Shown one piece after another: positions 1-64,000 of a stretch of DNA of 64,000 bases. The DNA lies in contig NZ_FONY01000001.1 in the NCBI RefSeq assembly GCF_900113045.1, positions 124,001-188,000 on the forward strand, in the 5' to 3' direction. Within the stretch, counting starts at the first letter, position 1. Every line of letters begins with the position of its first letter. Below the pieces are notes generated by a model. It was not told the origin of the DNA. It was given only the letters and a program-made list of their open reading frames with translations, and searched no databases. A program made the position numbers and the translations under genes. Origin of the DNA: Thermoflexibacter ruber (lineage in GTDB: Bacteria > Bacteroidota > Bacteroidia > Cytophagales > Thermoflexibacteraceae).

Positions 1-915
1 GTTAGGCAAGTGTTGCCATTTTTTGTCCAAACTTATTATGTAAAGGACATTTTCCATCATACTTCCCTCGCTTCTTTCGCTTTCTTTTTGGATTCGCTTG
101 ATAAGTTTCTTGCCCCCTTGCGATTTGTCTATAACCTCCTCCAAGCCCAAAATGTGCAGTAACTCATTGTAAAAAGGCTGATTAAGCGTATTGGCATCGT
201 TGCTCAAAGGGAGTTTGAGCAGGTGAGCAGGAGAAAGCACCTTCCACAGATGCTCAAAAACAAGGTCTTGTTCATCGTCAGGTGGGAGGGCGGCGACTTG
301 CTGGTAGTCTTTGAGGTTAAAATAGGTAACTTTTAGGTTATCATCAACTTGGCTGAGTATTTTAGCCAATTCTGTATAAAAAAAAGGATTGTCCTTGCCT
401 TGTTCTTTTTTGCTTTTGTAAAGTTTTTTTATTTCTGTATTTCTATAAAAAGCCTTGTCAAACCCATTTTCATCAAAAATAAACCACTCATACAAATTAG
501 TGATAATGAGATACTTGATTTCTATATTGTCTTTTTCTTCTCTCTCCTCAAAGTAGTCCAGAATCAACTCATGCAGGGCTTTTGCATTGGGTTTTTCTGC
601 ACTAAACATCTCTGCCTTATTGCTTGGCTTTTTTGCTTCTATGATTACCCCTACGGCATCTTTGACCGACTTGCCGTTGTGAATGACCAAATCTTTGCGA
701 TTTTTGGTATTTACCTCATAGTCAGTCTTGTAAAAAACAGTTTTCAAAAAATCAGCAGTAATATTTTTAAAGTGTTCCTCCGATTCGTTTTCATCAATCC
801 TGCTAAAAAGCCTGCCCAATTCGCTTTTGAGCAAGTCGATTTCTCGGCGGACTAAGTAATGCGCCTGATAGATTTCACTAATAGATTGCTGAGGAGTAAG
901 GACTTCTACTGTCAA
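1..915 (-). CDS. Type IIG (Eco57I-like) restriction-modification protein, N-terminal part
   Basis: The reading frame is open for 305 codons from 915 down to the left edge, so the C-terminus is outside the window. Seen: an N-terminal segment with LTPQQSISEIYQAHY, then LFSRIDENESEEHFKN, a DLVIHNG motif, VGVIIEAKKPSNKAEM (D...E-x-K, fitting a PD-(D/E)xK nuclease core) and IKYLIITNLYEWFIFD. Family knowledge: this matches the nuclease-like N-terminal domain (DUF7149 type) of single-chain type IIG enzymes whose methyltransferase and specificity domains follow. A stop lies two codons upstream of the only plausible start, TTG at 915, so translation must begin at this rare codon or at another non-ATG codon. 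A promoter-like sequence lies just upstream. Whether the enzyme is intact cannot be seen. Confidence 0.82.
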   Translation of the reverse strand, partial: MTVEVLTPQQSISEIYQAHYLVRREIDLLKSELGRLFSRIDENESEEHFKNITADFLKTVFYKTDYEVNTKNRKDLVIHNGKSVKDAVGVIIEAKKPSNKAEMFSAEKPNAKALHELILDYFEEREEKDNIEIKYLIITNLYEWFIFDENGFDKAFYRNTEIKKLYKSKKEQGKDNPFFYTELAKILSQVDDNLKVTYFNLKDYQQVAALPPDDEQDLVFEHLWKVLSPAHLLKLPLSNDANTLNQPFYNELLHILGLEEVIDKSQGGKKLIKRIQKESERSEGSMMENVLYIISLDKKWQHLPN

Positions 916-942
916 GTGTTAAATGAGTTTGGTTTTTATTTT

Positions 943-976
943 CAAATTTAGTGAAAAGTTCTTAACACCTGCCAAA
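943..976 (-). promoter_or_regulatory. Bacteroidota-type promoter of the restriction-modification gene
   Basis: On the minus strand TAAATTTG (943-950) fits the TAnnTTTG -7 consensus, and TTTG (973-976) lies 22 bases upstream as a -33 element. The spacing is slightly longer than usual. Transcription would begin roughly 20 bases before the TTG start at 915, which supports that start. Confidence 0.45.
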
Positions 977-1058
977 GGTTTACTTTTCTTCTTTATTAAA
1001 CCGTCTGAGCTTTCGTCTTGAAAATTGCTCTATAGTCTTACTTTTCTGAAATGATAAT

Positions 1059-1090
1059 TTTGCATTTTTATTATAAATGTACTAACTTTG
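1059..1090 (+). promoter_or_regulatory. Promoter of the cobalamin riboswitch-metE unit
   Basis: TTTG at 1059-1062 and TAACTTTG at 1083-1090 match the -33 and -7 elements of the Bacteroidota housekeeping promoter with 20-base spacing. Transcription would start near 1097, just before the riboswitch. Confidence 0.65.
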
Positions 1091-1120
1091 ATTTGTTTTT
1101 ATTTTTTCAAGATTTCATCA

Positions 1121-1296
1121 ACACTTTGCAGGTTCAGCCGAGAGGCTGATGAAAAAGGAATCGTGTGCAAATCGCGAGCTGTCCCGCAACTGTAAGTAAC
1201 ACACCAAAGGCTTTTGCCCTTGCGTACCATTGCTCAAAATGTTTTGAGTGAGAAGGTCGGCAGAAGCCGTTACGAGCCAGGAGACTTGCCTACAAA
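1121..1296 (+). promoter_or_regulatory. Cobalamin (B12) riboswitch upstream of metE
   Basis: The conserved landmarks occur in the usual order: the AAAAAGGAA / GTGCAAATCGCGAGC block, the B12-box core GTCCCGCAACTGTAA (1181-1195), and the 3' segment GAGCCAGGAGACTTGCCTAC (1274-1293). Family knowledge: this RNA binds adenosylcobalamin or another cobamide and shuts off the gene downstream. Placement ahead of the B12-independent methionine synthase is a classic arrangement, since metE is not needed when B12 feeds MetH. The leader continues about 190 bases to the metE start and holds an AU-rich hairpin near its end. The boundaries are approximate. Confidence 0.93.
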
Positions 1297-1442
1297 GGAT
1301 TGACAAATGCCCTCGTGGATTGGGGCGGAGAGTCAGGTCTGATGAGTAGTGTTTCGTATTTTGCCTATACAGGTAAAATGTGTTCCTATTCGTTTATGAC
1401 TTTTATTCTACATTTCCCAAAACACGAGTGCATTGCGAAGTT

Positions 1443-1462
1443 TTTGAAAAGTATTTTTCAAA
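1443..1462 (+). promoter_or_regulatory. AU-rich hairpin, possible riboswitch expression platform
   Basis: TTTGAAAA (1443-1450) pairs perfectly with TTTTCAAA (1455-1462) across a 4-base loop, 23 bases before the metE ATG. Its position between the B12 aptamer and the start codon suggests a role in translation control, but this is inference. It is too A/U-rich to be a convincing terminator. Confidence 0.35.
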
Positions 1463-1485
1463 CCTTTTAAAAACACAAAAAAGCA

Positions 1486-3795
1486 ATGCAAAATCACAAC
1501 TTAGGCTATCCGAGGATTGGTAGCCAACGTGAACTTAAAAAAGCCTGCGAAGCCTATTGGACAGGAAAAATCTTGCTAAACGAACTGCTTGAAACTGCCA
1601 AAAAAATCAGAACACAAAACTGGCAAACGCAACAAACGGCAGGTATAGAGCTAATTCCTGTCAATGATTTTTCTTTCTACGACCAAGTGCTGGATATGTC
1701 CTTGCTCTTAGGCAATATCCCAGACAGGTATCAGCCTCTACGTTCCACCCAATCAAATTTAGATTTGTATTTTGCGATGGCTCGCGGCTATCAGAGAGAT
1801 GGCTACGACCTTACCGCTATGGAAATGACCAAGTGGTTTGATACCAACTACCATTACATTGTCCCTGAATTTAAAAAAAATCAAACTTTTCAAGTTTTTG
1901 GAACAAAAGTTTTTGAGGAATTTGCCGAAGCCAAAAATTTGGGATTTAATGCCAAACCTGTACTGATTGGGGCAGTTTCTTATCTACTTTTAGGAAAAGA
2001 GAAAGATAAAGGCTTCTCAAAATTGGATGTGATAGACCAACTACTGCCTGTTTATATTGAAATCTTACAAAAATTGCAGGTACAAGGGGCTGTTTGGGTA
2101 CAGATAGACGAACCTTATCTGGCTATGGACTTAACAGACAAAGAACGTCAAGTTTTTGTTCAAGTCTATACCGAAATCAAAAAACAAGTGCCTCAGCTTA
2201 AAATCATTTTAGCTAATTATTTTGATTGCTATGGCGATAATTTAGCCACTGCCTTACAACTGCCTTTGGAGGTCTTGCACTTAGATTTGGTGCGTTGTCC
2301 TTCTCAATTAGACGATATTTTGACACACAAAAATTTAGACTCGCAAATTCTTTCTTTGGGGATAGTTGATGGCAGAAATATTTGGAAAAATGATTTTGAG
2401 CAATCTTTACAAGTCATTCAAAAAGCAGTAGATAAGCTGGGTAAGGAAAGAGTCTGGATTGCCCCTTCGTGTTCCTTGCTTCATAGCCCCTATGATTTAG
2501 ACTTTGAGCAAAAACTTAATCCTGAAATCAAGCAGTGGTTAGCTTTTGCCAAGCAAAAGTTGAATGAGGTAGTTACGCTCACAAAACTTGCTAAAGGCGA
2601 AAAAACGCCTGAGTTGGAAAAAGCCCTGCAAGAAAACATACAAGCTCATCAAAATCGTAAAACCTCAACGCTCATTCACAATCCGAAAGTAAAAGAAAGA
2701 TTGCAAGGAATTTGCGAAGAGGATTTTTCTCGTCAATCGTCATTTGTGGTGCGTCAGGCTTTGCAAAAAAAGCGTTTCAAGCTGCCTTTATTCCCAACTA
2801 CTACGATAGGCTCATTTCCACAAACTACTGATGTGCGACAGCTTAGGGCAAGATGGAAAAAAGGTGAACTCACACAAGCCCAATACGAAGCCGAGATTGA
2901 AAAAGCTACTTTGGAGGCTATTAGTTGGCAGGAAGAGGTGGGCTTAGATGTCTTGGTACACGGTGAATTTGAACGCAATGATATGGTAGAGTACTTTGGC
3001 GAACTTTTAGAGGGCTTTGCTTTTACTGAAAATGGCTGGGTGCAAAGTTATGGCAGCCGTTGTGTAAAACCACCAATTATTTTTGGTGATGTAGCACGTA
3101 ATAAAGACCTTTCGGTGCGTTGGAGTAGTTTTGCCCAGAAACATACAAAAAAACTGATGAAAGGAATGCTTACAGGTCCTGTAACTATTTTGCAGTGGTC
3201 TTTTGTTCGCAACGACCAAGCTCGTAAAGAAACTGCCTTCCAAATTGCCCTTGCTATTCGCGACGAGGTCATAGCTTTGGAGCAAGCAGGAATTCAGGTT
3301 ATTCAGATTGATGAGCCAGCTATACGAGAAGGGCTGCCATTAGGCAAAAAAGATTGGACAACGTACTTGGATTGGGCTGTGAAAGCGTTTCGCCTTGCAG
3401 CAAGTGGTGTGAAAGATGAAACACAAATACATACGCATATGTGTTATTCGGAGTTCAACGATATTATAGAGCATATCGCCGCTATGGACGCTGATGTCAT
3501 CACAATAGAAACATCTCGCTCAGCAATGGAATTGCTCAATGCTTTTACGGCATTCAAGTACCCAAACGAAATTGGTCCCGGTGTATATGACATACACTCG
3601 CCTCGCGTGCCAAGCGTAGCCGAAATTAAGCAGTTGCTCAATAAAGCTACCGAAGTTTTGCCTTTAGAAAATATCTGGGTAAATCCTGATTGTGGCTTGA
3701 AAACTCGCCGTTGGGAAGAAACAAAACTTGCCCTGCAAAATATGGTACAGGCTGCCCAAGAGTTGCGTGAAGAAGTAAGTGCGGTAAAGGTATAA
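1486..3795 (+). CDS. metE: Cobalamin-independent methionine synthase MetE
   Basis: The enzyme transfers the methyl group of 5-methyltetrahydropteroyl-polyglutamate to homocysteine, the last step of methionine synthesis, in the cytoplasm. The 769-residue product is full length (E. coli 753). It starts with the typical LGYPRIGSQRELKKA and has both homologous barrel halves. The zinc and homocysteine ligands are all present: H651 and C653 in HTHMCYSEF, E675 in VITIETS and C736 in NPDCGLKTR, each offset by exactly ten from the E. coli residues. A cobalamin riboswitch and a promoter lie upstream, so expression should fall when B12 is available. A Cys-rich CWC gene follows after 85 bases that contain a strong hairpin. 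Confidence 0.97.
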   Translation: MQNHNLGYPRIGSQRELKKACEAYWTGKILLNELLETAKKIRTQNWQTQQTAGIELIPVNDFSFYDQVLDMSLLLGNIPDRYQPLRSTQSNLDLYFAMARGYQRDGYDLTAMEMTKWFDTNYHYIVPEFKKNQTFQVFGTKVFEEFAEAKNLGFNAKPVLIGAVSYLLLGKEKDKGFSKLDVIDQLLPVYIEILQKLQVQGAVWVQIDEPYLAMDLTDKERQVFVQVYTEIKKQVPQLKIILANYFDCYGDNLATALQLPLEVLHLDLVRCPSQLDDILTHKNLDSQILSLGIVDGRNIWKNDFEQSLQVIQKAVDKLGKERVWIAPSCSLLHSPYDLDFEQKLNPEIKQWLAFAKQKLNEVVTLTKLAKGEKTPELEKALQENIQAHQNRKTSTLIHNPKVKERLQGICEEDFSRQSSFVVRQALQKKRFKLPLFPTTTIGSFPQTTDVRQLRARWKKGELTQAQYEAEIEKATLEAISWQEEVGLDVLVHGEFERNDMVEYFGELLEGFAFTENGWVQSYGSRCVKPPIIFGDVARNKDLSVRWSSFAQKHTKKLMKGMLTGPVTILQWSFVRNDQARKETAFQIALAIRDEVIALEQAGIQVIQIDEPAIREGLPLGKKDWTTYLDWAVKAFRLAASGVKDETQIHTHMCYSEFNDIIEHIAAMDADVITIETSRSAMELLNAFTAFKYPNEIGPGVYDIHSPRVPSVAEIKQLLNKATEVLPLENIWVNPDCGLKTRRWEETKLALQNMVQAAQELREEVSAVKV

Positions 3796-3805
3796 AAGAT
3801 GCGCA

Positions 3806-3838
3806 AATCTCCGTAAGAGTTTTGCTCTTATGGAGATT
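3806..3838 (+). other. Strong 14-bp hairpin in the metE-CWC gap
   Basis: AATCTCCGTAAGAG (3806-3819) pairs with CTCTTATGGAGATT (3825-3838) over a 5-base loop, with one G-U pair. No T-run follows, so it is not a standard intrinsic terminator. It could protect the 3' end of the metE message or attenuate downstream expression. Confidence 0.6.
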
Positions 3839-3880
3839 GCCAAGTTTTAGCAATCATCGAAGGTTTAAATTTTTCAAGAA

Positions 3881-4123
3881 ATGCCACAACACGAAATCAA
3901 GGTATGTCCGCGATGCCAAGCCGAATTTGAGTGCAAATTGGGTAGTATCCATTTGTGTCAATGTACAGCTGTTCGGCTTGATGAGAGCGATAGAACTTAC
4001 ATTCGTGAAAAATATGAGGATTGCTTGTGTTTGGCGTGTATGATTGCCTTGAAAAATGAGCGTAAGCAAAAAGCCTTTGAAAGAAAAATTAGGTATTTTT
4101 TCAATTTTATGAACTTCAAATAG
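3881..4123 (+). CDS. Cysteine-rich CWC family protein
   Basis: This is an 80-residue protein with eight cysteines: C9 and C12 (CPRC), C18, C26 and C28 (CQC), C48, C50 and C53 (CLCLAC). The spacing matches the small CWC family, which is presumed to bind zinc or another metal; its function is not established. The basic tail (KNERKQKAFERKIR) is unusual for so small a protein. A longer frame in another register overlaps the start but lacks family similarity. It lies between metE and a PAS gene that begins 8 bases later, so it is probably co-transcribed with its followers. Confidence 0.82.
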   Translation: MPQHEIKVCPRCQAEFECKLGSIHLCQCTAVRLDESDRTYIREKYEDCLCLACMIALKNERKQKAFERKIRYFFNFMNFK

Positions 4124-4131
4124 TCTGAACA

Positions 4132-4692
4132 ATGAGTAAGAAAAACTTAGATAGAATGATGTGTTTAGATGTTTTTCTGATGAGTTTGTCTTTAGAGGAA
4201 CGTCGGGCTTTACAAGCCTACATATTCTCCAGCACTACATCAAAACATATTTTAGAATGTTTTGATGTAGCTTCGCTTAGTTGGCAAGTGAGGTTAGATG
4301 ACAATAGAGATAGGCAATATTTACAGAAAATTGCTCTGCAAATGCAATGGCAGAATAATCTTAATGAAATATTGCAAAAGCCCTATGAGGCTCTTGTTCT
4401 GACCAATGCCGAGAGAGTAATTTTGTGGGTCAATAAAGGTTTTGAAACAATGACAGGCTATCGGACTTGCGAAGTGCTCGGCAAAAGACCAAGTTTTTTA
4501 CAAGGAAAAAATACTGACCCAAATACACGTTTGCAATTCAGGCAAAAATTGCAAGAAGGTAAAAACTTTGATTTAACGATTGTCAATTACAGGAAAAATG
4601 GGGAGGAGTATTTTTGCAGAGTAGAAATTCACCCATTAACCAGTCCACTTGGTCAAATTTCACATTATTTAGCCTTAGAACAAGAAATATAA
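4132..4692 (+). CDS. Single PAS-domain protein, LOV-like but without the flavin cysteine
   Basis: 186 residues. The first 75 form a helical segment of unknown type, and residues 76-186 form a PAS domain (ALVLTNAERVILWVNKGFET, then MTGY and EVLGKRPSFLQGKNTDP). Family knowledge: in light-sensing LOV domains the matching loop reads GxNCRFLQG, and its cysteine bonds to FMN. Here residues 119-121 are R-P-S, so the photochemical cysteine is absent (P120) while the surrounding FLQGxxTDP is kept. No output domain is attached, so it probably acts by protein-protein contact. The stop codon overlaps the ATG of the next gene by one base (TAATG), which suggests translational coupling. Confidence 0.8.
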   Translation: MSKKNLDRMMCLDVFLMSLSLEERRALQAYIFSSTTSKHILECFDVASLSWQVRLDDNRDRQYLQKIALQMQWQNNLNEILQKPYEALVLTNAERVILWVNKGFETMTGYRTCEVLGKRPSFLQGKNTDPNTRLQFRQKLQEGKNFDLTIVNYRKNGEEYFCRVEIHPLTSPLGQISHYLALEQEI

Positions 4693-5090
4693 TGAGCAAA
4701 GAAAGCTTAGATTTAGCCCAAAAAATAAAAGCATCTGAAACACGTGTTTTCAAGGTAGTTTTTCCTAATACTACTAACCACTATGATACCCTTTTTGGCG
4801 GAATGGCGATGTATCTGATGGACGAGGTTGCCTTTATTACGGCTACCCGTTTTTGTCGAAAAAAAGTTGTTACGGTATCATCAGGTAAGATAGATTTTAA
4901 GCAGCCCATTCCTGCCGACACCATAATAGAGTTAATAGGTAAAATAACGAGAGTTGGTAAAACGAGCTTAGATGTAGAGGTAGAGATTATGGTAGAAGAA
5001 ATGTACAACGATACTCGCAAGCAAGCAATCAAAGGGATTTTTACCTTCGTTGCGATTGACGAGAACAAAAAGCCTGTGTCGGTTTTGTAG
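4692..5090 (+). CDS. Acyl-CoA thioesterase, hotdog fold (YciA/BACH type)
   Basis: 132 residues. The start chosen is the ATG at 4692, which overlaps the preceding stop by one base; a longer frame would run back into the PAS gene. The NHYDTLFGGMAMYLMDEVAF motif, with D44 near the start of the central helix, is diagnostic of hotdog acyl-CoA thioesterases. It is followed by the VTVSSGKIDFKQPIPADTII strand typical of the subfamily. The protein hydrolyses acyl-CoA to free acid and CoA in the cytoplasm; chain-length preference cannot be read from the sequence. It is co-directional with the PAS gene and likely in one transcript. Confidence 0.88.
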   Translation: MSKESLDLAQKIKASETRVFKVVFPNTTNHYDTLFGGMAMYLMDEVAFITATRFCRKKVVTVSSGKIDFKQPIPADTIIELIGKITRVGKTSLDVEVEIMVEEMYNDTRKQAIKGIFTFVAIDENKKPVSVL

Positions 5091-5095
5091 AAAGC

Positions 5096-5137
5096 TAATC
5101 TGTGTTTTATCTGTAAAATCAGTATTATCCGTGTTCC
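5096..5137 (-). repeat. Dispersed repeat family R1, short copy
   Basis: The reverse complement of this stretch reads CACGGATAATACTGATTTTA and continues into CAGATAAAACACAGATTA. It matches 18482-18522 nearly base for base, and related pieces occur at 53.73-53.95 kb. It lies in the gap between the thioesterase gene and dxs. Confidence 0.7.
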
Positions 5138-5327
5138 ATAATTAATAACTACTTACTATGAATAAACCATCTAAGACTGAAAAGTAGTCAAATCATAAAA
5201 CTCTATTTAAAATTTAACGCAAAAAACAAGGTGGTTTTCAAGATTGCTAAGTAAAAAACGGCATAATTACTTTATTGTGAAATTAATGCTAATTTGCAGT
5301 TAAAAAAATGCCTTATTTTCTAATATC

Positions 5328-7136
5328 TTGAATACCAATACGTACAAATATATTTCCCAAATCAATTCTCCACAAGATTTAAAAAAATACAGCGAAAATG
5401 AACTGCCAGCGATTTGTGAAGAACTACGGCAATTCATTATAGATGTGGTTTCAATGTATGGTGGACATTTAGGAGCAAGCTTGGGGACAGTAGAACTTAC
5501 AGTAGCCCTGCATTATCTTTTTGATACTCCCAAAGACTTGATAGTGTGGGACGTAGGGCATCAAGCCTACGGGCATAAAATTTTGACAGGACGGCGAGAT
5601 AGTTTCCATACCAATAGACGCTACCAAGGGATTTCAGGTTTTCCTAAGCGGGAAGAAAGTCCTTATGATGCTTTTGGCACGGGACATTCTTCTACTTCTA
5701 TCTCTGCGGCTCTGGGCATGGCAGTCGCTAATGAAAATACAGACAGGTATCATATTGCAGTGATAGGCGATGGGGCAATGACTGCGGGTATGGTTTACGA
5801 AGCTCTTAACAACGCAGGAGCAAAGCGATTTAAGCATGTCAATCTGCTTATTATTCTTAATGACAACGGAATGTCGATAGACCCCAACATAGGAGCCTTG
5901 CATGAATACTTACAAAAAGAGGGTGCTATACAGCAAAATAACTTGTTTAAAGCCTTGCAAATTCCTTACATCGGCAAAATCAATGGACATAATTTGCCTG
6001 TGCTTTTAGAAACACTAAGAAAAACAAAAGAAAATAAAGGGGTACAACTCCTTCATATACAGACTGTCAAAGGCAAGGGTTATCATGTGGCAGAGGACGA
6101 CCAAGTAACTTGGCATGCCCCTACTACTTTCAATAAAGTTACAGGGAAAATTCGCAAAACACAAATGACAGTACCAACTCCCCCCAAATACCAAGATGTG
6201 TTTGGAGAAACTTTGGTAGAGTTAGCCCAGCAAAACCTTCGTATTGTGGGAGTTACCCCTGCTATGCTCTCTGGCTCTTCTATGCGACTATTGATGCAGA
6301 CGTTTCCAGAGCGTACTTTTGATGTGGGCATAGCTGAGCAACACGCGGTTACTTTCTCGGCAGGATTAGCTACTCAAGGCAAACTTCCTTTTTGTAATAT
6401 TTATTCTACTTTTATGCAAAGGGCTTATGACCAAGTGATTCACGATGTTTGTGTGCAAAAATTGAGGGTAATATTTTGCTTGGATAGAGCAGGTCTGGTA
6501 GGAGCAGACGGTGCAACGCATCATGGAGTGTTTGACTTAGCATACTTTCGCTGCCTGCCCAATATGATAGTTTCTGCTCCTATGAATGAGATAGAGCTTC
6601 GCAACTTACTCTATACAAGCCAATTGGATATTGCGGCGCTGCAAGATAAGGCTTTCAGTATTCGCTACCCCAGAGGGAATGGAGTCGTGCTGGATTGGCG
6701 AGTCCCTTTTGAGGCTGTGCCTATTGGTAAAGGAAGACAAGTAGTAGAAGGAGAAAAAATAGCCATATTAAGTATTGGACATATTGGGAATCATGCTTTA
6801 AAGGCTTGCAGTTTGCTCAAAGAAAAAGATATATTCCCTTCTTTGTACGACATGCGGTTTGTTAAACCTTTGGACGAGGCACTTTTACATCAAGTTTTTG
6901 CTAAGTATAAGTTTATTTTCACCATAGAAGATGGTTGCCTGCACGGTGGTTTTGGCAGTGCTATAGCAGAGTTTATGCTTGATAACCAATACTTTAAGCC
7001 TTTGATTCGCATAGGTATTCCTGACCATTTTATAGAACAAGGAGAAATGCAAGAACTCTATGAGGAGTGTGGCTTGACCGCAGAAAAAATAGCCCAAAGA
7101 GTAGAGCAAAGCTACAACCTGCTGAGAGTTAATTAG
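5328..7136 (+). CDS. dxs: 1-deoxy-D-xylulose-5-phosphate synthase
   Basis: This thiamine-diphosphate enzyme condenses pyruvate and glyceraldehyde 3-phosphate at the entry of the MEP isoprenoid pathway. About 602 residues (family about 620). Seen: YGGHLGASLGTVELTVALH with H47, WDVGHQAYGHKILTGR, GTGHSSTSISAALGMA, the cofactor-binding GDGAMTAG (D148) with LNDNGMS near 177-183, the catalytic glutamate E337 in DVGIAEQHAVTFSAG, and the C-terminal transketolase domain. An in-frame stop at 5301 leaves no upstream ATG, and the next in-frame Met lies inside the first conserved motif (VSMYGGHLG). Translation therefore must start at TTG 5328 or another non-ATG codon. About 240 bases of A/T-rich DNA with repeat R1 precede it, and a TIGR02757 gene follows. 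Confidence 0.94.
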   Translation: MNTNTYKYISQINSPQDLKKYSENELPAICEELRQFIIDVVSMYGGHLGASLGTVELTVALHYLFDTPKDLIVWDVGHQAYGHKILTGRRDSFHTNRRYQGISGFPKREESPYDAFGTGHSSTSISAALGMAVANENTDRYHIAVIGDGAMTAGMVYEALNNAGAKRFKHVNLLIILNDNGMSIDPNIGALHEYLQKEGAIQQNNLFKALQIPYIGKINGHNLPVLLETLRKTKENKGVQLLHIQTVKGKGYHVAEDDQVTWHAPTTFNKVTGKIRKTQMTVPTPPKYQDVFGETLVELAQQNLRIVGVTPAMLSGSSMRLLMQTFPERTFDVGIAEQHAVTFSAGLATQGKLPFCNIYSTFMQRAYDQVIHDVCVQKLRVIFCLDRAGLVGADGATHHGVFDLAYFRCLPNMIVSAPMNEIELRNLLYTSQLDIAALQDKAFSIRYPRGNGVVLDWRVPFEAVPIGKGRQVVEGEKIAILSIGHIGNHALKACSLLKEKDIFPSLYDMRFVKPLDEALLHQVFAKYKFIFTIEDGCLHGGFGSAIAEFMLDNQYFKPLIRIGIPDHFIEQGEMQELYEECGLTAEKIAQRVEQSYNLLRVN

Positions 7137-7185
7137 CCTTTTGTAACTATTCAATTTTCAATACATAACCCAAAAAATAAATGAA

Positions 7186-7941
7186 ATGAACCTGAAAGCA
7201 TTTTTAGATGAAAAAGTAGCACAGTATAACCAGCCAAACTTCATTGAGCATGACCCTATCCAAATTCCACATCTTTTTTCACAAAAGCAAGATATTGAGA
7301 TTGCAGGTTTGTTTGCGGCAGTATTGGCGTGGGGACAGCGAGTTACTATCATCAAGAAATGCAAAGAGTTGCTTAGCCTCATGGACTACACTCCTTTTGA
7401 TTTTATCCGAAACCACCAAGCCAACGACCTAAAACCTTTTTTAAAATTCAAGCATCGTACTTTTAATGATATTGATACACTGTACTTTATCCACTTTCTC
7501 AAAAATTTTTATGCTGAACATGACTCTTTAGAGAGTGCTTTTTTGTATAAGGAGAAAGTAATGAGTATGAAAGAAGCACTTATCCACTTTCACCGTTTGT
7601 TTTTTAGCTTAGAGGACAGTCCTTTACGCACTCGCAAGCATATTTCTACCCCTGAGCGAAAGTCTGCCTGCAAGAGGCTGAACATGTACTTGCGTTGGAT
7701 GGTCAGAAAAGATAACAAAGGCGTAGATTTTGGGCTATGGGAAAAAATCGCTCCTCAGTATTTGATTTGTCCTTTGGACGTACATGTAGAACGAGTAGCA
7801 CGCAAACTTCACTTGCTCACACGCCCTCAGACGGACTGGGAAGCAGCCATAGAACTCACAGAAAATTTGAAAAAACTTGACCCTCAAGACCCCGTCAAGT
7901 ACGATTTTGCACTTTTTGGACTGGGCTTAGAAAAATTTTGA
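7186..7941 (+). CDS. TIGR02757 family protein (DUF2400)
   Basis: A conserved Bacteroidota protein of unknown biochemical role, 251 residues. Seen: the family start LDEKVAQYNQPNFIEHDPI, then AVLAWGQRVTIIKKC, FDFIRNHQ, and a C-terminal helix-rich part (PLDVHVERVARKL then DPVKYDFALFGLGL) that resembles helix-hairpin-helix DNA glycosylases in spacing. Two nearby ATGs exist (7181 and 7186); the one at 7186 is in frame. It lies 49 bases after dxs on the same strand and ends facing the convergent dehydrogenase gene. I infer nothing firm beyond family membership. Confidence 0.85.
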   Translation: MNLKAFLDEKVAQYNQPNFIEHDPIQIPHLFSQKQDIEIAGLFAAVLAWGQRVTIIKKCKELLSLMDYTPFDFIRNHQANDLKPFLKFKHRTFNDIDTLYFIHFLKNFYAEHDSLESAFLYKEKVMSMKEALIHFHRLFFSLEDSPLRTRKHISTPERKSACKRLNMYLRWMVRKDNKGVDFGLWEKIAPQYLICPLDVHVERVARKLHLLTRPQTDWEAAIELTENLKKLDPQDPVKYDFALFGLGLEKF

Positions 7942-8024
7942 TAGTAAATCTTTAGGGTTTTTAGCTAAGTTATATATAAAGGAACATATTTAAAATCACC
8001 TATTTATCTTTGTGATAGCTTACC

Positions 8025-9251
8025 TTAGATTAACTGCTTGAGGGCAATCTCAAAAGCGCGATGCGCTATCAAAGACTTACTATCGCTGACTGACCTAATC
8101 TTGCGGAGAGCTTTGCGAATAGTCATAGAAGTATCCTCAAAAATAGCTCCGTCTGTTACCTCAACCTCGTTCCCCATTAGGTAAGCAAAAACTCTTGCCA
8201 TGCCACAGTTAGCAATAAAGTCAGGAATGAGAGAAATATGTTGGTCTGCATACTTACCTGTTGCACCCATAAAAATTTCTGGGTCTGCAAAAGGTACGTT
8301 TGCCCCACAGGCTATCACTTCCAAGCCTACTTTTATCAGTGCATCTATTTGACTACGAGTAACTAAACGGCTCGCAGCCGCAGGGATAAAGATTTCCGCA
8401 GGCGTTTCCCAGATTTGCTCATTGACTTTTTCATAAGGCAGCATATTAGGAGCAATCAATTTATTACCGTCTTTGTCTAAGAGCAATTTGGTGATTTCTT
8501 GGAAGGAAAAGCCCTCGGGGAGAATCAGTCCGCCTGCTCTATCGATGATACCAACGATTTTAACACCCATTTTGGCTAAGTAAAATCCAGCCGCACTGCC
8601 TACATTTCCCCAGCCCTGTATAATAGCACGCTTTCCTGCTAATTTTCCGTCCCAAAGTTCGTAATAATGAGCTACTGACTGAGCTACGCCGTATCCTGTA
8701 ATCATATCTGCTACAGTGAGTTTCTTGTGCAAAGCAGGAGTGTAATTGGCATCTTCTATGACTTTGGAAACCCCCTGCCTCAACTGTCCCAATTTATTAA
8801 TTTTTTCGCGGTCTGTGGGATGGAAATGACCATTGACTATGCCCTCTTGTGGGTGCCACAAGCCGTATTCTTCAGTCATGGGGATAACCTCTGCGATTTC
8901 ATCTACGTTTAGGTCGCCTCCTGTTCCGTAATAGTTTTTGAGCAAAGGCACAACTGCCTTATACCATCTTTTTAATACTGATTTTTTGCGAGGGTCGTTA
9001 GGATCAAAATTGATACCTGATTTTGCGCCGCCTATGGGAGGTCCTGATACGGTAAACTTGATTTCCATAGTTTTAGCCAGAGACTCTACTTCTCGTCTGT
9101 CAAGCCCTAATCTCATGCGTGTACCTCCCCCTGCCGCACCACCACGCAGGGAATTGATGACTACCCAGCCACAAGCCTCTGTCTCAGAATCTTGCCACTC
9201 AAATACAATTTCAGGTTTTTTATTCTCAAACTTTTGTAATAATTCTTCCAT
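8025..9251 (-). CDS. Glu/Leu/Phe/Val-type amino-acid dehydrogenase
   Basis: Cytoplasmic NAD(P)-dependent oxidative deaminase, 408 residues from the ATG at 9251. The frame extends 22 codons further to 9317, but that extension crosses a promoter-like element and the terminator of the next gene, so I reject it. Seen: GGGTRMRLGL, the substrate and catalytic lysines K65 and K77 in MEIKFTVSGPPIGGAKSG, the TGGDLNVDEI segment at the catalytic aspartate, and the dinucleotide fold IQGWGNVGSAAGFYLA. The GPPIGGAKSGI form is typical of a Bacteroidota subgroup annotated as Glu/Leu dehydrogenase. Substrate preference is not certain. Confidence 0.9.
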   Translation of the reverse strand: MEELLQKFENKKPEIVFEWQDSETEACGWVVINSLRGGAAGGGTRMRLGLDRREVESLAKTMEIKFTVSGPPIGGAKSGINFDPNDPRKKSVLKRWYKAVVPLLKNYYGTGGDLNVDEIAEVIPMTEEYGLWHPQEGIVNGHFHPTDREKINKLGQLRQGVSKVIEDANYTPALHKKLTVADMITGYGVAQSVAHYYELWDGKLAGKRAIIQGWGNVGSAAGFYLAKMGVKIVGIIDRAGGLILPEGFSFQEITKLLLDKDGNKLIAPNMLPYEKVNEQIWETPAEIFIPAAASRLVTRSQIDALIKVGLEVIACGANVPFADPEIFMGATGKYADQHISLIPDFIANCGMARVFAYLMGNEVEVTDGAIFEDTSMTIRKALRKIRSVSDSKSLIAHRAFEIALKQLI

Positions 9252-9284
9252 TACTTGTAAAATGTGTTTATTGGTTTTTGCGTG

Positions 9285-9292
9285 CAAAAGTA
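9285..9292 (-). promoter_or_regulatory. -7 promoter element of the amino-acid dehydrogenase
   Basis: TACTTTTG on the minus strand fits TAnnTTTG and lies about 34 bases before the ATG at 9251, just after the upstream gene's terminator. No clear -33 TTG is visible, so this is a weaker call. Confidence 0.4.
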
Positions 9293-9317
9293 TAAAAAAT
9301 AAACAGATTGCATACAT

Positions 9318-9353
9318 AAAAAAACCTCATCAGGTTTACAAGACCCGATGAGG
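9318..9353 (-). terminator. Intrinsic terminator after the LuxR-type regulator
   Basis: On the minus strand CCTCATCGGGT pairs with ACCTGATGAGG (11 bp, one G-U) around an 8-base loop and is followed by seven Ts (9324-9318). It starts 22 bases beyond the response-regulator stop. The T-run exists only on the minus strand. Confidence 0.85.
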
Positions 9354-9375
9354 CTAAGTTTGAGTACAAAAAAAA

Positions 9376-10029
9376 TTAATCTTGGTCCCAAAATTCATTT
9401 TCCAACACTTTTTTGACCAACTCAATCGTATTTCGGACTTTGAGTTTGTTCATGATATTGGCACGGTGGTTTTCTACTGTTCTGTGGCTGATGAATAGTT
9501 TATCAGCAATTTCAGGACTGCTCATTCCGTCTAAAATAAGTTTCACGATTTCTTTTTCGCGTTGAGTAAGTTTGGCAGTAGCTTGAGCGGCTTGTTCACT
9601 TTTACGAACTTTTTTGACCATGTTGTTCATCATCACCTTAGAAACGGTACTGCTGAAGTACATTTCGCCTTTGGCGACACTTTGTATGGCTTCTACCAAC
9701 TCATACTTGGAGATGTCTTTGGGCATGTAGCCTGATACCCCTAACTCTATGGCTTTGCGTATGTAAGCCTCTTCTACGTGCATACTTAATACCACTACTT
9801 TAATCTCAGGATAGTTAGCCGTTACAGATTTAATAAAGTCAAAGCCGCTCCCATTAGGCATTGACAAATCAGTCATCACTATATTAGGCTTTACATTTTC
9901 TAAATGTTTTAAAGCCTCTTTTACGTTAGATGCTTCTGCTACTACTTTAATATCGCTCTCATTGGTCAGTAATTGCTTTATCCCATCTCTGATGATTTGG
10001 TGGTCATCAACCAACATTAATTGTATCAT
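9376..10029 (-). CDS. NarL/FixJ (LuxR-type) response regulator
   Basis: 217 residues. The receiver domain (1-120) has the acidic pair D8 and D9 in LVDDHQ, the phosphorylation site D54 in VMTDLSMPNGSG and the conserved lysine in SGYMPKDIS. A LuxR-type helix-turn-helix follows (LTQREKEIVKLILDG, then IADKLFISHRTVENHRANI). Such proteins dimerise on phosphorylation and regulate transcription. No histidine kinase gene is adjacent, so the partner is elsewhere. The gene appears monocistronic, with its own terminator and a 287-base upstream gap carrying a 21-base-period direct repeat. Confidence 0.93.
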   Translation of the reverse strand: MIQLMLVDDHQIIRDGIKQLLTNESDIKVVAEASNVKEALKHLENVKPNIVMTDLSMPNGSGFDFIKSVTANYPEIKVVVLSMHVEEAYIRKAIELGVSGYMPKDISKYELVEAIQSVAKGEMYFSSTVSKVMMNNMVKKVRKSEQAAQATAKLTQREKEIVKLILDGMSSPEIADKLFISHRTVENHRANIMNKLKVRNTIELVKKVLENEFWDQD

Positions 10030-10157
10030 CTTATCAAATAAGCTACTTAAAATAAATCAATTAATTCAAAAGGGTTTAATAGTTGTAAGAGTTGGAAAGG
10101 AATAACTTAAAGCGACAAAATCATGGAAAATGAATAAAAACCAACTCATAAATTACA

Positions 10158-10198
10158 TTTAGCAAAACATTAACCACAATTAGCAAAATATTCACCAT
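10158..10198. repeat. Direct repeat, 21-base period, upstream of the response regulator
   Basis: TTTAGCAAAACATTAACCAC (10158-10177) and ATTAGCAAAATATTCACCAT (10179-10198) are imperfect copies one helical double-turn apart. They lie in the 287-base gap between queA and the regulator gene, about 130-170 bases upstream of the latter. A second pair, AATTACTTAATTTTT / AATTACCTAATTTTT, lies at about 10238-10277. Possible regulator-binding sites; nothing else is seen in this gap. Confidence 0.45.
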
Positions 10199-10316
10199 AA
10201 CTTTAAAATAGATGAAAAAATTGGAAAAATAAGTTTAATTACTTAATTTTTTTAAGTATAATTACCTAATTTTTAGTAGTTAAAGGGTAGATTTTCAAAA
10301 TGTAAAGACCTTATTA

Positions 10317-11558
10317 TTAAACACTTATCTTATTTATGTTACTTTGTCTAAACAATAGAGAGCTATCTCCAAAACTGAGAAAGCGATAGTTATTTTCCAA
10401 AGCCGCTTGGTAAATCTGTTTCCATGCTTCTCCTACAAAGGCGGCTACTAAAAGAATCAATGTAGTGCTTGGCAAGTGGAAGTTGGTAATAAGGGCATCA
10501 CAAACTTGGAAAGGATAAGTCGGCACTATCATAATTTCTGTTTCTCCACTAATTTTTTCTAATTTATGCCTTTTCATATAGCTAAGCACTTCTTGGAAAG
10601 CTTCTTGTCGACTTGGCAATATTTCTACTTCATATCTGTAAGGCATCAACTTAGCAATTTTGAAAGGGGCATCTGGCAGACTCATCAGTTTTACTCCATA
10701 CCAATACAGGCTTTCCAAAGTTCGCATAGAAGTAGTCCCTACAGCAATAATTTTTTTACTACTGAGGAGGTTTTCCAAATTTTGCCTACTGACTATCATC
10801 TGCTCGGCATGCATGGGGTGGTCTATGATTTTTTCGTGTCGGATAGGTTGGAAAGTACCTCCTGCTACGTGCAAGGTTAGGTAATCTAACTTTACCCCTT
10901 GTTTTTGTATTTTTTCTAAAAGGTTTTCTGTAAAGTGCAGTCCTGCGGTAGGCGCAGCAACCGCCCCCTCATTTTTGGCATATATTGTTTGATAATTCGT
11001 TTTATCGCTTTCTTGTGCTTCTCTTTTTAAATAATGTGGCAAGGGAACTTCACCTATATAAGTAAGAAGCTCGGCAAAGGAAATATGGGGACTGTCCCAT
11101 TCAAAATTAATGATTTGTTTCTCGTAATCTTCCAATTCGGCTTTCAAGGTAATTTCTTGTCCGTTGATGCTTACTATTCGTTCTAATACAGGTTCATTTT
11201 TTAGTCTTTTTAAATTACCTACGGCACATGCCCAAGTGCATTGGTCGGTAGTAAGCATGGCAGAGTGAACCTCGAGGGGAGTAATAGGATTGAGTAAAAA
11301 GATTTCCACTACTGCCCCTGTATGCTTTTGAAAGTATAATCGCGCAGGAGTGACTTTGGTATCGTTAAAAAACAAGGTATCCTCCTGTGAAAGATAAGTA
11401 GAAATATTTTTAAATTGGTCGTGAACAATTTGAGCTTGTTGATTGTAAATAAGTAACTTAGACTCATCTCTTTTTTCCAAAGGAAATTTAGCGATACGTT
11501 CTTCTGGAAGTTCGTAGTAGTAATCAGCAAGATTAATAGCTTCTAAATCAGGTTTCAT
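10317..11558 (-). CDS. queA: S-adenosylmethionine:tRNA ribosyltransferase-isomerase
   Basis: The enzyme moves the ribosyl part of AdoMet onto 7-aminomethyl-7-deazaguanine in tRNA, giving epoxyqueuosine, the penultimate step of queuosine synthesis. Seen: YYELPEERIAKFPLEKRDES at the N-terminus, FFNDTKVTPARL, GAVAAPTAGLHFTENLL, LHVAGGTFQPIR, GTTSMRTLESL and LITNFHLPSTTLILLV. At 413 residues it is longer than the E. coli enzyme (about 356), with extra sequence between the first and second motif blocks and before the C-terminal motif. It starts 35 bases after the stop of the upstream lipoprotein gene and may share its transcript. Confidence 0.96.
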   Translation of the reverse strand: MKPDLEAINLADYYYELPEERIAKFPLEKRDESKLLIYNQQAQIVHDQFKNISTYLSQEDTLFFNDTKVTPARLYFQKHTGAVVEIFLLNPITPLEVHSAMLTTDQCTWACAVGNLKRLKNEPVLERIVSINGQEITLKAELEDYEKQIINFEWDSPHISFAELLTYIGEVPLPHYLKREAQESDKTNYQTIYAKNEGAVAAPTAGLHFTENLLEKIQKQGVKLDYLTLHVAGGTFQPIRHEKIIDHPMHAEQMIVSRQNLENLLSSKKIIAVGTTSMRTLESLYWYGVKLMSLPDAPFKIAKLMPYRYEVEILPSRQEAFQEVLSYMKRHKLEKISGETEIMIVPTYPFQVCDALITNFHLPSTTLILLVAAFVGEAWKQIYQAALENNYRFLSFGDSSLLFRQSNINKISV

Positions 11559-11593
11559 GAGTATTGTAATAATTTTATGATACTAAAATGCTT

Positions 11594-12577
11594 TTAATTG
11601 TCTAATTTTTCGAGTTCCAAAGCTAAGAGTTTCAAGTCTTGTTTCATCAAGTTGATTTGTGCCTCAATTTGGTCGTGCATATTAGCCCTATTTGTTAGTT
11701 GGTCGGCTGTATATTTCCCACCTTTCCCAAAAAATAAGTAATAAACATCTTCCTTCTTTTTTTCTCTTGTATCTGCAATTTGTCCAAAGCCCAGCCATTT
11801 GTCCACAAGTTGTTGTCTTAAAGATTTCTCATTTTTATTTTCGTAAGTCAAGTAATACCAAACCGCAGGAGGAAAAATTCTTGAAGTCGCAGGGGCAGTC
11901 CAAATATCTTGGAGGGCATTTCTTGGGTGATAAAAATGTACTTTTCTCTTATTTAGTAGAATCAGCATACCTAAAGTGGTTTCTGCCAAACCTGCACCAA
12001 TTCCAATGAACTCGGGTCGGTTGCTCTCATCACCATTAGCTAATAAAATACCTGCAATTACTGCCCCTGTTGCACCAATAACGACTGCCCCAACGGTGAG
12101 TTTGGTTTCCGCTTCATCTTCTTTTTCTTTCAAATAAGTAGCTACTTGGTCGGCTCGCTCCTCTTCACAGTCCATTTCACTTGCCACAGATGAGATTTCA
12201 AGAGAAGCTACGTTGATTCTTTGATGTATTTTCTGCGATAGTTCAGTAATTTTTATTCTTTTCTCGAGAGTTGGATTCGTTTGATAGTCTTTTTTTAAGT
12301 TTACAAAATCGGTCAAAAGCCCAATAACTCCAATAGCATTTGCATTATTCAAAGAATGAAAAGAAAAGCAATTAGTTAACATTGTATCAATAGCGAGAGT
12401 ATGAATAGGTTTGGGTAATTCCTCTTTGGTGTAATTGAAAACTGCTTGCTGATTGCAATTACTCTTATCAAGTTGCGAATTAAGCGAGGCATCTTTAAAC
12501 CCTCCACAGGCGTTCAGAACAAAAATCCATGTAATAATTACTTTCCAAGTGATTGTTTGCTGTTTGGTCAAATTCAT
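11594..12577 (-). CDS. Hypothetical lipoprotein with central hydrophobic glycine-rich segment
   Basis: I do not recognise the family. From the ATG at 12577 the 327-residue product starts with a signal sequence ending in the lipobox FVLNACGG, so it is probably a lipid-anchored envelope protein. The longer frame back to 12646 would bury the signal and run through promoter-like sequence. The middle has a coiled-coil-like acidic stretch (EEERADQVATYLKEKEDEAE), then a hydrophobic VGAVVIGATGAVIAGILLA and a second hydrophobic part, which could be two membrane helices or a hairpin. The C-terminus is again helical (QIEAQINLMKQDLKLLALEL). It lies upstream of queA on the same strand. Confidence 0.7.
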   Translation of the reverse strand: MNLTKQQTITWKVIITWIFVLNACGGFKDASLNSQLDKSNCNQQAVFNYTKEELPKPIHTLAIDTMLTNCFSFHSLNNANAIGVIGLLTDFVNLKKDYQTNPTLEKRIKITELSQKIHQRINVASLEISSVASEMDCEEERADQVATYLKEKEDEAETKLTVGAVVIGATGAVIAGILLANGDESNRPEFIGIGAGLAETTLGMLILLNKRKVHFYHPRNALQDIWTAPATSRIFPPAVWYYLTYENKNEKSLRQQLVDKWLGFGQIADTREKKKEDVYYLFFGKGGKYTADQLTNRANMHDQIEAQINLMKQDLKLLALELEKLDN

Positions 12578-12643
12578 TAATTTATTATCATTATGTTTGC
12601 TTTTAATGCCTTTCCAAATGATTATTTTGCCTAAAAGACCGCA

Positions 12644-12671
12644 CAAAGTTAGCTAAGTCAGTACAAAGTTA
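12644..12671 (-). promoter_or_regulatory. Two tandem -7-like elements upstream of the lipoprotein gene
   Basis: TAACTTTG occurs twice on the minus strand (12644-12651 and 12664-12671), 20 bases apart and 67-94 bases before the lipoprotein ATG. Each fits TAnnTTTG, though neither has a clear -33 TTTG at the right spacing. The intergenic region 12578-13013 otherwise holds only the porin promoter and A/T-rich DNA. Confidence 0.4.
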
Positions 12672-12940
12672 TCGTATTTATGGCTTTCTAATTGAATCAT
12701 TCTTAGCTTTATCTTATTACTTAAAGTGTTTTTTCTACAAGAAAGTTAGCTTAAATTTTGGCAAAGTGAAAAAAGTATTTATTTTTGCTCTCGAAATAAA
12801 CTGATAGAAAATAGTAAAACCTTTATTTTCTATTGGTTTGCAAACAACAACATAAACCATATTAGCTAAAAATTATCATTTTATTTTTGTGGCGAATTTG
12901 TTTTATGTTACAAAATTTGCGTAAATTGTAGCGATTTTTT

Positions 12941-12969
12941 TTTGAATATCGTTTTTATACGTAATTTTG
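12941..12969 (+). promoter_or_regulatory. Promoter of the outer-membrane beta-barrel gene
   Basis: TTTG (12941-12944) and TAATTTTG (12962-12969) fit the Bacteroidota -33 and -7 elements with 17-base spacing, about 45 bases ahead of the ATG at 13014. Confidence 0.55.
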
Positions 12970-13013
12970 TTGTTATATTTATTAATAAACTTAAAGAAAA
13001 ACACTTACAATCC

Positions 13014-13748
13014 ATGAAAAAAGGTTTGAAAAAATTAAGCTTGTTGGTAGCTTTAGCTACTGTTTTTGCTTTTGCATTTAGCAACGCACAAGCACAAGAT
13101 GCAGCTAAACCTGAGTCAAAATCAAGCTTCCTTATCGGTGTGAAAGGTGGCTTAACTGTAAACAAAATGTTGGTTTCACATGACTGGAGTGCAACTAACT
13201 ACTATTCAGGCGGTCAGGCATTGGCTTTTGCTCACTTGAACTTCAACAGTTGGGTAGGAACAGCTTTAGAAGTTGGCTTCTCTCAAAGTGGTGCTTCTCG
13301 TTTTGCAACTGAAGCTACTAATGGTCCAAGATTGACTGATTACAGATTGAGCAATGTTCAGGCGAACTTATTGACTTACTTCAAGTTGCCTGTGCTTTCT
13401 GTATATGAGCCAAAAATCTTTATCGGTCCATCTATGGACGCAAACGTGTATGCAACAGGTAACGTAGAAGGTATGACTGCCGCAGGAAGTCCTTTGAAAT
13501 ACCGTGTTGATGCTACTAATAACTTCAAGTCAATGGACTGGGCTATGATTGTAGGTTTAGGTGTTGATTTCGACATCAAATTTGCTACTTTGATGATAGA
13601 TGCTCGCTACAGACATGGTATCACTGATGTAAATAACAAATATGGTTTAGGTGACCAATACATCAGTTCTATCGGCATGGGTAACAGTGATGTACGCACA
13701 AGAGGCTGGGCTATCAATGTTGGTCTTGGCTTCAAGATAGGTAAGTAA
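13014..13748 (+). CDS. Outer-membrane beta-barrel (porin family, OMP_b-brl) protein
   Basis: 244 residues from the ATG at 13014, which begins a clear signal peptide (MKKGLKKLSLLVALATVFAF, then SNAQAQ, cleavage after AQA). The mature part alternates polar and aromatic/hydrophobic strands (FLIGVKGGLTVNKML, then SWVGTALEVGFSQSGASRF and YFKLPVLSVYEPKIFIGPSM). It ends WAINVGLGFKIGK, the usual barrel-closing strand. The pattern matches small 8-10-strand barrels of the Bacteroidota PorT/OMP_b-brl type. The first half of a longer upstream extension is non-coding in character. The gene has its own promoter and is followed by an exceptionally long perfect terminator hairpin, so it is monocistronic and probably well expressed. 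Confidence 0.85.
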   Translation: MKKGLKKLSLLVALATVFAFAFSNAQAQDAAKPESKSSFLIGVKGGLTVNKMLVSHDWSATNYYSGGQALAFAHLNFNSWVGTALEVGFSQSGASRFATEATNGPRLTDYRLSNVQANLLTYFKLPVLSVYEPKIFIGPSMDANVYATGNVEGMTAAGSPLKYRVDATNNFKSMDWAMIVGLGVDFDIKFATLMIDARYRHGITDVNNKYGLGDQYISSIGMGNSDVRTRGWAINVGLGFKIGK

Positions 13749-13759
13749 TTCAAGGTAAT

Positions 13760-13815
13760 TTACATATAAGAAAAGCCTCAGAATTTTAGGATTCTGAGGC
13801 TTTTCTTATATGTAA
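13760..13815. terminator. Terminator with a 25-bp perfect stem
   Basis: Positions 13760-13784 and 13791-13815 are perfect inverted copies (core GCCTCAGAAT / ATTCTGAGGC) around a 6-base loop. The right arm carries CTTTTCTTAT. It begins 12 bases after the porin stop. The A-rich left arm and T-rich right arm let it act in either direction. Confidence 0.85.
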
Positions 13816-13946
13816 GTGAGTAAAAACAACTACCCCAGCCAAGACATTTAGAATGATTGAAGTACTTATCAAGTAAAAAATAACAAATAGTTAAGGGAAC
13901 TAAAAATGAGTTAAATTCATTTTAAAAGATAAATTACATTTCTTTA

Positions 13947-13967
13947 AGAGAAAACGAGTTTCTCTTT
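13947..13967 (+). other. 8-bp hairpin upstream of the IscA-type gene
   Basis: AAGAGAAA (13947-13954) pairs with TTTCTCTT (13960-13967) over ACGAG, 35 bases before the ATG at 14003. It may lie in the leader of the Fe-S gene; the function is unknown. Confidence 0.35.
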
Positions 13968-14002
13968 TACAAAAAAAAGGACATATCATTTTATTTGAAT
14001 AT

Positions 14003-14329
14003 ATGATTAGCATTACAGACAAAGCAAGAAATAAGATTGTAGAGATTCGCAACCAAGAAGGAAAAACAGAGAATCATCATATTAGGGTTTCGGTCAAGGG
14101 CGGAGGTTGTTCAGGCTTGATGTACGACTTAAATTTTGACGATGCGAGCTTGCCTAACGACAGAGTTTTCGAGGACAAAGGCGTAAAAATCATGGTGGAC
14201 AAGAAAAGTTTGCTTTATTTGGCAGGCACTACACTTGATTTTTCTGATGGTCTGAATGGCAAGGGTTTTCAATTTATCAATCCTAATGCCTCTCGTACTT
14301 GTGGTTGTGGGGAAAGTTTTGCAGTGTGA
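14003..14329 (+). CDS. IscA/HesB-type iron-sulfur cluster carrier
   Basis: 108 residues, the standard size for A-type carriers. These proteins receive Fe-S clusters (or iron) from the scaffold and pass them to apo-enzymes. The three ligand cysteines are present: C36 in KGGGCSGLMY and C100 and C102 in RTCGCGESF. The beta-sandwich pattern (IRVSVKGGGCSG, then LDFSDGLNGKGFQFINPNA) is typical. No other isc or suf genes are adjacent. Hairpins lie upstream, and the trans-sulfuration gene begins 130 bases downstream on the same strand. Confidence 0.94.
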   Translation: MISITDKARNKIVEIRNQEGKTENHHIRVSVKGGGCSGLMYDLNFDDASLPNDRVFEDKGVKIMVDKKSLLYLAGTTLDFSDGLNGKGFQFINPNASRTCGCGESFAV

Positions 14330-14459
14330 TTCTTTTGTCATTTTTAATACTACTTACTTTATCTTTTTGAATGGAAGTGGTCAGATAGGAAACTATTTGA
14401 CCATTTTATTTTAATTCCCTATCATTGCAAGCCAATATTTATCTTAATCCTTTTTTGCT

Positions 14460-15590
14460 ATGTTACACCCTCAGACGCAGGCTATTCATACGGGGCATTT
14501 TGCTGATGCCTCCAATGCTATTATGCCACCTATTATTCTTTCCACCACTTTTGAACGTGGCGAAGATGGCTTGTCTTTCCCAAGTGGTTACATGTATTCC
14601 CGTTACGATAACCCTAATCGTCATGCCTTAGAAGAAAAATTGAACGCATTGGAGGGGGGAACAGAGTGTATTACCTTTGCCTCAGGCTTGGCGGCGGCAA
14701 TGGCTATTTTTCAAAGTTTAGGCACAGGTAGTCATTTGATTTTGCCTGATGACATCTACTTTGGGGTAAGGAATATTTTGGAAAAGCTATATGCTTCATG
14801 GGGCTTGTCTTTTACAGTCGTAGATATGACAAATCTGAAGGAGGTTGAGCGGGCTATTACACCAAAAACTAAACTGATATGGACTGAAACCCCCTCAAAC
14901 CCTCAACTTAAAATCACTGATTTACAAGCTATTGCAAACATAGCAAAGGCTCACAAACTACTGACCGTATGCGATAATACTTGGGGAACCCCCTATTTCC
15001 AACAGCCTTTTGCTATGGGAATAGATATTGTGCATCATTCTACTACTAAGTACTTAGGAGGTCATAGCGATATATTAGGCGGTGCATTAATTTTTAAAGA
15101 GCAAAGTGCAGTAACTGAATTTGTCCGAAATTTTCAAAAAATAGGGGGAGCTGTGCCAAGCCCCTTCGAGTGTTGGCTGTTGAGCAGAAGTTTGGCTACT
15201 TTTTATGCTCGTATGCCTATCCATGCAAGCAATGCGATGCAACTTGCGACTTACCTATCTCAGCACCCTAAAATAGAAAAAGTAATGTATCCCGGCTTAC
15301 CAGATAATGAGTACCATGCGCTTGCTCAAAAACAAATGAGAAATGGTTTTGGAGGTATGCTTTCTATCTTGGTCAAAGGAGGACAAACCGCCGCCCTTCA
15401 AATAGCCTCTGGAATGAAAATCATCAGACATGCTACAAGTTTGGGCGGAGTAGAAAGCCTCATAGAGCATCGTAAATCCGTAGAGGGCGAACTATCCAAA
15501 AGCCCTGAGAATCTTTTGCGAGTTTCCGTAGGCATAGAGCATATTGACGATTTGATAGCAGATTTTGGGCAGGTTTTAGCCAAGATATGA
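14460..15590 (+). CDS. Trans-sulfuration PLP enzyme (cystathionine gamma-synthase/lyase family)
   Basis: 376 residues with the Cys/Met-metabolism PLP fold: IHTGHFADASNAIMPPI at the N-terminus, YSRYDNPNRHALEEKLNALE, the cofactor-stacking ASGLAAAMAIFQSL, ETPSNPQLKITDL, and the Schiff-base lysine K197 in STTKYLGGHSDILGG. Members act as cystathionine gamma-synthase, beta-lyase or gamma-lyase, or as O-acetylhomoserine sulfhydrylase; sequence motifs alone do not separate these. With metE in the same window it fits homocysteine and methionine supply. Its last codons form a hairpin with the end of the convergent GH43 gene only 9 bases away. Confidence 0.92.
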   Translation: MLHPQTQAIHTGHFADASNAIMPPIILSTTFERGEDGLSFPSGYMYSRYDNPNRHALEEKLNALEGGTECITFASGLAAAMAIFQSLGTGSHLILPDDIYFGVRNILEKLYASWGLSFTVVDMTNLKEVERAITPKTKLIWTETPSNPQLKITDLQAIANIAKAHKLLTVCDNTWGTPYFQQPFAMGIDIVHHSTTKYLGGHSDILGGALIFKEQSAVTEFVRNFQKIGGAVPSPFECWLLSRSLATFYARMPIHASNAMQLATYLSQHPKIEKVMYPGLPDNEYHALAQKQMRNGFGGMLSILVKGGQTAALQIASGMKIIRHATSLGGVESLIEHRKSVEGELSKSPENLLRVSVGIEHIDDLIADFGQVLAKI

Positions 15591-15621
15591 GATAGTGGAT
15601 TAGCGTTCTCCTACTATCTCA
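15588..15621. terminator. Hairpin shared by two convergent gene ends
   Basis: TGAGATAGTGG (15588-15598) pairs with CTACTATCTCA (15611-15621), with one G-U. It includes the stop codon of the trans-sulfuration gene and the final codons of the GH43 gene. It is a candidate bidirectional terminator, although no long T-run follows on either side. Confidence 0.5.
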
Positions 15622-17360
15622 CTTACTTTGGAAACCCCATGCTCATTGAAAGCCTCAATCGCAAAGTAGTATTTCTGCCCTACGGTCAAAGCCCTTAGTT
15701 CCAAAGTATTAGGCTCATCATTCCAAATCTGGTAAGTTTGGTACAGTTTGTCTTTGGCTATGCCCCAGAGGATATTGTAACCTACGGCATTAGGCACTTT
15801 CTCCCAAGCAATGAAGGCATTTCTTTCGTCTGTATCTCGCCTGACAGTTAGTTTTTTAGGCGTTTGAGGTACTTTGCCTGAGCCATTGCCAAAAACTCGG
15901 AAGTCGCTGATAGCCAAATTGGGAGAGGCTACATAAATATGTTCGTACTTCACGTAGCGAGCTTTCATAGGTTTTTCTAATTCTATGTAGGCACAGGGAC
16001 GGTCTTTTTTAGGCTCTTGGGTCAAATCTCTTACTAAATTCCAATTTTTCCCGTCAAGAGAAGTGTAAAGTTTGAATTGGGTATAAACTTTCTCTGGGTC
16101 GTTGTCATAGATATTGGATTTGTAATCTGTGTAATTCATCTGTATAGCTTTGACTTCAAAAACTTCTTTCAAATCCATGACCAGTTCTTCTCCAGACTTA
16201 TTTTGCTTAGCCACCCAAAAAGTGCGAGGGTTTTCATCTGTTAGTTTTTCGGTATGAAAAGTATCTTTGACCGAGGTAGCTGTTACAGGTTTTCTGTATG
16301 AGAGCAACATCCAGCCTGTAAAAAGTTCGTCTTTGTTTTCCCATTTTTGAGTTGGTAAATAATGAGGAAAATCTCCAAAACGCGTATTGGCGAACATTTG
16401 GTTGTCTTTGTCAAAGCCTGCGGGAAACATCGCAATTCTCCTTTCAAAGTTCCAATTCACTGCTATCCAAGGCGTTCCTGTATTCCAATAGTTCCCGAAG
16501 TTGTCTTGGAAAGTATTGCCGTGTCCTGCCCCCGTCATAAAGCCACCCGGTTTGTAGGAAATAGGATTATAGGGAGCGTACTTAAATCCTTCCAAAGGGT
16601 CATCACTTACGTAAGTCCCATTCGCATAGACATTGTACTCTGTTCCCGGCGCACCATATTGGAGGAAGTACTTGCCCTTGTGCTTGGTCATCCAAGCTCC
16701 TTCGGTAAAAGGACGAATCGTATCCCTATGATTGCGTCCAAATCGTTCCCAGCCATGATTTTTAGGGTCTAAGTAAATTAAGCCTCTGTAATCGTCTTTG
16801 TTTTTGTAGGTAAGCCTTCGGTTTTTGTCCAACTCTGCTCCAAAAATTGGGAAAGTATTTGATGAACCCCAGTACATAAACCAACGGTCTGTATCTTCAT
16901 CATAAAAAAGTGCAGGGTCCCAAGGTCCTATCAAAGGCGGAAGACGTGGCAACCAACGGTTATAAAACAACAACTTGCCTTTTTCAGGTTCTAAGCTGTA
17001 AAAAATAGGTCTTTGCTCAAAAGTAGATTGGAAAAGGTAAAGCGTATCTCTGACTGACAAAGCCGCAGGAGCGCACATGTCTTCCATAGGCCACTTGTCA
17101 GGAACGATATATCGCCAATTCACTAAGTCTTTGGAGTGCCACCAACCGCCAGAAATAGTAACAAATAGGTAGTACTCCCCTTTGTGGTTAATGATGACAG
17201 GGTCTGCCCCTGAGCGATAGGAAATGCTATCATTCAACTGCTCAAAATTGTACTTGTAATCTATGTCCATAGGGTTACAATAGGTTTTTTGTTGTTGAGC
17301 CAAAGAGGAAAAATTGATGTATATAAAGCACAAAATGAGTAAAATAGCTTTTATTTTCAT
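15600..17360 (-). CDS. Secreted family 43 glycoside hydrolase with discoidin and fibronectin III domains
   Basis: 586 residues. A signal peptide ends near FSSLAQQQ. The five-bladed GH43 catalytic domain spans about 25-350, with the three expected carboxylates: general base D53 (SGADPVI), D148 (GPWDPALF) and general acid E220 (TEGAWMTKH). A discoidin (F5/8 type C) domain follows at about 370-490 (ENPRTFWVA, then LVMDLKEVFEVKAIQM and ISDFRVFGNGS), and a fibronectin III domain ends the protein (PQTPKKLTVRRDTDERNAF to the C-terminus). It would remove arabinose, xylose or galactose residues from polysaccharide outside the cell; the substrate cannot be told. No SusC/D pair is nearby, so this is not a polysaccharide-utilisation locus. 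Confidence 0.88.
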   Translation of the reverse strand: MKIKAILLILCFIYINFSSLAQQQKTYCNPMDIDYKYNFEQLNDSISYRSGADPVIINHKGEYYLFVTISGGWWHSKDLVNWRYIVPDKWPMEDMCAPAALSVRDTLYLFQSTFEQRPIFYSLEPEKGKLLFYNRWLPRLPPLIGPWDPALFYDEDTDRWFMYWGSSNTFPIFGAELDKNRRLTYKNKDDYRGLIYLDPKNHGWERFGRNHRDTIRPFTEGAWMTKHKGKYFLQYGAPGTEYNVYANGTYVSDDPLEGFKYAPYNPISYKPGGFMTGAGHGNTFQDNFGNYWNTGTPWIAVNWNFERRIAMFPAGFDKDNQMFANTRFGDFPHYLPTQKWENKDELFTGWMLLSYRKPVTATSVKDTFHTEKLTDENPRTFWVAKQNKSGEELVMDLKEVFEVKAIQMNYTDYKSNIYDNDPEKVYTQFKLYTSLDGKNWNLVRDLTQEPKKDRPCAYIELEKPMKARYVKYEHIYVASPNLAISDFRVFGNGSGKVPQTPKKLTVRRDTDERNAFIAWEKVPNAVGYNILWGIAKDKLYQTYQIWNDEPNTLELRALTVGQKYYFAIEAFNEHGVSKVSEIVGER

Positions 17361-17440
17361 ATTTACTTTGAGGTTTAAAGTTATCTATATACAAGCAAAC
17401 TTATTCATTAGTAAAAATAAAAACTTTCATTAGAAGATAT

Positions 17441-17739
17441 ACTCAATCAAAAGTGTTTTTGAAATTTTCTTTACTAAAAGTCCCGCTTCTCTGACACTTC
17501 CTGTGTAAAACTTATGTAAGCAATGGACTTTCATCTGCCCTTGACTAACACCGTAGGTGTGCTATTTTTGTAGAAAATAATGAATAAAACCGCGTAGCGG
17601 TGGCATATTTCACCCCTACGGGCTTAAAGTTAGATGTAGTACTGTTCATTGGCATACTCCACCCAAAGTGTCAGAGAACCAAAGTCCCTTTCTCAGCAAA
17701 AGAAAGGGATTGAAAAATCATTTTATTTTGAGTATAAAT
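17441..17739 (+). repeat. Dispersed repeat R3, copy A (interrupted)
   Basis: 17441-17484 (ACTCAATCAAAAGTG, then GAAATTTTCTTTACT) and 17681-17739 (AAAGTCCCTTTCT, AGAAAGGGATT, then CATTTTATTTTGAGTATAAA) together match, in inverse orientation, the continuous copy B at 60522-60628. A 196-bp insertion separates the halves. The GTCCCTTTCT / AGAAAGGGA core can form a hairpin. It lies in the 463-base gap between the GH43 gene and the sigma-factor gene. Confidence 0.8.
17485..17680. mobile_element. 196-bp MITE-like non-autonomous insertion
   Basis: The ends are inverted repeats, GCTTCTCTGACACTT (17485-17499) and AAGTGTCAGAGAACC (17666-17680), matching at 14 of 15 positions. They are flanked by an exact 8-base direct repeat AAAGTCCC (17477-17484 and 17681-17688), as expected for a target-site duplication. 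Removing the element and one 8-mer restores a sequence collinear with the copy at 60.5 kb. The interior has no transposase; it carries palindromic GTAGGTGTGC / CCGCGTAGCGG / CCCCTACGGG segments. An 8-bp duplication and a GGTTCTCTGACAC end resemble ISL3-family insertion sequences, but this assignment is inference. Confidence 0.82.
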
Positions 17740-17823
17740 ACAAATTTTCTGCATAATTGTAACTTTTCTCTACCTTTAAGCATTAAGCAAAAAATTAAAA
17801 ACAGCAATGTAAAAAAGAAGCGC

Positions 17824-18381
17824 GTGCATCAATCTGAAAAAGAAATCCAAGAAGAACATGACATCATCAAAAAAGCCATTGAACACCCTGAAGTCTTTGG
17901 TTTCTTGTATGAAAAGTATTATAAACAGATTTTTTTATTCATTCTTAGACGCATAGACGACAAGGCAACGACCGCTGACCTTGCTTCGCAGGTTTTTCTC
18001 AAAGCAATGCTCAACCTGCCTAAGTACAAGTTTCAAGGTCTGCCGTTCTCGGCTTGGCTTTATCGCATTGCTACTAACCAAGTCAATGAGTTTTACAGAG
18101 GTTCGCACTTCCAAAGAGTGGTCAGCGTAGAGGACGAGCAGATAAGTAATGTATTCAAAGAAGCAGCTGTCCCCGACAAGGACAAGGCAGAGCTTATCAG
18201 CAAGCTATTGGAGGAGTTGGACGAGGACGAAGTGCAGTTATTAGAATTGCGTTTTTTTGAGGACAGACCTTTCAAGGAAGTTGCTTTTATCTTAGACATT
18301 ACCGAAAATAACGCCAAAGTACGCACATACAGGATTATAGAGAAACTAAAAAAAATAGCAAAGAGGAATTATGAGTTATAA
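17824..18381 (+). CDS. ECF-type sigma-70 factor
   Basis: About 185 residues. Region 2 spans roughly 20-95 (VFGFLYEKYYKQIFLFILRR, then ADLASQVFLKAM, FSAWLYRIATNQVNEFYR). Region 4 is at the C-terminus (LDEDEVQLLELRFFEDRPFK, then ITENNAKVRTYRIIEKLKK). No ATG is in frame; a GTG at 17824 is the best start. The frame continues upstream to a GTG at 17668 inside the MITE, which I reject because that segment is repeat DNA. ECF factors redirect RNA polymerase to small regulons. A small single-pass membrane protein gene follows at 18632 and could belong to its control, although it does not look like a known anti-sigma factor. Confidence 0.85.
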   Translation: MHQSEKEIQEEHDIIKKAIEHPEVFGFLYEKYYKQIFLFILRRIDDKATTADLASQVFLKAMLNLPKYKFQGLPFSAWLYRIATNQVNEFYRGSHFQRVVSVEDEQISNVFKEAAVPDKDKAELISKLLEELDEDEVQLLELRFFEDRPFKEVAFILDITENNAKVRTYRIIEKLKKIAKRNYEL

Positions 18382-18477
18382 GTTATATAAATTATTAATT
18401 ATGAGTGAGTTAATTTTATAAACGTTTTTTGAAAATTAGAAATCTTTAATTTATCTAAATTGTTTCTAACCATTTAT

Positions 18478-18618
18478 GGCACACGGATAATACCGATTTT
18501 ACTGATAAAACACAGATTTTTGAGTAATTCATCAGTGAAAATACGTATCATCTGTAAAATATGTATTCTAAAGTTATTATGCAAAAAAGTTATTCAATTA
18601 ACTTGCTGATTATAAGCA
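18478..18618 (+). repeat. Dispersed repeat family R1, long copy
   Basis: The segment begins CACACGGATAATACCGATTT and includes TGAGTAATTCATCAGTGAAA and TCTAAAGTTATTAT. It matches 53.87-53.97 kb in its second half and the reverse complement of 5096-5137 in its first half. A 7-bp hairpin (ACTTGCT/AGCAAGT) closes it just before the next gene. Confidence 0.7.
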
Positions 18619-18631
18619 AGTAAAAACTCTA

Positions 18632-18907
18632 ATGAAATACAAGCTCAACATCAATAAGCCCGAGGTAGAAGACAAAGAAATCGAGGAGTTCAAAAACTTC
18701 CATCGGGTTTTGCGGCAGTACAGGGAAAAGCGGCGAAGCAAGTCCTTGCACAATGTCCTGCTCAGACTTAACAAGCAGTTGCCCATCCTCATCATCTCTA
18801 TCTTGATGGTGTTGCTCATCATCTATTTTAGCAAAATTTTAAAAAAAGTAGAAAAAATAGAACAGAAAAACCTCCCTCAGCAAGAGCAAAAGTATCAGCG
18901 CAAATAA
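18632..18907 (+). CDS. Small single-pass membrane protein downstream of the sigma factor
   Basis: 91 residues. A charged, helical N-terminal half (EVEDKEIEEFKNFHRVLRQY, then basic REKRRSKSL) precedes one membrane helix at about 50-67 (LPILIISILMVLLIIYF) and a short basic/Q-rich tail. No family is recognised. By the positive-inside rule the basic N-terminal part should be cytoplasmic. Being 250 bases after the ECF sigma gene on the same strand, it could regulate that factor, but repeat R1 separates them and no anti-sigma motif (such as a zinc-binding HxxxCxxC) is present. Confidence 0.65.
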   Translation: MKYKLNINKPEVEDKEIEEFKNFHRVLRQYREKRRSKSLHNVLLRLNKQLPILIISILMVLLIIYFSKILKKVEKIEQKNLPQQEQKYQRK

Positions 18908-19112
18908 AAATCCAAAATTCATTCTTTGAATGATTGATTTTTAAAAATTGAATAGTAATATTGCAGTGTTTTTGTAAGAAGTGGTAAAACCCAACTCCTC
19001 GTGGGTAGGTTTATCAGCTTACACAAGCGATAAAATGTTGCGATTAATTCAAACATTTTTGGCTCAAAATTGATATAATAGCAACAAGCAATTAATCAAA
19101 ATCATATTCACA

Positions 19113-20489
19113 ATGTCAGACGTTATCCGATTAAAAAAGGGCTTCGATATAAACTTGGTCGGCAAAGCAGAGAAAAGACTCATTGATAATATTCATCCTG
19201 ATACAGTGGCACTTGTGCCTGATGATTTTGTTGGGATGGGACGCCCCAAAGTAGTAGTCCAAGAGGGCGATTTGGTCAAGGCTGGCACGCCGATTTTTTT
19301 TGACAAAAGCATGGAAGAGGTCATGTTTACCTCTCCTGTAAGTGGTGAAGTAGTTGAGATTAAGAGAGGTGAGAAGCGTAAACTCTTGGAAGTAAAAATC
19401 TTAGCAGATAAGCAGATAGACTACTTGGAGTTTGAACGCTATACAGTTTCTCAGTTAGCAAGCCTTACCAAAGAAGAAATTATGCCTGAGTTGCTCCGAA
19501 GTGGTGTTTGGACAAATATTATTCAAAGACCTTACGGCATCATCGCCAATCCTCAGGATACTCCCAAAGCAATATTCATTTCTACCTTCGACTCCAGCCC
19601 TTTGGCTCCTGACTATGATTTTATTTTCAAAGGGCAAGAGCAGTTTTTCCAAGCAGGGATTGATGTTTTGAAAAAAATTGTTCCTCATAATTGTAATATC
19701 TATTTGGGAATCAATGCCAAAGCAGAAGTATCAAAAATCTTTGGCGGTACTAAAAACGTGATTTTGAAAAAGTTTGAAGGTAAGCACCCTGTAGGCAATG
19801 TAGGCGTACAAATTCACCATGTTTCGCCTATCAACAAAGGAGAAATAGTCTGGACATTAAACCCTTACGGCGTAATTCAAATCGGTAAACTCTTTTTAAA
19901 TGGAGAATATGATGCCTCTAAGATAATTGCACTGGTAGGTTCGGAAGTCAGTTCCCCACAGTATTACAAGACTTTTATTGGGGCAAATATTGAGAAATAC
20001 GTTAAAGGAAATATTAAAAATGACCACGTTCGTTTTATCTCTGGCAATGTACTGACAGGACATAAGATAGCCTCCAATGGTCATCTTGGTTTTTATGACC
20101 ACCAAATTACAGTTATCCCAGAAGGTGATAGACCAAGATTTGTACTTTCTGACGGCTGGCTCGCTCCTACAGATAGGTTAAGTTTTCATAGGGCATTTGG
20201 CTTGTTATCCTTCTTAAATCCTAATAAGGAGCGCGTATTAGATACAAGTACCAACGGAGAGGAACGCGCCTTTGTGGTTACAGGGACTTACGAAAAAGTA
20301 CTTCCTATGGATATTTTGCCTATGCACCTTATCAAGGCTATCTTGGCAAATGATTATGATGCAATGGAAGCCTTAGGAATTTATGAGGTTATAGAAGAAG
20401 ATTTTGCTTTGTGTGAGTTTGTAGATGTTGCTAAGCAAGATTTGCAAGCTATTATTCGAAAGGGAATCAATATGATAAGGGAAAGCTAA
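19113..20489 (+). CDS. nqrA: Na+-translocating NADH:quinone reductase subunit A
   Basis: First gene of the nqr operon, 458 residues (family about 447). NqrA is the soluble, cytoplasm-facing subunit implicated in quinone binding. The typical opening IRLKKGFDINLVGKAE, the KPGD-like swivelling region VVVQEGDLVKAGTPIFFDKS, FTSPVSGEVVEIKRGEKR and the C-terminal DVAKQDLQAIIRKGINMI are all visible. A 171-base A/T-rich spacer separates it from nqrB. The complex pumps sodium out while passing electrons from NADH to the quinone pool. Confidence 0.96.
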   Translation: MSDVIRLKKGFDINLVGKAEKRLIDNIHPDTVALVPDDFVGMGRPKVVVQEGDLVKAGTPIFFDKSMEEVMFTSPVSGEVVEIKRGEKRKLLEVKILADKQIDYLEFERYTVSQLASLTKEEIMPELLRSGVWTNIIQRPYGIIANPQDTPKAIFISTFDSSPLAPDYDFIFKGQEQFFQAGIDVLKKIVPHNCNIYLGINAKAEVSKIFGGTKNVILKKFEGKHPVGNVGVQIHHVSPINKGEIVWTLNPYGVIQIGKLFLNGEYDASKIIALVGSEVSSPQYYKTFIGANIEKYVKGNIKNDHVRFISGNVLTGHKIASNGHLGFYDHQITVIPEGDRPRFVLSDGWLAPTDRLSFHRAFGLLSFLNPNKERVLDTSTNGEERAFVVTGTYEKVLPMDILPMHLIKAILANDYDAMEALGIYEVIEEDFALCEFVDVAKQDLQAIIRKGINMIRES

Positions 20490-20660
20490 AGATTGAATTA
20501 CGAATTGTGAATTCATTATTCGTTATTTTTCATTCTTATTAATTTAGAAACATTTAGTTATCACAAAGTATTGTATTGCAGTTAGAACAAGTTAGATATG
20601 AGTATTTTATCGGTCTTAGTTAAATTCATATCTCATCATTCATAATTTACAATTAAAAAT

Positions 20661-21887
20661 ATGAAGTTTTTACATAAAATCTTAGAAAAACAAAGACCTC
20701 TCTTTGAAAAAGGAGGGAAGTTTGAGAGGTTTTTCTATCTTTTTGAGGCAGGGGAAACCTTTTTGTTTACTCCTCCGACCACTACTGCCCCCAAGGGTGT
20801 GCAGATTAGAGATGCTATTGACTTGAAACGCTTGATGATGACCGTAGTAATTGCGATGCTCCCATGCTTGCTTTTTGGTATGTGGAATGTAGGTCATCAA
20901 CACGCTTTGGCGTTTGGCAAGGAAATGTCTTTTATGGATAAGTTCCTTTTTGGAGCATGGTATGTAGTGCCGATGATAATTGTTTCTTATGCTTCTGGAG
21001 GACTGGTGGAGGTTATTTTTGCCATTATTCGTAAACACCCTATCAATGAAGGGTATTTAGTTACTGGACTATTAGTTCCTTTGATATGTCCCGTTACTAT
21101 TCCACTTTGGCAAATTGCTTTGGCAAATATCTTTGCGGTGGTACTGGCAAAAGAAGTATTTGGGGGGACAGGCATGAACGTTTTGAATATTGCAATGACT
21201 GCCAGAGCCTTTTTATATTTTGCTTATCCTTCTCAAATTTCTGGTGATGTGTGGACTGCTAATGAAAATGGTGAGGTAATAGCACTTGGTACACAAGGTT
21301 TAGTAGATGGTTACTCTGGTGCTACTGCTCTTTCTATAGCCTCCTCAGCAGGTACGCAAGGCAAACCTGTATTAGAAGCATTTGCGGCAACTTGGTCAGA
21401 AGGTCTTTTTAGCTTTTGGAATCTATTTTGGGGAGCTATTCCCGGTTGTGTAGGAGAAACCTCTACACTTATGGCACTCGTTGGGGCATTGATATTGGTA
21501 GGTACAGGAGTAGCAAGCGGTAGAATCATTGTTGGTGTATTTGCAGGTGCTTATGTAATGGGCTGGATATTTAACCTATTGAGTAGTAACACCTTTGCTC
21601 AAATCCCCCCCCACTACCATTTAGTTATGGGCGGATTAGCTTTCGGAGCGGTATTCATGGCAACTGACCCTGTGTCAGCCTCCCATACGAACGTGGGCAA
21701 GTGGATTTACGGCTTTTTGATTGGAGTGCTTACTGTGATTATTAGAGTAGTAAATCCTGCTTATCCTGAAGGAATTATGTTAGCTGTGCTTTTGATGAAT
21801 GTATTTGCACCACTAATAGACCACTATGTAATAGAAGCAAACAAAAAACGCAGAGAAAGGAGGTTAGTACGTCGTGAAGCAATCTAA
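20661..21887 (+). CDS. nqrB: Na+-translocating NADH:quinone reductase subunit B
   Basis: 408 residues with about ten membrane helices. The covalent FMN attachment threonine T222 lies in the conserved GYSGATALS. The N-terminus (FLHKILEKQRPLFEKGGKFE) is the usual cytoplasmic amphipathic start. NqrB forms part of the sodium channel and passes electrons to riboflavin. Its end overlaps the nqrC start by 14 bases and contains nqrC's ribosome binding site. Confidence 0.97.
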   Translation: MKFLHKILEKQRPLFEKGGKFERFFYLFEAGETFLFTPPTTTAPKGVQIRDAIDLKRLMMTVVIAMLPCLLFGMWNVGHQHALAFGKEMSFMDKFLFGAWYVVPMIIVSYASGGLVEVIFAIIRKHPINEGYLVTGLLVPLICPVTIPLWQIALANIFAVVLAKEVFGGTGMNVLNIAMTARAFLYFAYPSQISGDVWTANENGEVIALGTQGLVDGYSGATALSIASSAGTQGKPVLEAFAATWSEGLFSFWNLFWGAIPGCVGETSTLMALVGALILVGTGVASGRIIVGVFAGAYVMGWIFNLLSSNTFAQIPPHYHLVMGGLAFGAVFMATDPVSASHTNVGKWIYGFLIGVLTVIIRVVNPAYPEGIMLAVLLMNVFAPLIDHYVIEANKKRRERRLVRREAI

Positions 21888-22689
21888 CGGATATATTATT
21901 GGATTCGCTGTAGCTTGTACCATTATTTTAGGTGCAATGTTATCTTTGTCAGCAGTAGGTTTGCGAGAGAGGCAAGCTGAAGCAAGGGATTTGGATACCA
22001 AAAAGCAAATCCTTGGAGCAGTCATGAACTTCAAAGAAGGAGATGACATCAAAAGCATTTATGCTAAGCGCATTAAATCATTGGTAGTCGATGCCAATGG
22101 AGATGAAAAGCAGGGGGTAATTGCTGAAAAAGTTGATATTGGCAAGAACTACAAACTTGCCCCAGAAGCCAGAGAATACCCCGTATTCCAGTTTGTTGAT
22201 GAAAATAATCCTAATGAGGTAGAAGCGTATATTTTACCTATCTATGGTAACGGTCTTTGGGATAGAATCTGGGGGTATTTAGCTCTTTCTTCAGACTTAA
22301 ATACCATTAAAGGTGTAGTTTTTGACCATAAAGCAGAAACTCCGGGTTTGGGAGCAAGAATTTCGGATAAAGAAATTCAGGAAAGATACGTGAACAAGAA
22401 ACTCTATGACCAAAGTGGAAATTTTGTATCAGTAACTATGCTAAAATCAGAGAAAGGGAATACTTTAGATGACCACAAAGTAGATGGCATGTCTGGTGCT
22501 ACCATGACAGCAAATGGAGTAAATAGAATGATTCACAACTATGTTTCTTATTATCAACCTTATCTGAACAAAATAAAGGCAAAGTTAGCTACTCCCAAAG
22601 AGATGCCTGTAATGGACACTGGGAAAGTGAATATAGATACAACAGGCTTGGTAGTAGATACAATAGCAACAAATAAAACATCTAAATAA
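21874..22689 (+). CDS. nqrC: Na+-translocating NADH:quinone reductase subunit C
   Basis: 271 residues, starting at GTG 21874 inside the end of nqrB. An unusually good Shine-Dalgarno sequence for this phylum, AAAGGAGG (21856-21863), lies 10 bases upstream. One N-terminal membrane helix at about 8-27 (YIIGFAVACTIILGAMLSLS) anchors a periplasmic FMN-binding domain. The covalent FMN threonine is T210 in DGMSGATMTANG. The C-terminal tail beyond the FMN domain is longer than average and Thr/Asp-rich. Confidence 0.96.
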   Translation: MKQSNGYIIGFAVACTIILGAMLSLSAVGLRERQAEARDLDTKKQILGAVMNFKEGDDIKSIYAKRIKSLVVDANGDEKQGVIAEKVDIGKNYKLAPEAREYPVFQFVDENNPNEVEAYILPIYGNGLWDRIWGYLALSSDLNTIKGVVFDHKAETPGLGARISDKEIQERYVNKKLYDQSGNFVSVTMLKSEKGNTLDDHKVDGMSGATMTANGVNRMIHNYVSYYQPYLNKIKAKLATPKEMPVMDTGKVNIDTTGLVVDTIATNKTSK

Positions 22690-22724
22690 TAAGGATTTAG
22701 CAAGAAAATAAAAAAACTATCAAT

Positions 22725-23405
22725 ATGGCTGAAACAACAGTAGCAAAAGTAAAACCTTCAGAACCATTACTTTCAAAGAGAAGAAAAGCTCTTATTAATG
22801 ACCCTTTGAATAGTAATAACCCTATCACGGTACAAGTTCTTGGTATCTGTTCTGCATTGGCAGTTACTACCAAAATGGAGCCAACTCTTGTGATGGCAAT
22901 AGCTGTAACAGTAGTAGTTGCAATGTCTAACTTCATTATTTCTCTTATCAGAAATTTGATTCCAACACGCATACGTATCATTGTGCAGTTAGCGGTGATT
23001 GCAACCTTAGTGGCGGTAGTCGACCAAGTATTGAAAGCTTATTTTTACGATGTTTCTAAGCTACTTTCCGTATTTGTAGGTCTAATTATTACTAATTGTA
23101 TCGTTATGGGTCGTTTGGAAGCGTATGCCATGGGAAATAAGCCTTATGATTCTGTTTTAGATGGGTTGGGCAATGGTTTGGGTTATGCTTGGATTATTTT
23201 GACTGTGGCTTTCTTTAGGGAGTTGTTTGGCTCTGGTGCTGTTTTTGGCTTCAAAGTATTTGAGGCAATTGGTATTTCTGAAACAGGCTGGACAGGTGCG
23301 GCTTTCCCAACTAATGGTCTGATGACTTCTCCTGTGGGTGCATTTTTGATTTTGGGTATCATTATTTGGGTACAACGTCATTTTAATAAATATACTGAAC
23401 ATTAA
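22725..23405 (+). CDS. nqrD: Na+-translocating NADH:quinone reductase subunit D
   Basis: 226 residues, six membrane helices. Family motifs: [39 protein letters not shown] and [20 protein letters not shown], with the conserved cysteines C45-region (GICSAL) and in TNCIVMGR that bind the intramembrane iron (2Fe-2S) site together with NqrE. It starts 35 bases after nqrC. Confidence 0.96.
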
Positions 23406-23412
23406 TTTATTT

Positions 23413-23461
23413 AGTTATGAATTATGAGTTATAAATTATTCATAACTCATGACTTATAACT
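23413..23461. repeat. A/T-rich imperfect inverted repeat between nqrD and nqrE
   Basis: AGTTATGAATTATGAGTTAT is followed by an approximate reverse complement (ATTCATAACTCATGAC, then TTATAACT). Similar AATTATGAATTATGAG-type strings recur at 18.37-18.42, 20.49-20.66 and 45.58-45.66 kb. It is intergenic filler in the operon, able to fold in RNA. Confidence 0.55.
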
Positions 23462-23484
23462 CCAAACTTATAACTAATAAGAAG

Positions 23485-24096
23485 ATGGAATTAGTAAATC
23501 TTGGTATAAAATCGATATTCATAGAAAATATGGTTTTTGCCTATTTTTTGGGAATGTGCTCATTTTTAGCAGTTTCTAAGAAAGTATCTACAGCAATGGG
23601 CTTAGGTGCGGCTGTTATCTTCGTATTGACCATTACCGTACCTTTAAGTTGGGTTTTGCAAGAGTACGTATTGAAAGAAGGTGCTTTAGTATGGCTTAGC
23701 CCTGATTTTGCAGAGGTAAACTTAGAATTTTTACAATTCATTACCTTCATCGCTACTATTGCGGCTACGGTACAGTTGGTAGAAATGTTGGTTGAGAAAA
23801 TCTCGCCTACGCTCTATGGCTCTCTTGGTATTTTCCTTCCTCTGATTGCCGTGAACTGTGCTATCTTAGGTTCTTGCTTGTTTATGGTGCAGAGAGATTA
23901 TACTTTTGCAGAGTCTGTCGTATTTGGATTTAGCTCAGGCATAGGTTGGTGGTTAGCTATTATTGCTTTGGCGGCTATCAGAGAGCGTTTGAAGTATTCT
24001 AATGTTCCTGCACCTTTACGTGGTTTGGGTATCACTATGATTCTTACAGGCTTAATGGGTATCGCCTTCATGTCTTTCATGGGTATTACTTTATAA
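23485..24096 (+). CDS. nqrE: Na+-translocating NADH:quinone reductase subunit E
   Basis: 203 residues from the ATG at 23485; the frame's earlier start at 23449 lies in the A/T repeat. The sequence begins [20 protein letters not shown], then [20 protein letters not shown], the hallmark of NqrE, with a second cysteine in [16 protein letters not shown]. Six membrane helices. NqrD and NqrE form an inverted pair around the membrane iron centre. The gene is followed by a terminator, and no nqrF follows. Confidence 0.96.
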
Positions 24097-24121
24097 AAAC
24101 ATAAATAAGCATTAATTTAGT

Positions 24122-24170
24122 AAAAGACAACGGAGCAATCAAATGATAATTTCTGTTGTCTTTTGTTTTT
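24122..24170 (+). terminator. Intrinsic terminator of the nqr operon
   Basis: AAAAGACAAC (24122-24131) pairs with GTTGTCTTTT (24155-24164). The inner bases extend the stem with G-U pairs. TTTTGTTTTT follows. It begins 26 bases after the nqrE stop, so transcription is likely to end here without any nqrF. Confidence 0.8.
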
Positions 24171-24245
24171 ACTTCCTCACCGCTTTGAAAGTTCCGTTAG
24201 CTCGGGTATAGACTAACTCATAGGTTTGGTGAAATTCCTGCCTTT
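24169..24245 (-). pseudogene. 3'-terminal remnant of a paralogue of the 36830-37438 gene
   Basis: The minus strand encodes FHQTYELVYTRANGTFKAVR followed by K and a stop. This matches the last 21 residues of the secreted protein at 36830-37438 (FHQIYELVYTRANGTFKAVR), with nucleotide identity of roughly 90% over about 65 bases. Upstream of this the match continues for a few codons (AGI) after a small deletion that breaks the frame, then stops. It is a gene fragment left by duplication and decay; no start or signal peptide remains. Confidence 0.8.
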
Positions 24246-24344
24246 ACTTTTTTACCTGCCAAACTCTCAGCCAAGTCGTTTATAAAAGAGATTTATTTTT
24301 AAGGAACTAAAACGCAATCTAAGAAACAGACTAAAATAAGTCAA

Positions 24345-25646
24345 TTAGCTTTTTTCTTGTTTCCAGAAAGGGATGTAAGCCAAATAAGGAGAGGCTGACT
24401 TAAACTGGACTGCTAATTTGACCTTAAGTATATGTTCTTTGTTTTCAAGATTTTTTATGTTTATATGGGTAATTATTCCTCTTTCTTTTGTTTTAGGATT
24501 TTCATAATATCGCCAATGAAGATTATTTTTGAGTGTGTCATTAACACTGACTTGATAAAATTGAGATAAGCAATCTAAATTTTGATGCGAATATTCTTTC
24601 CTTCGTTCATAGGTAGTTTTTTTTATAGATTTTTCCTGCTCTTTGCATATTTCTTGCATATTGTCTTCAAATCCGATGGTGTGGACTATAAATATTTGCA
24701 GAAAATCGCTTTCTACAGTATAGCTTGGGATAGAAACACGATAAATAAATTTATCTGAGGCATTCCCATTATCTACAAAACGGTCTTCATAGTGCCGCCA
24801 ATCCATTTCATGCTCTTGGAAGTTAGCATAAGTCAAATATTTTCTTCCTTCACCTATGCCAGCACCTAACCTGTTGAATATAAATAAGAAGGAAGATATA
24901 GTCATAAGACTAATGAATATCAAGAGTAATTTCCATTTTTTAATGTTGCCTATTAAGGTATAGTAAATATTTTTATACAAGAAAGATAAGGTTAAGTAAT
25001 TCATAAATAAATAGATAGGATAGTAAACTTTACTGAACCATTTTATCTTTTTAATATCGCCAAGGCTCAGAAAATCAACTAAATATAAGAAACCAATGCT
25101 ACTAATAATGATAGCATAGATGTTGCCTATGTAGGGAATATTGATGACAAATGATATAGAAATGAGTGCTACTAAAGCATAAATAGTAAAACTTAGGATA
25201 GTAAGGAAATAAAGAAAAGAGATAGAAAAAAGTAGTCTGCATAATTTTTCCAACCGCTTTATACTATCTAAAATGCTTAAATTGTGTTTGATATGTTCTT
25301 TGAATTGTTGAGTATATTGTTCATAAATTTGGTTCATGCCCTGCGGATATACTGCGTACAGACCTATCATGCCCGCCCAAATACCTCGTAAAATTAAATG
25401 AGTTAAAAACCCTATTAAAAGTCCTTTTGCCCCAAACTCAATTAGCAATGCCAAAGCAGTTGCTCCTATAAAATCTAAATAGCGAGAAACTACGTAGTAG
25501 CGTATAATTTCAGAATAATCGGAAAACTGCAATAGTGCGACTAAGAAAAAGCCAGAAATGAGTAGCTCTACTTCCCATGTACGAATTTTTATGTCTTCTA
25601 ACCATGAAGGTAAGTGCTGGTTATCTTCGTGCAGATTTTCTTCCAT
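24345..25646 (-). CDS. Multi-pass membrane protein of unknown family
   Basis: 433 residues; I do not recognise the family. After a short acidic N-terminus come several hydrophobic segments between about 25 and 265 (for example VELLISGFFLVALLQF, ALALLIEFGAKGLLIGFL, LFSISFLYFLTILSFTIYAL, IYAIIISSIGFLYLVDFL, WKLLLIFISLMTISSFLFIF). A soluble C-terminal domain of about 165 residues follows (YRVSIPSYTVESDFLQIFIV, then WRYYENPKTKERG and a beta-rich end). Last gene of a four-gene operon: it begins 3 bases after the stop of the WD40 lipoprotein gene, so the two are almost certainly co-translated. Confidence 0.75.
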   Translation of the reverse strand: MEENLHEDNQHLPSWLEDIKIRTWEVELLISGFFLVALLQFSDYSEIIRYYVVSRYLDFIGATALALLIEFGAKGLLIGFLTHLILRGIWAGMIGLYAVYPQGMNQIYEQYTQQFKEHIKHNLSILDSIKRLEKLCRLLFSISFLYFLTILSFTIYALVALISISFVINIPYIGNIYAIIISSIGFLYLVDFLSLGDIKKIKWFSKVYYPIYLFMNYLTLSFLYKNIYYTLIGNIKKWKLLLIFISLMTISSFLFIFNRLGAGIGEGRKYLTYANFQEHEMDWRHYEDRFVDNGNASDKFIYRVSIPSYTVESDFLQIFIVHTIGFEDNMQEICKEQEKSIKKTTYERRKEYSHQNLDCLSQFYQVSVNDTLKNNLHWRYYENPKTKERGIITHINIKNLENKEHILKVKLAVQFKSASPYLAYIPFWKQEKS

Positions 25647-25649
25647 TTT

Positions 25650-27734
25650 TTACTGTAATTTTTGTTTAAGCAATTCTATATTAGGTTTTTCTAAAGAGGT
25701 GGGGAAGTCAAAAGCACATTTTTCCGCTTGCTTTTTAAAGTTTTCACTGTCAATGACACTCACCTTACCCTTGTAAATTAAGACTACTTTATTGTTGTCT
25801 TGAGGGACATATTTAAAGTTTACCCATAATTTCTGTTCGCTATAGTTTATGATAGCAGTGCCTTCTTTGCCGGTCAGATGATACAACTTAAACTCTCCTT
25901 TTATTTCTTGCCCTTGCAAAGTAAAATTAGCCTTGCAAGAAATTGCTTGGTCGTAATTGTAGGGCTTCCCATAAGCATAAATGCCAAATTGCTTAATATC
26001 AAAAACTTTTACTTCATTTGTTTGAGTTTTAGTATACGATTTGACAGAAGTAGAGAACTGCTTATTTGTGTTGCCTAATTGTATAGTATAAAAATTTGCA
26101 TTATCTTCTATCCGTTGGCAAAGTGTAGCAGATTCATCAAAATTAGCAGTGAGTAGGTAATGCCCATCAGGGGAAGTAGTTAGCCCATAAATAGTCGATT
26201 CGCTGATAGGTAGTTCTAAAGTGCGTTTGCTCCCTATCTCAAAATAAATGAGTTTGCCTTTACTTTGTGTAACAATCTGTTTGCTATCAGGGGTGAACGT
26301 AACGGCATACACAACCCCAGACTCACCAGCAATATTGTAAGAGGCTAATTCCGTTCCTGCAATGTTCCAAAGTTTTACCGTACCATCTTCGCTTCCTGTA
26401 GCTATCTGCTTACCTGTAGCATCAAAAGTAACAGAATAAACACCGTATCTATGTCCTCTAAGAATTGCTTTGGAGTTGCCAGCCCAATCCCAAATTTTAG
26501 CAGTTTTATCACTACTGCCTGTAATAAAGGTTTGGTTGTCAGGAGATATTTGTAAGGAGTTGATGTAAGAATCATGGGCATTGATAGACTGTAAAAGACT
26601 ACCATTTTCTGCCCAAATTTTTATGGTTTCATCATAACTCGCAGAAGCGATTTTTTGCCCATCGGCAGAGAACCCTACTCCAGATACAGCATCTTGATGA
26701 CCTTTGAAAGTTTGCAAAAGCTCGCCTGCTACATTCCAAACTCTTACTGTATTATCGGCACTACCTGTGGCTATTTTATTCCCATCTTTGGAAAAAGCCA
26801 CTGCTTTTACTTCGTCTGTATGCCCTTGCAGAGTAGCTAAGATTTTTCCTTCTAAATTATACAATTTTGCTGTTCTATCTCCACTGCCTGTAAGTATTTT
26901 TTGCCCATCTGGGGAGAAGGCAACTGCATATACTCTGTCTTGATGTGCTTTAATATTTAGGATTTTTTGATAGTTCCCTCTTGGGACAAAGCTAAACCTG
27001 TCCCATATTTCTTCCAATACCCATTTATTTTTAGGGTTCAAGGGGTTATTACTATTGTCCTCACCCATAAAAATCCACACTGAGTCAGCATATTGGGAGA
27101 GTTCAGGGAATTTTCCTATATTGAATTTGAATTGGAAGTTCGCCTCAGCCTTTTCATCTGCTTTTATGAGTTGCCAACGTGTGATTTTTTGTTTATTTCC
27201 TTTGGCATATAGGCTGTAGTAGGGAGTACGGGATAAAATGCTCATTGTTTTGATAGAATCACTACTGATTCCTGCAAGTTGATAATAACCATATCCTTTT
27301 TCTTTTACTGTTTTTGTAAGCATAGCAATTGCTACTTCTTTGCCATTGTCAATTTCGAGATTTTCATTAGTTTCCGTGGTTGCTTTTGTTAAAAACATAG
27401 CTACAGACTCGAAGGCTTGGTCTTGATTGCCTAAAAAATCAATGAGCTGACTGACGAGAGTTTCTTCCGCATTGTCTGCTTGGTAGTAATAGAGTTTTGC
27501 CTTACCAGCAAAAGGTTGCCCATTTTTTGTTAGGGTGTTTTTTCTGATTAAGATAGATGTTTGCTCTGTAGTACGCAAGGTAGTATCTTCATTAGCAGCA
27601 AAAAGTTTTTGAGCTGCCTCTTGTAGAGATGGGTCTGGAATACCCTCTATAATTTCTTGCATCTCCTCACTACCACATACTTGTAATAGCAGAGAAAGGA
27701 AAGTAAGTGTTAAAAATGCTTTTAGTCGTTTCAT
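25650..27734 (-). CDS. WD40-repeat envelope lipoprotein
   Basis: 694 residues. The signal peptide ends LLLQVCGS, a probable lipobox. Residues about 30-250 form an unrecognised N-terminal domain. About 255-550 hold six to seven WD40 blades (for example AHQDRVYAVAFSPDGQKILT, GHTDEVKAVAFSKDGNKIAT, GHRYGVYSVTFDATGKQIAT). A C-terminal beta-rich domain with two cysteines follows. WD40 propellers are protein-docking platforms. Here the propeller would sit in the periplasm or on the outer membrane, an uncommon location. It lies 19 bases after the protease gene and 3 before the membrane-protein gene, suggesting a scaffold for an envelope complex. Confidence 0.85.
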   Translation of the reverse strand: MKRLKAFLTLTFLSLLLQVCGSEEMQEIIEGIPDPSLQEAAQKLFAANEDTTLRTTEQTSILIRKNTLTKNGQPFAGKAKLYYYQADNAEETLVSQLIDFLGNQDQAFESVAMFLTKATTETNENLEIDNGKEVAIAMLTKTVKEKGYGYYQLAGISSDSIKTMSILSRTPYYSLYAKGNKQKITRWQLIKADEKAEANFQFKFNIGKFPELSQYADSVWIFMGEDNSNNPLNPKNKWVLEEIWDRFSFVPRGNYQKILNIKAHQDRVYAVAFSPDGQKILTGSGDRTAKLYNLEGKILATLQGHTDEVKAVAFSKDGNKIATGSADNTVRVWNVAGELLQTFKGHQDAVSGVGFSADGQKIASASYDETIKIWAENGSLLQSINAHDSYINSLQISPDNQTFITGSSDKTAKIWDWAGNSKAILRGHRYGVYSVTFDATGKQIATGSEDGTVKLWNIAGTELASYNIAGESGVVYAVTFTPDSKQIVTQSKGKLIYFEIGSKRTLELPISESTIYGLTTSPDGHYLLTANFDESATLCQRIEDNANFYTIQLGNTNKQFSTSVKSYTKTQTNEVKVFDIKQFGIYAYGKPYNYDQAISCKANFTLQGQEIKGEFKLYHLTGKEGTAIINYSEQKLWVNFKYVPQDNNKVVLIYKGKVSVIDSENFKKQAEKCAFDFPTSLEKPNIELLKQKLQ

Positions 27735-27753
27735 TTGAACCTAATATTATTCT

Positions 27754-30453
27754 CTACCAATCGTTGGTTTTTGTCATATAGCTATTAATGACATGGGCTA
27801 TTACATTGATAGTTTCTATAGTTGCTTGCTTTACTTGCACATTTTTGTTGTTTAACTTACCTTTTTCATTGTATAAGTGCTTGTTAGTGATTATCTGCTC
27901 AGGATAGTAACGCTTTTTGTTACTGTCTGTATAATAAATATCACTGATTTCATAGCGGTATTTATTTTCCTTTACATCTATTTTTAGGGTGTACCAAATT
28001 TTATATTTCGCATTGTCTTTGAGGTAGTCAGTGGCGGCAGTTCCACCGCTTAGAAGGTCTAAAACTACCCCACTTATGATAGCCCCCGTGCTTGGATTGA
28101 CATTAAAAGGCTCAAAAGTTGTACCGACTAACTTGCCCTCTTCCTTATCCTCTATTTCTAAAATACCTTTCATGGTACCGTATAATTTGAGGAAGCATTC
28201 TTTACCGCGCAGGAATAGTGCATTTTTAGTTATACTTTGCATTTCCACTACACCTACAAAACTTACTTTACCTGTTTCCCTGTCCAAAGGCACAGCATCG
28301 TTGATTTTAAAATATTCCTTTACTCTGGCTTTCTTGATAGAGGTATCTTCCTCTTTCTCTCCTTTAGCTTTTGCCCTATTATCATTATTTTTAGGCTTTC
28401 TTTCATCTGTTTCCTCTTCCTCTTCTCCTAATGCCCTACCTTTGGTTTTGATAATAGCAACAAAAGGTTGTAAAATTTTAATTTGGTCTTTAAGAGGTTT
28501 ATTAAGCGCATTTTTGCCATTAGGTAGGTCGAAAGTACTTGGTAATTCTTCTATCAAATCTCTAACATATTTTATTTTAATCGCATAGCCCACATTGTCC
28601 GCAGAGGGAATACCTGCATTGGTAATACCAACTAAGTTGCCTTCTTTGTCAAATAGAGGTCCGCCACTATTACCAGGTTGGATAGGAGCAGATATTTGAT
28701 ATGTAGTTTTATCGTCTTTGTAGCCAGATATGGAACTAATAGTACCATTGGTGGTTTTTACGGCTTTGCCCATCATATCTGCCAAGGGATACCCCATTGC
28801 AAAAACATCTTCTCCTGCGTCCATAGGTTGGGCTTTCAGTGTATAAGGGATATTCTGGAAGGGTTTAAACTTGGGGTCATCTATCTGCAAAATTGCTAAA
28901 TCGTGTGTTTTATCTGTTTCTATTAACTTCACTTTATACGATTTACGTGAGCCATCAGGTTGTAGTAAATCTACTTCCATTTCTTCTGCCCCTTCTATTA
29001 CGTGGTAGTTTGTAGTAATATGACCTTGCTTTGAGATGATAATGCCAGAACCATTACCTTCCCAATTCCCTGCCAGCGTAGTACCTTTCACTATGGGCTT
29101 ACTTTCTTTTTTCTTTTCTTCTTGAGGTTTAAAGTAGGGTTGCTTAACTTTCAAGTATTTTGCAATAATTTCTGTCCCTTTGCCACTTACATAGAAACCA
29201 AAATTATTACCGTAGAGAGGTAAGCTTTCTTCTATCATTTTCACTTGCAGTCCATTGATAAAGAAAAAGGTGCTTTCTTTGAGTTTAAAAATTTTGATAA
29301 CATTCTCTTCCCCTTCTCTATCATTAATAATACCTTTTTTAGGGAGTTTACGCCAGCTACTAATGTTAGCATTAATGCCTTCATATCTTCTTACTATAGC
29401 ATACTCATCGCTTGAAATATTGAGTAAGAACATATAGTAGTTATCTGGATTTCGCAATCCAAAAATCAAACCTACTTCAGAGCTACCTTTAATCTCTTTG
29501 CTTTTGATACGTGCCTCTACTGTATAGTTTACTTCTTGGCTTTCCAAGGGGAAGTTTGCCCACCTCGTAATAACACTTGCTTTGCTATTCGTTTTTATTA
29601 AGTAACCCGTTTCTTCTAAATCGTTTAGTATTTGTGAGCTACCCTCAGCTACAGTACCTATTGCCCAGTTATTTTTATTATCAGTAAATGCTTCTTCTGC
29701 AATAAGCTCTCCCTTCCCGTATTCGTCATACTCTACGTAACGCTTGTCCATGAGTATATTATTTTTGAATACAGCCTCATATCTGAGCTTGCCAGTGTCA
29801 TAATATTCTTTGTACTCGCCATCATAAACCCCCTCTTTATAATCTACTTCTTTTTGCTTCCTGCCATTTGGATAGTACCAAGTACATTTACCGTCCAAGA
29901 TATTTAATTTATCGTCAAGGCTATCTACCTTAGTAAACCTACCTTCCCATTGCAATTCTCCGTTTATTTGATAGTCTTTCACTACACCTTCAGGCTGTCC
30001 CTCTTTGCTGTAGCCAATTTCTCGATAATAAGCTGCTCCTTTTTTGTCTTTTAATCTATTCCAATCCATGTCAAAATATTCTCTAACCTTCCTCACCTCA
30101 GAACTTGTAGTTTTTACTTTCCTTTCATCTTTCTCTTTATTAAAGTTGAGAGTTTTGTTAGGAGAATCTGTATCTTTTTGGTGGTCATAGTCTTTCACTT
30201 CTGCCTTTTTCTCTGTGGGCTTGTAGGGCTTTTTATTGGGCTTTTCATAAACGATTTTCTCAAATTCTTCAAAACTCATCATATTGATAGGAGTACGTTC
30301 CCCATGATTTGTATAGGAAATTACACGCCTATTTTCATCAATAAGCGTGATATTTACCTTTACTACATTCCCATTTTTCTTATAAATCTTATCTTGGGAA
30401 AAAACACCATATATAGATAAAAAAGCATATAAAAAACAAATTAGAGGTTTCAT
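27754..30453 (-). CDS. Secreted multidomain trypsin-like protease with MORN-type repeats and DUF4468-like tail
   Basis: 899 residues from the ATG at 30453; a 13-codon upstream extension is rejected because it precedes the signal peptide (MKPLICFLYAFLSIYGVFSQ). In order: a short N-terminal domain; MORN-like repeats at about 150-260 (CTWYYPNGRKQKEVDYKEG, VYDGEYKEYYDTGKLRYEA); a lectin-like beta-sandwich at about 260-440 (VGLIFGLRNPDNYYMFLL); an S1C trypsin-like domain at about 455-650 with H484 (TNYHVI), D518 (THDLAIL) and S596 (PGNSGGPL); a charged linker; and a DUF4468-like alpha/beta domain at about 730-890. HtrA proteases carry PDZ domains, which are missing here. Second gene of the operon. 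Confidence 0.85.
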   Translation of the reverse strand: MKPLICFLYAFLSIYGVFSQDKIYKKNGNVVKVNITLIDENRRVISYTNHGERTPINMMSFEEFEKIVYEKPNKKPYKPTEKKAEVKDYDHQKDTDSPNKTLNFNKEKDERKVKTTSSEVRKVREYFDMDWNRLKDKKGAAYYREIGYSKEGQPEGVVKDYQINGELQWEGRFTKVDSLDDKLNILDGKCTWYYPNGRKQKEVDYKEGVYDGEYKEYYDTGKLRYEAVFKNNILMDKRYVEYDEYGKGELIAEEAFTDNKNNWAIGTVAEGSSQILNDLEETGYLIKTNSKASVITRWANFPLESQEVNYTVEARIKSKEIKGSSEVGLIFGLRNPDNYYMFLLNISSDEYAIVRRYEGINANISSWRKLPKKGIINDREGEENVIKIFKLKESTFFFINGLQVKMIEESLPLYGNNFGFYVSGKGTEIIAKYLKVKQPYFKPQEEKKKESKPIVKGTTLAGNWEGNGSGIIISKQGHITTNYHVIEGAEEMEVDLLQPDGSRKSYKVKLIETDKTHDLAILQIDDPKFKPFQNIPYTLKAQPMDAGEDVFAMGYPLADMMGKAVKTTNGTISSISGYKDDKTTYQISAPIQPGNSGGPLFDKEGNLVGITNAGIPSADNVGYAIKIKYVRDLIEELPSTFDLPNGKNALNKPLKDQIKILQPFVAIIKTKGRALGEEEEETDERKPKNNDNRAKAKGEKEEDTSIKKARVKEYFKINDAVPLDRETGKVSFVGVVEMQSITKNALFLRGKECFLKLYGTMKGILEIEDKEEGKLVGTTFEPFNVNPSTGAIISGVVLDLLSGGTAATDYLKDNAKYKIWYTLKIDVKENKYRYEISDIYYTDSNKKRYYPEQIITNKHLYNEKGKLNNKNVQVKQATIETINVIAHVINSYMTKTNDW

Positions 30454-30494
30454 AGTATATCTAAAATAAAAGATGATGAACGAATCAAGCAAAT

Positions 30495-30968
30495 TTAACT
30501 GAGAGAGATAATATTAAGTAGCACAATGCCTAACACAAAAAATAACAACACCAATAAACTAAATATAAAACCTGTCCATGCCCAGCCTTTCCCCTTATAG
30601 TCTTTGCGAGAACCTGTTTTGCCAAAACCAATGATTGCCGTTGTCATGCCTATGACGCTAAGGACTAACCCAGCCAAAGGAAATAAAAGCACCAGCAGTA
30701 CACTTAATAAACCTGCGCCAAACGAAGTAATACCCGACCAGTGCATAGGTCTATCATCTTGTTTTTTTAGCTTATGAGCAACTAGCCTAAGTGCTAACTT
30801 CTCTTTCAAGGTCAAGGGAGCATTTTTTTGTTGAATAGCTAAATTTTTAAGTACATCATAGCTTAGCTGCTTGTTTACCAAACTACTATCTACTTTATAT
30901 GGAGATGTTGCTGAGGCAAATACAAAACCTAAAAGGCATAGTGAAAATAAAAAAAGTAATTTTTTCAT
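30495..30968 (-). CDS. Small secreted/membrane protein, DUF4190-like C-terminus
   Basis: 157 residues. Signal peptide (KKLLFLFSLCLLGFVFASAT), a hydrophilic helical part with TLKEKLALRLVAHKLKKQ, then two membrane helices (GAGLLSVLLVLLFPLAGLVL and TGFIFSLLVLLFFVLGIVLL) separated by a loop GKTGSRKDYKGKGWAWTG. This loop-plus-helix pattern is common in small Bacteroidota membrane proteins of the DUF4190 type. First gene of the operon, 41 bases upstream of the protease. Role unknown. Confidence 0.75.
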   Translation of the reverse strand: MKKLLFLFSLCLLGFVFASATSPYKVDSSLVNKQLSYDVLKNLAIQQKNAPLTLKEKLALRLVAHKLKKQDDRPMHWSGITSFGAGLLSVLLVLLFPLAGLVLSVIGMTTAIIGFGKTGSRKDYKGKGWAWTGFIFSLLVLLFFVLGIVLLNIISLS

Positions 30969-31050
30969 AATTTTTTAATTTTTTAAAAGTGAAAATAAAT
31001 GATAGATAGTAAATGCCTAAGAGTATTTTTTGCCAAAATATTTATTCTAT

Positions 31051-31082
31051 TAATCCTAATTCACCCGTAATCCTAATTCACC
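31051..31082. repeat. 17-base-period tandem direct repeat upstream of the envelope operon
   Basis: TAATCCTAATTCACC occurs at 31051-31065 and again at 31068-31082. It lies about 85-115 bases upstream of the operon's first gene and about 60 bases beyond the next gene's stop. It may be a regulator site or a slippage duplication. Confidence 0.5.
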
Positions 31083-31144
31083 TGTTCATAACTCTCTCGC
31101 TGAATATTATGTATGCTTGCGACTATCAAATAACTTTTCTGTCC

Positions 31145-31654
31145 TTAATTCTTAATCCCTTCAAAAATTAACTCACTATACACAATCGAGCTTATGCAAA
31201 TTGGCGTATTGCAAGGACAGGTACAACTTCCAACATCATCAAGAAATCTTACTCTAATAGTAGCACCAGAAATAGTTACTTTGTAGTTACCTCTTTTCCC
31301 TTCTATTTCATCTGGATTGTTATTACTTCTACGCATTATTACATTGGGCATTGTCCTCGGTGGTACGGAATTACTTGTAGAATTTACCTGAACGTTTACA
31401 GTAGTATCATTGACCGCTACTAAAATTGCTGTTGCATTACTTGAAATGTAGGTTACAGGTGGCGCACATATACCACTGCAAAAACTTGCATTATACCTTG
31501 TTCCCCCTGTATAATTACCACTAATTAACTTGGCTACACTGGCTTCTGGTTCAACAACATCACTACTTTTATTGCAAGCATACAAAGCCAAGAGTATCAG
31601 CCCGAGACTTGCTCTATTACTTAAAAAAAAACGAAAGAATTTTGAATTTTTCAT
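31145..31654 (-). CDS. Small cysteine-rich lipoprotein
   Basis: 169 residues from the ATG at 31654 (the 17-codon extension is rejected because it precedes the signal). The signal ends in the lipobox LLALYACNKSSD. The mature part is Ser/Thr/Asn-rich and has two cysteine clusters, SFCSGICAPPV and SCTCPCNTPICISS, that may form disulfides. Beta-strand-rich; no family recognised. It stands alone between the envelope operon and the LytTR regulator, and shares an upstream TTAAACTTTCAA motif (31684-31695) with that regulator, so it might be its target. Confidence 0.7.
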   Translation of the reverse strand: MKNSKFFRFFLSNRASLGLILLALYACNKSSDVVEPEASVAKLISGNYTGGTRYNASFCSGICAPPVTYISSNATAILVAVNDTTVNVQVNSTSNSVPPRTMPNVIMRRSNNNPDEIEGKRGNYKVTISGATIRVRFLDDVGSCTCPCNTPICISSIVYSELIFEGIKN

Positions 31655-31965
31655 AGTCCTAAACAGATTTAAAATAAAATAATTTTGAAAGTTTAAAAGC
31701 AACAAAACTGATTGAGAGATTTCTACATTTGCCGAATTTTACGAGCAATATCTTTAGTAAAAGCAATAAGATAATATTGTGATGCGTATTCGCACCCAAT
31801 AGCTTATTAAAAGTCTTTAAAATCAATGATTTATTACAAAGTTAAGAAATGTAAAAATAGGAAGCAAACCGCCTAAATTTTGCGACTCTCCAAGTGGTGA
31901 TGAGTGAGTCGTTTTGAGAGATGAACGGATATTTTAAGGCAATAAACCGCCTAAAATTTTTTTGC

Positions 31966-32715
31966 TTATTGAGCAAACAAAGCCTTTTTTAGGTTATTCA
32001 GGTAAGTTCTACCAATATGCAATCGCTCTCCATTACTAAGTAGCAGTTGCATATCACCAGTAAGAAAAGTTCTGATTTCGTTCAAATTTACCACAGTATC
32101 GCGGTGTATTTGAACGAATTGGTAATTAGCAAGTGCTTCTGCCATGTTTTTGAGGGTACGTGTATAATTTTTGGTTTTTCCGTCAGCAAAGCATACTTTT
32201 ATGTTCCCTTGCTCTGCTTGGCAGTAAATGATTTCTTTAGCATCAGCGAAGTCGAACCCCCTGGCATGGGGCAGAGAAACTGGCTGCGAAGCAGATAATT
32301 TACTATTGAGGGTCTGCAAAGCAACCACAAGGCGTTCTTGGTTCATTAGTTCTCCGCTCCTCTGGATAGCTTTCTGTATAGCAAGTTTCAGGTCGTCTAA
32401 GCCTACAGGTTTGAGCAAATACTCTAAGGCACTGACTTTGAAGGCTTGGACAGCATATTCTTGGAAGGCGGTCGTAAAAACGATATGAAAATCAAGTTTT
32501 GGCAAAGCCTGTAAAAACTGAAATCCATCCATTTGTGGCATTTCAACATCTAAAAAAACAAGGTCAGGCGTTTTGCGCTCTATCGCTTTTAGCCCCTCCT
32601 CAGCTGAGGTACAGGTGCCTTGAAGGTGTACTTCTGGGCAGTGCTGAATTAATAAATTTTTTAAATGCTCTCTACAATGTTTTTCATCATCAATGATAAT
32701 AGCGGATAACAACAT
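31966..32715 (-). CDS. LytTR-family response regulator
   Basis: 249 residues. Receiver domain: DD at 9-10 (IIIDDEKHC), phosphorylation site D56 (FLDVEMPQMDG), conserved Lys in YLLKPVGLDD. The LytTR DNA-binding domain is at about 145-249 (EIIYCQAEQGNIKVCFADG, then FVQIHRDTVVNLNEI, and GERLHIGRTYLNNLKKALF). LytTR regulators are driven by LytS-type kinases. The large sensor kinase at 33551-36733 is of that type and on the same strand, separated only by the Uma2 gene, so it is the probable partner. Confidence 0.92.
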   Translation of the reverse strand: MLLSAIIIDDEKHCREHLKNLLIQHCPEVHLQGTCTSAEEGLKAIERKTPDLVFLDVEMPQMDGFQFLQALPKLDFHIVFTTAFQEYAVQAFKVSALEYLLKPVGLDDLKLAIQKAIQRSGELMNQERLVVALQTLNSKLSASQPVSLPHARGFDFADAKEIIYCQAEQGNIKVCFADGKTKNYTRTLKNMAEALANYQFVQIHRDTVVNLNEIRTFLTGDMQLLLSNGERLHIGRTYLNNLKKALFAQ

Positions 32716-32746
32716 ACAATTTTGAAAGTTTAAGTAGCATATTTTT

Positions 32747-33496
32747 TTAGTCTTCTGGATTGATTCCTAATGCTTTGAGTTTTTCAGCAAGTTTATCAGC
32801 ACGCTGTTTTTCTGCGTCAGCACGCTGTTTTTCTGCGTCAGCACGCTGTTTTTCTGCATTAGTACGTTGCTTTTCTAACAAAGTGCTTTCTACGCCTGTG
32901 AGCAACAAATTGCCACTGCTATCTGTCCAGCGCAACCACTCGTCTTCTCTCTCTTCGTATTTGCCTCGCCAAAGTGTAAGTCCCAAACCTATACGCTCTA
33001 AAAATTGATTTTCTTTGTGATAGTAATAACCTCCTCTGTTTTCATAAATATTAAGCACTTGCTTGTTAATAAAAAGCAAGGGGTCAAGCACCACATAGTA
33101 AGGAATCCCAATGTTGGCATAAATATCAAACTTTTTGCCGCCTTCATTGCCTACCGCATTGGAAACTATCTCTATCACAACGTCAGGGTTTTTCCCAATC
33201 TGCCAAATCATATACACTCGATTTGCCTTTTCCCATATATCAGGCGGGTAGTTCACGTCTAAACTCACAAACATATCAGGTACTACGGCAGGTTTGTTAA
33301 TACCATAATAAATCCCTACATTAGCAGAAGCAACAAAAGGGCGGTCGCCAAAAGGCATAGAGGCAAAAAGCGCATCTACCAAAAGGCGTTGCTGCTTTTC
33401 TGAAAATATATTGTCCACAGGCGTATCGTCTTCGGTTACGAGATGTTCTACGTTTGGCGGTTCTATGACAAAATCTACTACGGTCATGTTTTCCAT
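32747..33496 (-). CDS. Uma2 family (DUF820) PD-(D/E)xK nuclease-like protein
   Basis: 249 residues. Core: VVPDMFVSLDV (Asp), PDVVIEIVSN (Glu) and GGKKFDIYANIGIPYYVVLD (Lys then strand), the PD-(D/E)xK pattern of the Uma2 family, whose biological role is not established. The C-terminal tail is a coiled coil built from a 7-residue unit EKQRADA repeated about four times, reflecting a 21-bp DNA repeat. It sits between a LytTR regulator and its presumed sensor kinase, where it looks like an insertion into a two-component pair. Such genes are often multi-copy. Confidence 0.87.
   Translation of the reverse strand: MENMTVVDFVIEPPNVEHLVTEDDTPVDNIFSEKQQRLLVDALFASMPFGDRPFVASANVGIYYGINKPAVVPDMFVSLDVNYPPDIWEKANRVYMIWQIGKNPDVVIEIVSNAVGNEGGKKFDIYANIGIPYYVVLDPLLFINKQVLNIYENRGGYYYHKENQFLERIGLGLTLWRGKYEEREDEWLRWTDSSGNLLLTGVESTLLEKQRTNAEKQRADAEKQRADAEKQRADKLAEKLKALGINPED
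32796..32879. repeat. Four 21-bp tandem repeats encoding a coiled-coil tail
   Basis: TCAGCACGCTGTTTTTCTGC plus one base is repeated exactly or nearly so at 32796, 32817 and 32838, with a diverged fourth copy at 32859. Each unit encodes seven residues (AEKQRAD register), so copy-number changes keep the reading frame and lengthen the coil by heptads. Confidence 0.9.
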
Positions 33497-33550
33497 CTCA
33501 AATTTATTTTTTTACGAAAATAATCATTTCTCTTGAAAATAGTACAATAA

Positions 33551-36500
33551 TCAATACGGAATTTTTAACACTACCCTTGTGCCTGCTGGCTTGCCTTGCT
33601 CATCTACCAAGTCTGTGATTTCCAAAGGACTAACCAACTCATTGTCAAATAAATCTCTTATTCTTTTTTCGGTGAGTGCCAGCCCTACCGATTGGCGCTT
33701 GTGGTGGAATTTCCCATTTAGTTCGCCAGCTTTTTGTCTCCCTATCCCGTTGTCTTCTACCAAGATATGTAAAAGTTCATTCCTCGAGAATATTTCCAAT
33801 GCCAATTTCCCTCTTTTATTTATATTCCTTAGCCCGTGCAGAATGGAATTTTCTACAAAAGGTTGCAAAAGCAAAGGAGGAATCTCTACACTTTCCAAGT
33901 CTATATTTTCTTTGTTAATTACGTCATAATCAAAGCTATTATCAAATCTGCGCTGGTTCATTCGTACATAAACTTCTAAAAAGTCACATTCTTCTTTGAG
34001 AGAAATTATTTTTTTACCTGAATGATAAAGCAAAAGGCGATATAGTCTATTCAAGTCGTTCATTGCCTCTGTAGCCTCTTGTGCATCTCCTTTATTGATA
34101 TAATTATTTATCATTATCATACAGTTAGCTAAAAAGTGTGTATCTATGCGAGCAGAATGTAGCCTCTGATTAACTTCTTGAAAATCGTTTTGTAAAACGC
34201 TATAGGCTTCTTTCATTTTTTCCTTTTCTTTTTTGTATGCCTCTTCTTTCCTGATTTCTTTAATTCTGTATTGGTAAATGCCATAGATAGTCCCTGATAT
34301 AGTAATGATTATCAGTGAAATAAACCACCAAGTTGCCCACCAAGGAGGCAGAATTGTAATGCTTATGCTTGTACCTTCTTCATTCCATATTCCATCGTTA
34401 TTACTTGCTTTTACTTTTAAGGTGTAAGTATTAGGTTTTAAACCCGCAATGCTAACGGTACTTTTGTTCCCAAGAGGAATCCAATTTTTGTTAAGTCCGT
34501 CTATTTTGTAGGCATATTGGTTTTTGTCAGGACGAATGAAGTTAAGAGCTGCAAAATCAAAAGAAAGGAAGTTTTGCTCATGTGTGAGTGTAATATGCTT
34601 TTTATACATAATTGCAGTATCCAAGCGATATTCTTGCTCAAATAACTTGAATGAAGTGAAAAATATAGCAGGAGCGAGGTTATTTTCCTGAACACTGTCA
34701 GGATGAAACTTACAAAAGCCTTTAGAGCCACCAAAATAGATATAACCATTTTTGTCCACAAAATGGGCATTTCTAACATGAGTTTGGTCTGCTCCTACTG
34801 CTCCGTCTAATACATCATAGCAATTGATACGAATATTCTTATTTTTGCGAATACTCACTTTACATATACCTGCGGAAGTAGCTAACCAAAGCCTGTCTTT
34901 TTTATCGATAACTATGCTGTAAATCATACTGGTGGGCAAGCCATCTTTTTCTGAAATGGAGGAAAATTTGGTCTGATTTTTCTCTTTGAAATACAGACCT
35001 TCTGAAGTAGCAACCCATAGTGTGCCCTGCGAATCGAATGCCAAGTTATAAATATTTTCATCTGCAAGTCCATTCGTTTTATCAGGCTCGAGAAGATAGT
35101 GCGTAAACTTTTCTGTCTTTTTATCAAAAGAAAAAATACCTCGATTGATTGCACCTTTTCCTATCCAAAGCAAACCATTAGAATCCTCGATAATGGGTGA
35201 GTTTTTATCTAACTTTTGTTCTTGCTCTTTTAAGTCTTTAAAAACCTTCCACTTTTTAAAAGAATTATTTTGCCACCTAAAAAGACCCGCATTCCCTCCA
35301 AAATAAAAAACTCCTTCTTTATCTTCGTAAATGCTTGCTAAAGTGCCTTCAAAAAACTCTGATTCAATCTGGGGGATTAAGCTATTTACTTCGCTAACAA
35401 ATTTTTCCCTCTTTTTATCAAAATAACGCACACAATGAGCCGTTGCCACCCATATATTACCCTTGCTATCTTCGGCAAAGCCTGCAATTAAATTTGTGCA
35501 AAGCACACCTTGTGTATTTTCTTTTGTATAATTTGTATATGTTTGACTATTTCCATTATAAACACTAATCCCTTTTCCATACGTTCCTATCCATAATAAA
35601 CCTTCACTATCCTCAAAAATAGCGGCAATGGCTTGGTTAGGTAGTTGATTAGGTATAAATGGGGAATGTTGGAATAGCTGAAAAGACGCTTTGCCTTTTT
35701 GGCGATTGTCGGAGTAATTTAGCCCACTTTGGTAAGTACCAATCCAAATATTACCACTTCTATCTTCACAAAAACCACCTGTGGAGTTATTGGAAAGCGA
35801 ATAGGGATTACGCGCATCTTTTTCATAATTCGTAAAACGTTTATTTTGAGGATTATAGACAGAAACACCTTCTTCTGCATTCAGAAACCAAATAAGCCCA
35901 TGTTTATCTTGGCGGATTTTATTCGTTGCTCTTCCTTTAAATCCTTGATTATCTGTGGAATCCGCATGAAAAATCCGTACTTTTTCTCTTTCTCTGCTTG
36001 GCGGAATTAGGTAAACTCCACCTCCATTCGAACTTGCCCACAAATTGCCCTCTTTGTCCTCATAAAGTTCAATAAAAGCATTGTCTTTCCCTCTGTAACG
36101 ATAAGGTTGCAAGAGAAAATCCCCCTTTTCCCTATCAAAAATGAACAAACCTTGCGCTGTTCCTATCCAAAGTGTTTTGTTTTTGTCTAAACACATTGCC
36201 CAAATGCTGTTAGGTTTACTGGCATCTTGCGGGTTGGGTGTTTTGTAGTTTGTAAATTGTGCTTTCTTGCGGTCAAAAGCAGTCAATCCATCTTTTGTTC
36301 CTAACCAAATTATTCCGTTTTCGTCTTCTAAAATTTCTCTTATATCATTATCAATCAAAGAATTAGAATTATTTTTTTGATGATAATACGTTTTAAACTG
36401 ATTTGTTTTTTTGTTCAAAACGGTCAATCCATTTTTTGTTCCAAACCAAAGTAAACCATCTGCGGTTTCATGGATATGCCAAATGTAATTATTGGAAATA

Positions 36501-36733
36501 GATAAACTATCTTCTGGGTTGTGTTTATAATTTTTAAAATTTTTCCCATCAAAACGACTTAGCCCATTTCTTGTCCCTATCCATATAAAACCTTCACTAT
36601 CTGTAAAGAGTGATTTGATTTCATTGGATACCAAGCCGTTGTCGGTAGTAAAATGATTGAACTTAACAGTAGGAGATTGAGCAAAAGTAGAAAGGCTCAA
36701 TATAAATGCAAATGATGTATATAGAAACCGCAT
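33551..36733 (-). CDS. Reg_prop/Y_Y_Y LytS-type sensor histidine kinase
   Basis: 1060 residues. Signal peptide (FILSLSTFAQ); two seven-bladed beta-propellers of reg_prop repeats at about 25-690 (GLVSNEIKSLFTDSEGFIWI, IWLGTKDGLTAFDRK and many more); a Y_Y_Y domain at about 715-785; one membrane helix (WWFISLIIITISGTIYGIYQ) and a coiled coil. The cytoplasmic His_kinase domain has the phospho-acceptor H866 in DTHFLANCM, where most homologues read NPHFLFN, then the N box LLQPFVENSILHGL and the G box DNGIG. These receptors usually sense polysaccharide fragments in the periplasm. The nearby LytTR regulator is the likely partner. The departure from PHFLFN is conservative around the key His. Confidence 0.92.
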   Translation of the reverse strand: MRFLYTSFAFILSLSTFAQSPTVKFNHFTTDNGLVSNEIKSLFTDSEGFIWIGTRNGLSRFDGKNFKNYKHNPEDSLSISNNYIWHIHETADGLLWFGTKNGLTVLNKKTNQFKTYYHQKNNSNSLIDNDIREILEDENGIIWLGTKDGLTAFDRKKAQFTNYKTPNPQDASKPNSIWAMCLDKNKTLWIGTAQGLFIFDREKGDFLLQPYRYRGKDNAFIELYEDKEGNLWASSNGGGVYLIPPSREREKVRIFHADSTDNQGFKGRATNKIRQDKHGLIWFLNAEEGVSVYNPQNKRFTNYEKDARNPYSLSNNSTGGFCEDRSGNIWIGTYQSGLNYSDNRQKGKASFQLFQHSPFIPNQLPNQAIAAIFEDSEGLLWIGTYGKGISVYNGNSQTYTNYTKENTQGVLCTNLIAGFAEDSKGNIWVATAHCVRYFDKKREKFVSEVNSLIPQIESEFFEGTLASIYEDKEGVFYFGGNAGLFRWQNNSFKKWKVFKDLKEQEQKLDKNSPIIEDSNGLLWIGKGAINRGIFSFDKKTEKFTHYLLEPDKTNGLADENIYNLAFDSQGTLWVATSEGLYFKEKNQTKFSSISEKDGLPTSMIYSIVIDKKDRLWLATSAGICKVSIRKNKNIRINCYDVLDGAVGADQTHVRNAHFVDKNGYIYFGGSKGFCKFHPDSVQENNLAPAIFFTSFKLFEQEYRLDTAIMYKKHITLTHEQNFLSFDFAALNFIRPDKNQYAYKIDGLNKNWIPLGNKSTVSIAGLKPNTYTLKVKASNNDGIWNEEGTSISITILPPWWATWWFISLIIITISGTIYGIYQYRIKEIRKEEAYKKEKEKMKEAYSVLQNDFQEVNQRLHSARIDTHFLANCMIMINNYINKGDAQEATEAMNDLNRLYRLLLYHSGKKIISLKEECDFLEVYVRMNQRRFDNSFDYDVINKENIDLESVEIPPLLLQPFVENSILHGLRNINKRGKLALEIFSRNELLHILVEDNGIGRQKAGELNGKFHHKRQSVGLALTEKRIRDLFDNELVSPLEITDLVDEQGKPAGTRVVLKIPY

Positions 36734-36829
36734 TTGAAAGCAAAGTGATTATTGAAAGTTTTAATATCATTTGAATTAGTTGGCATAGCTGGTTTCCTAA
36801 TATAAATATCTAATTTTTTTTACTTCTCT

Positions 36830-37438
36830 TTACTTTCTCACTGCTTTGAAAGTTCCGTTAGCTCGGGTATATACTAACTCATAGATTTGGTGAAACTTAC
36901 CATCTTCACTTATTCCTGCATCTTCTTTAAAACCTATGAAGATAGTAGTGCCTTGTTGAGGAACTTTTACCCACATTCCCAAAGAAGCATCTTTGTCAGA
37001 CAGCACTATTTTAGACTCAGCCTTAGTTAATGCCTCTTTGATTTCTTCTCTGGTAGCTTTGGGCAGGTATTTGTCCGTTTTGTCCACCAGATTCCCATTT
37101 TCTAACTCGTAAAATGTAGGTAAATCTGTTTCACAAGCAGGTCCGCAAGCAAAAGAAGCTATGACAGCAAACTTATTTCCTTGTGTAGGAATATAATAAG
37201 CCATTTCCTCAAAGCCTTCTGCATAAGGTAAATCATATCTAAGAAAGCCATTTTTAATGTCTTTGACGGTAATATTTTTATTGTTTTGGAAAGGCGTTTC
37301 ATCGGTTATCTTGCCTTTGCGAAGTTCGGCTTTGTAGGCTTTCATTCTGGCGTTAAAAAAATCCATCACAGATGTTTGAGCAACGCTTGAAGTAAATACA
37401 AACAAAGTGAAAAATAAAGAAAAAATAATAGTTCTCAT
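36830..37438 (-). CDS. Secreted protein of unknown function
   Basis: 202 residues with a signal peptide (SLFFTLFVFTSSVAQ). No family is recognised. The mature part alternates helices and strands: NARMKAYKAELRKGKITDET, AEGFEEMAYYIPTQGNKFAV, a single close cysteine pair FACGPACETDL, and the C-terminal IYELVYTRANGTFKAV. It lies between the sensor kinase and the hydrolase gene. A fragment of a second copy of this gene survives at 24169-24245, showing that the locus has been duplicated in this genome. Confidence 0.75.
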   Translation of the reverse strand: MRTIIFSLFFTLFVFTSSVAQTSVMDFFNARMKAYKAELRKGKITDETPFQNNKNITVKDIKNGFLRYDLPYAEGFEEMAYYIPTQGNKFAVIASFACGPACETDLPTFYELENGNLVDKTDKYLPKATREEIKEALTKAESKIVLSDKDASLGMWVKVPQQGTTIFIGFKEDAGISEDGKFHQIYELVYTRANGTFKAVRK

Positions 37439-37476
37439 GGTGGTGTGCTACATTAGATTTTTGATATTTTAAATTT

Positions 37477-38325
37477 TTAACTTATGGATAGCCTATCTTT
37501 TATCCAGTCGTTCATAGTGGATAGTACTTGTTCTTTCACAATTTCATTGTGCAGTTCGTGTTTCATGGCTTCCCAAAGTTGGAAAGTGAGATAGTTGGCT
37601 GGTACTTGCTTAGCAAACTCTTGGGTGGCTTGGTGCGAAGTGATATTATCTCCTGTTCCGTGCATCAGCAAGAGTGGTAAATTAAACTCTTTGGCATGGG
37701 CTATAGCGAATAGCCCCGCTTTGGTGATTTCTACAAACATTTTGGCAGAAATAGAACGATGCACTAAGGGGTCAGCAAGATAAGCCTGTCCTATAGCAGG
37801 GTCATGAGATAATTCTTGTGCATTCAGTTCACTTTTATCTTTGAAAGCAGGATATATTTTTGCCATGAGCGTGCCTAACCAAAGTTTGAATGCAGGGGGA
37901 TTAAACGCTAATTTGAGCCAAGGGCTTGTGATGACTGCCCCTTGCAAAAAATTAGGCTGATAGCGAATCACAAAATTAGCTACTATATTCCCCCCCATGC
38001 TATGTCCGTATAGGAATAGGGGCAGTCCATTAAATTTTTCTTTAACAAGGGCAATAAACTCGCTGACATTGGTTAGTAAAGCCTCATAGTTGGGTGTATG
38101 CCCGCGTTGTCCTTCTGATTTGCCGTGTCCTCTTTGGTCAAAACCAATGAATCCATACCCTTGTTTGTTCATGTATTGGGCTACGTGTTCGTATCTGCCT
38201 ATATGCTCAGCAAAGCCATGAACCGTGCATATCATCGCTTTGGGTGTAATAGCAGCAGGAAGCCAACACTTACCATAGATTTTTAAATCATCTGTACTTT
38301 GCCAATCAAAATCAAAAGTTTCCAT
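37477..38325 (-). CDS. Alpha/beta hydrolase, monoacylglycerol-lipase-like
   Basis: 282 residues from the ATG at 38325; the frame's upstream TTG at 38337 is less likely. Lacks a signal peptide, so cytoplasmic. Seen: oxyanion region VHGFAEHIGRY, FDQRGHGKSEGQRGH, the nucleophile S109 in YGHSMGGN, acid LMHGTGDNITSH and histidine MKHELHNE. This is the Hydrolase_4 (serine aminopeptidase/MGL) subgroup, which cleaves monoacylglycerols or short esters. It begins 14 bases after the stop of the Cache-GAF sensor gene and may share its message. Confidence 0.9.
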   Translation of the reverse strand: METFDFDWQSTDDLKIYGKCWLPAAITPKAMICTVHGFAEHIGRYEHVAQYMNKQGYGFIGFDQRGHGKSEGQRGHTPNYEALLTNVSEFIALVKEKFNGLPLFLYGHSMGGNIVANFVIRYQPNFLQGAVITSPWLKLAFNPPAFKLWLGTLMAKIYPAFKDKSELNAQELSHDPAIGQAYLADPLVHRSISAKMFVEITKAGLFAIAHAKEFNLPLLLMHGTGDNITSHQATQEFAKQVPANYLTFQLWEAMKHELHNEIVKEQVLSTMNDWIKDRLSIS

Positions 38326-38339
38326 TGATAAATACAAGG

Positions 38340-40367
38340 CTATGTTTTTAATTTTTCTTCTAACTGTTTTATTTTGACCAAAAGTTCTTCTTTTTCTTGC
38401 TTGGATTCCATTTCCCTACGAAACATCTCCTCTTGGGTTGCCTGCAATTCTTCATAATTTTGTCGCATTTCTTCCTCTTGGCTTCTTAGGCTTTCCATCA
38501 TGTATTGGGATTCTTGCAAGAGTTTTTTGGTGTTTTCATTAAACTTTGCTACGGAAACAGCCGCTGCCAGCGATTCTACTATTTTCAAGATAAATTCTCT
38601 TTCTGTATCTGAAAATTGATTAAAAGAGGCTATTTCCAAAATTCCTTGTATTTCCTCATTGAATTTCAAAGGAACGATAAACAAACAGTTAGGCAAGGCA
38701 TCGCCGAGTCCCGAGCCAATGCGTATATAATTATCAGGTATTTTCTTCAGATATATTTCTTCTCCTTCTTGCCAAGTCTGCCCTACCAAACCTTCCCCGC
38801 GGTAAATGCGTTGCTTAGCATATTTCCTTCGTTTATAAGCATAACAAGCACTCAACTCTAAGCAAGGTTCTTTACCTTCATCTTCTTCTATCAAAAATAC
38901 TGCACCTTGGTTGGCATTGATATATTTGATGAGTTCCGACAAAACCTGAAAAGTAAGTTCGTGAATGTGATTGGCGTTCAGCCTAATGATTTCGTTGAAC
39001 TTTGTTATACCTTCATTTATCCAACGCCTTTTGGTTTCCTGCTCGTTAGCTTCTTTAAGGTCATTTCTCATCTCTACTAAAGCCTTTCCTAATTCATCGT
39101 TGGCACTGACTTCCAGTGTTGCACCAAAATTACCTTTCCCTACTTCTTTGGCAAAATGAGACGCTTTATTTAGACGTTCTATCAGGCTGTTCATCGCAAT
39201 AAAAATTTGCCCATACTCGTCTTTTTGAGTAACCTCCTCTTTGAGAACAGATTTGCCTTCTGATAAAGCACTAAGTTTGGTCAATATTTTTTTAGTAGGT
39301 TTCGTACTGAAATTGTTAGCAAGCAAGACAATAGCAAAATTGCAAATCAGAATAGAAAAGATAGCCCCAATAATCAATAAGTTCCTTAAAGCAGACAATG
39401 GCTTGTCCAACAAATCCATTTCAGGAATAACTATAGCTACAAACATATTGAAAGAAGGGTAAAATTGGAAATATTTATATTTGACTACTTCATTTTGGTC
39501 GGTATAAATATACTTGTGCTGCCCCGTCATATTAGTTGTCATGAAATCAAACATCTCCTTGCTTATTTGTTTCAAATCCATGCCTATAGCCTTAGGGCTG
39601 GGGTGGAATAGAATGACCCCGTTTTCATTTATCAGATAAGCAAAGCCTTTCTCAAGGTAGCCTTTTTGAATAATATTTTTTTTGATTCCCTCGTCATCTT
39701 GAAGTACATCATAGGCATACAAGGCTAACTTTGATTCTTTGTTTGTTTTCAAGGGTTTACAAGCGACAGTGATAATTTTTTTAGAAATCGTCCCGATAGA
39801 TGTACCCAAATAGGAAGCATCATTATTCAGTGCCTCTACAATAGGTTTTTGCAAAGTAACAGAACCAACCGTTCTTACGTTATTAAAAGCAGGAATCTTC
39901 GAGGATACAATACTGGTATAACCTACGGCGGGTATAAACTGTTCTATGGCTAACATCGTACCTGTAATAGTCTGAAAATCATCTGCTAACAAAGTATCTG
40001 AATGGAGAGTTCTTTCTCCTATGTATAATTCCTTGACCTTGACGTTTTGCCTTTTTTCTGTAGCAGGGTCTATATAAAAAAAGTTAATCAACGAATCCCC
40101 TTCTCGAATCCCTCCTTGCTCTTGAATCATTTTTTCTGCGACAAATAACGCTTGTTTTACTTTATTTTCTTGTGATTTTCTCTGTTCGTCTATGATACTT
40201 ACTAAATCGCTCAAATGGGTAAAAAAACGTGCATCTGCATCTTCTATGATTTTAGCCTTTTGATTGTAATAAATAACAATAATAAGTATAGCAAACACCG
40301 TACTGAGCGAAAGTGCGGTAATGAGAGAAAACTTGGTTGCTAAGTTTAAATCCTTAAATGCTTTCAT
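38340..40367 (-). CDS. Cache-HAMP-GAF sensor protein with C-terminal coiled coil
   Basis: About 675 residues from the ATG at 40367 (an in-frame ATG at 40415 is also possible). Order: membrane helix about 15-35 (FAILIIVIYY); a periplasmic double-Cache region to about 310 (LINENGVILFHPSPKAIGMD, DQNEVVKYKYFQFYPSFNMF); a second helix (LLIIGAIFSILICNFAIVLL); HAMP with methyl-acceptor-like spacing; a GAF domain at about 470-610 (AVFLIEEDEGKEPCLELSAC, then GEGLVGQTWQEGEEIYLKKI); and a C-terminal coiled coil (QEEEMRQNYEELQATQEEMF). There is no kinase, cyclase or phosphatase output, so it must signal through another protein. It is divergently transcribed from porX. Confidence 0.85.
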   Translation of the reverse strand: MKAFKDLNLATKFSLITALSLSTVFAILIIVIYYNQKAKIIEDADARFFTHLSDLVSIIDEQRKSQENKVKQALFVAEKMIQEQGGIREGDSLINFFYIDPATEKRQNVKVKELYIGERTLHSDTLLADDFQTITGTMLAIEQFIPAVGYTSIVSSKIPAFNNVRTVGSVTLQKPIVEALNNDASYLGTSIGTISKKIITVACKPLKTNKESKLALYAYDVLQDDEGIKKNIIQKGYLEKGFAYLINENGVILFHPSPKAIGMDLKQISKEMFDFMTTNMTGQHKYIYTDQNEVVKYKYFQFYPSFNMFVAIVIPEMDLLDKPLSALRNLLIIGAIFSILICNFAIVLLANNFSTKPTKKILTKLSALSEGKSVLKEEVTQKDEYGQIFIAMNSLIERLNKASHFAKEVGKGNFGATLEVSANDELGKALVEMRNDLKEANEQETKRRWINEGITKFNEIIRLNANHIHELTFQVLSELIKYINANQGAVFLIEEDEGKEPCLELSACYAYKRRKYAKQRIYRGEGLVGQTWQEGEEIYLKKIPDNYIRIGSGLGDALPNCLFIVPLKFNEEIQGILEIASFNQFSDTEREFILKIVESLAAAVSVAKFNENTKKLLQESQYMMESLRSQEEEMRQNYEELQATQEEMFRREMESKQEKEELLVKIKQLEEKLKT

Positions 40368-40548
40368 TGATTCAAAAAAAATTAATAAAGCAGACTCTTT
40401 TTTGATGCTTTCCAAACAGTTTTGACGATAAGGGAGTGCAAATGTAAAGTTAAATGAAAAAAATTAAGTTTTTCTACTACAAAGATAAATTTTTAACTTG
40501 CAGAAAATGTGCTATTCCTTAACGAATTGCGCTTGAAATCAACAAAAG

Positions 40549-40582
40549 TTTGATATTCTAAACTTCTAAATTGTTACATTTG
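40549..40582 (+). promoter_or_regulatory. porX promoter
   Basis: TTTG (40549-40552) and TACATTTG (40575-40582) fit the Bacteroidota -33/-7 elements with 22-base spacing, about 70 bases ahead of the porX ATG. Confidence 0.6.
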
Positions 40583-40651
40583 TAGAAAAGAGCGTATAAA
40601 ATACTCAAAGCAAGACATAAAATACATAACTAAAAACTTATTACTAACTCA

Positions 40652-42205
40652 ATGCAAAGATACAATATCCTTTGGGCTGATGACGAGATAGAACTTTTGA
40701 AGCCCCACATTCTTTTTCTTTCTAAAAAAGGCTATGACATTACGGCAGTGAATAGCGGTGCTGATGCTGTAGAAAAAGTAGAAGAAAATATTTATGACCT
40801 TGTTTTTTTAGATGAAAATATGCCGGGCATGAGTGGCTTAGAAGCCTTAGCTCAAATCAAGGCTTTGCGTCCACACCTGCCCGTAGTGATGATTACCAAA
40901 AACGAGGAGGAGAGAATCATGGAAGAAGCTATCGGGGCAAAGATTGCTGACTACTTGATAAAACCTGTCAATCCCAATCAAATTTTACTGTCTGCCAAAA
41001 AAATCTTAGAACAAAAACGCATCATTACAGAAAAAACCAACCAAAACTATCAGCAAGATTTCCGAAATATCAGCATGGCTTTTAGCGATGCCATGAACCA
41101 TGAGGAATGGGCAGAAGTATATAAAAAATTGGTTTATTGGGAATTAGAGATAGAAAATACCGAACACCAAAGCATGTTTGATGTACTACAAATGCAAAAA
41201 GTAGAAGCTAACGTCAATTTTGCTAAGTTCATAGAAGACCACTACGAAGACTGGCTCAACGATGCGGATACTGACAAACCCATCCTCTCTCATCAATTAC
41301 TCAGAAAAAAGGTTTTCCCACTGATTAATGAAAACCCTTTGTTTTTAATCGTTATAGATAACCTTCGTTACGACCAATGGAAAGTTTTAGAGCCTATTAT
41401 TAGCGAATACTTTAATGTAAAAGAAGAAAGCACTTACTATTCTATTCTTCCCACTACTACCGCCTATGCCCGCAATGCTCTTTTCTCTGGGCTGATGCCA
41501 TCAGAAATGGAGCGTTTGCAACCAGATTTGTGGTTAGGGGAAGATGACGAAGGCTCAAAAAATAACCATGAGAAAGAATTTTTACAAAAAAATCTCCAAA
41601 GAAATAAATTAGCTAATATCAAAATGAGTTACAACAAGGTAATTCATATAAGTCAAGGAAAAACGGTATTGGACAATTTGAATAACCTTTACCATAATCA
41701 ACTCAATGCGATTGTGTATAATTTTGTAGATATGCTTTCTCATGCACGTACTGATACAGAAATGATTAGAGAACTCGCTCCTGATGAAGCAGCGTATCGC
41801 TCTTTGACTAAGTCTTGGTTTGTCCACTCTCCACTTTGGGATTTGTTGAGAAAATTAGCAGAAAAAAATAGTAGAGTAATTATCACTACCGACCACGGAA
41901 CTATCAGAACTACAAGACCTTACAAGATAGTAGGTGATAAAAATACTAATACGAATTTACGCTATAAACAAGGAAAAAACTTAGACTATGATGACAAGTA
42001 TGTGTTTGAGTGTCGCAGACCTGAACGCTTTTTCCTTCCAAAAGTCAATGTATCAACTACTTACGTATTTGCTACTGAAGATTATTTCTTTGCTTATCCA
42101 AACAACTATAATCATTACGTCAAGTATTATAAAGATACTTTCCAGCATGGAGGCGTCTCTTTGGAGGAAGTCATCATTCCTTTTGTAGAACTTAGTGCAA
42201 AATAA
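40652..42205 (+). CDS. porX: PorX, PglZ-domain response regulator of type IX secretion
   Basis: 517 residues. Receiver domain 1-120 with LWADDEIELL, phosphorylation site D54 (VFLDENMPGMSG) and YLIKPVNPNQ. A helical linker leads to a C-terminal PglZ domain of the alkaline phosphatase superfamily: VIDNLRYDQWK, the nucleophile region PTTTAYARNALFSG, and the metal ligands in IITTDHGT and near TFQHGGVSLEE. PorX, with the kinase PorY, controls type IX secretion genes and in other species cleaves oligonucleotide second messengers. PorY is not adjacent. It is followed five bases later by an aldehyde dehydrogenase gene. Confidence 0.94.
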   Translation: MQRYNILWADDEIELLKPHILFLSKKGYDITAVNSGADAVEKVEENIYDLVFLDENMPGMSGLEALAQIKALRPHLPVVMITKNEEERIMEEAIGAKIADYLIKPVNPNQILLSAKKILEQKRIITEKTNQNYQQDFRNISMAFSDAMNHEEWAEVYKKLVYWELEIENTEHQSMFDVLQMQKVEANVNFAKFIEDHYEDWLNDADTDKPILSHQLLRKKVFPLINENPLFLIVIDNLRYDQWKVLEPIISEYFNVKEESTYYSILPTTTAYARNALFSGLMPSEMERLQPDLWLGEDDEGSKNNHEKEFLQKNLQRNKLANIKMSYNKVIHISQGKTVLDNLNNLYHNQLNAIVYNFVDMLSHARTDTEMIRELAPDEAAYRSLTKSWFVHSPLWDLLRKLAEKNSRVIITTDHGTIRTTRPYKIVGDKNTNTNLRYKQGKNLDYDDKYVFECRRPERFFLPKVNVSTTYVFATEDYFFAYPNNYNHYVKYYKDTFQHGGVSLEEVIIPFVELSAK

Positions 42206-42210
42206 AGCAA

Positions 42211-43653
42211 GTGGAGAAACTCAAAAACTATATTAACGGGAAACTCATTTTACCTATTTCTCGGCAGTACATTGAGAATGTAAACCCAGCTACTGGCGAG
42301 GTGTATTCCTTGATACCTAATTCTGATGAAAGGGACTTGGCTTTGGCAGTGGAAGCGGCAAAAGGTGCTTTCACATCATGGGCAAGCACTTCTCAACAGG
42401 AGCGTTCCAAGCTATTAGTACAAATAGCCACTTTGATAGAAAAATACAGCGAAAAGTTGGCATTGGCAGAGAGCATAGACAACGGTAAGCCCCTAAGTTT
42501 GGCAAAAACAATGGATATTCCCAGAGCTGCTGCCAACTTTCATTTCTACGGCACAGCTATCTTGCACGAATTTTCTGAATCTCATTTTACTAATCCCATT
42601 GCGATTAATTACACGCTCAGGAAACCACTCGGCATTGTAGGCTGTATTTCCCCTTGGAACCTACCTTTGTATTTGTTTACTTGGAAAATAGCCCCCGCCT
42701 TAGCCACAGGAAATTGTGTGATTGCCAAACCTTCGGAAATTACTCCTATGACGGCTTACTTGCTTTCCCAAATTTGCATAGAGGCAGGCTTGCCCAAAGG
42801 AGTGCTAAATATAGTGCATGGATACGGACACAAAATAGGACAAGCCATAGCCGAACACCCGGAAATTCCAGCGATTTCCTTTACAGGAGGCACAGCTACA
42901 GGAAAAAAAATTGCTTTGGCTGGAGCGTCCCTTTTCAAAAAAATTTCCTTAGAGTTAGGAGGGAAAAACCCAAACATCATTTTCGCCGATGCGAATTTTG
43001 AAAACGCTTTGGCTACTTCTTTGCGTTCTTCTTTTGCCAACCAAGGGCAGATTTGCCTTTGCGGTTCACGCATTTTGATACAAAAATCTATTTATGAGCA
43101 GTTTAGAGATGAGTTTGTAAAAAAAGTAAAGCAACTCAATGTAGGCGATCCCTTAGAGGAAAGTACAGACTTAGGGGCTGTAGTTTCCAAAGCACACCAA
43201 GAAAAAGTGCTGTCTTACATTGCTTTAGCCCAAGAAGAAGGAGGAGAAATCTTGACAGGAGGCAAGGCAATCAGTCTATCAGGTCGTTGTAAAAATGGTT
43301 TTTTCATAGCACCTACTGTTATTGAAGGGCTTTCTGCCGATTGTCGTACTAACCAAGAAGAAATTTTCGGACCTGTAGTTACGCTGATTCCTTTTGGGAG
43401 CAGAGAAGAAGCCGTCGCCTTAGCCAACTGTACGCCCTATGGCTTGGCGGCGATGATTTGGACGGAAAACTTGACTACTGCTCACTATGTAGCCCATCAC
43501 TTGCAAAGTGGCATCATTTGGATAAATTGTTGGCTATTAAGAGATTTGCGAACTCCATTTGGAGGAATGAAAAACTCAGGGTTGGGGCGCGAGGGCGGAT
43601 TTGAAGCCCTGCGATTTTTTACGGAAGAAAAAAATATTTGTATCAAATTATGA
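42211..43653 (+). CDS. NAD(P)-dependent aldehyde dehydrogenase
   Basis: 480 residues starting at GTG 42211, five bases after porX. Oxidises an aldehyde to a carboxylic acid in the cytoplasm. Catalytic residues present: C282 in FANQGQICLCGSR and E248 in LELGGKNPN; the cofactor loop FTGGTATGKKI and the PWNLPLYLFTWKIAPALATG segment are typical. The pattern is closest to 2-hydroxymuconate/betaine-aldehyde-type enzymes, but the substrate is not known. Its stop overlaps the next gene's start by four bases (ATGA). Confidence 0.93.
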   Translation: MEKLKNYINGKLILPISRQYIENVNPATGEVYSLIPNSDERDLALAVEAAKGAFTSWASTSQQERSKLLVQIATLIEKYSEKLALAESIDNGKPLSLAKTMDIPRAAANFHFYGTAILHEFSESHFTNPIAINYTLRKPLGIVGCISPWNLPLYLFTWKIAPALATGNCVIAKPSEITPMTAYLLSQICIEAGLPKGVLNIVHGYGHKIGQAIAEHPEIPAISFTGGTATGKKIALAGASLFKKISLELGGKNPNIIFADANFENALATSLRSSFANQGQICLCGSRILIQKSIYEQFRDEFVKKVKQLNVGDPLEESTDLGAVVSKAHQEKVLSYIALAQEEGGEILTGGKAISLSGRCKNGFFIAPTVIEGLSADCRTNQEEIFGPVVTLIPFGSREEAVALANCTPYGLAAMIWTENLTTAHYVAHHLQSGIIWINCWLLRDLRTPFGGMKNSGLGREGGFEALRFFTEEKNICIKL

Positions 43654-44585
43654 CGAAAAAAATACTCATTGTAGATGAAATGCACTCCTCTCTACTACCC
43701 ATGCTACAAGAAATAGGTTTCCAAGCAGATTATCAGCCTAAAATCACCAAAGAAGAGGTTTTAGCAAGTATCGGAGAGTACGAAGGGATAGTAGTAAGGG
43801 GTAAGTTGAAAATAGATAAGCCATTTTTAGAAAAAGCCCAGCGATTGCGTTTTATTGCCAGAGCAGGCGCAGGTTTAGACCAGATAGACATAGAAGAAAC
43901 CCAAAAGAGAAACATTGCCCTGCTGAATGCACCCGAAGGCAATAGAGATGCTGTAGCAGAACACTGTGTAGGAATGTTGCTTTGTTTATTCAATAAAATC
44001 AACTTGGCAGACAAGCAGGTTCGTAACTTGGTTTGGGATAGAGAAGGCAATCGAGGCATAGAACTCATGGGCAAAACCGTAGGCATCATGGGCTATGGCA
44101 ACATGGGTCGAGCTTTTGCTCAAAGGTTAGTGGGTTTTGGTTGTCGGGTTTTAGCGTATGACCTTTGCGATGAGAAAGTTACAGATAGCTTTGTAATTAA
44201 ATCTTCTTTAGCCCAAATCCAAGCAGAAGCAGACATCTTTAGCTTGCATATTCCTTTGACCCCAGAGAATAAGCAAATTTTTACGGCTATTTTTTTTGAT
44301 AACTTTCAGAAAAATATTTTTATCATCAATACTGCCAGAGGAGAACTCCTTGATTTACAGGTATTAAAAGAAAAATTACGCTCAGGGAAAATTAGAGGTG
44401 CTTGCTTAGACGTATTGGAAAATGAAAAATTAGCTACTATGACAGAAAAACAAAAAGAAGCTTTTGAAGTCCTTAAAACAATGGACAATATTCTTTTCAC
44501 TCCACATGTAGCAGGCTGGACAGTAGAATCTTATATTAGGATTAATGAGGTGTTGGTGGAAAAGATAAGACGTTTAGATTTGTGA
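43650..44585 (+). CDS. D-2-hydroxyacid dehydrogenase (SerA-like)
   Basis: 311 residues from the ATG at 43650, which overlaps the aldehyde dehydrogenase stop as ATGA; a slightly longer frame is not used. The NAD-binding GIMGYGNMGRAFAQRL, the catalytic arginine in NTARGELLD, glutamate in CLDVLENE and histidine in FTPHVAGWT are all visible. It lacks the C-terminal ACT domain of many 3-phosphoglycerate dehydrogenases, so it may serve serine synthesis or reduce another 2-oxoacid. Coupled with the upstream aldehyde dehydrogenase. Confidence 0.9.
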   Translation: MTKKILIVDEMHSSLLPMLQEIGFQADYQPKITKEEVLASIGEYEGIVVRGKLKIDKPFLEKAQRLRFIARAGAGLDQIDIEETQKRNIALLNAPEGNRDAVAEHCVGMLLCLFNKINLADKQVRNLVWDREGNRGIELMGKTVGIMGYGNMGRAFAQRLVGFGCRVLAYDLCDEKVTDSFVIKSSLAQIQAEADIFSLHIPLTPENKQIFTAIFFDNFQKNIFIINTARGELLDLQVLKEKLRSGKIRGACLDVLENEKLATMTEKQKEAFEVLKTMDNILFTPHVAGWTVESYIRINEVLVEKIRRLDL

Positions 44586-44641
44586 AAAAGTTTCTCCAAA
44601 TCGCATAAGTACATCAACAATGCTAAACGTTCTTAGTAGAA

Positions 44642-44676
44642 AAATCCTACAAGATTGCAAAAACCTTGTAGGATTT
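44642..44676. terminator. Bidirectional terminator between convergent genes
   Basis: AAATCCTACAAG (44642-44653) and CTTGTAGGATTT (44665-44676) form a perfect 12-bp stem with an 11-base loop in the 137-base gap between the convergent hydroxyacid dehydrogenase and Mo-hydroxylase FAD-subunit genes. Confidence 0.8.
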
Positions 44677-44722
44677 CAATGCACTTAAAACTTGTGAGTT
44701 AAGAAAGCCATACTCCTATTCC

Positions 44723-45568
44723 TTACACCAAGCTCACCAATGCTCTTTTCAGATACACCTTTGCTAAGTGCTTGCGGTAGCCTTCATCAGCAAAGTGGTC
44801 AGAAAGGATATTGACACTCTCGGCGGCAATAGCAGCGGCTGACATGATGCTCGCTTCGTCTGTTTTTTGACCTTTCAAGGCATTCTCTACCGCAGTATCT
44901 CGGAAAGCCATGTCGGAAACACCCGTAAAAGCTACTTTTACATCATCAAATACGCCATTGACCTTTGCTACTACTGCACAGCCTACTATGGCAAAGCGAG
45001 AAGCAGGTTGCATGAACTTGAGGTAAGTAGTCTTTGTACCTGCGGGAGGGATAGGAACACGAATCTGAGTAATGATTTCTCCTTCCTCTAAGGCAGTGGT
45101 ATAAAAGCCTGTGAAGAAATCACTTGCCTTAATGCTGCGTTTTCCACCTCCTCCAGCTACTACTATGGTCGCTTCGGTTGCTAGCATAGAAGCAGGCCAG
45201 TCGGCAGCAGGGTCAGCATGAGCCAAACTCCCCCCCAGCGTGCCTGCATTGCGAACTTGCACGTCCCCAATGAGTTCTGCTGCTTGGGAGAGGATAGGCA
45301 AGTACTTTCTTACCAAGTCATTGGTCATAATTTCATAGTGCGTAGTCATAGCTCCTATTACTAACTCATTGCCTTCCTGAGAAATACCTTTGAGTTCGGG
45401 AATACGACTAATGTCAATCAACTTTGTAGGGCGATTGAGGCGCAATTTGAGAGCAGGAATAAGGCTGTGCCCTCCTGCTAATAGTTTTGCATTGTCGTCT
45501 TCTTGCAGTAAAACTATCGCCTCGTCTATACTTTTTGCTTTGATATATTCAAATTCTGATGGAATCAT
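44723..45568 (-). CDS. Molybdenum hydroxylase FAD subunit (CoxM/XdhB-like)
   Basis: 281 residues. FAD-binding motifs of the CO-dehydrogenase medium-subunit family: AKLLAGGHSLIPALKLRL (first AGGHS) and IGDVQVRNAGTLGGSLAHAD (second TxGGS). The C-terminal CO_deh_flav_C domain follows (YLKFMQPASRFAIVGCAVVA). It passes electrons from the 2Fe-2S centres of the small subunit to an acceptor. Third gene of the cluster: small, large, medium. A 97-base A/T-repeat spacer separates it from the large-subunit gene. Confidence 0.93.
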   Translation of the reverse strand: MIPSEFEYIKAKSIDEAIVLLQEDDNAKLLAGGHSLIPALKLRLNRPTKLIDISRIPELKGISQEGNELVIGAMTTHYEIMTNDLVRKYLPILSQAAELIGDVQVRNAGTLGGSLAHADPAADWPASMLATEATIVVAGGGGKRSIKASDFFTGFYTTALEEGEIITQIRVPIPPAGTKTTYLKFMQPASRFAIVGCAVVAKVNGVFDDVKVAFTGVSDMAFRDTAVENALKGQKTDEASIMSAAAIAAESVNILSDHFADEGYRKHLAKVYLKRALVSLV

Positions 45569-45579
45569 GTCTTTAATTA

Positions 45580-45662
45580 CTAATTAATAATTTTTTAATT
45601 ACTAATCACTAATTAGAAATTACTAAATCAAAATTCATCATTAGTAATTCATCATTAGTAAT
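45580..45662. repeat. A/T-rich repeats between two Mo-hydroxylase genes
   Basis: Degenerate TAATTACTAATT strings and an exact tandem ATTCATCATTAGTA duplication (about 45632-45661) fill this gap. Similar ATTACTAATT / AATTATGAATT filler occurs inside the nqr operon. Confidence 0.6.
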
Positions 45663-45665
45663 TGC

Positions 45666-48032
45666 TCATTTCCCATGTATTGCTTTCCACACTCTCTGTG
45701 GCGTAAGTGGCATTTTGATGTCTTTGATGTTGAAAGGAGCAAGGGCATCAAGTACTGCATTGACTACCGCAGGGGCAGAGCCAATTGTTCCTGCTTCTCC
45801 TGCACCTTTTACTCCCAAAGGATTATGAGGACAGGGCGTTATGGTTCTGTCCACCTCAAAAGAAGGCACATCATCAGCTCTTGGCATGGTGTAGTCCATG
45901 TATGAGCCTGTGAGCAGCTGACCGTTGTCATCGTAAATAGCCTCCTCAAAAAGTGCCTGTCCAATGCCTTGTACTACGCCACCATGTATCTGTCCCTCTA
46001 CTATCATAGGATTAATAATGTTTCCTACGTCATCACAAGCCACAAAGCGTTTCAAATTAACTTTTCCTGTTTCTATATCCACCTCTACCACTGCAATATG
46101 CGCCCCATAAGGATAGGTAAAGTTAGCAGGGTCGTAGAAACTTGAAAAGTCCAATCCTGGTTCTAAACCTTGTGGGTAGTCATGTGGTACATAAGCCGTT
46201 AAGGCAATATCTCCAAAGCCAATAGATTTATCTGTACCTTTGACTGTCCACTTTCCGCCTGCATACTCGAGGTCATCAACCGAAGCCTCTAATTTGTGGG
46301 CGGCGATTTTCGCTCCTTTTTCCAAAACTTTGTCAATGCTTTTTACAATGGCACTGCCTCCTACTGCCAAAGAACGAGAGCCATACGTTCCCATGCCAAA
46401 AGCTACAGAATCAGAATCTCCGTGTACGATTTCCACATCGCTCATGCTGATTCCGAGTTTGTCTGCCACTACTTGTGCAAAGGTGGTTTCATGTCCTTGT
46501 CCGTGAGAGTGCGAGCCTGTGTAAACGCTGACCTTGCCTGTGGGCTGGATTCGGACTTGGGCAGACTCAAATAGCCCTGCTCTTGCACCCAACGAGCCTA
46601 CTACTGCTGATGGAGCTATGCCACAAGCCTCTATGTAAGTAGAAATGCCAATCCCTAAGTATTTTCCATTTTTACGAGCCTCCTCTTGCTCTTTCCTAAA
46701 ATTCTTGTAATCCACCATTTCTAAGGCTCTTTCTAATACTGCAGGATAGTTCCCACTGTCGTATTGCAAAGCTACTTGGGTCTGATACCCTGGTTGGTTT
46801 ACTCCGTCAAAAGGAGGGATAAAGTTTTTAAAACGCAACTCGGCAGGGTCTATGCCTAACTCTCTTGCGCCATTTTCTACTAATCTTTCCAAGAGATAAG
46901 TCGCTTCGGGACGACCTGCACCTCTATACGCATCTACTGCGGTGGTGTGCGTAAATGCCCCTGTAACCTCTACGTGAATCGCAGGGGTAGTGTAAAGTCC
47001 TTGCAAAAGCGTTCCATGCAAATAAGTAGGCACGCAAGTAGAGAAAGTAGAAAGATAAGCCCCTAAGTTGGCGGCAGTTCTGACTCTTAGAGCCATAATT
47101 TTTCCGTCTTTGTCAAAGCCCATTTCTGCTCTGGTAACGTGGTCGCGTCCATGCGCATCAGTAATAAAACTTTCGCTGCGTTCCGCTGTCCACTTTACTG
47201 GGCGACCGATTTGCTTAGATGCCCAAGTAACTAAGGCTTCCTCTACGTAATGGAAAATTTTGCTACCAAAACCTCCCCCTACGTCTGGGGCGATTACCCT
47301 AACCTTATGTTCAGGCAGACCAAGCACAAAAGCACACATCAAGAGCCTGATTAAGTGAGGGTTTTGAGAAGAAGTATAGAGCGTATATCTATCATTGGTT
47401 TCGTCATAGTCGCCAATAGCGGCACGAGGTTCTATGGCATTGGGTACAAGGCGTTGATTGACAAACTCTAAACTTGTTACGTGATGTGCCTTAGCCATAT
47501 AATCATCTGTTTTTTGTCTATCGCCCAATTCCCACACATAACATTTATTGTCAGGAGCAATGTCATGAACTACGGGCGCACCTTTTTGAATGGCTTTATA
47601 GGGGTCAGTTACGCAGGGGAGTTCCTCATATTCAATCTCTACCATTTCTGCGGCATCTTTTGCCAATGCTCTGCTTTCTGCGATGATTATTGCTACAGAG
47701 TCCCCAACGTGCAAAACTTTATCTTTGACCAAAAGCGGGTGAGGAGGCTCTTTCATCGTTTCTCCTGTATTAAAATTCACCTGCCAGCCACAAGGTACAC
47801 CGTTTACCCCTGATTTGGCGATGTCCTCTCCTGTAAAAATAGCCACTATACCCTCCATAGCTAAGGCTTGAGAAGTGTCCAATTTCAAAATCTTAGCATG
47901 AGCATACGGGCTACGAATAATGTAAGCATAAGTCATGTTAGGCAATACAATATCATCTGTATATTTGCCCTTTCCTGTGATAAAACGCTTGTCTTCAACA
48001 CGTTTTACAGCTTGTCCTATCAAACTACACAT
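45666..48032 (-). CDS. Molybdenum hydroxylase large subunit, form II CO-dehydrogenase-like
   Basis: 788 residues, full length. It begins [20 protein letters not shown]. The active-site loop reads AYRGAGR (residues 368-374), the mark of form II enzymes, not the AYxCSFR of true CO dehydrogenase. The catalytic glutamate E746 lies in [11 protein letters not shown]. Molybdopterin-binding GGGFGSKIF and [14 protein letters not shown] are present. Such enzymes hydroxylate aldehydes, purines or other heterocycles; CO oxidation is unlikely. Its start overlaps the small-subunit gene's end by eight bases. No coxD/coxF/xdhC-type maturation genes are in the window. Confidence 0.94.
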
Positions 48033-48513
48033 GAGCCACCTCCTTTTCTTTCATTTTTGTTGCGGCGTACTGAATAGCTTTTACAATGTTGTGATAACCT
48101 GTGCAACGACAAAAATTACCCTCCAAGGCATGCCTAATTTCAGTTTCGGTAGGTTCAGGATTCTTATTGAGCAAGTCCACTGCGGTCATAATCATACCAG
48201 GTGTGCAAAAACCACACTGCAAGCCATGCTCTTCACGAAAACCCTCTTGGATAGGGTGCAGTTCGCCATTTTGAGCAAGTCCTTCTACTGTGGTAATAGA
48301 GCAACCGTCAGCTTGCGCCGCCAGCATAGTGCAAGATTTAACAGCCTTGCCGTCTAAAATGACTGTACAAGCACCACAACTGCTTGTATCACAACCAATA
48401 TGCGTACCTGTCAGTCGCAATTGGTCGCGGAGATAATACACGAGTAGCTGCCGAGCCTCAACAGTACTTCTGTGTTTTTTTCCGTTTACTTCTACTTGAA
48501 TGGATAGATTCAT
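48025..48513 (-). CDS. Molybdenum hydroxylase 2Fe-2S small subunit (CoxS/XdhC-like)
   Basis: 162 residues from the ATG at 48513 (an upstream extension of 27 codons is A/T-rich and rejected). Plant-type 2Fe-2S motif [16 protein letters not shown] with its fourth Cys in KSCTML, and the second cluster motif [10 protein letters not shown] ... NFCRCTGY. It carries electrons from the molybdenum centre to the FAD subunit. First gene of the operon, overlapping the large-subunit start by eight bases. The 255-base upstream gap shows no clear TAnnTTTG promoter on this strand. Confidence 0.95.
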
Positions 48514-48768
48514 ATTTACTATGTTATGATATGAGTTGTTAGTAATTAAGTGAGTTTCTTTAGAAATGATAAGGTTGAAAGAAGAAACTTGCAAAGAAAA
48601 TTATGCTTGTAAGTTATAAAGATTTTATTGGATTTAAAAAAGGTGAATAGGGAAATTTTTATCTTTAATAGCTTATTTTGAATGAATCTAAATAAGACAA
48701 CTTAATATTTTCTTTTTGAAAATTCCAATTTTAACTTTACCTTGCTTTCAATAAATCCTTTTAGAAAA

Positions 48769-51700
48769 ATGAGAATATTTATGAATAGAAAAATGCAAAA
48801 TCTGGAATCAGAACGGGCTGGAATCTGGAATCAAAGTAATTTGGAGGCTGGAATAAAATATAATTATCAATTAACAATAAACAGTCATCAATTAATTATT
48901 AACCAACAACAACCGGCAATAAACAACCAACAATCAACCATTTCAATCTACTTCAAACTTTGTGCTTTAGTGATTTTTGTACTATTAAGTTTCACTGCTT
49001 ACAGCCAAAAAGTACTGAGCAATATTCTCTATGATTCCACTTTTTTGCAAGGAATGAAATATCGCTTAGTCGGACCTTATCGCGGAGGCAGAGTTACCGC
49101 AGTTACAGGGGTGGCAAATGAAATCATGACCTATTACTTTGGCGGCACAGGTGGGGGCGTTTGGAAAACGACAGATGGCGGAATTTCTTGGAAAAATATC
49201 TCAGATAACTACTTTGCTTGCGCTCCTATTGGAGCAGTGGAAGTCGCACCTTCGGACAATAATGTAGTTTATGTAGGCACAGGCTCAGCGGCGATTCGGG
49301 GGAATGTTACCATAGGTTGCGGAATGTATAAGTCCACTGACGCAGGAAATTCATGGAAACCTATCGGTTTAGATAAAGCTGGGCAAATCGGAAGAATTGC
49401 CATTCACCCACAAAATCCTGATTTAGTATATGCTGCTGCCTTAGGAAATCCTTTTGCCAAGAATAAGGAAAGGGGTGTTTTTAGAAGCAAGGACGGCGGA
49501 AAGTCTTGGGAAAAAGTCTTGTTTCTTAACGACTCGACAGGTTGTGTGGATTTGGTGATTGATGTGAAAAATCCTCGCGTGCTGTATGCAGGAATGTGGA
49601 GAGCGGAACGAAAATCTTGGAATATGATAGATGGAGGGCATACAGGAGGGCTTTACAAAAGCACTGACGGAGGCGATACTTGGAAAAAATTGGGAGGTGG
49701 TTTCCCTGATTCGGGTTTGCTGGGCAGAATTGGCGTAGCCGTTTCCCCTGTGAATCCCAATAGAGTTTGGGCTATCATAGAAACTGCAGAAGAAACCAAA
49801 GGGGGGGTGTATCGTTCTGATGATGCGGGAGAAACTTGGCAGAGAGTAAACAGAGAACACAAGTTGCGTCAGCGAGCTTGGTACTACAACAATATTTATG
49901 CAGATACAAAAAATGAAAATGCGGTATATGTTTGCAACGTGGACTTTTTCAAAAGCATAGACGGAGGAGTTTCTTTTTATGAAATAGATACGCCTCACGG
50001 AGACAATCATGCCCTTTGGATTAATCCCAATTTCCCTGAATACATGATTCAAGGTAACGATGGAGGAGCAAATGTTTCTTTTAATGGAGGTCGTACCTGG
50101 TCGAGCATCTACAACCAACCTACGGCAGAAATGTACCGAGTTACGGTAGATAACCAATTCCCTTATCGTATCTACGGAGCGCAACAGGACAACACTACTA
50201 TTTCCGTTCCGAGCCGCAACAATGGTGGTTTAACTCCCTATCAGCATTGGTACGCGGTAGCAGGGGGCGAAAGTGGGCATATTGCCGTCGACCCTCGCAA
50301 TCCTAAAATTGTCTATTCAGGCAATTACATTGGTTTGATAGACCGTATAGACCTCGAGAAAGGGCATGAAAGGAATGTAGTCGCCTATCCACAAATGCAC
50401 GATGGCGTAGCCCCAAAAGACATCAAATATCGCTTTCAATGGAACGCACCGATTCGCCTTTCCCCTCACAATCCTGATGTGCTTTACCACTGCTCGCAGT
50501 ACGTTCACAAGTCCATAGACGCAGGACAAACTTGGCAGGTCATCAGTCCAGATTTGACGACCAATAACCAAAAGTATCAAAACCTACCCGGTGAACCTAT
50601 CCAGCACGACCACACAGGCGTAGAACTTTTTACTACCATTTTTGCTTTTGAGGAATCGCCTATTGAAAAAGACGTGCTTTGGGTGGGGAGCGATGATGGT
50701 CTGGTGCATATTTCTATGAATGGAGGGAAAAATTGGCAAAATATCACTCCACCTTTTATGCCCAAAGATGCTACGGTGAATATGATAGAAGTTTCCAACC
50801 ATGCCAAAGGTCGTGCTTTTTTGGCGGTGCATAAGTACAGGGAAAACAATTTCCAACCTTACATTTTCCTCACAGAGGACTACGGAAAAACTTGGAAACA
50901 ACTCACTGACGGCAAAAATGGAATCCCTGAAAATCACTTTGTAAGGGTGGTAAGAGAGGATAAGGACAAAAAAGGCTTGCTCTATGCAGGCACAGAGTAC
51001 GGGATGTATATTTCTTTTAATGAAGGCAAAACTTGGCAATCTTTCCAACTGAATTTGCCTATAACCCCTATTACCGACTTGGCAGTGCATCAAAAAGACT
51101 TAGTAGTAGCAACACAAGGGCGTTCTTTTTGGATTTTAGACGATTTAAGTCCTTTGCACCAATTTTCAGAAAGCCTAAAACAAGCCAAAGTCCAACTTTT
51201 TAAACCAAGAACTGCCTACAAAGCCCAATTTAGCGAAAGAAGAGGTGCTAACTTCCCTGAACCCGCTCCCAATGGGGCTATCCTTTATTTTTACTTAACA
51301 AAAGGCTATGAAAGCAATGTCAGGATAGAAATTTTAGATAAAAACGAACAGATGGTGAAAGTTTTTGCTACCAAAGCTGACCGAGAGAAGAAAGAGCAGA
51401 ACATAAGTGCAGTAGCGGGAATGAACCGCTTAGTATGGAACTTGAAAGGGACTGCCCCTGACATAATAGAGGGTTCATTTTTCTCCTTAGCCGATGTAGG
51501 GGGAATTAACCTGCCCACAGGAAAATACCAAGTGCGACTGACAGCAGGAGAAATTGTACAGAAGCAAGAATTAGAAGTTTTGAAAAATCCTAATTGGACA
51601 GTAACAGATGAGGACTTACAAGCCCAATATACCTTAGCCAAAGAAATAAAAAGCAAGTTATCAGAGTGCCACCAAGCTATCCGAAGGCTCAGAGATGTGC

Positions 51701-52074
51701 GTTACCAACTTACTGATGTATCCAAAAGAGCGATAAAAGCAGGTTTCAGCAAAGAAATAGAAACACAAGCCAACGAAATTATCAAAAAACTCAATGCCTT
51801 AGAGGAGGAACTTATCCAAACACGTAGCGAAAGCGGGCAAGACCCTGTGAACTACCCTCCTAAGTTAGACGACCAAATTGCCTACCTTTACAGCGTAGTG
51901 AACTACCAAGATGCCAAACCCACGCAAGGCTGTTATGAGCGTTTGGAGGATTTAACAAAGGAACTGGCAGTGCATTTAGACCAACTGAAAGTACTGCTAA
52001 GTACAGGACTAAAATCGTTTAATGAGCTTCTCAGCAAAGAAGGAGTCAATCAGGTAATTGCCCCGAGAAGGTAA
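48769..52074 (+). CDS. Secreted VPS10/sortilin-like BNR-repeat protein
   Basis: About 1100 residues. After an odd N-terminal stretch comes a signal-like hydrophobic segment (LCALVIFVLLSFTAYSQ). Then come many BNR/Asp-box-type repeats (GGGVWKTTDGGISWKN, GMYKSTDAGNSWKP, GVFRSKDGGKSWEK, GLYKSTDGGDTWKKL, GVYRSDDAGETWQR) that form VPS10-type beta-propellers to about residue 750. A C-terminal beta domain and helical end follow. Related proteins are annotated as glycosyl hydrolase (BNR) but no catalytic residues can be assigned. Start uncertain: three ATGs (48769, 48781, 48796) precede low-complexity N/Q-rich sequence that looks like intergenic filler. Confidence 0.85.
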   Translation: MRIFMNRKMQNLESERAGIWNQSNLEAGIKYNYQLTINSHQLIINQQQPAINNQQSTISIYFKLCALVIFVLLSFTAYSQKVLSNILYDSTFLQGMKYRLVGPYRGGRVTAVTGVANEIMTYYFGGTGGGVWKTTDGGISWKNISDNYFACAPIGAVEVAPSDNNVVYVGTGSAAIRGNVTIGCGMYKSTDAGNSWKPIGLDKAGQIGRIAIHPQNPDLVYAAALGNPFAKNKERGVFRSKDGGKSWEKVLFLNDSTGCVDLVIDVKNPRVLYAGMWRAERKSWNMIDGGHTGGLYKSTDGGDTWKKLGGGFPDSGLLGRIGVAVSPVNPNRVWAIIETAEETKGGVYRSDDAGETWQRVNREHKLRQRAWYYNNIYADTKNENAVYVCNVDFFKSIDGGVSFYEIDTPHGDNHALWINPNFPEYMIQGNDGGANVSFNGGRTWSSIYNQPTAEMYRVTVDNQFPYRIYGAQQDNTTISVPSRNNGGLTPYQHWYAVAGGESGHIAVDPRNPKIVYSGNYIGLIDRIDLEKGHERNVVAYPQMHDGVAPKDIKYRFQWNAPIRLSPHNPDVLYHCSQYVHKSIDAGQTWQVISPDLTTNNQKYQNLPGEPIQHDHTGVELFTTIFAFEESPIEKDVLWVGSDDGLVHISMNGGKNWQNITPPFMPKDATVNMIEVSNHAKGRAFLAVHKYRENNFQPYIFLTEDYGKTWKQLTDGKNGIPENHFVRVVREDKDKKGLLYAGTEYGMYISFNEGKTWQSFQLNLPITPITDLAVHQKDLVVATQGRSFWILDDLSPLHQFSESLKQAKVQLFKPRTAYKAQFSERRGANFPEPAPNGAILYFYLTKGYESNVRIEILDKNEQMVKVFATKADREKKEQNISAVAGMNRLVWNLKGTAPDIIEGSFFSLADVGGINLPTGKYQVRLTAGEIVQKQELEVLKNPNWTVTDEDLQAQYTLAKEIKSKLSECHQAIRRLRDVRYQLTDVSKRAIKAGFSKEIETQANEIIKKLNALEEELIQTRSESGQDPVNYPPKLDDQIAYLYSVVNYQDAKPTQGCYERLEDLTKELAVHLDQLKVLLSTGLKSFNELLSKEGVNQVIAPRR

Positions 52075-52094
52075 GCTAAAAATAAATCAAGTAG

Positions 52095-52116
52095 GTACGA
52101 GTTCCCTGACTCGTAC
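52095..52116. terminator. Hairpin between convergent VPS10 and DUF418 genes
   Basis: GTACGAGT (52095-52102) pairs with ACTCGTAC (52109-52116) over TCCCTG, and weaker pairs extend it. It occupies the 59-base gap between two convergent genes. No strong T-run is seen, so this is a moderate call. Confidence 0.55.
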
Positions 52117-52133
52117 TTACCTAATTCAAAAAA

Positions 52134-53420
52134 CTATTTTTTCTTTAACTCTTGCCATTGGAGGTAAGTCGCTGACCGCCACAGCCATTCTAAAATCCCA
52201 TAGTGAAACCTACTGAGCCACCAACGGCTAAATACTATCTGCATAGCATAAATTCCCAAAGCCATGAGCAGCAAAGACGCATTGCCCAACTTTCCAATGA
52301 GATTTAAACCGTATCCATAGAAAATAAAAGTTCCAATAACAGCTTGCATTACATAAGTGGTTAAACCCATTCTTCCCACAGGATACAAGCAAAGCAAGAT
52401 TTTTTCCCACTTTACTTTTTGAAAAAGTAAAATAACCCCTGTAATGTAGAGAAAAGGCAAAGTAACATTCGCCGCATCAAAAATAGTCCCTCCTAAAAGC
52501 ATTAACCAAGGGGCTGGGGGTGGATTGCCTCGATAAATCCCCATGACTATCGCTACAATAAGTAAACTCACCACAATAGACCACGCACAATATTTGAAAA
52601 TTCGCCTTACCAAAGGCAAATGCTCAACTAAATTTTCAAAAATCCTCTTTCTCCCTACATACAATCCCAGAATAAATAAGCCCATAGTCAGCCAAATTCT
52701 TCCTGAACCTATCTGAAAATTGATTTTATCGTCTAATTCTCCCAATAGATTTTGCTTGGCGATAGCCCACCAACTTCCCGTTTTTATCAAGTCAAAATAT
52801 GCTTTATTTGCTTTTTGATAATCTTCTACCTCAGTCTGTGGGGCAGGGTTAGATTCTTGACTTTGCATAGTTTGTGCTTGTGAAGAACTTACAAAAATAG
52901 ATTTGCCTACTTCTATGCTTCTCTCTACAAAACCAACTACATTGAGTACAAGGGCTAAGGAAAGGATTAATAAGATTTTATCATTGAAATATTGGCAAAT
53001 AAGCAATACTAAACCCAAAATAGCGTATAGCATCAAAATATCGCCACGATAAAACGCCTGGTGAACCGCTCCTATACCCAGTAGGATTACTAATCGCCAG
53101 AGAAACCTTCCTGTATATTTTTTGCCTTTTTCCTTCGCTTGATTCATCTGAATAGCGAAACTTAGCCCGAAAAGGAAGGAAAAAATAGGGAAAAATTTGC
53201 CTATAATAAAAATACCCATGAAAATTGATATACCCATATCCAAAGGAGTATTCTTGGCAAAAATAGAACTGTCGCCTGCATAGTATTGCTCTACTACATG
53301 CACGATGATAATACCAAGCAAGGCAAAGCCACGCAAAACATCTATGATTTTGATTCTTTCTACAGATGTTATTTGAGGAGAAGGTGCGATAGCTATGGAA
53401 TTAACAGCAGTCATTTTCAT
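52134..53420 (-). CDS. DUF418 family membrane protein
   Basis: 428 residues from the ATG at 53420. The longer frame begins at a TTG further upstream. About ten hydrophobic segments are seen. Family features: RIKIIDVLRGFALLGIIIVH at the N-terminus, FSFLFGLSFAIQM, and a C-terminal DUF418 core with GRMGLTTYVMQAVIGTFIFY and RWWLSRFHYGILEWLWRS. DUF418 proteins are related to acyltransferase_3/YeiB-type membrane proteins, and the function is unknown. An acidic periplasmic or cytoplasmic loop (QAQTMQSQESNPAPQTEVED) is inserted mid-protein. Monocistronic by position. Confidence 0.88.
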   Translation of the reverse strand: MKMTAVNSIAIAPSPQITSVERIKIIDVLRGFALLGIIIVHVVEQYYAGDSSIFAKNTPLDMGISIFMGIFIIGKFFPIFSFLFGLSFAIQMNQAKEKGKKYTGRFLWRLVILLGIGAVHQAFYRGDILMLYAILGLVLLICQYFNDKILLILSLALVLNVVGFVERSIEVGKSIFVSSSQAQTMQSQESNPAPQTEVEDYQKANKAYFDLIKTGSWWAIAKQNLLGELDDKINFQIGSGRIWLTMGLFILGLYVGRKRIFENLVEHLPLVRRIFKYCAWSIVVSLLIVAIVMGIYRGNPPPAPWLMLLGGTIFDAANVTLPFLYITGVILLFQKVKWEKILLCLYPVGRMGLTTYVMQAVIGTFIFYGYGLNLIGKLGNASLLLMALGIYAMQIVFSRWWLSRFHYGILEWLWRSATYLQWQELKKK

Positions 53421-53465
53421 AAAGAGATATAAGTTTAAGTTTTTATATAAATTAATTTTTGACAA

Positions 53466-54160
53466 TGATGTAAGATTAAATAGAAAGGTTGCTCGGCGTG
53501 AAAAAAAATTAGCTTATCGTCAATAACTTTTTCGCAAATTCAATACCGCTTTTTTAAATCTTTGATATAGAGCAACTTACAATTATCATTAAAAATAAAA
53601 TATCCGAAAACGAACATCATTGATGCCATTTTCGGACATAGATTTTGCAATCGCTTGTTTTGTTTGGTCAGCAAAAAGCGGTGGTGCTTTCAAATGTATG
53701 ATAATTTTACGTGTTAAAAAAATCTGTTTTCATCGGTACAATCTGTGTCATCAGTGTTCCAAAAATAATACGGATTGGGCTGATAAACACAGATTTTTAT
53801 TCAACAAATACTTTTCTCATCAAATTGATAACAGGTAGATAAAATACCATCATACAATTGGAATCATCGCCCAGATTTTTTGAGTAATTCATCAGTGAAA
53901 ATCTGTCTAATCTGCAAAATCTGTGTTCTAAAATTATTATCTAAAAAAGCCATCTACTTAACTAATTGATTAAGAACAAATAAAAATTTAGTTACTACAA
54001 AAATATTACCTGTCTGGGGTAATGTAATAGTACAAAAGCACCAAAAGTGCGCTAAGCACATCAAAAAAATCAGTGATATGCTGTACTTTAGACGCACTAT
54101 CCCTATCTCTAATTGATACAGAACTATGAGTTCAAGGTACAGTTCGTATTGATAATGCTA
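53466..54160. other. 700-base intergenic region with repeat DNA and a possible gene remnant
   Basis: Between the DUF418 and decarboxylase genes. On the minus strand, 53732-53589 reads without a stop (RKIIIHLKAPPLFADQTKQA, then IAKSMSENGINDVRFRIFYF) and ends in TAA. It has protein-like composition but no ATG start, so it may be the tail of a decayed gene. A nested hairpin, TCCGAAAA/TTTTCGGA (53603-53610 with 53629-53636), overlaps it. Repeat family R1 fills 53.73-53.97 kb. 53980-54160 shows nothing recognisable. Confidence 0.45.
53731..53972 (+). repeat. Dispersed repeat family R1, copy split by 73 bases
   Basis: The 3' part (CAGATTTTTTGAGTAATTC, then ATCAGTGAAAATCTG, TTCTAAAATTATTAT) matches 18521-18618. 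The 5' part (AATAATACGGATTGGGCTGA, then TAAACACAGATTTTT) matches weakly. Relative to the 18.5-kb copy, 73 bases lie between two copies of the 9-mer CAGATTTTT (53790-53798 and 53872-53880), as if inserted with a 9-bp duplication, though no terminal inverted repeats are seen. Confidence 0.6.
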
Positions 54161-55573
54161 TTATTTTTCTATTTGTGCATTTATCAAAGCAAGCAAATTG
54201 TCCACATGGCTTTGATTGACGAAGGTTTGCCCGATAACTACTCTTAACGTAAAAATTCCTCTGAGTTTAGTATGGGTTAAAAAGACCTTACCTGAAGCAT
54301 TCAGATTGTCCATGATTTTTTTGTTGATGACTTCTAATACTTGCTCATCTTGGACATGGGCAGGCTTGTATCGGAAACAAACAAGGTTCAGAGAGATAGG
54401 TGCAATGAGTTCAAAATCAGGGTTTTTAAATAATTGCTCTGCAAAATAATTTGCCAGTTGGAGGTGGGTGCGCAGGATATTTTGCAAGCCCTCCACACCA
54501 TAAGTCCTCAGTACAAACCATAGTTTTAAAGCCCTAAATCTTCTGCCTAACTGTATGCCCCAGTCCCTATAATTGTTCACTACTTGGTCGTTTTTTGTTT
54601 TGAGGTATTCAGGCAAAATCTCAAAAGTACGAATCAGATTTCCCTTGTCCTTGACATAAAAAGCCGTACAATCAAAATTAGTCAAAAGCCATTTATGTGG
54701 GTTAAACAAGTAGCTATCAGCTAATTCTACTCCGTCTATCATGTATCTTTTCTCGGGCAAAATCATGGCATTACCTGCATAAGCCGCATCTACGTGTAGC
54801 CAAATCTGGTACTTTTTACAAACCTCTCCAATTTTTCTCAATGGGTCTATGGCTGTGGAGCTTGTAGAGCCTATAGTAGCCGTTACAAAAAGAGGTGTAA
54901 GCCCCAGTGCTAAGTCCTTTTTAATGGCTTCTTCTAACTGCTCTGGGAGCATCGCAAAAGCCTCGTCAGTAGGTATTTTTCTCAGGTTTTCCTTGCCCAG
55001 ACCTGCTATTTTTATATCTTTTTCTATGGAGGAGTGTGTTTCCTCAGAGCAGTACGCAGTGAATCGTGGCGAGTTGGCAAAGCCTTTTTCATTGATTTGG
55101 TAGTTGGTGTATCTCTCTCTGGCACACAACAAGGCACAGAGCGTTGCCGTAGAAGCTGTATCTTGGATAACCCCATGAAAATCAGCAGGTATTTCGCACA
55201 TTTGAGCCAGCCATTCCATCATTCTTTCCTCTAACTCTGCGGCAGAAGGAGAAGTTTGCCAAATCATGCACTGCGCCCCCATAGTTGCTATGAGCATCTC
55301 CGCCAATACAGAGGGCGGACTGGCATTGGCATTAAAGTAAGCAAAAAAAGAAGGGTGCTGCCAGTGGGTCATTCCTTTCATAATCACTTGTTGGAAATCT
55401 GCAAAAATACTTTCAAAACTTTCTCCTCTTTGTGGGGGATTTTCAGGAATCTGCTCGTAAATTTCTTTGGGTTTTACTTGGGCTAAAACAGGGTACTGTT
55501 CTATATGTTCATAGTAATCTGCCATCCAGTCTGCTACCTGATGAGCATATTTGCGGAAATTACTGATATTCAT
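54161..55573 (-). CDS. PLP-dependent aromatic-L-amino-acid-decarboxylase family protein
   Basis: 470 residues, normal for group II decarboxylases. Cofactor and catalytic motifs: HPSFFAYFNANASPPSVLAE, QDTASTATLCALLCARER, the PLP-ring aspartate in WLHVDAAYAGNA, and the Schiff-base lysine K294 in NPHKWLLTNFDC. The reaction is decarboxylation of an L-amino acid (Trp, Phe, Tyr or DOPA) to the amine. Some bacterial members are aldehyde synthases, and motifs alone do not separate them. Last gene of a three-gene unit, 15 bases after the GH13 stop. Confidence 0.92.
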   Translation of the reverse strand: MNISNFRKYAHQVADWMADYYEHIEQYPVLAQVKPKEIYEQIPENPPQRGESFESIFADFQQVIMKGMTHWQHPSFFAYFNANASPPSVLAEMLIATMGAQCMIWQTSPSAAELEERMMEWLAQMCEIPADFHGVIQDTASTATLCALLCARERYTNYQINEKGFANSPRFTAYCSEETHSSIEKDIKIAGLGKENLRKIPTDEAFAMLPEQLEEAIKKDLALGLTPLFVTATIGSTSSTAIDPLRKIGEVCKKYQIWLHVDAAYAGNAMILPEKRYMIDGVELADSYLFNPHKWLLTNFDCTAFYVKDKGNLIRTFEILPEYLKTKNDQVVNNYRDWGIQLGRRFRALKLWFVLRTYGVEGLQNILRTHLQLANYFAEQLFKNPDFELIAPISLNLVCFRYKPAHVQDEQVLEVINKKIMDNLNASGKVFLTHTKLRGIFTLRVVIGQTFVNQSHVDNLLALINAQIEK

Positions 55574-55588
55574 TGGCTTCTATAGCTT

Positions 55589-57421
55589 TTATTTTTCCAA
55601 CTCTATTATCATAGCACTTTGGGCGGGAAGGTTGATTTCTTGGAGGTCTGCCAAAGTTTGCCCTGAAATAATCTCTTTCCCTTTGTTTATGCCTTTCAGA
55701 AATTCCTCAAAACGTTTGGTATTCAACTTCTTACTTTCTTTCCCTGTATGGATAATGACCATGACTTTTTCCTGCTCATTGTGCCTGAGATACACATACG
55801 TATCATTGTCAGGAATAAAGTGCGTGAGTTTTCCCGTATGAATGACTTTTTTATTTTTACGCCAGTTGGCTAATTTTTTTAAATAATTCAAAGCCTCGCT
55901 CTGAGCGGAAGTAAGTCCCTCATTTTTAAATACATTCACCTTATCTCCTGCCCAACCTCCTGCAAAATCCTGCCTGACATAGCCATGCTCGGGTCCGCCT
56001 GTCATCAGCACCTCTGTACCATAGTAGAGTTGCGGTACGCCTCTCATGGTCATCAGCAAAGCCAAACCCATTTTGTATTTATTCAAATCTTCGCCTACCA
56101 CTGTATAAAAGCGGGTTAAATCATGATTATCCAAAAAAATTACATTTTCCATTGGGTTTTCATACAAAAAATCCTCCGCCAAAGTATGATATACCCTTGA
56201 CAAGCCATTATTCCAACCATTAGGCTCGTTCAATGCTGCATTAATCGCCTCATACAAAGGAAAATCCGTAATGCTTGGCAGATGAGAAATGTGCCTATCC
56301 CTATTTTTTGTCCCTTTGAGCCAATAAGATTCCATTGGAACGGAATGAATCCAAACTTCGCCTACTATGTTAAAAGTCGGGTACTCGTCCAATAAGGTCT
56401 TCGCCCAAGTTGCCATGAACTCTTTGTCGTTATAAGGGTAAGTATCCATGCGGATTCCGTCTATGCCTGCATATTCTATCCACCATAAACTATTTTGAAT
56501 CAGATACTTGGCAAACAAGGGATTGGTTTGATTGATGTCAGGCATAGTGGTATCGAACCAGCCTTTTTCCATGAGCATTTTGTCATTTTCCGAAGCATGG
56601 GGGTCAGAAGCAGTTGCCAAGCGGTAGTTTGACCTTGTAAAGCTATCAAATTGGTGAATCCAAGAGGCTTCGGGCAGGTCTTTCATCAGCCAGTGGTGCA
56701 AGCCGATATGATTAGCAACCATGTCTTGAATGACTTTTAAGCCTAACAGGTGTGCTTGATTGATAAAATCCAAGTAGGCTTGATTTCCTCCAAATCGCTT
56801 GTCGACATTATAGAGGTCGGTAATCGCATAGCCATGATAAGAGGACTGAGGCATATCATTTTCCAAAACAGGATTGAGCCAAAGGGCAGTTACGCCTAAG
56901 TCTTTGAGATAAGATAAGTTATTAGTAATTCCCTGTAAATCACCGCCATGCCTTCCATAAAGTTCATTCCTATTTGCCCTCTCCAACATTCCCTCTACAT
57001 TGTCGTTTTCAGGCACAGCATTGGCAAAGCGGTCAGGCATGATGAGGTAAATCAAATCAGAAGCATCAAAACCCTGTATTCTATTCTTGTCTTTGGATTT
57101 TTCGTTAAGTTTGTAATTGATTGTTTTTGTTTGACTTCCCTGAGAAAAGACAATGGGCAGTGTACCTGCTTTTTTCCCCACAGTCAAATTCAAAAAAAGA
57201 TAATTGGGATTACTTACTTTTCTCACCTCTTTTAATATGGCTAAGCTATTTCCTAACTTGACATTGGCTTTGGCAATATCTTTCCCATGTACTAAAATCT
57301 GCACTTCTGGGTTTTTCATGCCCACATACCAATTAGGTGGCTCTATATGAGCAATTTCTATTTGGGCAAAGGCAGAAAAGCAAACCCAAAAAGCAAGACA
57401 AAGCAAATATATTTTTTTCAT
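55589..57421 (-). CDS. Secreted GH13 alpha-amylase (cyclomaltodextrinase/neopullulanase type)
   Basis: 610 residues from the ATG at 57421 (a TTG two codons earlier is possible). Signal peptide (KKIYLLCLAFWVCFSAFAQ); an N-terminal beta-sandwich at about 20-110 (IEPPNWYVGMKNPEVQILVH), as in Bacteroidota periplasmic amylases; then the GH13 barrel with DLIYLIMPDRFANA, VIQDMVANHIG, nucleophile D326 (GIRMDTYPY), acid/base E355 (IVGEVWIHS) and D434 (FLDNHDLTRF). A C-terminal beta domain ends the protein. It cleaves alpha-1,4-glucans or cyclic dextrins in the periplasm, as SusA does in starch use. No susCD genes are nearby. Confidence 0.94.
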   Translation of the reverse strand: MKKIYLLCLAFWVCFSAFAQIEIAHIEPPNWYVGMKNPEVQILVHGKDIAKANVKLGNSLAILKEVRKVSNPNYLFLNLTVGKKAGTLPIVFSQGSQTKTINYKLNEKSKDKNRIQGFDASDLIYLIMPDRFANAVPENDNVEGMLERANRNELYGRHGGDLQGITNNLSYLKDLGVTALWLNPVLENDMPQSSYHGYAITDLYNVDKRFGGNQAYLDFINQAHLLGLKVIQDMVANHIGLHHWLMKDLPEASWIHQFDSFTRSNYRLATASDPHASENDKMLMEKGWFDTTMPDINQTNPLFAKYLIQNSLWWIEYAGIDGIRMDTYPYNDKEFMATWAKTLLDEYPTFNIVGEVWIHSVPMESYWLKGTKNRDRHISHLPSITDFPLYEAINAALNEPNGWNNGLSRVYHTLAEDFLYENPMENVIFLDNHDLTRFYTVVGEDLNKYKMGLALLMTMRGVPQLYYGTEVLMTGGPEHGYVRQDFAGGWAGDKVNVFKNEGLTSAQSEALNYLKKLANWRKNKKVIHTGKLTHFIPDNDTYVYLRHNEQEKVMVIIHTGKESKKLNTKRFEEFLKGINKGKEIISGQTLADLQEINLPAQSAMIIELEK

Positions 57422-57431
57422 TTTCAAATCG

Positions 57432-57953
57432 TTAAAAATAAGTCCTTACCTCATTTTTAATAAATCGCAAGGCATGCCCTGTGATGTCATCTTGATTATC
57501 TATTACTCTGGCAAATATTTTCTTGACCAACTGCAAAGCCGGTTCATCTTTTTGCAATTCCGAAGCAGCATCATTGATGAGAGCGAGTAGGTTTTCTACT
57601 GCATCTTTGATGTGTTGCCAAGCCTCATCGCTCATATAAATCTGCTGAGAAAGATTATGGTTAAATTCTTGCCTAATCTCAAACAAAAGTATCTCCTGCA
57701 ACTCCCCCACGTTATACGCATTGTCATTAAGCCTGATAAGCAGGTTGTTAGGTGTCATTCTTTCCAAAAACAAAGACATTCGCTCATATGCTTGCAGACG
57801 CAAAGGCAAAACGGTTTCTACATTTTTCGCTTTAAGTTTAATAAGCTGATTGTCAAAATCTTTACTTAAAAAAGACTTTACAGTGAGGTACATTCCGTAC
57901 AAAACCAGAGAAGAAGGCAGGATAATTTTTACTAAATCAAGCAATAGCTCCAT
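57432..57953 (-). CDS. Conserved Bacteroidota membrane-anchored protein (DUF7935 type)
   Basis: 173 residues from the ATG at 57953. One N-terminal membrane helix (LVKIILPSSLVLYGMYLTV), then a helical domain with LPLRLQAYERMSLFLERMTP and NNLLIRLND, and EIRQEFNHNLSQQIYMSDEA. This block is conserved across Bacteroidota, but its function is unknown. It begins a unit with the GH13 amylase (10 bases later) and the decarboxylase. A good promoter lies upstream at 57985-58014. Confidence 0.75.
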   Translation of the reverse strand: MELLLDLVKIILPSSLVLYGMYLTVKSFLSKDFDNQLIKLKAKNVETVLPLRLQAYERMSLFLERMTPNNLLIRLNDNAYNVGELQEILLFEIRQEFNHNLSQQIYMSDEAWQHIKDAVENLLALINDAASELQKDEPALQLVKKIFARVIDNQDDITGHALRFIKNEVRTYF

Positions 57954-57984
57954 GGTCAAATAATTTTTTTAAGAATTTTGGATT

Positions 57985-58014
57985 CAAAGTTATAGATAAG
58001 ATTGTAAATTCAAA
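57985..58014 (-). promoter_or_regulatory. Promoter of the DUF7935-amylase-decarboxylase unit
   Basis: On the minus strand TTTG (58011-58014) and TAACTTTG (57985-57992) have 18-base spacing and lie about 32 bases before the ATG at 57953. Confidence 0.6.
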
Positions 58015-58141
58015 ACATTAGACAGAGTTTACTATCATAATAACAAAAACTTAAAAAGGTACAAGGTAGGGAAGAATAAAAAAATTTAGATAATATTTGA
58101 CAGAGGCGGGAGAAGTAATTTAGGCATTCCGCTACAAAAAC

Positions 58142-58172
58142 TTGTATTTTTTTCTTTTCATTCGTATCTTTG
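58142..58172 (+). promoter_or_regulatory. Promoter of the DNA methyltransferase gene
   Basis: TTG (58142-58144) and TATCTTTG (58165-58172) match the Bacteroidota -33/-7 elements with 20-base spacing. The start of transcription would be near 58179, about 30 bases before the ATG. Confidence 0.65.
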
Positions 58173-58208
58173 AAAAAGTGAATTTTCTACATAGAATAGA
58201 AAAACTTA

Positions 58209-60521
58209 ATGGAAATCATTAATTATCCTATTAAACCCGAGAAAGAAAAAGCATGGCATTACAAAAGCCATCCATATTTTACTAAGCAAGCACATAATGT
58301 TGTTTCTGCTTATATAGAGCATTATTCTAAAAAAGGAGATACAATTCTTGACCCTTTTGGAGGCACAGGAGTAACAGCGATTGAGGCTTTAAGGCTAAGA
58401 AGAAAAGCAATCGTAATAGACACGAACCCTTTAGCTTGTTTTTTAGCAAAACAAACATGCTGGAAAGTAGATACAAACAAATTAGCTACTACTTTTTCTG
58501 ATTTAGAACATAAAGTAAAAAATGATATTGAAAACTATTCTATGCTTTCTGATTCTGAGGCTCGGAAAGAGTTAGAGATAAAAAAATTTTGGTTTCCTAA
58601 AAATGTAAAATTAGGAAAAAGCAGTAATACGACTTATGTAGAAGACCTTTTTACCCCTCGACAACTACTCATCTATGCTTACTTATTGGAAGAGATAAAG
58701 AAAATCAGTGATATAGAAATGCAAGAAATGATGAAATACGTTTTTTCATCAACTATGGCAAAAGTAAATTTGACTTATTTGGATAATCCTAATCGAGGTG
58801 CAAACGGAGGCGGTCCCGCTATTTTTGGAGCTTATGATTACTGGATTCCTTCCAAAATAGTTGAGTTACCTGTTTGGAGGAACTTTACTAAAAAATTTGA
58901 ATATATTTTGAAAGGGAAAAAAAAGTGGAATGATTTACTTAATGGCTATGAGGCAAATGAGAACTTACAAGTAATTCATGGTTCTGCTTTGGAAATTTCT
59001 AAATATATTCCTCTTGATAGCGTAGATTATGTCTATACTGACCCACCTTATGGTCATAATATTGCTTACTTGGATTTATCAACTATGTGGAATGCTTGGC
59101 TGTTTCCAGAAATTATTGATAAGCAATTAAATATACTTTTAGAACAAGAATGTATAGAAGGAGGCTCACTACAAAAAACACAAGCTACTTACGAAGAACT
59201 TTTCACAAAAAGTTTTGAAGAAATTGGTAAAGTCCTGAAAAAAGATGGCTGGTTGAGTTGCGTTTTTGCTCATAAAAAATTTGAGTTTTGGAATACTATT
59301 GTTGAAGCCTGCGAAAATAATGGTATGGAACTAAAAGGCTCTGTTTATCAACCACAAAGTAATGGCTCTTTGAATTATAAGAAAAATCCTGCTAATGTCT
59401 TATGCAGTCAGCGTATTGGAAATTTTAAAAAAACATTTGTAAAGCCAGTCAGGCAAAAGCCTGATGATTTGCAAAAATTTATTTTAAATGAAGTAGAAAG
59501 GGCTTGCTTAGAAATGAATGGAGCAACTTTGGATATGATTTATAACAGAGTAGTGGATAAACTGACTGATAACTTGTTAAATATTGAGGCAAAAAAGAGA
59601 AGTTATACAAGTAGCAACAAGCTAAATAATTTATTAGAAAGCCAAGATAATATTTTTTATGATAGTGCCTCTAATCTTTATTATGTACGTGGTAGGAAAG
59701 ATGAAGATGAGATAAGAAGACAATATTATGCAAATAAAGATGAGTTACGCATTTATTTGCGAGAGTTACTCATTAAAAACAAGGCAATGACTATAGATGA
59801 AATACACAAGGAACTTTTTGATATTTTTGCAGAAGATAAAAAATTTCCAATAGAAAAAGATTTGCCTATCTTGCTCAATGAAATCGCTTTTCAAAGCACA
59901 AAGACAGGCAATTGGATGCTCAAGCAAAGTTCCCCTATTACGCTGGACTTTGGCAAAGCAATAGAAAAAAAGAGGCTTCTCAAAATCAAATCCAATAAGC
60001 ATACTCATAGCGAAATTATTTTTCGTTTGGTAGAAATTGGCAAGTATTTGGGGTTCCAAACTTGGATAGGCAAAAGAGAACAGATAAGTGATAGCTTCCA
60101 AGGAATCAAGTTCTCTGAAATTTCTTTACCTACTTTTCCGATTATGCAAAATATCACAGAGTCTCAAAAAAGTAAAATACAACAAATAGATGTGATTTGG
60201 ATAGACAAATTGGGATTTCCTCGCTATGCTTTTGAGATAGAAGAAAGCACCACCATAATAAGCGGTTTTGAGCGATTTATGAATTTATTAGACGTACAGC
60301 ATGATATAGCCCAAAAACTATTTATTGTTGCTCCTAAGTCAAGAGAAAAGAAATTAAATGATGTATTTAGAAATTCGACTTACATAAGGCATCCCATTTA
60401 TTTAGAAAACAAAGTTCAATATCTGTTCAAAGAAGACCTTATCAATTTCTATGATAATCATACAGATAAAGACTTTACTGAAAATGACTTGAAAATATTA
60501 TTCGGTAGTGTACAAATTTGA
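58209..60521 (+). CDS. DNA N4/N6-methyltransferase fused to a PD-(D/E)xK-like nuclease domain
   Basis: 770 residues. The N-terminal methyltransferase spans about 1-400. The AdoMet-binding motif I, DPFGGTGVTAIEAL, begins at D48, and the catalytic motif IV, TDPPYGHN, is at D278; in this order motif I precedes motif IV. The opening WHYKSHPYFTKQ is family-typical. The middle (about 425-600) looks like two winged-helix units. The C-terminal part (about 610-770) reads IIFRLVEIGKYLGFQTWIGK, then D661 in IDVIWID and E676/E678 in RYAFEIEESTTIISGFERF. This D...E-x-E layout resembles restriction-endonuclease folds with the lysine replaced by glutamate. It may be a one-protein restriction-modification enzyme or a methyltransferase with a binding domain. 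Own promoter; no partner gene adjacent. Confidence 0.82.
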   Translation: MEIINYPIKPEKEKAWHYKSHPYFTKQAHNVVSAYIEHYSKKGDTILDPFGGTGVTAIEALRLRRKAIVIDTNPLACFLAKQTCWKVDTNKLATTFSDLEHKVKNDIENYSMLSDSEARKELEIKKFWFPKNVKLGKSSNTTYVEDLFTPRQLLIYAYLLEEIKKISDIEMQEMMKYVFSSTMAKVNLTYLDNPNRGANGGGPAIFGAYDYWIPSKIVELPVWRNFTKKFEYILKGKKKWNDLLNGYEANENLQVIHGSALEISKYIPLDSVDYVYTDPPYGHNIAYLDLSTMWNAWLFPEIIDKQLNILLEQECIEGGSLQKTQATYEELFTKSFEEIGKVLKKDGWLSCVFAHKKFEFWNTIVEACENNGMELKGSVYQPQSNGSLNYKKNPANVLCSQRIGNFKKTFVKPVRQKPDDLQKFILNEVERACLEMNGATLDMIYNRVVDKLTDNLLNIEAKKRSYTSSNKLNNLLESQDNIFYDSASNLYYVRGRKDEDEIRRQYYANKDELRIYLRELLIKNKAMTIDEIHKELFDIFAEDKKFPIEKDLPILLNEIAFQSTKTGNWMLKQSSPITLDFGKAIEKKRLLKIKSNKHTHSEIIFRLVEIGKYLGFQTWIGKREQISDSFQGIKFSEISLPTFPIMQNITESQKSKIQQIDVIWIDKLGFPRYAFEIEESTTIISGFERFMNLLDVQHDIAQKLFIVAPKSREKKLNDVFRNSTYIRHPIYLENKVQYLFKEDLINFYDNHTDKDFTENDLKILFGSVQI

Positions 60522-60628
60522 TTTTATACTCAAAATAAAATGGTTGTTTTCCGCAACCTTAATCCCTTTCTCCTGTTAAGAAAGGGACTTTCCAGTAAAG
60601 AAAATTTCCAAACCACTTTTGATTGAAT
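60522..60628 (-). repeat. Dispersed repeat R3, copy B (uninterrupted)
   Basis: It begins at the base after the methyltransferase stop. Its reverse complement carries the same blocks as 17441-17484 plus 17681-17739, without the MITE. It forms two hairpins: TCCCTTTCT/AGAAAGGGA (60563-60571 with 60579-60587) and a smaller GGTTG/CAACC one. By position it may serve as the methyltransferase's transcription stop. Confidence 0.8.
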
Positions 60629-60736
60629 ATAATAAGCATTAAAAAACGCCTTTCTCCATCACAAATTTTGGCAAAGGCAAAAGCCACTCTTTTGTAAACA
60701 TTTTCCTAAATTGCAGAAATAAATATAAAAGTATCC

Positions 60737-60770
60737 AAAACTTTTGCAAACAAATGCAAAAACTTTTGCA
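60737..60770 (+). promoter_or_regulatory. Candidate operator upstream of the giant surface protein
   Basis: AAAACTTTTGCAAA (60737-60750) is followed by the inverted repeat TGCAAAA-AC-TTTTGCA (60755-60770), so the TTTTGCA half-site occurs twice directly and once inverted within 34 bases, about 75-105 bases before the ATG. The rest of the 321-base gap holds repeat R3 and nothing else recognised. Confidence 0.4.
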
Positions 60771-60842
60771 ACGAAAATATAAGGATAAAACGTATTGGCA
60801 CTGCTGATGTAACTTTCTGAAAAATGTATAACGACTTAGGTT

Positions 60843-63800
60843 ATGAATAAAAAATATTTGCTCGCTTTTGCGTTCTTATTTGTCTTTCTACTTTGCTTTC
60901 TTCCCTTTACAAGCTATGCTACGCACATTGTTGGTGGAGAATTGGAAATGACACATATTTCAATGAACAATTATCGCTTTCGATTGATTTTGTATTTTGA
61001 TGCGGTCAATGGAAATCCTGGTGCCTTAGACCAAAATGTAAACGTGCATACTTTTGCTAAGACAGGAAACAGGTTTGTGCGAAGCTATTTGTTGCCTCTG
61101 ACTTCCAATACCTTAGTGAACTATACTAATCCTGCTTGTGCCGTAGGCAGTCTGGTTACAAGGCGAATTGTTTATGAACGTACCTTCACTTTGAATCCGA
61201 ATGAGTACGCTGACCAAGGTGGCTATTACGCTGTTTGGGAGCGTTGTTGCAGGAATGGGGTAATAGATAACATCGTCAATCCGGGGGGAGCTGGACAGGC
61301 TTTTTATATGGAGTTTCCCCCCCTAATCCGAAATGGTCAGCGATTTCTCAATTCCTCTCCTCAACTTTTCCCTCCTTTAAGTGATTATGCTTGCGTGAAC
61401 CAGCCTTTTTTCTTCAATTTTACTGGTACTGACCCTGATGGAGACCGCTTGGAGTATTCTCTGAAAGCTCCTACCAATGGTTTTAGCAGCGTACAAAACC
61501 CCTTGCCACCTAATCCGATTGCCGGACCTTATCCCTCAGTGCGTTTCATCAGTGGGATTGGTGTAAATAATATGATTCCGGGCAATCCCCCTTTGAGCAT
61601 AGATGCTACGGGTATTATTAGGCTAAATGCCTCTCGTACAGGACTTTTTGTCTTTGCTGTTTCTGTCAAAGAGTTTAGAAACGGCGTGCAAATAGGCGAA
61701 GTAGTCAGAGAGTTCCAATTGATGGTCTTGGACTGTCGCACAGCCAACCCGCCTGTGGGACGCATTGCCGACCCTGCTAATCCAGCTCGCTTTTTGACGG
61801 ATAGAGATACGATTAAGTTCAAACAAGGAGAGGCTAATAGATGCACTAACTTGCGAATCACAGACATAGACCCTAATACCGTTATCAAACTAAGAACCCT
61901 TGATGTCAGAGGAACTGGCGCAGGCATTACGCTTTCCGCTATGGGGGGAAATATTCCCAATGCCAATAGTGCCTTAAATATTCAGGTCTGCGCTCCTGAG
62001 TGTCCCCTGCCTAATGGAGGGCTGTATTCTACTGATATTATCATAGAAGACAATAGCTGTGCCGTTCCCCTTTTGGATACAGTGAGAATCAACATGTTAA
62101 TAGAACCTAAAAAGCAAGACCCTCCCATCATTACTACGAGTTTGGCAAAATACGATTCTTTGAAAAAGGAATACACCATAGAAATAGAACAAGGAGAACC
62201 CATTAATTTTGAAGCGATTGCCAGAGATTTGCAAAACGAACAAATTAACCTGACCGTGCAAGGTTTAATAGCAGGCATGAACTTCCCTAATAGTTTATCA
62301 GGAGGCTCACCCTTGCGGGGCAGTTTCTCTTGGACTCCGCCTTGTAACCTGCTCCAACCCAATGAGGACGAGAGAGAATTTGTTTTGACTTTCAACTCTA
62401 CCAAAAAACCGAAATGCGAGCAGGAAATCAAAAGCACTACCACAGTGAGGATTATTGTCAAAAAGAAAAAGCAAAACAACCCTGCTGTTCTCTCTGCCAA
62501 TTTAGTCTTTGACCCTGTGCGGCAGATGTATGTAGATACGGTTTTTATAGGGCAAACGACCACCTTTACCGTCAGAGGCACTGACCAAGACAAGAACGAC
62601 AGTTTGGCGCTGAGTGCCAAAGGGGTAGGATTTGACATGGCAAGCGTAAGAGCCAATTTCCCTACTCGTGGAGGTATTTCTTCTGTTAGCCAAATGTTTT
62701 CTTGGCAACCACCTTGCGACATTTTCCAAAATAGCAATTTGGACAGCAAGGAATTTATTTTTGACCTCAATCTCAAAGAATACAATCGCTGCAAAATTTT
62801 ACTTGCCGATTCCATAGTCAAAGTAGCGATTTTAGTACAAAGAAAAGAAAACCAAAAACCCATAGTAACGCCCGAAATCCAGTACGATGCCGCCAGACAA
62901 GTCTATGTGGCAGAGGCTTTTGTGGGAGATAGATTGAACTTTTTTGTCAGAGGTGATGACCCCGAGAAGGACAGCATCACCATGACTTACCAACTGCTTG
63001 GCGGAGGGAATGCGCAGGCTTTGGGCATGAGTTACCCTACGCTCTCAGGCAGACCGATTTTGCGAAATAGGTTTAATTGGCAGATTCCCTGCGATGCCCT
63101 CAAAGATACGATTAATCCGCAGGAATATACCTTACTTTTTTTAGTGAGAGATAAAGACTTTTGCGGGCAGGCGAAAACAGATACTGCCAAAGTAATCCTC
63201 ACCGTCAAACCAAGAACTACGCCTAATCGCCCTCCGAGAGTAAGTACGAACTTGCCTTTTGATGAAAAAGAAAAGGTATATGTGGATACCGTTTACATAG
63301 GTAATAGTATCAATTTCAATGTATTGGCAAGTGATGTGGACAGGGATTCGGTGGTGATAGAAGGTTTGCCCGAAGGTTTCCGCTTTTCAGATTTCCGCAT
63401 GGTATTCAGAGATACTTCGGGTATAGCACCGCTCACCGCTCCTTTCCGTTGGCGAACTACTTGCGATATGCTCAACTTGGCTTTGGGCGAGTTTCAGAAA
63501 GAATTTTTGATTACTTTTAAAACCAGAGATTTTCGTCTGTGCCAAAGAACTTTTAGGGATTCTGTCAAAGTAAAATTGGTTTTAATTTACCGTGCCGCTA
63601 ACAATCGACAGCCTAAAATCAGTACTGACCTCGTTCAAAATCCTAATACCTTTGTCTATTTCAAGGAAGTAATTGTTGGAGAAACAATTAGATTTAATCT
63701 GTTAGGAGAAGATGCCGATAGGGACAGCGTAATCATAACGGGCAAAGGAATTGGCTTCAATTTCAAAGACGTAGGTATCCAATTCAACGATACGAAGGGA

Positions 63801-64000
63801 GTCGCTCCGCTTGTTGTGCCTTTTACTTGGCAGACAGCCTGTGCCCTTTTACAAGGGAAATTTGATGCACCCAAAGACTTTGATATGATTTTTAGCATCA
63901 ATGACTTACGCCCTTGCAACCTCAATAAATACGATTCTATTAGGGTAAAAATTAGGATTTATCCAAGACCTAATCCCAATCCACCTAAGTTAGTTGCAGA
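60843..64000 (+). CDS. Giant repeat-built secreted surface protein, 5' part
   Basis: The frame is open for 1052 codons from the ATG at 60843 and runs off the right edge. Signal peptide (KYLLAFAFLFVFLLCFLP, then FTSYATHIVGGELEM). The ATHIVGGE start and the YYAVWERCCRNG motif are typical of very long Bacteroidota proteins that end in a gliding-motility or type IX secretion C-terminal domain, which would lie outside the window. From about 62126 at least five repeats of 119-126 residues follow, with a recurrent YVDTVFIG opening, DxDxDS motif and W-x-x-P/T-C cysteine, fitting Ig/cadherin-like domains. It is probably exported by the system PorX controls. Confidence 0.85.
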   Translation, partial: MNKKYLLAFAFLFVFLLCFLPFTSYATHIVGGELEMTHISMNNYRFRLILYFDAVNGNPGALDQNVNVHTFAKTGNRFVRSYLLPLTSNTLVNYTNPACAVGSLVTRRIVYERTFTLNPNEYADQGGYYAVWERCCRNGVIDNIVNPGGAGQAFYMEFPPLIRNGQRFLNSSPQLFPPLSDYACVNQPFFFNFTGTDPDGDRLEYSLKAPTNGFSSVQNPLPPNPIAGPYPSVRFISGIGVNNMIPGNPPLSIDATGIIRLNASRTGLFVFAVSVKEFRNGVQIGEVVREFQLMVLDCRTANPPVGRIADPANPARFLTDRDTIKFKQGEANRCTNLRITDIDPNTVIKLRTLDVRGTGAGITLSAMGGNIPNANSALNIQVCAPECPLPNGGLYSTDIIIEDNSCAVPLLDTVRINMLIEPKKQDPPIITTSLAKYDSLKKEYTIEIEQGEPINFEAIARDLQNEQINLTVQGLIAGMNFPNSLSGGSPLRGSFSWTPPCNLLQPNEDEREFVLTFNSTKKPKCEQEIKSTTTVRIIVKKKKQNNPAVLSANLVFDPVRQMYVDTVFIGQTTTFTVRGTDQDKNDSLALSAKGVGFDMASVRANFPTRGGISSVSQMFSWQPPCDIFQNSNLDSKEFIFDLNLKEYNRCKILLADSIVKVAILVQRKENQKPIVTPEIQYDAARQVYVAEAFVGDRLNFFVRGDDPEKDSITMTYQLLGGGNAQALGMSYPTLSGRPILRNRFNWQIPCDALKDTINPQEYTLLFLVRDKDFCGQAKTDTAKVILTVKPRTTPNRPPRVSTNLPFDEKEKVYVDTVYIGNSINFNVLASDVDRDSVVIEGLPEGFRFSDFRMVFRDTSGIAPLTAPFRWRTTCDMLNLALGEFQKEFLITFKTRDFRLCQRTFRDSVKVKLVLIYRAANNRQPKISTDLVQNPNTFVYFKEVIVGETIRFNLLGEDADRDSVIITGKGIGFNFKDVGIQFNDTKGVAPLVVPFTWQTACALLQGKFDAPKDFDMIFSINDLRPCNLNKYDSIRVKIRIYPRPNPNPPKLVA

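Follow-up and report, generated by a model that had tools for sequence, protein, structure and literature searches.

The repeat at positions 17438 to 17736 (forward strand) of the analysed window, a stretch of 64,000 nucleotides from a 5.5-Mb draft genome in 123 contigs, is read here as a nest of three mobile layers: an IS630-type MITE (R3) that carries an ISL3-type MITE, the interior of which resembles an IS200-like element. We give a probability of roughly 0.86 to the joint reading that this nest arose by one insertion, that the loaded R3 was copied as a unit and that the inner MITE is now cargo. In this reading, the ISL3-type MITE entered the 5' arm of an R3 hairpin a single time, and the loaded R3 then reached at least 25 intergenic positions as an intact unit, most likely through the multi-copy IS630 transposase of the genome working on the outer ends. 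The composites differ by 8% on average, so the amplification is not recent and an earlier IS630 might have served.

The composite in the window is flanked by TA and has the ends TACTC...GAGTA. Its left R3 half (17438 to 17484, forward strand), whose outer end matched the IS630 ends at 23-24 of 32 positions, includes the first copy of an 8-bp target duplication, AAAGTCCC (17477 to 17484). The inner element (17485 to 17680, forward strand) opens with the terminal inverted repeat GCTTCTCTGACACTT (17485 to 17499, forward strand) and closes with its counterpart (17666 to 17680, minus strand), which reads AAGTGTCAGAGAACC on the forward strand. The second copy of the duplication (17681 to 17688) begins the right R3 half (17681 to 17736, forward strand), in which the hairpin GTCCCTTTCTCAGCAAAAGAAAGGGA is followed by the right IS630-type end. 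Repeats and duplication were read directly and were also recovered by the TIR scan and the duplication annotation, respectively. The first-pass annotation had described a gene-less element of 196 bp with inverted ends and an exact 8-bp duplication, and direct reading confirmed it: the left end and the reverse-complemented right end, GGTTCTCTGACACTT, agreed at 14 of 15 positions, AAAGTCCC was exact on both sides, and no gene was contained. The empty, inverted R3 that the same annotation had placed at 60522-60628 was present at about 60525 to 60631 (minus strand) with a single AAAGTCCC, and the pre-insertion state is visible within the window.

An open frame for an extracytoplasmic-type sigma factor (Sigma70_r2, r4) was found at 17668-18381; upstream, the frame stays free of stops as far as a GTG that lies within the inner MITE's right inverted repeat. 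The native start of this sigma factor probably lies farther downstream than the GTG of the repeat, and the MITE insertion could have given the protein an extended N-terminus.

A search of the genome with the 196-bp sequence yielded matches at about 40 places (down to E=2.9e-98), and a search with R3 gave a matching set of places. When both results were joined, and again with a 400-bp query, most inner copies were located within R3 at one identical position. The 40 places and four empty R3 were extracted and annotated for ends and duplications; two composites seen twice at contig ends (L322/L324 and L309/L327) were merged before counting, and L329/L333 were scored as halves of one copy. Distinct full composites numbered 25; a further four were present as fragments, the inner element occurred eight times elsewhere, and four R3 were empty. 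Of about 34 R3 in all, the 25 and the four fragments were loaded at the one position and just four were empty; a scan of the genome for the R3 right end revealed no R3 beyond those already counted. All 25 full composites shared the same junction and orientation, while their outer flanks were unrelated (left-flank identity 0.31). R3 is a dispersed repeat with the insert in most of its copies. The composite was absent from the two sister species, where just stray IS630-like end matches were observed.

R3 itself is about 107 bp long, flanked by TA and without coding capacity. Gene halves of the IS630 family (DDE_3, E about 1e-17) were detected at many contig ends, the contigs breaking inside the gene; just two halves, with the middle missing, were assembled in the draft, and the gene is putatively intact at most. 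The IS630 element begins with TA followed by TACTAAAAAGTAAAAGGTTTTGAAATTT and ends with CCAATTTTTATTGAGTA followed by TA, the second end reading inward as TA followed by TACTCAATAAAAATTGGTTTTGG, and R3 starts with TA followed by TACTCAATCAAAAGTGGTTTTGAAATTT. Past the common TATACT, the left end of R3 matched the right end of the insertion sequence at 16 of 20 positions (0 of 100,000 shuffles) and its left end at 13 of 20 (225 of 100,000), whereas the right end of R3 showed a weaker match to the IS630 ends (13/20; 160-383 per 100,000 shuffles). With ends that match those of a resident IS630 element, an IS630-type MITE is the best reading of R3. TA was present on both flanks of nearly all R3 copies and of the IS630 element, a flank pattern that would fit a TA duplication; no relative was found to have the homologous site of a composite in an empty state. 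The enzyme moving R3 and the composite would be that of IS630. The first-pass annotation had seen in R3 the repeat surrounding the insertion, which holds, but had missed that R3 is a MITE in its own right, of IS630 type, and that it forms the moving unit.

The passenger was identified by its ends. Allowing two mismatches, the end motif GGTTCTCTGACACTTT occurred 74 times in the genome, against five for a reversed control pattern; this excess and the roughly 40 places found by search lie well outside chance expectation, and the earlier view of an inserted MITE is supported. The possibility that no other copies with the same ends exist is clearly contradicted by the many copies in this genome and in relatives. 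In the sister species G002, of the same genus, the motif had 85 matches, mostly GGTTSTCTGACAATTT, and ends of this type bounded other short elements with 8-bp duplications as well as an insertion sequence (L174) with about 12 bp between the stop of its transposase gene and its end. The L174 transposase was assigned to ISL3 (DDE_Tnp_ISL3, 1.2e-31; NCBIfam ISL3, 1.9e-30), and the consensus end of the inner MITE was identical to the ends of this ISL3 element at 23-24 of 28 positions; the congener has an insertion sequence with nearly the same ends, of the kind that the first-pass annotation had proposed to look for. Duplications of 8 bp were recovered for the inner MITE in two exact pairs outside R3, ATAAAAAA and AATTAGTT (L336 and L337), as an imperfect 7/8 pair, AAATAGTT/AGATAGTT, at L344, and as the exact AAAGTCCC at the window copy. 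Neither the Pfam profile nor the sister protein revealed an ISL3 transposase in the 123 contigs of the genome, although the gene could be unassembled. A transposase in the same genome is usual for a MITE, but is not strictly defining. On its sequence, the inner element is an ISL3-type MITE for which only the congener has supplied an autonomous partner; the suggested ISL3-like mobilisation stands as far as the ends and the 8-bp duplication go, but no enzyme for it was found in the genome itself. In the composites, the left tip of the inner element was TG in 14 of 24 copies, instead of GG, a change that would fit if selection had ceased to maintain independent mobility in the passenger; with the ISL3 transposase not found and the left tip usually mutated, the inner MITE appears to be present-day cargo.

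The ends of the inner MITE also occurred in many Cytophagales, Saprospiraceae, Lewinella and Bernardetia MAGs. A search of named genomes for full-length insertion sequences with ISL3 ends returned many MITEs, and loose end pairs that were mostly chance and were discarded. In G002, a second ISL3-type element with different ends, inward GGCTCTACTAAGATTTATACGG, was noted (L185, L187), together with a short ISL3-type MITE in two copies about 295 bp apart (L155, L157; G002:C2:41600-42000), the flanking DNA of which is duplicated.

The interior of the passenger contains four CTACG/CGTAG hairpins in the order hp1-TTTGTAG-hp2-hp3-CTACAAAGAT-hp4. The window copy retains ACACCGTAGGTGT (hp1, 17548 to 17560) and ACCGCGTAGCGGT (hp2, 17589 to 17601), but a stretch of about 52 bp between two CCTACGG palindromes is missing, and CACCCCTACGGGCTT (17610 to 17624) represents hp3 and hp4 fused through the deletion. 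Other inner copies measured 217-260 bp, and the length of 196 bp is peculiar to this internal deletion derivative; both that size and the palindrome CCCCTACGGG result from the fusion of the two hairpins. A family-level search found the same hairpin arrangement without ISL3 ends in G005, from another genus, where such hairpins adjoin an IS200-like gene (L384; Y1_Tnp, 2e-25). Hairpins lay beside the gene in five of the six full-length Y1 loci of the sister genomes G001 and G002, and in one of G005; partial or distant Y1 matches, including both of those in the genome holding the window, had no hairpins alongside. The core aligned with the two arms of a G001 Y1 element (z about 13 each) and with gene-less G005 units (z 26-30), and its best interpretation is accordingly an IS200-like element that has lost its gene, with the arms joined. 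The palindromes in the interior had been correctly noticed in the first-pass annotation, but they are arms of an IS200-like element and CCCCTACGGG is a product of the deletion. The Y1 protein of the relatives scored over the curated IS200 cut-off and under the RAYT cut-off, for which reason the core was not filed as a true REPIN. REPIN hairpins have an unpaired GTAG tag at their foot; near the core hairpins, a GTAG/CTAC motif is situated several bases away. In the genome holding the window, the core was found only inside the ISL3-type MITE; the order in which it was captured is one we infer. Two G005 loci (L379, L382) have the IS200-like core between inverted copies of CCAATGCTATTAAGYTAAG, and there another inverted-repeat element seems to be its carrier.

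A spread of the composite through some benefit to the host, as a terminator, mRNA stabiliser or structured RNA, and not through transposition alone, is improbable, although it fares best among the alternatives. Terminator-like hairpins are present, the single strand folds strongly (z -6.5 and -6.7) and no open frame was interrupted among the testable composites, all of which would suit a useful element. The strong fold is, however, what nested inverted repeats give by themselves, and avoidance of genes is expected under purifying selection. Compensatory change was observed in just 3 of 60 pairs, with an unfavourable covariation term (+1.06), and the orientation of the neighbouring genes showed no clear bias (8 divergent, 4 convergent, the rest tandem or unscored). 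A search of the window against Rfam gave no match to the element, just a cobalamin riboswitch elsewhere (1113-1307; 104.7 bits, over the gathering score). A conserved RNA role of the element has no support, and the structured transcript that had been proposed from its palindromes was not upheld.

That the insert entered once, and that the loaded R3 then spread as a unit, is the history that the copies themselves point to. In a maximum-likelihood tree built from 32 inner sequences (24 composite copies and the eight located elsewhere), one branch separated the composite copies from the other eight (98/89; 99% of the bootstrap trees). About 9 bp (GAGGTTGAG-like) were present in all four empty R3, including the one in the window, and missing from every composite. 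The mean identity was 92% among composites, 87% among inner copies elsewhere and 79-86% among the empties. The composite clade together with the shared absence of the 9 bp argues for a single insertion followed by amplification of the loaded R3.

At locus L344, another R3 contains the inner element in opposite orientation, about 22 bp from the R3 end; the rest of this R3 aligned with an empty copy at a score of 51.5 (shuffle maximum, 26). On this alignment and its imperfect duplication, L344 is a second, independent nesting that remained as a single, unamplified copy.

An ancestral repeat of 300-360 bp, from which the empty R3 would derive by precise excision or internal deletion, could account for the loaded copies far outnumbering the empty ones (25 to 4), but is very unlikely: inner copies outside R3 own separate 8-bp duplications, the empties retain the 9 bp found in no composite and are more divergent among themselves than the composites are, L344 records a nesting elsewhere in R3, and no empty R3 was found within the composite lineage. 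The insert is indeed present in most R3 (25 of about 30 scorable), a distribution that the first-pass annotation had equated with ancestry; a loaded majority does not mean an ancestral insert, since all the loaded copies descend from one amplified insertion. Repeated, independent jumps of the inner MITE into a AAAGTCCC hot spot of many pre-existing R3, which the specific palindromic arm at the site and the one independent nesting at L344 might recall, are less likely still: the single clade and the common R3 deletion already contradict this reading, which is also disfavoured by the one orientation of all composites and the TG tip common to 14 of 24.

Single insertion followed by copying of the loaded R3 has partial parallels in known systems. 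The RUP of Streptococcus pneumoniae is a gene-less repeat of 107 bp with the ends of IS630-Spn1, and is thought to be mobile in trans (PMC3049150); R3 is likewise about 107 bp long and shares its ends with an IS630 element of its own genome, but carries a MITE of another family as cargo, and it is the loaded form that multiplied. The partner MITE of ISMac21 in Methanosarcina is short and gene-less, its inverted ends are of ISL3 type and its duplication measures 7-8 bp (PMC3852290). The inner element shares these traits, with a duplication of 8 bp; in contrast, it has an interior of IS200-like arms, no ISL3 transposase found in its genome, and most of its copies fixed inside another MITE. REP/REPIN sequences are inverted hairpin units that flank the Y1 transposase genes of RAYTs and also occur gene-less (PMC3116915, PMC3733652). 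The core similarly consists of inverted hairpin units, found beside Y1 genes in relatives and also gene-less, but its hairpins number four and have CTACG/CGTAG loops, and the transposase of the relatives scores as IS200 and not as RAYT at curated cut-offs. In mammals, the mariner MITE MER6 took up a V-SINE and spread it by its own amplification (PMC6887750), which resembles R3 in that a Tc1/mariner-type MITE spreads an unrelated mobile sequence; MER6, however, is eukaryotic and two-layered, whereas the R3 nest is made up of three layers, all derived from bacterial transposons. Nested 'Russian doll' insertions of insertion sequences and MITEs are known in prokaryotes (PMC3852290), with elements inserted into each other as in the R3 nest, but those were handled as separate events, whereas the R3 nest itself became a mobile family. 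The nested-MITE papers found concern plants and animals, and the literature searched, with partial coverage that makes this weak evidence of absence, held no description of an amplified nested MITE in bacteria. Each component is known separately, and a bacterial nest amplified as a family is apparently undescribed.

Empty carriers, free passengers, a second nest that was not amplified and an amplified nest can all be seen in this one genome, which offers a readable natural record of IS630 DDE, ISL3 DDE and IS200 HUH elements joined into one mobile unit. On this record, MITE families without a resident transposase are predicted to be still able to expand. As a tentative proposal, hitch-hiking across families may be a general means for miniature elements to survive the loss of their enzymes: MITEs with a transposase that has gone from the lineage (here ISL3-type and IS200-like) would last and increase in number inside a MITE that still has its transposase.

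Three further pairs of dispersed repeats, with identities of 80-93%, were detected in the window outside the nested MITE family, at 18517-18626 and 53877-53986, at 24163-24234 and 36824-36895, and at 5097-5141 and 18474-18518.
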